From a virus: a DNA stretch of 22,310 bases. The position numbers and the translations under genes were made by a program. The stretch is taken from IMG/VR virus record IMGVR_UViG_3300000116_007530, positions 1-22,310 of that record; one strand, given 5' to 3'. The notes under the pieces are model-generated. The model did not search any database. It was not told the origin of the DNA and worked only from the letters and a program-made list of their open reading frames with translations. Of the stretch, positions 1 to 22,310 are shown in pieces. Each line of letters begins with the position of its first letter. Position 1 is the stretch's first letter.

Positions 1-940
1 AATAATGGTCAATACGATTAAGAGTTAAAGACTCATCATCAATCATAAATAATCTATGATCTGTCATTTCTGGTTTTACAATTTTAATACGCTTTTCAAA
101 TGTTGTAAAATCTTTTGATGATTCTAACTCTGTTAATAGAGCATCTACTTTTTCTGATTTTTTATAAAATTTGTCAAACTTAGCTTTAGCTATTGTTATC
201 TTTTGGGAATCTGTAAGTTTATTTCTAAATATATCTAAGAAAGGCACTTCTGATATAATAGATAATACACGATCATACACTTCTTTATAACGCATTTCTA
301 TTGTAAAAAATGCTACAGTATTACCATCTAAAAATCTATTAATAGCCATATTTAAAGATATAATAGATTTACCAGAACCACGCCTACCACCTAGTAACAC
401 AAGTTCTTGTGTCGCAAAACCCCCATTTACATTATCAAATTCTGCAGAAAGACCAGAAGGATGAATTTTAAAATCATCAGCATTTGGAAAGAAATCTAAT
501 TCTGCAATATCATATAATTCATCATCATGTGGGATTGCTTGGTTTAGTTCAAGCAAGTGATTTTGAAACTTATCTACAATTTCTACTTTTTCAAGATTAT
601 CTAGCTCATCAAGAAACTTATCCATAAAAGCAATAGTTTCATCACGTATGTAATAATCTTGTAGTTGCGCTACTAGAAATTCAGTTTGTACTTCATTATT
701 TGTATTTTCATCGCTACAAATTTGATTTTCAATATATTCTTGTAAACCTGAATCCTTACGAATAGCTAAAATCTCGTCTGCTGAGGGCAAACGAGTGTTA
801 GCTTTATAAAAAGATTTAATCTTATCAAACAATACAGAATTAATTCCTGTAAAATATTGATTTAATACTTTAGAGTATAGTTCGTTGCTCTGCGTATCCA
901 AGAGTCTACGCAGAGTTAGTTTCTGTAAGTCAATTGCCAT
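1..940 (-). CDS. DnaB/gp41-like replicative DNA helicase, partial (C-terminus beyond window)
   Basis: The minus strand is open from the ATG at 940 to the window edge, about 313 codons with no stop. Around residues 183-191 lies a P-loop, GGRRGSGKS, preceded by a hydrophobic strand (LVLL) and followed by a helix and AFFTIEM, the layout of the RecA-fold core of DnaB-type helicases. A later strand ending LFIIDDE could be Walker B, though it sits close to the edge. The first 170 residues are mostly helical and acidic, matching the N-terminal domain of this family. By family it should be the hexameric 5'-3' helicase that unwinds the phage replication fork. Its ATG overlaps the stop of the upstream gene as TAATG, so the two are probably translationally coupled. 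The missing C-terminus would hold the remaining hexamer motifs. RecA-like recombinases are less likely, given the long N-terminal domain. Confidence 0.82.
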   Translation of the reverse strand, partial: MAIDLQKLTLRRLLDTQSNELYSKVLNQYFTGINSVLFDKIKSFYKANTRLPSADEILAIRKDSGLQEYIENQICSDENTNNEVQTEFLVAQLQDYYIRDETIAFMDKFLDELDNLEKVEIVDKFQNHLLELNQAIPHDDELYDIAELDFFPNADDFKIHPSGLSAEFDNVNGGFATQELVLLGGRRGSGKSIISLNMAINRFLDGNTVAFFTIEMRYKEVYDRVLSIISEVPFLDIFRNKLTDSQKITIAKAKFDKFYKKSEKVDALLTELESSKDFTTFEKRIKIVKPEMTDHRLFMIDDESLTLNRIDHY

Positions 941-1719
941 TAAGCTGCCTTTACGGGGAATAATTCATCACGGTAAGCATTTACATACCCACCATAATCG
1001 CCTTCTCGCCAAATTCTATAACTTTCTCTACCAGTTTCTTCTATAATCTTACTAACTTGATCACGTTTACGTAAAAATGCTTCAAGCTTCATAGTAGGTA
1101 GAACTTCGTCTTCTAATAGCCAGTATAGCTCATAGTGTACACCTCTAGTTGGTTCTGCATATCTACCCGCCATACCATTACGTCCAGGTTTAAATTTATG
1201 TGTCTCAATATATTTTTGTCGTCCATTATCATGATGATCTAACCATTCTTCATCAAATACTTCGTCTACAATAGCAAAACAATTTTGTTCAGCTAAAAAT
1301 ACTTTATCACCTTTATTAAATCTAACTTCTAGATTCTGAACTACATGATCTACTTTAGCAGCAGATTTTTTACCTCTACCACGAATAGGAGTATTCATTT
1401 CTATTAGTATTTTTTTAATTCTAGCAGGTGATACAAAATATGTTTTGGCTATTCCAGTTTGTGTCTCACCATTAAGATATATATCAGCTATTGTACGTTT
1501 TTCTTTATCTGTAAATACTTTTGTACGTGCTTTTTTCTTAAGATCTGCTTCTCTAGCAAGTCTATCATGAAAATCTTGAATTATGGAATCTAGGCGTTTG
1601 GTATTGTATGCAATACCTAAATGTTCACAAATAGACTTTTTAGTCTTTTTTGCTTTAAGCATCCAGATAGCTTGCCTAATTTTAGCTTCTGTAATATCTA
1701 CTGATGAAGTTTTAACCAT
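940..1719 (-). CDS. Predicted DNA-binding protein with two HTH-like segments
   Basis: I do not recognise this 259-aa protein. Residues 11-50 and 68-110 each look like a helix-turn-helix: the first around SICEHLGIAYNTKRLDSII, the second beginning FTDKEKRTIADIYL and running through GIAKTYFVSPARIKKI. A very basic linker follows (RGRGKKSAAK). The remainder (about 125-259) is acidic and aromatic-rich, with WLDHHD and YELYWLLEDEV, and may be a separate domain. The ATG at 1719 has a strong SD, AGGAG at 1726-1730 with 6-nt spacing, and a sigma70-like promoter lies just upstream. The stop overlaps the helicase start, so its role is probably in replication or in regulating this module. The second HTH segment resembles the repeats of the protein at 2562-3242 and the protein at 5786-6094. 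A transcription regulator or a helicase-loading partner are both possible. Confidence 0.6.
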   Translation of the reverse strand: MVKTSSVDITEAKIRQAIWMLKAKKTKKSICEHLGIAYNTKRLDSIIQDFHDRLAREADLKKKARTKVFTDKEKRTIADIYLNGETQTGIAKTYFVSPARIKKILIEMNTPIRGRGKKSAAKVDHVVQNLEVRFNKGDKVFLAEQNCFAIVDEVFDEEWLDHHDNGRQKYIETHKFKPGRNGMAGRYAEPTRGVHYELYWLLEDEVLPTMKLEAFLRKRDQVSKIIEETGRESYRIWREGDYGGYVNAYRDELFPVKAA

Positions 1720-1725
1720 ACTATT

Positions 1726-1730
1726 CTCCT
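1726..1730 (-). promoter_or_regulatory. Shine-Dalgarno AGGAG for the gene starting at 1719
   Basis: AGGAG lies six bases upstream of the ATG at 1719, among the strongest ribosome binding sites in the window. It fixes the start of the HTH protein. Confidence 0.75.
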
Positions 1731-1743
1731 ATTAATTTATTAA

Positions 1744-1772
1744 ATTATAACAAATAATAAGGAATAATGCAA
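1744..1772 (-). promoter_or_regulatory. Sigma70-like promoter, extended -10
   Basis: On the minus strand TTGCAT (1772-1767), a 17-base spacer and a perfect TATAAT (1749-1744) are preceded by TG at the extended -10 position. It sits in the 61-base gap between the unknown gene at 1781-2095 and the HTH-helicase pair. Position and quality suggest host RNA polymerase transcribes the HTH protein and helicase early. The -35 matches only the TTG of TTGACA, and A/T-rich DNA gives chance -10 matches, so this is a prediction. Confidence 0.5.
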
Positions 1773-1780
1773 ATAGATTG

Positions 1781-2095
1781 TTAGTGTACTATCAGGTCAT
1801 CGTCTATAAAAAATAAATCACACCATACATTTCGTATAAGACCTGTTTTTGTGTAAACTGGAGAAAATTTCTCATTAAAAAATCTATTAGATCTATACAT
1901 TTTTTCAACATAATATGAACTGATATAAGATTCTATAATATTCTGTTGATACTCAGAACCATTTTCTATATCAGGATAGTACTCTTTTGTTAGTCCTAAA
2001 AAATATATTGTTTTACTTTCCGGAGCAAGACTTAATATTTGATCTAAAAGATCATCAGATAAATCTTGTAATATAAAATCATTATTAGAGGTCAT
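1781..2095 (-). CDS. Hypothetical protein, 104 aa, acidic
   Basis: I do not recognise this protein. It starts MTSNNDFIL, has an acidic first 40 residues (SDDLLDQILSLAPES), a tyrosine-rich middle and an end rich in hydrophobic and acidic residues (CDLFFIDDDLIVH). No signal peptide, membrane helix or metal-binding motif is visible. Its start overlaps the last 11 bases of the upstream gene (2085-2513), so the two are likely co-translated and may act together. Base composition is like its neighbours. The reading is supported by tight packing and orientation, not by homology. Confidence 0.5.
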   Translation of the reverse strand: MTSNNDFILQDLSDDLLDQILSLAPESKTIYFLGLTKEYYPDIENGSEYQQNIIESYISSYYVEKMYRSNRFFNEKFSPVYTKTGLIRNVWCDLFFIDDDLIVH

Positions 2096-2513
2096 TTGTA
2101 TCTTTAACTACTTGTTCATAATATTCTGCTGTCCAATTATCATAATAATTGGTAGTATGTAGATACTTTCTAGCAGCCATTAGTTTCTTTTTATTTTGTA
2201 ATAGATATACAATATGTCCTGAATCATTACAGGTACTATTTTCTTCAATATATCCTGGAAATTCAAAATGATCTAAAAGAACTAATACATCTGCTCTTAT
2301 ATTATTAAGTTTTTTTTCAACTGCTTCAGCATAGTCAACATTGACATAACTATTATATACAAATATAATAATTTCATAGGTGTTATCCCATGAGTTTATA
2401 CATTGTTCAAGATTAGATATATTACCTTCTATTATAAGTCTTTTACTTTTTTTTGCAAAAGGACATATACCGTATCTATCTAACCTATTTATCCAATTTT
2501 CAATAGATTTCAT
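2085..2513 (-). CDS. Hypothetical protein with CPFA motif (DUF1415-like?), 142 aa
   Basis: The N-terminus has a tryptophan-containing helix followed by YGICPFAKKSKRL (residues about 14-26). This resembles the WxxxxxGxCPFA opening of DUF1415-type proteins, which are short and of unknown function. The rest alternates beta strands (YEIIIFVYNS, RADVLVLLD) with helices and ends in an aromatic stretch (YYDNWTAEYYEQVV). Cysteines occur at about residues 17, 38 and 94, but I see no clear metal-site spacing. The ATG lies immediately after a T-run that ends a strong hairpin, and no normal SD precedes it. It is therefore expressed by read-through of that terminator or from the hairpin-embedded leader noted separately. 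The DUF1415 link is tentative. Confidence 0.5.
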   Translation of the reverse strand: MKSIENWINRLDRYGICPFAKKSKRLIIEGNISNLEQCINSWDNTYEIIIFVYNSYVNVDYAEAVEKKLNNIRADVLVLLDHFEFPGYIEENSTCNDSGHIVYLLQNKKKLMAARKYLHTTNYYDNWTAEYYEQVVKDTNDL

Positions 2514-2539
2514 AATAAAAAAGGGAAAGATGTTGCCAT
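2510..2539 (-). other. Possible 9-codon leader ORF overlapping the terminator hairpin
   Basis: Within the terminator hairpin an ATG at 2539-2537, preceded by the SD-like AAGGGA, opens a 9-codon reading frame (MATSFPFLL). Its TGA (2512-2510) overlaps the ATG of the next gene in the ATGA arrangement that is used as a translational coupler elsewhere in this window. The gene at 2085-2513 has no other visible SD. The frame could be chance in a symmetric, T-rich terminator, so it is reported as possible only. Confidence 0.25.
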
Positions 2540-2548
2540 CTTTCCCTT
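2516..2548 (-). terminator. Rho-independent terminator after the HTH-repeat gene
   Basis: On the minus strand a perfect 12-base-pair stem, AAGGGAAAGATG paired with CATCTTTCCCTT around a GCAA loop, is followed directly by a run of Ts. GCAA is a stable GNRA tetraloop. It lies 13 bases past the stop of the gene at 2562-3242, so it should end or attenuate transcription of that gene before the next ATG at 2513. Confidence 0.88.
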
Positions 2549-2551
2549 GAT

Positions 2552-2568
2552 CAGCTAATAATTAGCTG
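2552..2568. repeat. Short inverted repeat spanning a stop codon
   Basis: CAGCTAAT and ATTAGCTG form perfect 8-base arms around one central base. The repeat covers the stop codon of the HTH-repeat gene and lies next to the main terminator. It may extend the structured 3' end of that mRNA or be a small operator. It has no T-run of its own. Confidence 0.4.
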
Positions 2569-3242
2569 GCTGCTTTGGGCTGATAATCAGCACAAGACAG
2601 GCCCCGACGTGTAAGAACTGTTTTCACACCCCGAACTGTTTTATCGAACTCATTAGCGATTTCTTCAACAGTTTGGTCCAACATATCCTCAATGCCTGCA
2701 TATGGATCAGACTTTGTTTCTTTCTTATCACGTTGTGGGGCTTTAAGACCCATCGAAAGCAGTTTACCGCGAATAGAATTTACTGAACGACCCATTGCGT
2801 CAGCAATTTCTTCCAAGAAGTTTCCGGCCTCAACCATAGTAGTAATAGTAGCCTCTTCGTCCTCAGAGTAAGTGCGTGGTGTTACTTTCTTTTCTGCTGG
2901 TTTGACATGTGAAGTCATTTCCAACGAGAGAGCTTTACCATTAATTTGACGGGCAGTAAACTTACTGTCTGCAAATGCTTCTGAGATTTCTTCTGCGGTT
3001 AGTTCTCCTGAGTTATCAGTCAAGAAGGTAGCAAGAGCTTCTGTTTCATCAGCAGAAAAAACAGGAGCAGCACCTGGCTTCTTAGGTACTTCATAACCCA
3101 ACTTACGGAGTTTGGCTGTTACCGAGCGCCGTGGAAAGTCAAACTCTCCCATTAGGTTTTCGATAGAGTCTTCGGTCACACCCGAACCTGCAATATCATG
3201 CATACGTGTAACCATATCTTCAGTGTATTCAAATTTAGACAT
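2562..3242 (-). CDS. Protein with four tandem HTH-like repeats, 226 aa
   Basis: Residues about 4-53, 62-112, 125-169 and 183-219 look like four copies of one unit: an acidic/aromatic opening (EYTED, FSADE, YSEDE), helices, then a basic recognition-type helix ending in a short loop (SVTAKLRKLGYEVP, QINGKALSLEM, SIRGKLLSMGLKAP, GVKTVLTRRGLSC). This is the layout of small SANT/HTH-type DNA-binding modules, with basic linkers between units. I chose the ATG at 3242 (MSKFEYTED) over the in-frame ATG at 3263 because GAGGGG lies 9 bases before it. The coding sequence is visibly richer in G and C than its neighbours. With its own promoter and strong terminator, this suggests an abundant, conserved product. 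DNA or nucleoid binding, or transcription control, are plausible; no specific function is claimed. Confidence 0.75.
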   Translation of the reverse strand: MSKFEYTEDMVTRMHDIAGSGVTEDSIENLMGEFDFPRRSVTAKLRKLGYEVPKKPGAAPVFSADETEALATFLTDNSGELTAEEISEAFADSKFTARQINGKALSLEMTSHVKPAEKKVTPRTYSEDEEATITTMVEAGNFLEEIADAMGRSVNSIRGKLLSMGLKAPQRDKKETKSDPYAGIEDMLDQTVEEIANEFDKTVRGVKTVLTRRGLSCADYQPKAAS

Positions 3243-3314
3243 ATTTGTGATCCCCTCGATCATTAGTGATTGTGTTTTAAGAATTATTCAAGAGTTGTTA
3301 TCGTTTCTCTTGAC

Positions 3315-3352
3315 TACTTATAGATATTACAAAAATTATCAATTAGAAGCAA
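3315..3352 (-). promoter_or_regulatory. Candidate promoter upstream of the HTH-repeat gene
   Basis: In the gap after the ligase gene, TTGCTT (3352-3347), a 17-base spacer and TAATAT (3329-3324) form a moderate sigma70-like promoter on the minus strand. Immediately downstream, TATAAGTA (3322-3315) is one base from the T4 late promoter TATAAATA. Either could drive the HTH-repeat gene, which has the only other clear transcription boundary here. Both matches are weak enough to be chance in A/T-rich DNA. Confidence 0.35.
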
Positions 3353-3396
3353 GTATAAAATGAGAGTATCTTTACTTGTGGTTCTTTTTAAAACTA

Positions 3397-5136
3397 TTAA
3401 AAATTACCAGATAACACATCTTTTTTACTTGACCAATAGTCAATAACATTTACCCCTAATGTATTAGCACGTTTATATTTTGAAGAAGTTGTGTCTCCTC
3501 CTGTTATTAGTGCATAACAGTCTTTAGTTACTGTTGTAGTTATTTTAAAACCTATTTTTTCTAATACATCAGCTATTTGATTACGAGTCATATCCATTTT
3601 ACCCGTAATACACACTTTACGAGCAGGTGTTCCAACTGTTTCTTCAACTGTTACAATCTGTTCAAGTTGAAGAGGCAAGGTTAATACCCACTCTTCATTT
3701 TCATCAAGCCAAGATAGTACCGATTCTATTGTCGATGGACCTATACCCTTAATATCTATAGTCTCAATATCTCTTAAATTTTTAAATGCAGGTATTTTGC
3801 TAATAATTAACTTAGAAGCACGTCTACCTACACCTGTCATTCCAAGAGATGCTAGAACAAGATCGTAAGGTTTGGTTTTTGTTCTTTCTATCTCAGCTTG
3901 AACCTTGGAGCCATTGGCACCAAGTAAATTCCAGTTCTGATCTTCAAAAAGATCTACTGGATGTGTTAGTCCCATTTTCTTTACAGAAGCTGGACCTAAT
4001 CCTTTAATATCAAGAGTTTTAATAAAATGTTCTAAAACTTTTGATGAATTTATATTACTCTTATCAGCAACCATTAACCTAGGACCATCTAACTTTGTAT
4101 CCATACCAATGGTAGTTTCTGCATGATCTTTAGTTATCTTAATACCATGTTTAGAGTGTTCGATTACACGAAGAAACTTAGGAATAACACCGCCAGCACG
4201 CTCAATTTGAATCATGTCACCTAATCCAAGATTATGTTCTTCGATAATACCTAGATTATGTAGAGTAACTCTAGAAATTGTAGCATCTTCTAAAACTACG
4301 GGATCAATAACTGCTGTAGGATTAACGGTACCAGTTCTACCTACTACCCACAACACATCTTGTAAAGTAGTAATAGCTGTTTCTGTTTCACGTTCTTTAA
4401 GAGCTACTGCAAATTTAGGAAACTTAGACGTATAACCTAATCTTAAACATTTAGCGTAAGAATCAGCACGATATACTACACCATCCATAGGATAGGTCCA
4501 TGCATCATCTTCCATTACTGTAAAGAATCCCATATTCTTAACAATTTCCATACGAGCTTTGTACCCAAAATGAGCACCTAACCAGTCATGAGCAATAAAT
4601 ATGATGTTACGCTCTGTAAACTCTATAGCAGATTTAAGACCGAGCGCACCACTGACGTAGTTTCTAAAGTTTTCTACGTCATTATCAGTTACACACTCAC
4701 CATTAATTACTACTTCATCATATTGTGTATCTATACGTGTAGGTATATTAGCAATAGCTACTGCCAAATGTGTAACATCTTCTCCACGCTCGCCATTACC
4801 ACGAGTTAGTGCAGTAGTTAATCTACCATTAGTATAGATTAAACTAAGATTAGTGCCATCAATTTTTGGAAGTCTAACATCCATAAACGCATCAACTTCA
4901 CCTATATCATATACTTTACGTAACGAATATAAAGGATAGGGATGAGTTACTTTGCCTGCCTTTCCACCAACGCGGAAAGTAGGAGAATCATGATCACGCC
5001 AACCTTGGGCGGATTCCATAGCTTCTAGTTTATCATACAGTTGATCAAATTCTGCATCTGTAATTTCAGGTGCATAATCATCATAGTATAGTTTACTATG
5101 TTCTTGGATAAGTGTTTTAAGTTCTTTATAAATCAT
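3397..5136 (-). CDS. ligA: NAD+-dependent DNA ligase (LigA family), zinc finger missing
   Basis: This 579-aa protein follows the LigA domain order. An Ia-like N-terminus has YYDDYAPEITDAEFDQL (about residues 17-33), the NMN-binding segment. The adenylation domain carries the nucleotide-accepting lysine in PKIDG (K91), then LTRGNGERGEDVT and DGVVYRAD. An OB fold has VGRTGTVNP and RAGGVIPK. Helix-hairpin-helix repeats follow (IKGLGPASV, IKGIGPSTI), and a C-terminal BRCT domain (about 502-575) ends the protein. It seals nicks using NAD+, presumably in phage replication or repair. Bacterial LigA is near 670 aa; the deficit is partly the Cys4 zinc finger, which should lie around residues 326-366 but has no cysteine there. 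I use the ATG at 5136 rather than a TTG at 5154; neither has a clear SD. T4 itself uses an ATP ligase, so this gene marks a different lineage choice. Confidence 0.93.
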   Translation of the reverse strand: MIYKELKTLIQEHSKLYYDDYAPEITDAEFDQLYDKLEAMESAQGWRDHDSPTFRVGGKAGKVTHPYPLYSLRKVYDIGEVDAFMDVRLPKIDGTNLSLIYTNGRLTTALTRGNGERGEDVTHLAVAIANIPTRIDTQYDEVVINGECVTDNDVENFRNYVSGALGLKSAIEFTERNIIFIAHDWLGAHFGYKARMEIVKNMGFFTVMEDDAWTYPMDGVVYRADSYAKCLRLGYTSKFPKFAVALKERETETAITTLQDVLWVVGRTGTVNPTAVIDPVVLEDATISRVTLHNLGIIEEHNLGLGDMIQIERAGGVIPKFLRVIEHSKHGIKITKDHAETTIGMDTKLDGPRLMVADKSNINSSKVLEHFIKTLDIKGLGPASVKKMGLTHPVDLFEDQNWNLLGANGSKVQAEIERTKTKPYDLVLASLGMTGVGRRASKLIISKIPAFKNLRDIETIDIKGIGPSTIESVLSWLDENEEWVLTLPLQLEQIVTVEETVGTPARKVCITGKMDMTRNQIADVLEKIGFKITTTVTKDCYALITGGDTTSSKYKRANTLGVNVIDYWSSKKDVLSGNF

Positions 5137-5184
5137 ATTATGAATATAGAACAAAAATAAGCATTAAGAAAGCTTAAAATAACT

Positions 5185-5781
5185 TTATAGATTGTTATCG
5201 TGTATATATAATTGAAGAAGAGTGTAATGTAACACCTTCATTAAATCTTTACGAGCATCGTCTCTAGTACCTTTATTTAAATATCTACTTGCATATTTAT
5301 CCACATTACCCATACAAAATCCGGTGCCATGACCTTTATCTATAATATTCTCCATAGATTGAATTTTATTTGTATTATAGTGAGAAGCATAAGTGCTATC
5401 AATATAGTCTGTAAACTCTTCTATCAGTTTGTCTTCATTAAACTTATAGATATTTGTTTTAGGTCCAATAGTTATAGAACCATCTTTTTGACGTTCCATG
5501 GTAACTTTAAAACCTAAATCTTCAATTTCCTCTTTTGTATATTGGTTGTGACTATGTCCAGCAGTAGAGTCCCAACCAATTGTTTGTGGTTCTGGTCTTA
5601 TATCATTTGGAGATATTGATTTTTCCATTTTTTTTTCAATTTTCCATCTATCTGTTGTTCCTTGGTGTCTACCATATACGACACCATCTACTCGTTCATA
5701 AATTAATCCTACATCTTTTTCAACAGCATTCTCTTTTATTCTTCTTCCCATATAATCATGGTATCGCTCTTGTTTTTCCAA
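5185..5781 (-). CDS. DUF3310/SaV-like phage protein with N-terminal extension
   Basis: The C-terminal third (about residues 123-193) contains YASHYN, then GFCMGNVDKYASRY and a helix with DARKDLMKVLHYTL. This fits the DUF3310 (SaV-like) pattern, HYN followed by a GF-x-GN-x-KY-x-R motif and paired helices, common in phage genomes. That domain is thought to be nucleotide-related but has no settled function. The first 120 residues are polar and hydrophilic (TIGWDSTAGHSHNQYT) and unrecognised. The start is a TTG at 5781: AGGA sits 7 bases before it and the upstream stop is only 4 bases away, which fits the operon. The first in-frame ATG (residue 11) has no comparable SD. Confidence 0.6.
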   Translation of the reverse strand: MEKQERYHDYMGRRIKENAVEKDVGLIYERVDGVVYGRHQGTTDRWKIEKKMEKSISPNDIRPEPQTIGWDSTAGHSHNQYTKEEIEDLGFKVTMERQKDGSITIGPKTNIYKFNEDKLIEEFTDYIDSTYASHYNTNKIQSMENIIDKGHGTGFCMGNVDKYASRYLNKGTRDDARKDLMKVLHYTLLQLYIHDNNL

Positions 5782-5785
5782 GATG

Positions 5786-6094
5786 CTATCCTATCTTCTT
5801 TTTAATAGCTTCTAATAACTTACTTAGATTTTCCTTTTTATTAAGATTAGTTCCCAGTACTTCTAATCCTAATAATTCTTCAAGCTCTCTTAACATAACT
5901 TTTACAGTTTGAGATCTATCTTCTTCATGAATTTCTGGTTTTTCATATATTTTAAGTTGTACCAGCTTACTAATTACACTTCTATAACCTTTACCAAAAT
6001 GTGTAGCAAGTCTATGTACATCTTTAATATTTTCTTCTTGATAAAGTCTTTTAAGCTCTGATTCATGATCGTCATTCCAAGCTTTAATACTCAT
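5786..6094 (-). CDS. Small HTH protein, 102 aa
   Basis: The N-terminal half (AWNDDHESELKRLYQEENI, then LATHFGKGYRSVISKLVQLKIYE) matches the repeat unit of the four-repeat protein at 2562-3242: an acidic start, two helices and a basic recognition-like helix. The C-terminal half is a charged helix (MLRELEELLGLEVLG, ENLSKLLEAIKKK) that could dimerise. GGAG lies 7 bases before the ATG. Its start overlaps the end of the PC4-like gene by 11 bases, so the two putative nucleic-acid-binding proteins are co-translated. A small regulator or RNA-polymerase-associated factor is likely; the exact role is unknown. Confidence 0.6.
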   Translation of the reverse strand: MSIKAWNDDHESELKRLYQEENIKDVHRLATHFGKGYRSVISKLVQLKIYEKPEIHEEDRSQTVKVMLRELEELLGLEVLGTNLNKKENLSKLLEAIKKKIG

Positions 6095-6362
6095 ATTTAT
6101 TCTCCAATTCTAATTCTAATTGATTATTCCAAACATATCTTTGAGCTACAGCTTCTGCTGCATCTTCAAGTAATGGTATTAAAGAGCTTACTTCATCAGC
6201 AGGTATAGAAAATCCTGATTTTGTAGGAAACCACTGTCCAGTATCTCCGTCCATTGTGTACTCTCTTATATGTAAGTATAATTTATCTCTAAACTCATTT
6301 ATAGTTACTTTTACTGCATTTCCGTTTGGCTTATGAAATGCAGTACCAAAATCTATATTCAT
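6084..6362 (-). CDS. PC4/p15-like ssDNA-binding transcriptional coactivator
   Basis: Residues 17-66 read VKVTINEFRDKLYLHIREYT, a short acidic turn (DGDTGQW), FPTKSGFSIPADEVSSLIPLL. This is the PC4/YdbC signature: a beta strand pair with a conserved REY, a W-x-PTK-x-G-x-S-x-P loop, then an amphipathic helix. PC4-fold proteins bind single-stranded or melted DNA as dimers and affect transcription, replication or repair; examples occur in bacteria and phages. At 92 aa it is essentially one domain, with a glutamate-rich tail. Its ATG overlaps the upstream stop as ATGA, and its end overlaps the start of a small HTH gene. Confidence 0.85.
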   Translation of the reverse strand: MNIDFGTAFHKPNGNAVKVTINEFRDKLYLHIREYTMDGDTGQWFPTKSGFSIPADEVSSLIPLLEDAAEAVAQRYVWNNQLELELENKYEY

Positions 6363-6952
6363 ATATTAACTACTTTTTCTGTATTTAAAAAGTTTTTTAT
6401 CCAATCTGTTACTGGGTATAATTTAAATATCTGTACCAAAGCATATCTAATTTCTGTATTTGACTTGTTTAACATTCCGTGTTCTACTAAGTCTGGATCA
6501 AAAAATATTGTCTCACCTTGTTCTAGTGTATAAGAAGTAAACTCTTCTTTATACTTAAATTTATATATAAAATCTTTACTAGCTGTAAGAGCGGTAATAC
6601 TTCGAATCATATAGTCACTTTTATTTTTTACAGCAGTGTTATTACCGTCAGTATGCATAGGTATTTCTTGACCAGGAAGTTGCTTATGTATACGTACTCT
6701 AGTAGTTTCTAATTTAAAATAATCTGTTAATTTTTTAACTTGTGTTATTTTATTATATAACGCCGTATATTTAAATTGATTAGGATTTTCTAAAGGATTA
6801 GATCTATAAAAGTCAAATACACTACCTGTCTCACTTTTCACTGATATAGCATCTACATGTCCTGCTAAGTCTTGATCTGTATGTTCTACAAACTTTAATT
6901 GTTTAACCCACTTATTATCAAACTCTAATCTTGTTTTAGCTTTTAGTAACAT
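6359..6952 (-). CDS. 2OG-Fe(II) oxygenase-like protein, 197 aa
   Basis: A double-stranded beta-helix oxygenase is suggested by RVRIHKQLPGQEIPMHTD, with HxD at H100 and D102, followed by a strand region, GETIFFDPDLVEHGMLN with the distal histidine at H158, and R169 in a spot suited to bind 2-oxoglutarate. The pattern resembles aspartyl/asparaginyl beta-hydroxylase or prolyl-hydroxylase-like phage proteins. Substrate cannot be read from sequence: protein residues, sugars and lipids are all possible. The ATG at 6952 overlaps the upstream gene by 17 bases, and the stop overlaps the PC4-like start. It is one of three such oxygenases in the window. Confidence 0.72.
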   Translation of the reverse strand: MLLKAKTRLEFDNKWVKQLKFVEHTDQDLAGHVDAISVKSETGSVFDFYRSNPLENPNQFKYTALYNKITQVKKLTDYFKLETTRVRIHKQLPGQEIPMHTDGNNTAVKNKSDYMIRSITALTASKDFIYKFKYKEEFTSYTLEQGETIFFDPDLVEHGMLNKSNTEIRYALVQIFKLYPVTDWIKNFLNTEKVVNI

Positions 6953-8312
6953 AATTTTTTATCTGACCTCCTTCTACTGGTTTATCTAGATGATCTTTTC
7001 CTAGTATCCACATATCAGGATTTCTTTTTTTAATTTGTGTAATCCATGTATTATAACTATTTGATACTCCTTGTAAACCCTGCATATAATGAGCATTAAC
7101 AGTATGAAATGCATTACTCCACCAAATTACACTGTTTGAATCATATGGGACTATTTTTTTAGTTATAGATAAAGGACTTTTACAAATATCTACATGTGTG
7201 TAGGTATGTTTTAATTTTTTATATTCTTGCCAATGACTTTTTATCTTATCCTCATCTCCCCACCAAGCTATTTCTCTTTGCCATAAAAAATCATCTGTTT
7301 CATTTTCTGTAAGAGTCCCATGTGTTTCATTAAAATTATATTTTTTCCTAGCCCAATTTATAAATGCAGGATAATCTTCTCCATTCCACTGTTTTACCAT
7401 CATATTTTTATAAGCTAATGCGGGTTTGCTATAGTCAAAAAAGTTTACAGTAGTATCTTCCCCAAATCCAAAGGTATTTAATATCATATGAGGTTTGAAA
7501 CTAGCAGCTACAGAGTATAGATGTTTAATAGGTTTATTTAGTTTACAGTATTTTAAATCTAAATAGGTTTCCGTATTCCATAAAAATACACATTCTGGTG
7601 CATAAGTAACAATATTATTTATCCAAGATAGTTGTTCTTGTAAAGTTTCAATACTACTAGTAGGATAAATAAATTCTTTTGCATCTCTAATTTTAGGGTG
7701 AAAATTATATACTGTTAAATCATTTTCTAAACTAGTATTTATAAAGTTCCAGCCATCAACTAAGGGAGTACACACTTTTGTATCCTGTGTAGGCATTAAA
7801 GATAGTGGAGTATAATCATCATGTATATCTTTAGCATGTCTATTAGCAGCAGCTAAATGCTCTGGTTTGTCTAATTTATGTTTAGCCTCTCCCCATACAG
7901 GTTTATCAAACTTTTTATAGTAGTTTAGATTGACTAAAATACACTGTTTGTGTAATCCGTAATAACCGTTACCTTCTGCCCAATTACTATTTGGAGTTTC
8001 TTTATCCATAATATGTCCTGTGATAAAGAAGTTCTTTTTAGTCATCCATTTTTCTATAATTTTAAAAAATGAACCATCTTTAACAATATGACCTACTGCT
8101 TGTACTATACAATATTCTACATTATATTCTAATGCTTTATCTAATACGTCATTAACTGACTTACCATATATTATAGGTCCAAAGTATTTGAATCTTGTAA
8201 AAAATTCTGTAATTTCTTTACGTTTTTCTTGTATAGTCATATTTCTAGATGCAAATTTTGGGTCATCAAATATTGCTACTACATAGTTTTTATTGAGTCC
8301 CATTTTTCGCAT
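6936..8312 (-). CDS. Uncharacterised protein, 458 aa, between two oxygenase genes
   Basis: I do not recognise a family. The N-terminal half has alternating strands and helices: VVAIFDDPKF at the start, VEYCIVQAVGHI, then FFITGHIMD and CILVNLNYYKKFDKPVWGE around residues 105-140. This is loosely reminiscent of a GT-A glycosyltransferase core, though no DxD motif is convincing. The C-terminal part is aromatic-rich, with IAWWGDEDK and VIWWSNAFHTVNAHY. No signal peptide or membrane helix is seen. The first ATG (8312) overlaps the upstream oxygenase by 23 bases, and an ATG three codons later is equally possible. Its position between two 2OG-Fe(II) oxygenases suggests it acts in the same modification, by inference only. 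Confidence 0.6.
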   Translation of the reverse strand: MRKMGLNKNYVVAIFDDPKFASRNMTIQEKRKEITEFFTRFKYFGPIIYGKSVNDVLDKALEYNVEYCIVQAVGHIVKDGSFFKIIEKWMTKKNFFITGHIMDKETPNSNWAEGNGYYGLHKQCILVNLNYYKKFDKPVWGEAKHKLDKPEHLAAANRHAKDIHDDYTPLSLMPTQDTKVCTPLVDGWNFINTSLENDLTVYNFHPKIRDAKEFIYPTSSIETLQEQLSWINNIVTYAPECVFLWNTETYLDLKYCKLNKPIKHLYSVAASFKPHMILNTFGFGEDTTVNFFDYSKPALAYKNMMVKQWNGEDYPAFINWARKKYNFNETHGTLTENETDDFLWQREIAWWGDEDKIKSHWQEYKKLKHTYTHVDICKSPLSITKKIVPYDSNSVIWWSNAFHTVNAHYMQGLQGVSNSYNTWITQIKKRNPDMWILGKDHLDKPVEGGQIKNYVTKS

Positions 8313-8925
8313 AACTACGCTCTACCAATTCTTTAAATTTTTTTGTAGTTTTACCATGTACTATTATATGGTATCTATCTTCATTACTATTATTATATAC
8401 TGCATGGGTATTACCCACATCTAATAGTAATGATTTTCCTGACGCAAAAGGTAAATAACCTTTATGGCCTTTCATTTTAAAATTACAACCTTCAGGATTA
8501 TTCAGTGCTATATTAATAGGAGACAGTCTATGTTCAAAAGAGTCTTCATGTGGTGTAATATACCCTTGAGGCTCTAATAACATAAAACGTACTCTATAAT
8601 ATGTATCATAAGGAAAATAATACTTAAAAAACTCATGAGTTATAGGACATCTAGCACATATTTCTGTCCAATTATAAGGAGTTTCGTTATTTGATTTATA
8701 TCCATATTGTTCGTAGTGATTAGTTTTATACGGATCTATTCCATGGATACAGAGACTTCGCCACCCTTTATGTCTGTATCCTCCTCCACCATTATCTTCA
8801 TCTCTATGCTTAACAAACTCATCTTTAAGATTTATAGCTTCTTCTAGCATATCTTCATGAGGTATTGTTAGATCAAGTTCAAGCCAAGGTAATCCGCTTT
8901 CTGTTACTATTTCTTTATACTTCAT
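8290..8925 (-). CDS. Aspartyl/asparaginyl beta-hydroxylase-like 2OG-Fe(II) oxygenase
   Basis: The 211-aa protein has EPQGYITPHEDSFEHR with H126 and D128 as the iron-binding HxD, then INIALNNPEGC, GKSLLLDVGNTHAVYNNS with the distal histidine at H174, and EDRYHIIVHG with R184 to anchor 2-oxoglutarate. This is close to the aspartyl/asparaginyl beta-hydroxylase pattern (an iron-binding HxD, a basic segment, PF-x-G, then HAVYN-x-S). The enzyme would hydroxylate a protein side chain or another small substrate using O2 and 2-oxoglutarate. An N-terminal glycine run (DNGGGGYRHKGW) is unusual. The ATG overlaps the Fe-S carrier stop as ATGA. Iron dependence fits the neighbouring Fe-S carrier, but no direct link is shown. 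Confidence 0.8.
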   Translation of the reverse strand: MKYKEIVTESGLPWLELDLTIPHEDMLEEAINLKDEFVKHRDEDNGGGGYRHKGWRSLCIHGIDPYKTNHYEQYGYKSNNETPYNWTEICARCPITHEFFKYYFPYDTYYRVRFMLLEPQGYITPHEDSFEHRLSPINIALNNPEGCNFKMKGHKGYLPFASGKSLLLDVGNTHAVYNNSNEDRYHIIVHGKTTKKFKELVERSYAKNGTQ

Positions 8926-9398
8926 ATCATAGACTCATCAAATGCAAAACTTGTTCCACAACCACAACTAGCTTTTGCTCCTGGATTTTCTACTTTAAGT
9001 TGTTTACTTAATCCTGATGTGTCTAAATCTATGATACTTCCATATAAATATTTTAGACTAATAGGATCAATAACTGAGGGTGGATTTTCTGAAAATTGTA
9101 TATCATCTTTTTTAGGGTGTATTTCTACATCAAAAGCATAATTAAAACCAGAACAACCTCCACCATCAACTGCAAATCTAAAATACTGCCCTTGCTCAAG
9201 TATGTCTGTTATATAGATTTGTGCTTTCATTGTTATCTTTGGTAGCTGACCCTCAACTTCTTCATTAAATATAGGTACATTACCATGAAAATCATTAATA
9301 ATTTTTTTATCTAAAGATTCTACTAAGTTTGGTGGTGGAGGATTATTATTTTCTAATTCAGTAAAAAATTTATCTAGTTCTTCTGAATAATCAGTCAT
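8922..9398 (-). CDS. A-type iron-sulfur carrier (IscA/ErpA/HesB-like) with N-terminal extension
   Basis: The C-terminal 105 residues are an A-type carrier domain, with FAVDGGGCSGFNYAFDV holding C82 and the tail SCGCGTSF holding C145 and C147. These are the three cysteines that bind or pass on an Fe-S cluster. About 50 extra residues precede it, acidic and with a PPPP run, absent from ordinary 105-120 aa carriers. I start the gene at the ATG at 9398 because AAAGGA lies 6 bases upstream; an in-frame TTG at 9440 would overlap the glycosyltransferase and has no better SD. The protein would deliver Fe-S clusters to phage or host apoproteins in the cytoplasm. No IscU or IscS is visible, so it must rely on host cluster assembly. 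Confidence 0.9.
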   Translation of the reverse strand: MTDYSEELDKFFTELENNNPPPPNLVESLDKKIINDFHGNVPIFNEEVEGQLPKITMKAQIYITDILEQGQYFRFAVDGGGCSGFNYAFDVEIHPKKDDIQFSENPPSVIDPISLKYLYGSIIDLDTSGLSKQLKVENPGAKASCGCGTSFAFDESMI

Positions 9399-9404
9399 AT
9401 AGAT

Positions 9405-9410
9405 TCCTTT
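9405..9410 (-). promoter_or_regulatory. Shine-Dalgarno AAAGGA for the Fe-S carrier
   Basis: AAAGGA sits 6 bases before the ATG at 9398. It decides that ATG over the in-frame TTG at 9440, which would add 14 residues. Confidence 0.65.
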
Positions 9411-9411
9411 A

Positions 9412-10575
9412 TTATCTAACAGTGCTTTCTCTACTTGCAATTTGTCTAAATACTTCTAAATAAATATTACTTATGTTTTTCCAAGTATTATCAAGCATAC
9501 TATTTTCTGCTTTTTCAGCTAGTTGATTCTCTCTAGTATGAGAGTGGTATATTGTTCTCATTATATTTGATAAATGATCTTTATTAGGTTCATGATAGAA
9601 TGAGTGAGTACTCATATTAGTCATAGCATCTCCTGGTTTCATAGCAAATACATTTTGATTAGTTATATCCATATTACTTCTTTGAGTTGCAATTTTATAA
9701 CCAGAATCTTCTGTAACAAAGTCATCCGTAGGGCCTTGCGCAGATACTATAGGTACACATCCACAAGCTATAGCTTCTTGAATATGCATCCCAAATCCTT
9801 CGGCTCTATACGGATGTACTATCATCTGTGAATTTTTAAATATAGAAGCTATTTCAGTATCAGATAAATCATCGTTAATGTATATTACTTCTGCACAATC
9901 TGTCTTGTACTGCATTTTAATAGTTTCATTTAGTATGTTACTTTGCCCATATATTTTAGGATTATCTTTAATTATTAATCTAACATTATCATATTTTTTA
10001 AATGCCTCTTTCCAAACATTCATCAGAATATCTAGACCTTTTCTCCACTGAGAATTTCCTAGATATACAAAATTAAACTTATCTGACTTAGCATATTTAT
10101 CTGGATCTGGTGTAGCTTCGGTATTAAATATATTATCATTATAGCCATTTGGTACTACATATAGATTACCAGGTTTCATACCTGCTTGACCAAATATATT
10201 AGCTATATATTTACTAGGAACTATTAATGCATCTGCAAATGTTTCAAATTTATATTGCCATTCAAAAGGTACTTTATTATATTCCCATGGCTGTATATAG
10301 ATAACTTTAGTAGTATCTGATGTAGGCCAGTTCCAAATAGGAGGATAAGTATGTCTAACTTGTATATCTGGACTGTTTCCAAGGTTTATACTCTGTAATT
10401 TTTTTAATTGTTTGACTATATTTTTATCTACTTGATACTCAGGATCATAAGCATCTAATGCAGTAATTCCTATCTCAATATCAGGATGCAAGTTACTAAT
10501 ATTAGTAACTATATTTCTATTAACAATAGAAAGAGAGTGATTATCATAAAATTTTCCAACAAATTCAATTTTCAT
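9412..10575 (-). CDS. Glycosyltransferase, GT-B fold (GT4-like)
   Basis: The 387-aa protein has two Rossmann-like halves. The second begins FNFVYLGNSQWRKGLDILM (about 167-185), the usual start of the donor domain with an RKG-type motif, and contains HPYRAEGFGMHIQEAIACG, where E259 and E267 form the EX7E motif of GT4 retaining enzymes. The first half ends VPSKYIANIF...VVPNGYN, typical of this group. It should transfer a sugar from a nucleotide donor to a glycan acceptor at the cytoplasmic side. It is separated from the next upstream gene by a single base and is one of five glycosyltransferase-like genes in the operon. Donor and acceptor are unknown. Confidence 0.9.
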   Translation of the reverse strand: MKIEFVGKFYDNHSLSIVNRNIVTNISNLHPDIEIGITALDAYDPEYQVDKNIVKQLKKLQSINLGNSPDIQVRHTYPPIWNWPTSDTTKVIYIQPWEYNKVPFEWQYKFETFADALIVPSKYIANIFGQAGMKPGNLYVVPNGYNDNIFNTEATPDPDKYAKSDKFNFVYLGNSQWRKGLDILMNVWKEAFKKYDNVRLIIKDNPKIYGQSNILNETIKMQYKTDCAEVIYINDDLSDTEIASIFKNSQMIVHPYRAEGFGMHIQEAIACGCVPIVSAQGPTDDFVTEDSGYKIATQRSNMDITNQNVFAMKPGDAMTNMSTHSFYHEPNKDHLSNIMRTIYHSHTRENQLAEKAENSMLDNTWKNISNIYLEVFRQIASRESTVR

Positions 10576-10576
10576 A

Positions 10577-11407
10577 TTAGTAAGCCCATTCTCTATGTTG
10601 TCTAATGTAGTCTTCTACTTGATCTGTATTAATAGGCACTAATTTAGGCCATTGAGCTTCACCTAGTCCTGATGTTTTAAAATTACGTAGATCTGTATAG
10701 TTATCAAGAGTAACCTGATTCCATACATTATAAAATGGATCTTTTTCTACAAGATCAGAATGTCCTATATTATTAATCTTTTGATGCAGATCTTCTTTAC
10801 TTCTACATAGACTCCAATGAAGAGCTACGAGCGGGGATAACAATCTATTATGTCCTGCAGAACTTTTGTTAGTCCATCTAGCATATACAAAAGTACTATC
10901 ATCAGAAGTTACTATGCCTTGATTTTCCCCAAAAAAAGGCGTGTCATCTTCATTAGCTATTACTAAGGTGGTATCATCAATAGTTTTATAAGGAGTAGCC
11001 CAAGTCATACAAATATCTGCCTTTGTATAGTATCTTTCCACTAAAGGACAAAAATCATAGAAAAATTCTTTAGGATTAATTAGCCATTCATCAGCATCAA
11101 AAGAAAAAATCCAATCATTAGAACAGTTAGACTTTAAAAAGTTTCTTTCATAATTATCATTTTCTATCGCAACCTCACCTTTAACAAAATCTTCTTCAAT
11201 AATAGATATTTTACTATCACCATCAATAGCATTTAACTCTGACCATAGTTGTGACTCATTAAATGAAAAACTATTACCGCTCCAGGTTTTCCTATTTTTA
11301 TCTAGTCCTAAAATAATTTCATCTACATAATTATAGTATCTCTTAATACTTTCTGGTAAATAACTTGCATCATAGCTTACTAAGCTAATAACTGACTTCT
11401 TTTTCAT
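10577..11407 (-). CDS. Glycosyltransferase-like protein, GT-A type
   Basis: The N-terminus (VISLVSYDASYLPESIKRYYNYVDEIILGLD) resembles GT2/GT92-type proteins that begin with a strand and a helix and then a VDEI-ILG segment. WIFSFDADEWL carries the metal-binding DxD (D104, D106). Later RLLSPLVALHWSL and aromatic-rich segments fit an acceptor-binding region. At 276 aa it has the size of a single GT-A domain, with no membrane helix. Its ATG directly abuts the stop of the methyltransferase gene. The substrate cannot be assigned. Confidence 0.72.
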   Translation of the reverse strand: MKKKSVISLVSYDASYLPESIKRYYNYVDEIILGLDKNRKTWSGNSFSFNESQLWSELNAIDGDSKISIIEEDFVKGEVAIENDNYERNFLKSNCSNDWIFSFDADEWLINPKEFFYDFCPLVERYYTKADICMTWATPYKTIDDTTLVIANEDDTPFFGENQGIVTSDDSTFVYARWTNKSSAGHNRLLSPLVALHWSLCRSKEDLHQKINNIGHSDLVEKDPFYNVWNQVTLDNYTDLRNFKTSGLGEAQWPKLVPINTDQVEDYIRQHREWAY

Positions 11408-12088
11408 TTATGCCTCTTTTTTAGGTTTAAACATTGTTTTTTTGAAAAGTATAATTCTTATCCCATTAAACCAGCCATTAGTATTGCCCATAGTTCTAAC
11501 GGTTTTTTCTTCTTCGTGTAGTATCTTATAATGATCTTGATATTTAGCTAAAGATTGTGTCAAAGGTAGCGCAGAATCTTCTAAAGAAGTGTTTGTAAAA
11601 ACTACTAGACATTCTTGTGCTAAATTAGGAAAAACTTTTTCAAAAAAGTTTTCATAAGTTTCCTTTGTTACTGGAGTTACATCAAAGTGTACTATATTAA
11701 ATTTTGGTAATTTTTTATAGTTTACTGACTCAAAACTATCTTCAATAAAATTAACATTTGATTCTTCCGTACTTTGGTCTTTTACATTGTGTAAGTTTAG
11801 GTGATGATCAAAAACATCTCTCATACTACTTTTTATAACAAAATTATCAATTCCGACACATTTAGTTTTATGATTACCGGCAGCAGCTGATAGTAATGTA
11901 CCCCCACCTTGTACACCTATCTCAAGATAATTTACATTATCTGCTGCACACAAATTATTTAATAGATGTCTGATTTCTTCTGAAGACTCTCCCATTATTG
12001 TTTGATAATGAAATTGCAGTAATTTAGATTTATTCTGTGCTGCTAGTTCCAACGCTGCTTTTATCCAAGCCACATTTAATTTAGCCAT
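11408..12088 (-). CDS. Class I SAM-dependent methyltransferase-like protein
   Basis: VNYLEIGVQGGGTL (residues 53-64) is the glycine-rich SAM-binding motif I, and CVGIDNF with D81 ends the second strand, as in class I methyltransferases of the Methyltransf_24 group. A later strand, FNIVHFDVTP, fits motif IV. It probably methylates a sugar in the glycan made by the surrounding genes, a common role in O-antigen clusters. The ATG has a strong SD (GGAGG) and overlaps the stop of the small membrane protein as TAATG. The second methyltransferase-like gene in the window (20160-20867) is only distantly similar. Confidence 0.75.
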   Translation of the reverse strand: MAKLNVAWIKAALELAAQNKSKLLQFHYQTIMGESSEEIRHLLNNLCAADNVNYLEIGVQGGGTLLSAAAGNHKTKCVGIDNFVIKSSMRDVFDHHLNLHNVKDQSTEESNVNFIEDSFESVNYKKLPKFNIVHFDVTPVTKETYENFFEKVFPNLAQECLVVFTNTSLEDSALPLTQSLAKYQDHYKILHEEEKTVRTMGNTNGWFNGIRIILFKKTMFKPKKEA

Positions 12089-12318
12089 TATTTCCTCCTT
12101 CTAAAAAGTAAGTTATCTATAAAGTAGAATGGTATGTATAATACAAGAAATACTGTAGATATAATTACAAAAGGAATAAAAACAAATAAGAGGCAGATAA
12201 TTAACCACATAAACACAAAAAATACTAATATAGGAGCATTATTTGATGGTTTAAGTTGTTTTGCCTCTTGTTTAATTCCAGTCCACATTTCTTCTTTAGA
12301 TATATATATCTTATCCAT
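12088..12318 (-). CDS. Small two-TM membrane protein, 76 aa
   Basis: Residues about 30-48 and 50-69 are almost wholly hydrophobic (ILVFFVFMWLIICLLFVF and VIISTVFLVLYIPFYF), separated by one proline. The N-terminal 28 residues are polar and charged, and the C-terminus is RRRK, suggesting both ends face the cytoplasm in a hairpin topology. I recognise no family. It overlaps the GT2 gene upstream by 8 bases and the methyltransferase gene downstream by 1. It may anchor glycosyltransferases at the membrane or be unrelated to the pathway. Confidence 0.65.
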   Translation of the reverse strand: MDKIYISKEEMWTGIKQEAKQLKPSNNAPILVFFVFMWLIICLLFVFIPFVIISTVFLVLYIPFYFIDNLLFRRRK

Positions 12319-13051
12319 TTTTAATTTCTTTGTCCAGCATTTTATAAAATTTTGAATTTGCCCATTTAGATTTTAATGTTTCTAAATTTCTGGTTTCCAT
12401 GTTTGCTTTAGATTGATCTTTTACTCTTTTATTATCTCTAGATTCGTGGTGGTACAGTCTTACTGGAATCTGATAAATTTGTTCTCCTGCTTCACGAGCT
12501 GTCAAACAATAGTCTACGTCTCTATTATATGTCCATTCATATTCCGGTGAAAAGTTACCCACAGTATTTAAAAAACTTCTTCTTAAATAACAGCCGCCAA
12601 ATGTAGTCCAAGCTACTTCTCTGACTATATCATACTGTCCAGTATCTAATTTAAGATTATTTTTAAAGGTAGAACTATTTTCTAAAACTAACCCGCTACC
12701 AAAATGATCAGGATTTCCATTAGTAAAAGTACCTCCTGCACATTGAATATAAAATTGTTTTTGTTCATTCTGCGCAGGATAAAGTAATAGACATCCAAAC
12801 ATACCTGCTTCAGGATATTTTTTTACATAGTCTAAAACTTCAACAAACCAATTATCATGATGAGGAGTCATATCTGCATGAAGAATAAATATATCATCTT
12901 CAGGATATTTATTCCACATTTTTTGATACATAAGATCTGATCCTATACCTGCCTCATCTTGTTCATAATGTACATCTAGTTCCCAAAACATATCCTTATG
13001 TTGTGATATTTCTTGTTCATATACATATGGTGTAATTATTTTAACTGTCAT
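12311..13051 (-). CDS. GT2-family glycosyltransferase
   Basis: Conserved GT2 elements appear in order: DDIFILHADM around residues 52-61 with HAD in the DxD position, WTTFGGCYLRR (148-158) for the acceptor loop, and NRDVDYCLTAREAGEQIYQIP (176-196), the (E/R)D-x-D-C/L-x-R-x-x-x-x-G block seen in rhamnosyl- and related transferases. At 246 aa it is a single catalytic domain, without membrane helices. It likely adds one sugar to a surface or virion glycan. Its end overlaps the membrane protein, and its start overlaps the small Cys-rich gene. Confidence 0.85.
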   Translation of the reverse strand: MTVKIITPYVYEQEISQHKDMFWELDVHYEQDEAGIGSDLMYQKMWNKYPEDDIFILHADMTPHHDNWFVEVLDYVKKYPEAGMFGCLLLYPAQNEQKQFYIQCAGGTFTNGNPDHFGSGLVLENSSTFKNNLKLDTGQYDIVREVAWTTFGGCYLRRSFLNTVGNFSPEYEWTYNRDVDYCLTAREAGEQIYQIPVRLYHHESRDNKRVKDQSKANMETRNLETLKSKWANSKFYKMLDKEIKNG

Positions 13052-13265
13052 CTTTTACTCTTTCTTCTCTTAATTGGCAACCTTCTGGTATGTATCTTAC
13101 AATCGTTGCCTTATTTACCAAATAGTTATCTTCTTCTCCTGATGCTACATATTTGCGAGGTTTTGGATTATACTTTTGATTTTCTGGGTGAAAACATAAA
13201 ACTCCTTGTCCTGCACCTATAGCCCAACAAACATACTTACATTGCCAACAATCACTACTGTACAT
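13041..13265 (-). CDS. Small cysteine-rich protein, 74 aa
   Basis: From the ATG at 13265 the protein begins with C6-x2-C9-x3-C13, then C24 and H26 within LCFHPEN. This spacing could bind zinc or an iron-sulfur cluster, but it is not the radical-SAM CX3CX2C order. The remainder is polar with several charged residues and a further cysteine near residue 63. I chose this ATG over an in-frame TTG at 13307 because the TTG would overlap the neighbour by 53 bases. The ATG overlaps the upstream stop by 11 bases and the end overlaps the GT2 start, as in the rest of the operon. Function unknown. Confidence 0.5.
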   Translation of the reverse strand: MYSSDCWQCKYVCWAIGAGQGVLCFHPENQKYNPKPRKYVASGEEDNYLVNKATIVRYIPEGCQLREERVKDDS

Positions 13266-13473
13266 TCCAAGTTCTACCTTCAGGGTATTCTTCCAAGAAC
13301 CACTCAATACCTTCTAAGTAATCTTTGTCTTCATCATTCATATAACTTCTATACACATTTACTTGCGCCATTTTTGTTACTACATTGTGCAGATTTTCTA
13401 AATGTGCATCACTTTCCATCATGGCCTGCAATTCATCCATCAGTGGTGTAATTTTTTCTTGAATTTTACTCAT
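13255..13473 (-). CDS. Small hypothetical protein, 72 aa, helical and acidic
   Basis: I do not recognise it. The sequence is mostly helical and acidic: MDELQAMMESDAHLENLH, an amphipathic helix, then YMNDEDKDYLEGIEWFLEEYPEG. No cysteine, signal or membrane segment is present. Its stop overlaps the start of the Cys-rich gene by 11 bases, and its ATG follows the phosphomannomutase stop by 6 bases. Support is from packing and orientation only. Confidence 0.5.
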   Translation of the reverse strand: MSKIQEKITPLMDELQAMMESDAHLENLHNVVTKMAQVNVYRSYMNDEDKDYLEGIEWFLEEYPEGRTWNVQ

Positions 13474-13479
13474 ATTGTA

Positions 13480-14229
13480 TTATTGTCCATATTTTAATAA
13501 ACCTGCTGGGTAAAATGTTGTTAGTACTGTTATTTGTTTTAGTATTTCCCAGGTATCTTGCCAATCAGTAACATTATAGAATGTACCTCTATTTTGATCA
13601 ACTATTTTATTAGCAATAGACCAGTCATTGCCACCTTGAAATATTGCATCCCCAAAAAAATGTAACTGATCGTTTTCATTAAAATCTATGAGTATCTGAC
13701 TTTTATCAAAACCTTTTGGGCCTATATCTATTCCTGTTTCCCCACCTGCTGTTGCGTTTAGTGTCGGAAATCTTAAATTAAAATCATGTACAATATGGTT
13801 ACGTTCATTATACTTTTTATCCCATTCTATATACAACATACGTTCTGCTAATATAGCATTACGACCTACTATACTAAAATTAAGCATGCCGGAGCGTTCT
13901 TCTATATGTAATCCAGTTCGTAAAACAAAATTACTTTCTTCTAGTCTATCTTCTAACCAACTTATTACATTACTAGGAATTTTCCAAGTAACAGTTCTTA
14001 TATTTTGATCACCTTCATAAACATCACAACCAGAACAATTGTAAACACGTTTACATTTAAAGTAAATATATTCTCCTATTTGTTCAACTGTTTTAGTACG
14101 ATCACTTCCTGTAACCAAATAAACATTATTTGTTTCACAAAATTTACTAAACCATATAGCAAACTTTTTATTCATACGCTTACGACTGGGTGTTAGTGTT
14201 CCATCAACATCAAAAATATATTTATACAT
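13480..14229 (-). CDS. Phosphomannomutase, eukaryotic (HAD-IIB) type
   Basis: FDVDGTLTPSR (residues 6-16) provides the HAD nucleophile D7 and acid/base D9. TGSD (40-43) is HAD motif II. HIEERSGMLNFSIVGRNA (108-125) matches the sugar-phosphate cap segment of eukaryotic PMM, GGETGIDIGPKGFDK (162-176) the family's GG-x-x-x-D-x-x-P-x-G-x-DK block, and FFGDAIFQGGND (191-202) HAD motif IV. At 249 aa it matches that family in size. The enzyme converts mannose-6-phosphate to mannose-1-phosphate, the precursor of GDP-mannose; bacteria usually use an unrelated alpha-D-phosphohexomutase for this. No mannose-1-phosphate guanylyltransferase is visible. It overlaps the SDR gene as TAATG. A related sugar phosphatase is the alternative. 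Confidence 0.82.
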   Translation of the reverse strand: MYKYIFDVDGTLTPSRKRMNKKFAIWFSKFCETNNVYLVTGSDRTKTVEQIGEYIYFKCKRVYNCSGCDVYEGDQNIRTVTWKIPSNVISWLEDRLEESNFVLRTGLHIEERSGMLNFSIVGRNAILAERMLYIEWDKKYNERNHIVHDFNLRFPTLNATAGGETGIDIGPKGFDKSQILIDFNENDQLHFFGDAIFQGGNDWSIANKIVDQNRGTFYNVTDWQDTWEILKQITVLTTFYPAGLLKYGQ

Positions 14230-15239
14230 TAAATTAATTTATCTGTCCAAGTTTTAGGAGTGTCTTCAGTAATTAATTCTAAAGGAAGGTGATATTCAAA
14301 TTCTTTTTTGATAGGTCTAATCCAACCAATCATATCTTTAATAGTTTGTTCTGTACTTGTTGTAGCATTATAGTTAAATTCTTTTCTAATTTTATCACTT
14401 AAACAATATGCATCTTTAACTTCCCTAGGTCTATCAGGGTAATAATCAAGAGATCTATAAGTTTCACAATGATGTAATACTAATGCTGCAAGTTGTTTAA
14501 TACTCATTTCATTATCATCAGGCCCAATATTAAATACCTGTCCACATAAATCTGTTCTGGTACTTTGTATAATTCTTTCAACAGCTATAATACAATCTCG
14601 TACATCTGAAAATGAACGTTTTTGTTCTCCATCACCATATACAATTAAATTTTTATTATGTAGCGCTCTGTTAATCATTATTCCTACTACATTTCTAAAA
14701 GGATCATAATATCTTTGTCCTACACCTATAACATTATGAGGTACTACTGTAACATACTGTAATCCGTGTATCTCACTTAACATTTGTAAGTGTTGTTCTG
14801 CTTGTACTTTAGCTAGTCCATAAGGGTCTACTGGTTTAGTAGGCATATCTTCTGTAAATGGCGCAACTTGGTCTCCATACCTAGCCATAGAAGAACAATT
14901 AATAAATAGTCTAACTTTGTTGTGTAATGCCGCTATTGCCGTACTTATTGTTCCAGATACAATGCTTGTAGCTGTTACTGTAGGAGAAAATACACTTAAA
15001 CCCTCATAAGGAAGTGATGCAGTATGAAATACTACTTCACATCCTATCATAATTTCTTTCATAAGTTTGGTATCAAGTATATCTCCTCGATGATATACAC
15101 ATTTTGGAGTATCGGGTACGTTACCTTCAACTCCTCCTATCATATTATCAATTCCTACAACTTCATGACCTTTATTAATTAGATGTCTAGCCATTCTACT
15201 ACCTAGTAAGCCACTAACTCCTGTAATAAAAACTTTCAT
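14229..15239 (-). CDS. Extended SDR, UDP-glucose 4-epimerase-like
   Basis: ITGVSGLLG (residues 5-13) is the NAD-binding GxxGxxG, followed by VVGIDN. S116/S117 and Y140-x3-K144 (YGLAK) form the catalytic set. The later FNIGPDDNEMSIKQLA block and YYPDRPREVKDAYCLS match nucleotide-sugar epimerases and dehydratases. The 336-aa start at 15239 fits the MKVFITG opening and the TAATG overlap; two earlier in-frame ATGs would add residues before the strand. It would act on a nucleotide sugar, perhaps at C4 or as a reductase after the RmlB-like enzyme. Specificity cannot be read from sequence. Confidence 0.85.
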   Translation of the reverse strand: MKVFITGVSGLLGSRMARHLINKGHEVVGIDNMIGGVEGNVPDTPKCVYHRGDILDTKLMKEIMIGCEVVFHTASLPYEGLSVFSPTVTATSIVSGTISTAIAALHNKVRLFINCSSMARYGDQVAPFTEDMPTKPVDPYGLAKVQAEQHLQMLSEIHGLQYVTVVPHNVIGVGQRYYDPFRNVVGIMINRALHNKNLIVYGDGEQKRSFSDVRDCIIAVERIIQSTRTDLCGQVFNIGPDDNEMSIKQLAALVLHHCETYRSLDYYPDRPREVKDAYCLSDKIRKEFNYNATTSTEQTIKDMIGWIRPIKKEFEYHLPLELITEDTPKTWTDKLI

Positions 15240-16219
15240 TACCATTTCCACTTTCTTTTTTTATAATAATTAACTAACTTAATAATTTCTTCATCAAAAT
15301 TCTTTTGAGGACTCCAACCATAATTTTTAATAGACTCACATGATATTGAATATCTTACATCTTGTCCTGGTCTATCATATTCATAATCTATATGTTCATT
15401 ATAATCTGGTATATCTATATCTATAGAACCCATAAAATAAGCATTTATAATTTTTGTAACAGTTATAAAATTTGTTTGTTCATAATCTGATTGTATATTA
15501 TAAATATTATTTCTACACGCTTTTTCATACAATAAAATAAATGCTTCTGCTGTATCTTCTACATGAGTCCAAGATCTGATAGGTAAGCCTTTATTATGTA
15601 CTTTAATTTTTTTATTTCTTTGTAATCTTCTAACTGCAGTAGGTATTAGTTTTTCTGGATATTGATTAGCTCCATAATTATTAGAAGGTCTAGCAATTAT
15701 ATATTCTAATCCGTGAGTTCTAGCCCAACTTTCAATTAACATATCTGCAGCAGCTTTAGTAGCTGCATAAGGATTACTTGGGTTTAGTGTAGATGTCTCA
15801 TCAAAACTTCCTTCCACTGTATCTCCATATACTTCATCAGTTGACACTTGAAAAAACAATGGTTTATTATTTTTAATTTGAACACTTTTATGAGTTATAA
15901 TTTCTAATAAGTTTTTTACTCCTGAAATATTAGAATCAATAAACTTATCTACATTCATTATACTATTATCAACATCAGATTCAGCAGCAAGATTAAATAC
16001 CACATCACATTCCGGCAATCTTTTAATATCTTTAATATCTTGTTCAACAAATTTAAAGTTAGAGTATTCTAAAGTTAAATCAGTAAGTTCGTCTGTATTA
16101 GCTACATAAGTTAATTTATCTATACCATATACTAACCAACCTTTTGAAAGTAATAATTTAGTAAAAGTAATACCAATAAATCCTGCACATCCTGTTACTA
16201 CAGCTATTTGTTTAGACAA
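15239..16219 (-). CDS. dTDP-glucose 4,6-dehydratase-like SDR (RmlB-like)
   Basis: TGCAGFIG (9-16) is the Rossmann motif. STDEVYG carries the dehydratase pair D128 and E129, and Y151-x3-K155 (YAATK) is the SDR catalytic pair. SNNYGANQYPEKLIP and RSWTHVEDTAEAF are RmlB-like, and NLAAESDVDNSI replaces the usual HLAAESHVDRSI. Length is 326 aa, near the family. It should make a 4-keto-6-deoxy nucleotide sugar, probably from dTDP-glucose. The start is TTG at 16219: GGGAG precedes it by 7 bases and no ATG precedes the Rossmann motif. The adjacent DegT-type aminotransferase fits the next step, an amino sugar. RmlA, RmlC and RmlD are not in view. Confidence 0.85.
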   Translation of the reverse strand: MSKQIAVVTGCAGFIGITFTKLLLSKGWLVYGIDKLTYVANTDELTDLTLEYSNFKFVEQDIKDIKRLPECDVVFNLAAESDVDNSIMNVDKFIDSNISGVKNLLEIITHKSVQIKNNKPLFFQVSTDEVYGDTVEGSFDETSTLNPSNPYAATKAAADMLIESWARTHGLEYIIARPSNNYGANQYPEKLIPTAVRRLQRNKKIKVHNKGLPIRSWTHVEDTAEAFILLYEKACRNNIYNIQSDYEQTNFITVTKIINAYFMGSIDIDIPDYNEHIDYEYDRPGQDVRYSISCESIKNYGWSPQKNFDEEIIKLVNYYKKRKWKW

Positions 16220-17199
16220 TCTTCTACTCCCTCGGTAATTCCTATACAGTTTATATGTTCAAATGTAAATGTAGCTCCTGGTAGTCCTCTAAGTGGTTTA
16301 TAATATTTTTTAACTTCTCTCTCTGTTTTATCATTAGAAAAAGTATCTTTAAATACATAAGGCAAACAGGTAGGAAAAAATGATTTAGAGTAGTTAGGCC
16401 AAAAATCACCTTCATGATTAATCATTTCATAACGCAATTTATAATAGTTATTTTGGTACATTTCTTTTAAAGTATTTATATCAAATTGATCCCACCATTG
16501 TAATATAGCGGCAGCACTTATATCGCTCATTTTATAATTACTACCGTATTCATTAAATGACTGATCTAATTTTCCAAAATTACAAGCAGCTCTAACATGA
16601 GTTTCATATTCTCTATCTATAATAGCTAGTCCACCTTCTCCGAACCCTAAAGGTTTAGTATGGTGTAGAGAAATATAACTAGCAGTTCCAAGATTACAGC
16701 TATTAGTGTCATTCCAAAAAGAGTATGGAGTAGCTGCATTATCAAATATTAATTTTTTACTTCTGCCCTCAGTTTTAGCACTTACTTCATCTAAATTTTC
16801 TAAGTGTCCAAAACAATTTGTTACTATAACTAAGTCTGATGACTCTTGTAAGTACTGATCGTCTAAATTAATACAGTATTCAGAGTTAAGATCTGCTATA
16901 ATTGGACCAGAGGCTGGTCCTTGAGAGTTTGAAGGAAAAGTAAAATCTGAAGTAGATATTCTATATTGATGCTTATCTTTTCTTATCATACCGTATAATA
17001 TAGCATGTAAAGCTGATGTCCCACTAGAAGTAGCAATAACAGCTTTACTATCATCAATTTTTAACATATACTTAGCTCGTAACTCAAGTTCACGAACAGC
17101 CCAACCATCATTAGTAAATTGATTAGTTGTTTGTGCAGTAATTAAGTATTCAGCAAATGCGTCATGATTTAAATTTTTCTTTAAAATAAAAGGTATCAT
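16204..17199 (-). CDS. DegT/DnrJ/EryC1/StrS-type PLP aminotransferase
   Basis: The protein has ATSSGTSALHAI (56-67), the PLP phosphate site; LIFDNAATPYSFW with D153, which contacts the PLP ring nitrogen; and YISLHHTKPLGFGEGG with K182, the Schiff-base lysine. NYKMSDISAAAILQW is the usual conserved segment near the dimer interface. At 331 aa it is shorter than the 370-390 aa norm, mainly in the C-terminal part. I start at the ATG at 17199, which overlaps the upstream stop as ATGA, not at the in-frame TTG at 17211. It probably transfers an amino group to the keto sugar made by the RmlB-like enzyme; position (C3 or C4) is not determined. Confidence 0.88.
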   Translation of the reverse strand: MIPFILKKNLNHDAFAEYLITAQTTNQFTNDGWAVRELELRAKYMLKIDDSKAVIATSSGTSALHAILYGMIRKDKHQYRISTSDFTFPSNSQGPASGPIIADLNSEYCINLDDQYLQESSDLVIVTNCFGHLENLDEVSAKTEGRSKKLIFDNAATPYSFWNDTNSCNLGTASYISLHHTKPLGFGEGGLAIIDREYETHVRAACNFGKLDQSFNEYGSNYKMSDISAAAILQWWDQFDINTLKEMYQNNYYKLRYEMINHEGDFWPNYSKSFFPTCLPYVFKDTFSNDKTEREVKKYYKPLRGLPGATFTFEHINCIGITEGVEDCLNK

Positions 17200-17954
17200 A
17201 AATCTTTCCAATTTCTAAACGGAGATACCCAAGGATCTACACAGTGAGTTGCAAGAGCAGGCATCGCAGATACAATACTTTTATTAGCTTGTTCTAATAA
17301 TTTAAATTTATTATGATCACCTAAATTAAAATGAATATGCTTATCTTGTTTAAAATCTTTTACACGACCTGCAAAAGTTCCACAAGTACTAGGAACAGTT
17401 CTCCAGTGACAATAATTAGAAATTATTATCTGACTATGTAAACCTACATATCTTTGTGAGTATTTATCAGGATGATCATAAAGAGATACATAGTTTAACG
17501 AGGGATACACATCATAAACATTTTGTAGTGCAGTAGGCCATCCTGAAAGATGTAGATAATCATCTTCTACCATATAAATAATATCACTATCATCCCAGTT
17601 ATCAATGTTTGCATATATAAATTCATACATTAAGTGTCCTGCAGCTTTTTCATTATCAGGAGCTTCTACGCGTTTACGATAAATATTACCTGCATCATCA
17701 TTATCTTCATAATATAAATCAGCTTCTTCCCATTCTTTTAGTAGTTCAGGTAGTTTTTCATCTGAGTTAATCTCTAGAATATTAGCGTGATATCCCCATT
17801 CTTCTACTCCCTGTAACTTTCCATCATATAAAACCCAAAGTTCACTATCTTCTTTGGTAGCAACTAGGTTTTCCCAACAACTTCTATAATGAAACCAATC
17901 AGGTCTATTATTATAATTAGTCGAGTTATGTGTTCTATAAATTATACGAATCAT
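17196..17954 (-). CDS. Glycosyltransferase-like protein, GT-A type
   Basis: The N-terminus (IRIIYRTHNS) and the central IIYMVEDDYLHLSGWP (about 126-140, with E130-D-D132 in the DxD place) match a group of GT-A-like proteins in phage and surface glycan clusters. The end, ALATHCVDPWVSPFRNW, looks like the distal metal or acceptor site. At 252 aa it is one domain. Its end overlaps the aminotransferase start, and its start overlaps the PhyH-type gene as ATGA. I am confident of the general class, not of the sugar transferred. Confidence 0.7.
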   Translation of the reverse strand: MIRIIYRTHNSTNYNNRPDWFHYRSCWENLVATKEDSELWVLYDGKLQGVEEWGYHANILEINSDEKLPELLKEWEEADLYYEDNDDAGNIYRKRVEAPDNEKAAGHLMYEFIYANIDNWDDSDIIYMVEDDYLHLSGWPTALQNVYDVYPSLNYVSLYDHPDKYSQRYVGLHSQIIISNYCHWRTVPSTCGTFAGRVKDFKQDKHIHFNLGDHNKFKLLEQANKSIVSAMPALATHCVDPWVSPFRNWKDL

Positions 17955-18673
17955 AGTTTTACCGGTTTATAAATGTAAGGATGAGGATACCCTCTTTCAA
18001 CAAAATTAGGATCATACATATTATTAAATCTAAAATGTGCAGACCATCTAGTTCCTACTTCTATTGTACCACTTCTATGTACTAAATTAGAATCAAATAT
18101 TAATACAGAGCCTTTAGGCACGTCTACTGCTTTAAATTCTAGTTCTTCTGTGTCTTTAACTTGTCCAAAACCTTCTTCAATATCAGAAGATAAATCACCT
18201 AATTTATGACTTTTTGCTACAACTTCTAATCTACCAAGCTTTTCAGTTATGTCTATTAGAGGAACCCAGCAAACTAGCGCGTCACTAGAGCCTTGCATAG
18301 ATTTAGAATCCTGATGAGCTGGAGTGGTATGGTGTATTGCTTTATTAGCTGTATGTTTATTATTAAAAAATACTACAGGACGAGTACAAATATTAACTAA
18401 AGGATCTTTCATAAAGTTTCCTACTTTATATCCTAACATTACTCCTAAATGATGAAGTTGTAGATTCCATTGAGCATGTTTTGCACAATTTAAAAATCTA
18501 TCGTTATGCTTTTCGTACAGCTCTATAATATCAGTACTGTTTGTATATTCTACTTGTGACATGAATAATGCAGTTATACTATTTTTAACATCATCTAAAA
18601 ATTGATGTTCTACCATTTTTGGTATAATAGCATATCCGTCTTCTTCTAGTTGCGAAATATATTTAGGGTTCAT
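17951..18673 (-). CDS. PhyH-family 2OG-Fe(II) dioxygenase
   Basis: HQDSKSMQGSSDALVCWVPL starts with the iron-binding H120 and D122, followed by GRLEVVAKSHKLG, the typical PhyH strand and SH segment. VDVPKGSVLIFDSNLVHRSG holds the distal H199, and R209 or R215 can bind 2-oxoglutarate. The layout matches phytanoyl-CoA dioxygenase-like proteins in natural-product and surface-sugar clusters, so a sugar or lipid precursor is a plausible substrate. It overlaps both neighbours as ATGA. This is the third 2OG-Fe(II) oxygenase in the window, and a different subfamily from the two near 6-9 kb. Confidence 0.86.
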   Translation of the reverse strand: MNPKYISQLEEDGYAIIPKMVEHQFLDDVKNSITALFMSQVEYTNSTDIIELYEKHNDRFLNCAKHAQWNLQLHHLGVMLGYKVGNFMKDPLVNICTRPVVFFNNKHTANKAIHHTTPAHQDSKSMQGSSDALVCWVPLIDITEKLGRLEVVAKSHKLGDLSSDIEEGFGQVKDTEELEFKAVDVPKGSVLIFDSNLVHRSGTIEVGTRWSAHFRFNNMYDPNFVERGYPHPYIYKPVKL

Positions 18674-19554
18674 AATTTATCTATATCCATTGTTGCATGT
18701 GCTATACCAGTTTTTCCAAAACCATTACCATTATAAAACATATGAAGTTTATCTTTATAAGGAATTATTGCTGGGTAAGCACACATAATTGACTCAAATT
18801 CTAGTTCTTGTACTATACCAAATTTTGTATCTCTTGACCAGGCATAACCATCTTTAGAAGTGGCATGCTGTATAGTATAAGCATGTTCAGGATTAGTTCT
18901 AAATTCAATACTATTTCTCACAGAAAACCACATATGAAAAATGTCTTTATGTTTATACACTGTAGCAGCAGAAATACCTGCTTCTTCTCCACGTAGTTTT
19001 ATTGTAGGTACAACTGATTTATTCCAATATATACCATCTTCTGAAGTAGCTAGTCTAATATTATAAGAAGGTTGCAAATTACCATTTTCATCTGGCAACC
19101 ATTTATTACAAGATAAGTAGTAACCCATATATACATTATTAAGTTTAATTACGCATATAGTGCCTGAATATCCTTGATCTATTACATTTGGAGAAAGTAT
19201 GGGTCCAAGTTTTTTAAACTTAGCATTTAAACCTTCTTCTGCTACAGAACAATAATTGTAGTAAGGAACATCTTGTCTTATAGTCCATCCTATGTAGTAT
19301 AGTTTATCTTCAAATTTACAGACGGGCATAACACCTGCTGAATCAGTACTTCCAGGCTTACCAGCTACTAATATTTGTTTAGCAGGAGCTAGTATTTTAG
19401 ATGGTTTACCTTTTTTTACGTCAATAAAATATCCTTCATTTTGGTTTAATTTATTACGAGAAGTAAAGTATATCCTCCAAGAACAATTTCTTTCCTCTAC
19501 TACAGGTAACTGTGCTTTTTTATCAGAATAAATAATACCATGTTTATTCCACAT
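18670..19554 (-). CDS. Five-bladed beta-propeller protein, glycosidase (GH43/GH32-like) superfamily
   Basis: Repeated propeller blades are visible: YNIRLATSEDGIYW (164-177), YTIQHATSKDGYAWSR (226-241), and TGIAHATMDID near the end, each with the S-x-DG-x-x-W turn. GEEAGISAATVY and FHMWFSVRN follow a catalytic-blade-like layout, and CAYPAIIPYKDKLHMFYNGNGFG is typical of this superfamily. At 294 aa it is a single propeller without a signal peptide, so it acts in the cytoplasm. Such proteins appear in O-antigen clusters without proven activity; a glycoside hydrolase, transferase or sugar-binding role are open. I cannot confirm the acidic catalytic residues by eye. Confidence 0.72.
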   Translation of the reverse strand: MWNKHGIIYSDKKAQLPVVEERNCSWRIYFTSRNKLNQNEGYFIDVKKGKPSKILAPAKQILVAGKPGSTDSAGVMPVCKFEDKLYYIGWTIRQDVPYYNYCSVAEEGLNAKFKKLGPILSPNVIDQGYSGTICVIKLNNVYMGYYLSCNKWLPDENGNLQPSYNIRLATSEDGIYWNKSVVPTIKLRGEEAGISAATVYKHKDIFHMWFSVRNSIEFRTNPEHAYTIQHATSKDGYAWSRDTKFGIVQELEFESIMCAYPAIIPYKDKLHMFYNGNGFGKTGIAHATMDIDKL

Positions 19555-20167
19555 TCTTTAATCTCCGTGCTGGACTTCCTCTATATAAACCCCACGGTTC
19601 TGTAATATTTTTAGTTACAGAAGTATCCATAGCTAACATGGTGCCCTCTGCAATTTCCATAAAATCACGTATGGTAGAGTTGACTCCTAACCATGCATAT
19701 TTACCAATATGACAGTGTCCGGACTGTACAACATGAGAAGTATAAAATACATGATCGTCTATAATACTATGATGCCCTACATGATTTCCAGCCCACATAA
19801 CAACATTATTACCTACTGTTGTTTTATATTGTATATTAGTAAATTCTTGAATAAAGCAGTTATCTCCAATAGCATTTTTATTCCAAATTCTAGCATCATG
19901 ATGTATAAAAGTAGGCATTGAGTATCCACGACTTTTGCATGCTCTATAAATTTTTGCTCTTGTTCTATTATCTGCTAATGGAGCAAACATATCATAATCA
20001 GTTGCAGGATAATCCTCTGCTATTGTAGCAAAATCATGCATAGGTAAACCAAAAGCTGTATCTGATTCAGGATTATCTTTAGTAAATCCCACAACTCTTT
20101 TACCCCAGTAAAATTTAGCCATTTCAGCTAAATCTCTATCTCCAAATACAATAATTGGTTTAGTCAT
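19544..20167 (-). CDS. Left-handed beta-helix acyltransferase (NeuD/PglD-like)
   Basis: An N-terminal Rossmann-like segment (IIVFGDRDLAEMAKFYW, then VVGFTKDN) is followed from about residue 85 by hexapeptide repeats (AIGDNCFIQEFTNI, TTVGNNVVMWAGNHVGHHSII, CHIGKYAWLG). NHVGHHSIIDD holds the histidines used as general base in this family. The end, GLYRGSPARRLK, is the usual C-terminal CoA-site strand. PglD/NeuD-type enzymes acetylate amino sugars on nucleotide carriers, which fits the RmlB and DegT genes downstream. AAGGAG precedes the ATG at 20167 by 7 bases. The acyl donor could be other than acetyl-CoA. Confidence 0.85.
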   Translation of the reverse strand: MTKPIIVFGDRDLAEMAKFYWGKRVVGFTKDNPESDTAFGLPMHDFATIAEDYPATDYDMFAPLADNRTRAKIYRACKSRGYSMPTFIHHDARIWNKNAIGDNCFIQEFTNIQYKTTVGNNVVMWAGNHVGHHSIIDDHVFYTSHVVQSGHCHIGKYAWLGVNSTIRDFMEIAEGTMLAMDTSVTKNITEPWGLYRGSPARRLKNVE

Positions 20168-20867
20168 TATTTGACTCCTTATAGTCAGGTCTGTGATTAG
20201 CTCCTTGTGCAGCTTTTTCCTGATGATTTTTCATATCTTGATACTGTTCTTCAGTAAGCTTAGCTAAAATGGTTAATCCCATACACTCATTAGTATGATA
20301 GTATACCATCCATTCTTCATTTTCTTCTAAAAATTCATTGATAGCTGGAACAATTTCTTGACCACAACCCACTGTATCATGAAATACTAAATATTTTGAT
20401 GCTTTATTACCATGCAGTTTAAGCTCTGCAGATAGTTGATCATATGTATGATCTGTATCAAACATAATCATATGGGCTGATATAATCTCTATGTCAAGAG
20501 AACTAGCTTCCATAAAATTATGAATTACATTATTTTCTAATGCAATATCTTGAAAGTGTTTTAGTGTTCCAGGACCACCAAATTTATCAGGATGTATATG
20601 ATCAATTGAGTGAATAATAGCTCCTGGTGTTATTGTTAATTTTCTAGGACTAGCTTCTACAAAACAAGTATTTCTATCTGCCATACCTGTTAAAAATGCC
20701 CAACTAGCACCTAGCTCTCTAACACCTAACTCATAAATAATACTACAATCAGCAGCAAAATCTCTTAACACAGGAAAATGAAAAGCCATATCAGATAAGG
20801 CATTTCTACTATTGGGGGCAATTTCAGATTTTTCATTATAAATTTTAAGTAGTTCGTCTGTTATCAT
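20160..20867 (-). CDS. CmcI/Methyltransf_24-like SAM methyltransferase
   Basis: IYELGVRELGASWAFL (44-59) is the SAM-binding motif, MIMFDTDHTYDQLSAELKL (134-150) resembles the D-x-DH-x-Y segment of CmcI-like and Methyltransf_24 proteins, and YLVFHDTVGCG follows as the usual next strand and HDT motif. At 235 aa it has one catalytic domain, and the last 30 residues are polar with no motif. It likely methylates a sugar of the glycan. The stop overlaps the acyltransferase start, and its ATG overlaps the WbqC stop as ATGA. Confidence 0.75.
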   Translation of the reverse strand: MITDELLKIYNEKSEIAPNSRNALSDMAFHFPVLRDFAADCSIIYELGVRELGASWAFLTGMADRNTCFVEASPRKLTITPGAIIHSIDHIHPDKFGGPGTLKHFQDIALENNVIHNFMEASSLDIEIISAHMIMFDTDHTYDQLSAELKLHGNKASKYLVFHDTVGCGQEIVPAINEFLEENEEWMVYYHTNECMGLTILAKLTEEQYQDMKNHQEKAAQGANHRPDYKESNND

Positions 20868-21538
20868 TTTTCTATTAACTCATATTTATTTAAATTATTT
20901 TTTATATTCTCAGTTTCAAATCTGAAAAGTAAATCTATAATTGATGTTGCAGGTAATATGTCTTTTCTATTTATAAATCTCAAATGTATAGGATTAAATA
21001 GTTCTTGTGTATAGAAAGGTAAATTTAATCCTCCAATAGGATTAATATACATATTTGCACCTAACTCACTACATATAGTGATAATCTTTTGTTCTGCTTT
21101 TAAATGCTCTACGTCAAATGATGAAGATAAGTGCCATTTTGATGTTATATTAAGTATATCTGCTATAGTTTCAAAAATTAAAACACAAGCGTCTGAAAAA
21201 TTTTTATCTTCTAATTCTTTTATAAGTGAAAAAAGATGAATAGAGTATTCTTCAAAATATGGACTCTTCTGATAGTTGTGTTGGATTGACCTAATTAATT
21301 TTGTAGACCAGCCTGACCCAACATAATGTTCGTTAATTTTTTTATTCTGAGAAATCTTACTAACTGGAATGGTAAAGATCTGTTCTTTACCCTTAGTTGT
21401 AAATTTGTTTCTATTCATCCAACCTTTTTTAATAAAAGTAACATCATCCATAAATACAAAATGATCTACAGCATTCATAAGTTGTAAGTATCCTATATAT
21501 GGAAACATATAGGGTTGCATTATAGCTACCTTAATCAC
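20864..21538 (-). CDS. WbqC-family protein
   Basis: The opening VAIMQPYMFPYIGYLQLMNA, then VDHFVFMDDVTFIKKGWMNRN, is the signature of the WbqC family (PF08889), found in O-antigen and other surface-sugar clusters and of uncertain biochemical role. The 224-aa length is normal for it. The start codon is GTG at 21538: it gives the usual short lead before the IMQPY motif, and the codon overlaps the upstream stop by 8 bases. It supports the reading of this region as a surface- or virion-glycan operon. Confidence 0.9.
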   Translation of the reverse strand: MIKVAIMQPYMFPYIGYLQLMNAVDHFVFMDDVTFIKKGWMNRNKFTTKGKEQIFTIPVSKISQNKKINEHYVGSGWSTKLIRSIQHNYQKSPYFEEYSIHLFSLIKELEDKNFSDACVLIFETIADILNITSKWHLSSSFDVEHLKAEQKIITICSELGANMYINPIGGLNLPFYTQELFNPIHLRFINRKDILPATSIIDLLFRFETENIKNNLNKYELIEK

Positions 21539-22103
21539 TTACTACACCAGATGATAAAGTGCAACAATTTGTAATATTATCAAATAGTATTTCTCCAGAA
21601 CATAGTAAGTTAGAGTCTCCAGTAGATACTCCTTTAGAAATTGATGCATAAGGATGAAGTACATTATGCTGTTCTATAGAACAATTTACACCAATAGAAG
21701 AATATGCACAGAATAAATTAAAGCTACCTATATCAGTATTTGCATTTATCAATGAATACATTAAAAATAAATTACCAATACCCATTGTAGCGCTAATTGA
21801 TTGATATGCATTAGGTGCTGATACATTAGGCCAATGATTTATTGTATGTTCGTAGTGTTCAGAGAAATGAAGATAAAATTCTTCTCTCCAATCTAAATTA
21901 TCTGTTCCTATGATAAATTGAGCATTATTAGGATATTTAAAAGTATCTACACCTTCTTCTCCAATGCAAAAAGCTTTATCATCTTTTAGGACGATAAAGC
22001 CTCCAAAATTATTTATAGAATTAGCTACCACTATTTGCTCAAACACTTCTTGAGAAAAGCTACCATTTCCAAGAATATATATTTTATTATCTATTTTATC
22101 CAT
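21531..22103 (-). CDS. NeuD-like sugar acyltransferase, second copy in the cluster
   Basis: YILGNGSFSQEVFEQIV (9-25) is the Rossmann-like N-terminal strand and helix of NeuD-type proteins. From about residue 100 there are short hexapeptide-like repeats (MGIGNLFLMYSLI, TDIGSFNLFCAYSSIGVNCSI, HNVLHPYASI, STGDSNLLCSG). The repeats are less regular than in the copy at 19544-20167, and H141 and H145 are the only candidate bases near the expected site. At 190 aa it ends early, lacking the G-x-PAR-type C-terminal strand. It may be a divergent or inactive acyltransferase. No SD is seen before the ATG, which lies 33 bases after the tmRNA piece. Confidence 0.68.
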   Translation of the reverse strand: MDKIDNKIYILGNGSFSQEVFEQIVVANSINNFGGFIVLKDDKAFCIGEEGVDTFKYPNNAQFIIGTDNLDWREEFYLHFSEHYEHTINHWPNVSAPNAYQSISATMGIGNLFLMYSLINANTDIGSFNLFCAYSSIGVNCSIEQHNVLHPYASISKGVSTGDSNLLCSGEILFDNITNCCTLSSGVVSD

Positions 22104-22136
22104 TTATATTTTTTATAAATAAAACCTCTGTTAGTA

Positions 22137-22307
22137 GGCCCGTTCTGTTTCTAGGTGGAACCCATACCCACCAGCATCATGCGGCTAACGCATAACCTGT
22201 AGGAGCAAAATTATCATTTGCATTTGTAGTTGTCTTACGATTAAGGTTGTTTGCACACCTGCTTCTCCACTTAACTATACACTACCTGTCGATCCTATTT
22301 CAGCCCC
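22137..22307 (-). ncRNA. ssrA: tmRNA coding piece (permuted, two-piece type), partial gene
   Basis: On the minus strand GGGGCTG starts at 22307 and continues AAATAGGATCGACAGG, the conserved 5' tRNA-like half of tmRNA, including the third G expected to form the G-U pair read by alanyl-tRNA synthetase. A pseudoknot-like region follows (GTTAAG near 22276 can pair with CTTAAT near 22245). A tag frame then ends GCG-TTA-GCC-GCA-TGA (stop 22179-22177). After the stop come a hairpin (GGTGG at 22172-22168 with CCACC at 22158-22154) and ACAGAACGGGCC, which can pair with the acceptor piece. A gene starts 33 bases later, so the 3' tRNA half is not downstream. It must lie upstream beyond 22310, as in permuted alphaproteobacterial tmRNA. 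Exact mature ends are estimates. Confidence 0.85.
22177..22221 (-). other. tmRNA proteolysis-tag reading frame
   Basis: From GCA at 22221 the frame reads ANDNFAPTGYALAA, then TGA. The AND start resembles enterobacterial and alphaproteobacterial tags, and the ALAA end is the classic ClpXP degron. The frame stays open upstream through AAT, ACA, ACT and ACA, so the resume codon could lie up to four codons earlier. GCA is chosen because most tmRNAs resume at an alanine codon. Confidence 0.75.
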
Positions 22308-22310
22308 ATC

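Follow-up and report, generated by a model that had tools for sequence, protein, structure and literature searches.

Coding piece at the end of the window

The window, i.e., the whole stretch of 22,310 nt that was analysed, ends in the coding piece of a permuted tmRNA of the alphaproteobacterial type, which occupies its last 178 bases (22133-22310, minus strand). The original prediction had placed a tmRNA coding piece at this edge and had named covariance models as one way to check it; two Rfam models detected it above threshold despite the contig end. In a cmscan search of the window, RF04321 (tmRNA_permuted) scored 62.2 bits against a gathering score of 47 (22310-22177, minus strand), and RF01849 (alpha_tmRNA) scored 52.9 bits against a gathering score of 50 (22310-22133, minus strand). 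Both matches were 5'-truncated at the record end and were reproduced on the short stretch alone. The window is the entire virus record (G000, 22310 bases), therefore the gene was truncated by assembly and not by biology. The following features were assigned.

22308-22310, minus strand: GAT, the final three bases of the spacer (IVS), from comparison with loci L057 and L068
22133-22307, minus strand: coding piece, from 5' GGGGCTG to a 3' end near CCTACT; above the gathering scores of RF01849 and RF04321 and identical to the coding piece of L057 over all compared bases
22301-22307, minus strand: GGGGCTG, 5' strand of the acceptor stem, which pairs with CAGCTCC of contigs G001 and G002 to give the G3.U70 alanine identity pair
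22288-22300, minus strand: tRNA-like D-loop region AAATAGGATCGAC, a conserved match to RF04321 and RF01849
22236-22260, minus strand: PK1 region, with P3 (AGGU/ACCU) as an Rfam stem; a P4 (UGUG/CGUA) within it is proposed by eye from relatives with UGCG/CGCA and is weak
22177-22221, minus strand: tag frame from GCA to TGA, ANDNFAPTGYALAA plus stop; ARAGORN gives the same tag on L057
22135-22172, minus strand: terminal H-type pseudoknot with an AACAGAA loop and stem B UGGGUUC/GGGCCUA, assigned by eye; stem B covaries in relatives
21531-22103, minus strand: next gene downstream (190 aa), about 30 nt past the tmRNA, which opens a run of surface-sugar genes

Beyond the contig end lie the acceptor piece of the gene and the remainder of its spacer. 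The tag at 22221-22177 is an intact ORF with a proteolysis-type end (ALAA) and a stop codon; the ALAA end had been read from the letters alone. The hairpin proposed after the tag was also found, but by eye it is better taken as one half of the H-type pseudoknot (22172-22135). No tmRNA was called by ARAGORN on the window, because the acceptor piece is absent there. The single-strand folding energy of the fragment was uninformative (z = 0.43), which is no surprise where only half of a pseudoknotted two-piece RNA is folded.

Complete gene in contigs of the same species

Two contigs, G001 (37,286 bases) and G002 (45,551 bases), were 99% identical to the last 8.3 kb of the window, which was the part queried. 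They carry the complete gene in the order acceptor piece, spacer, coding piece: the sequence reads ...GCTGAACTGGACTCGGGGGCAGTACCCGACAGCTCCACCA, then the 25-nt spacer TAAGTACATAATGTGTATTTTTGAT, then GGGGCTG. An acceptor piece had been predicted upstream of GGGGCTG on the minus strand, and it is present in these contigs 25 nt past the position of the contig end. It ends in ...CAGCTCC-ACCA, so that CCA is encoded. The T-loop did not follow the prediction: a TTCRA type had been expected, while the loop is GGCAGTA, which is usual for the phage and alphaproteobacterial genes compared here. The coding piece of G001 and G002 was identical to that of the window over all bases compared. As the two contigs are 99.99% identical to each other they count as one independent observation; independent relatives are the loci L037, L114, L053, L094 and L260. 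The complete gene in L057 scored 127.3 bits with RF04321 and 108.9 bits with RF01849, and ARAGORN called it with the same tag as in the window. The reading frame upstream runs into the first part of the acceptor piece before it stops, and the next gene downstream follows about 30 nt after the coding piece, from which we infer that the tmRNA is probably cut from a longer transcript.

The phage and its gene neighbourhood

The replication genes in the window encode a D5-like regulator (phrog_323, E=2.5e-28), an NAD-dependent ligase (E=2.3e-115) and a DnaB-like helicase. Among cultured phages, T5-like ones were closest in the ligase and helicase (about 30-35% identity), and the gene order resembles that of Vibrio phage D254. 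A search with the ligase recovered 43 contigs including near-complete genomes of 117,378 and 115,658 bases. The larger one (G472) encodes a terminase, a portal protein, a polymerase and a major tail protein, whose best matches were led by T5-like phages of about 116-128 kb. Judging by the replication genes and their order, together with the structural genes and genome size of its relatives, the phage is a marine T5-like phage; this assignment does not include a gene-sharing network or a tree. The D5-like PHROG was rejected as a marker specific to the clade when other contigs were judged, since the family also matched 11 of 14 control genomes.

A permuted tmRNA above the cut-off was detected in 15 of the 43 contigs, including both genomes of about 116 kb, and many of the remaining contigs were too short to show its presence or absence. 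The gene recurs across the clade down to about 52% ligase identity.

Surface-sugar genes fill much of the window outside the replication genes. Behind the tmRNA (9412-22103) there is a long run of sugar-nucleotide, glycosyltransferase and acyltransferase-like genes, including a GDP-mannose dehydratase-like gene, a DegT aminotransferase, WbqC and a eukaryotic-type phosphomannomutase (PF03332). The 190-aa gene at 21531-22103 had no Pfam or PHROG match.

Structure and covariation of phage permuted tmRNAs

A total of 423 phage permuted tmRNA genes with 309 distinct spacers were collected. This large set was gathered with exact DNA patterns and its frequencies are consequently biased. The alanine identity pair G3.U70 was present in all 423 genes, although the gene finder would equally have taken G-C at this position. 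In the window species it is part of the acceptor stem GGGGCTG/CAGCTCC, and relatives carry GGGGGCG/CGCCTCC, GGGGTCG/CGACTCC or GGGGCCG/CGGCTCC with the G.U always at position 3. Inside the T5-like clade the acceptor stem therefore covaries (CTG/CAG, GCG/CGC, TCG/CGA, CCG/CGG). A completely paired T-stem, built from 11 different pair sets, was present at all 120 of 120 loci. The T-loop was mostly GGCRGTA, as in alphaproteobacteria. The stem of the terminal pseudoknot was altered on both sides (e.g., GCCACTT/AAGTGGC, GGAGAGA/TCTCTCC, TGGGTTC/GGGCCTA), and its longest helix averaged 6.2 bp, compared with 5.0 bp for shuffled partners (max 5.3). PK1 pairing in the lineage of the window is present and weakly supported. 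The PK2 region of the bacterial and alphaproteobacterial RNA appears to be missing from the phage RNA. SmpB (PF01668) was not found in 50 phage records, thus host SmpB would be needed.

Some phage permuted tmRNAs have no PK1. These comprised 32 of 120 first-scan loci (e.g., L003, L009, L011 and L022) and 25 of 350 distinct genes, with only 26-28 nt from GGATCGAC to the resume codon; the tag, acceptor piece and terminal pseudoknot are conserved. When checked singly, L003, L009 and L011 passed Rfam and were missed by ARAGORN. Two contigs with a PK1-less tmRNA carry a T4-type gp23. Loss of PK1 was not observed among the measurable bacterial comparison genes, and P2 covariation in the PK1-less RNAs was not significant (-8.42 vs -8.19 kcal/mol with shuffled partners). 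An E. coli tmRNA without PK1 has been reported to tag proteins (cited in PMC4236655).

The spacer hairpin and its exchanged alleles

The ends of the spacer paired over at least 7 bp in 93% of 74 distinct spacers of at least 34 nt. The terminal helix averaged 9.9 bp, compared with 5.6 bp for shuffled partners (max 6.05) and 4.0 bp for shuffled letters. This set of 74 combines the first scan, which made no demand on the spacer arms beyond their last three bases, with the T5-like genes. Minimal spacers, such as the 25 nt of the window species, consist of just the terminal hairpin. The median spacer length was 81 nt in phages versus 24 nt in bacteria (33 distinct bacterial spacers, a few of which form a similar hairpin).

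The tip of the hairpin was hypervariable: 272 spacers of at least 45 nt fell into 154 clusters, 106 of them singletons. Many of the larger clusters span genes that differ in acceptor stem (two to four kinds per cluster), and some span both normal and PK1-less tmRNAs. In the clade of the window itself, exchange could be followed on two closely related tmRNA backgrounds. The coding pieces of L057/L068, L094 and L053 are 99-100% identical to each other, and their spacers are an empty 25-nt hairpin, a 75-nt cassette A and a 94-nt cassette B. A second group (L260, L037 and L114), with coding pieces 98-99% identical to each other and about 95% identical to the first, carries the same three spacer alleles. 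The coding pieces of L094 and L053 are identical at 170/170 positions with unrelated spacers, while cassette A is common to L037 and L094 (73/75) on different backgrounds and cassette B to L114 and L053 (76/94). As far as comparison of sequences can demonstrate it, the spacer is a covarying hairpin with unrelated inserts at its tip that are exchanged between phages.

The spacers of L091 (298 nt) and L104 (257 nt) contain two or three hairpin units in tandem. The units are split by short acceptor-end-like pieces, e.g., GGGGCTGACAGCGACTCCACCA, as if duplicated or nested.

Small ORFs and RNA folds in the spacer

Among 81 spacers of at least 100 nt, 27 contained an ATG frame of at least 22 codons behind an RBS-like motif, versus 3.5 expected from letter shuffles (max 6). 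Six spacer ORF families, each compared internally, gave pN/pS ratios of 0.06-0.34, and by this measure the spacer ORFs are under purifying selection. One family is DUF6356 (PF19883, E = 5e-12); the remaining families tested gave no known family or weak matches. The DUF6356 ORF (63 aa) is located in the spacers of L275, L251 and L304, which are PK1-less tmRNA genes with the acceptor stem GGGGGTG. Several spacer frames cross the spacer end into GATGGGGCTGAAATAG and have their stop codon within the tmRNA, and others terminate at the last bases of the spacer.

One cluster had a tRNA-like fold, with six pairs changed on both sides among four sequences. On average the non-coding inserts were barely more stable than shuffles (mean z -0.41), so the proposal that all of them are structured RNAs was unsupported. 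No known RNA family exceeded threshold within the spacers of the loci scanned.

Permuted tmRNAs in cultured phages

Permuted tmRNAs with a spacer insert were identified in five cultured phages: Phaeobacter phage MD18 and DSS3_MAL1 (98 nt), Rhodobacter phage RcXuper (109 nt), Ruegeria phage vB_RpoS-V10 (111 nt) and Sinorhizobium phage Phosso (410 nt). The tmRNA is unannotated at the locus in four of the five records. In Phosso (PV764938.1; L249, 853-1603) the unannotated gene was also missed by ARAGORN, and its 410-nt spacer has two inverted repeats, CATCATAACAACATG/CATGTTGTTATGATG and AAAACATAAG/CTTATGTTTT. A BLASTN search of the window tmRNA against cultured phages returned only a 38-base match, to Phosso. 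Pelagibacter phage HTVC008M also scored for RF04321. In three cultured roseophages a GOLLD RNA lies directly upstream of the permuted tmRNA (L709, 138-605; L710, 295-758; L712, 408-841), and in two of the three a tRNA-Arg is inside the GOLLD span.

Host

An alphaproteobacterial host, which had been proposed from the tmRNA type, is plausible and remains unproven. The type of RNA agrees with it, and phages that infect Rhodobacterales and Sinorhizobium carry relatives of the gene; the evidence is limited to RNA type and base composition. Melnitz has an alpha-type tmRNA although its host is not an alphaproteobacterium (PMC9004378), thus the tmRNA type may mislead about the host. The exact start sequence of the tmRNA was found mainly in marine Rhodobacterales, e.g., Planktomarina, and no full-length match to the coding piece was obtained in 385 alphaproteobacterial genomes. 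Assignment of the host by tmRNA similarity was dropped because the acceptor stems differ within the clade, the genome has 31% G+C and there is no full-length bacterial match. A Rhodobacteraceae MAG (Water_Bin34; G009, L146) gave eight alpha_tmRNA matches, of which a single one was strong (284 bits) and the other seven resembled those of phages; the MAG therefore probably includes several phage contigs.

Proposed function and alternative explanations

What the window carries is very probably one piece, the coding one, of a two-piece tmRNA gene that is complete and looks functional in the T5-like phage itself and is cut here only by the end of the assembly. There are no expression, processing or tagging data; cleavage into two RNAs, alanylation, SmpB binding and trans-translation are inferred, and the steps of processing, charging, tagging and spacer release are deduced from established tmRNA and tRNA biology. 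The precursor would be transcribed within a longer phage RNA. Cuts before GGGG by host RNase P and after CCA by a host 3' tRNA nuclease would free the spacer. The phage tmRNA would be charged by host AlaRS and brought to stalled ribosomes by host SmpB, and the ALAA tag would direct the stalled product to ClpXP-type proteases. The simplest reading of a rescue RNA owned by the phage would be sustained translation while host messages decay.

The spacer hairpin may clamp both halves of the acceptor stem. Such a clamp would allow inserts of very different size to be tolerated, and the discarded spacer could thereby become a cargo slot. The maturation of the tmRNA by RNase P and the 3' tRNA nuclease would then also excise the cargo, which may be a small RNA, a tRNA-like RNA or the message of a small protein. 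Rapid exchange between phages would be expected for anti-defence or exclusion genes. Where a cargo ORF runs into the tmRNA (at GATGGGGCTGAAATAG), the cut by RNase P would remove its stop codon, and the message would become a rescue substrate. Taken jointly, a dedicated cargo slot in phages of Alphaproteobacteria with clamp, co-excision, rapid exchange and stop loss is a tentative proposal, possible but short of probable. A cargo slot with a clamp hairpin, shuffled by recombination, is nevertheless the interpretation we favour.

A real alternative, which we regard as unlikely without being able to set it aside, is that the inserts are selfish mobile elements homing into the spacer without gain to the phage. 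The single fixed site, the terminal inverted arms, the tandem copies in L091 and L104 and the recurrence of one insert on genes that differ in acceptor stem (up to four stems) are all in agreement with such elements. However, 154 clusters with 106 singletons are too diverse for one element family, the arm sequences vary and do not form one fixed end sequence, no transposase or homing enzyme was recognised, and recombination at the flanking tmRNA would account for their exchange. Neutral drift, or mistakes of assembly, in a segment that is discarded anyway is an improbable source of the spacer differences. The spacers are absent from the mature tmRNA and the non-coding inserts show little excess folding, which speaks in its favour; the same three alleles nevertheless occur on two tmRNA backgrounds (L094/L053, L037/L094), the arms stay paired, the ORFs have the low pN/pS ratios given above, and inserts are found in cultured phages too. 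For the ORF-bearing and shared cassettes this explanation is already contradicted, although it could still hold for some singletons.

Two further explanations concern the tmRNA itself. The RNA could be a decoy competing with host tmRNA or SmpB instead of rescuing ribosomes, for which the tag-less form of phage DS6A is a precedent (cited in PMC11915505) and with which the lack of a detected phage SmpB in 50 records would agree; we consider it quite improbable, since the tag frame, the ALAA-type end, G3.U70 and the terminal pseudoknot are conserved in many genes and a pure decoy needs none of them. That the locus is a piece of host ssrA which a prophage left behind on integrating or excising (an attachment-site remnant), or that the contig ends at a border between host and phage DNA, is scarcely credible. 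In favour of it, tmRNA genes are frequent integration sites (PMC11915505 and PMC9004378) and the match does stop at the contig end. Against it, the same-species contigs carry the whole gene with phage sequence for more than 18 kb on the far side, the phage is T5-like with the gene recurring down to the ligase identity given above, the coding piece is far from bacterial genes with no full-length match in the 385 genomes, and G472 points to a tmRNA away from any integrase in a complete genome of the clade (the integrase search was not exhaustive).

With a phage-owned rescue RNA as the preferred interpretation, virus-encoded ribosome rescue now reaches into a T5-like lineage. One comparison also brings together several hundred phage permuted tmRNA genes. 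Structural constraint acts on the very part of the gene that was supposed to be discarded; phages exchange this part among themselves, and small proteins are often encoded in it. As a cargo slot, if it is one, the spacer would be a compact place in which to seek unknown small proteins and RNAs of phages that annotation misses. The same arrangement is present in cultured phages of tractable hosts (Ruegeria, Rhodobacter, Phaeobacter and Sinorhizobium) and can therefore be tested.

Comparison with known systems

Two-piece tmRNAs in phages have already been published for the Methylophilales phage Melnitz and related marine phages, with a count of 53 such structures among phage isolates, of which 50 are from marine or aquatic sources, and with a glutamine riboswitch at the Melnitz ssrA gene (PMC9004378). 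The phage-borne permuted tmRNA of the original prediction is thus real, while carriage by a phage is not new. The window gene belongs to a known kind, but no previous report was found for this phage lineage. The likeness to Melnitz lies in a phage-borne, alpha-type, permuted gene; Melnitz is a T4-like myophage, whereas the window phage belongs to a T5-like lineage. Spacer inserts are not discussed for the Melnitz group in the passages of that publication that were read, and they are present among the phage genes collected here.

The T5-like phages (Vibrio phage D254 and T5-like phages of Salmonella and Klebsiella) share with the window lineage the D5-like regulator, NAD ligase, DnaB-like helicase, polymerase, major tail protein and a genome size of about 117 kb. 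Their proteins are only about 30-41% identical to those of the window lineage, and Vibrio phage D254 had no permuted tmRNA above the cut-off.

The alphaproteobacterial permuted tmRNA (RF01849; merged RF04321) has the same order of pieces, G3.U70, a GGCRGTA T-loop, the D-loop sequence, the same start of the tag (often ANDN) and a terminal pseudoknot with an AACAGAA loop. The phage genes scored about 60-130 bits, compared with 228-303 bits for bacterial chromosomal genes; relative to the alphaproteobacterial RNA the PK2 region appears to be deleted in phages, and the spacers are longer (median 81 vs 24 nt).

In the tmRNA database there are 79 phage sequences, and unusual spacers have been described for two permuted genes, one with a tRNA-Ala gene and one with a repetitive element (PMC11915505). 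No description of a swappable spacer hairpin with small protein genes was found. The two unusual spacers likewise show that a spacer can hold extra sequence, but they are reported as single cases, whereas the phage spacers form a recurrent hairpin slot with exchange between lineages and protein-coding inserts.
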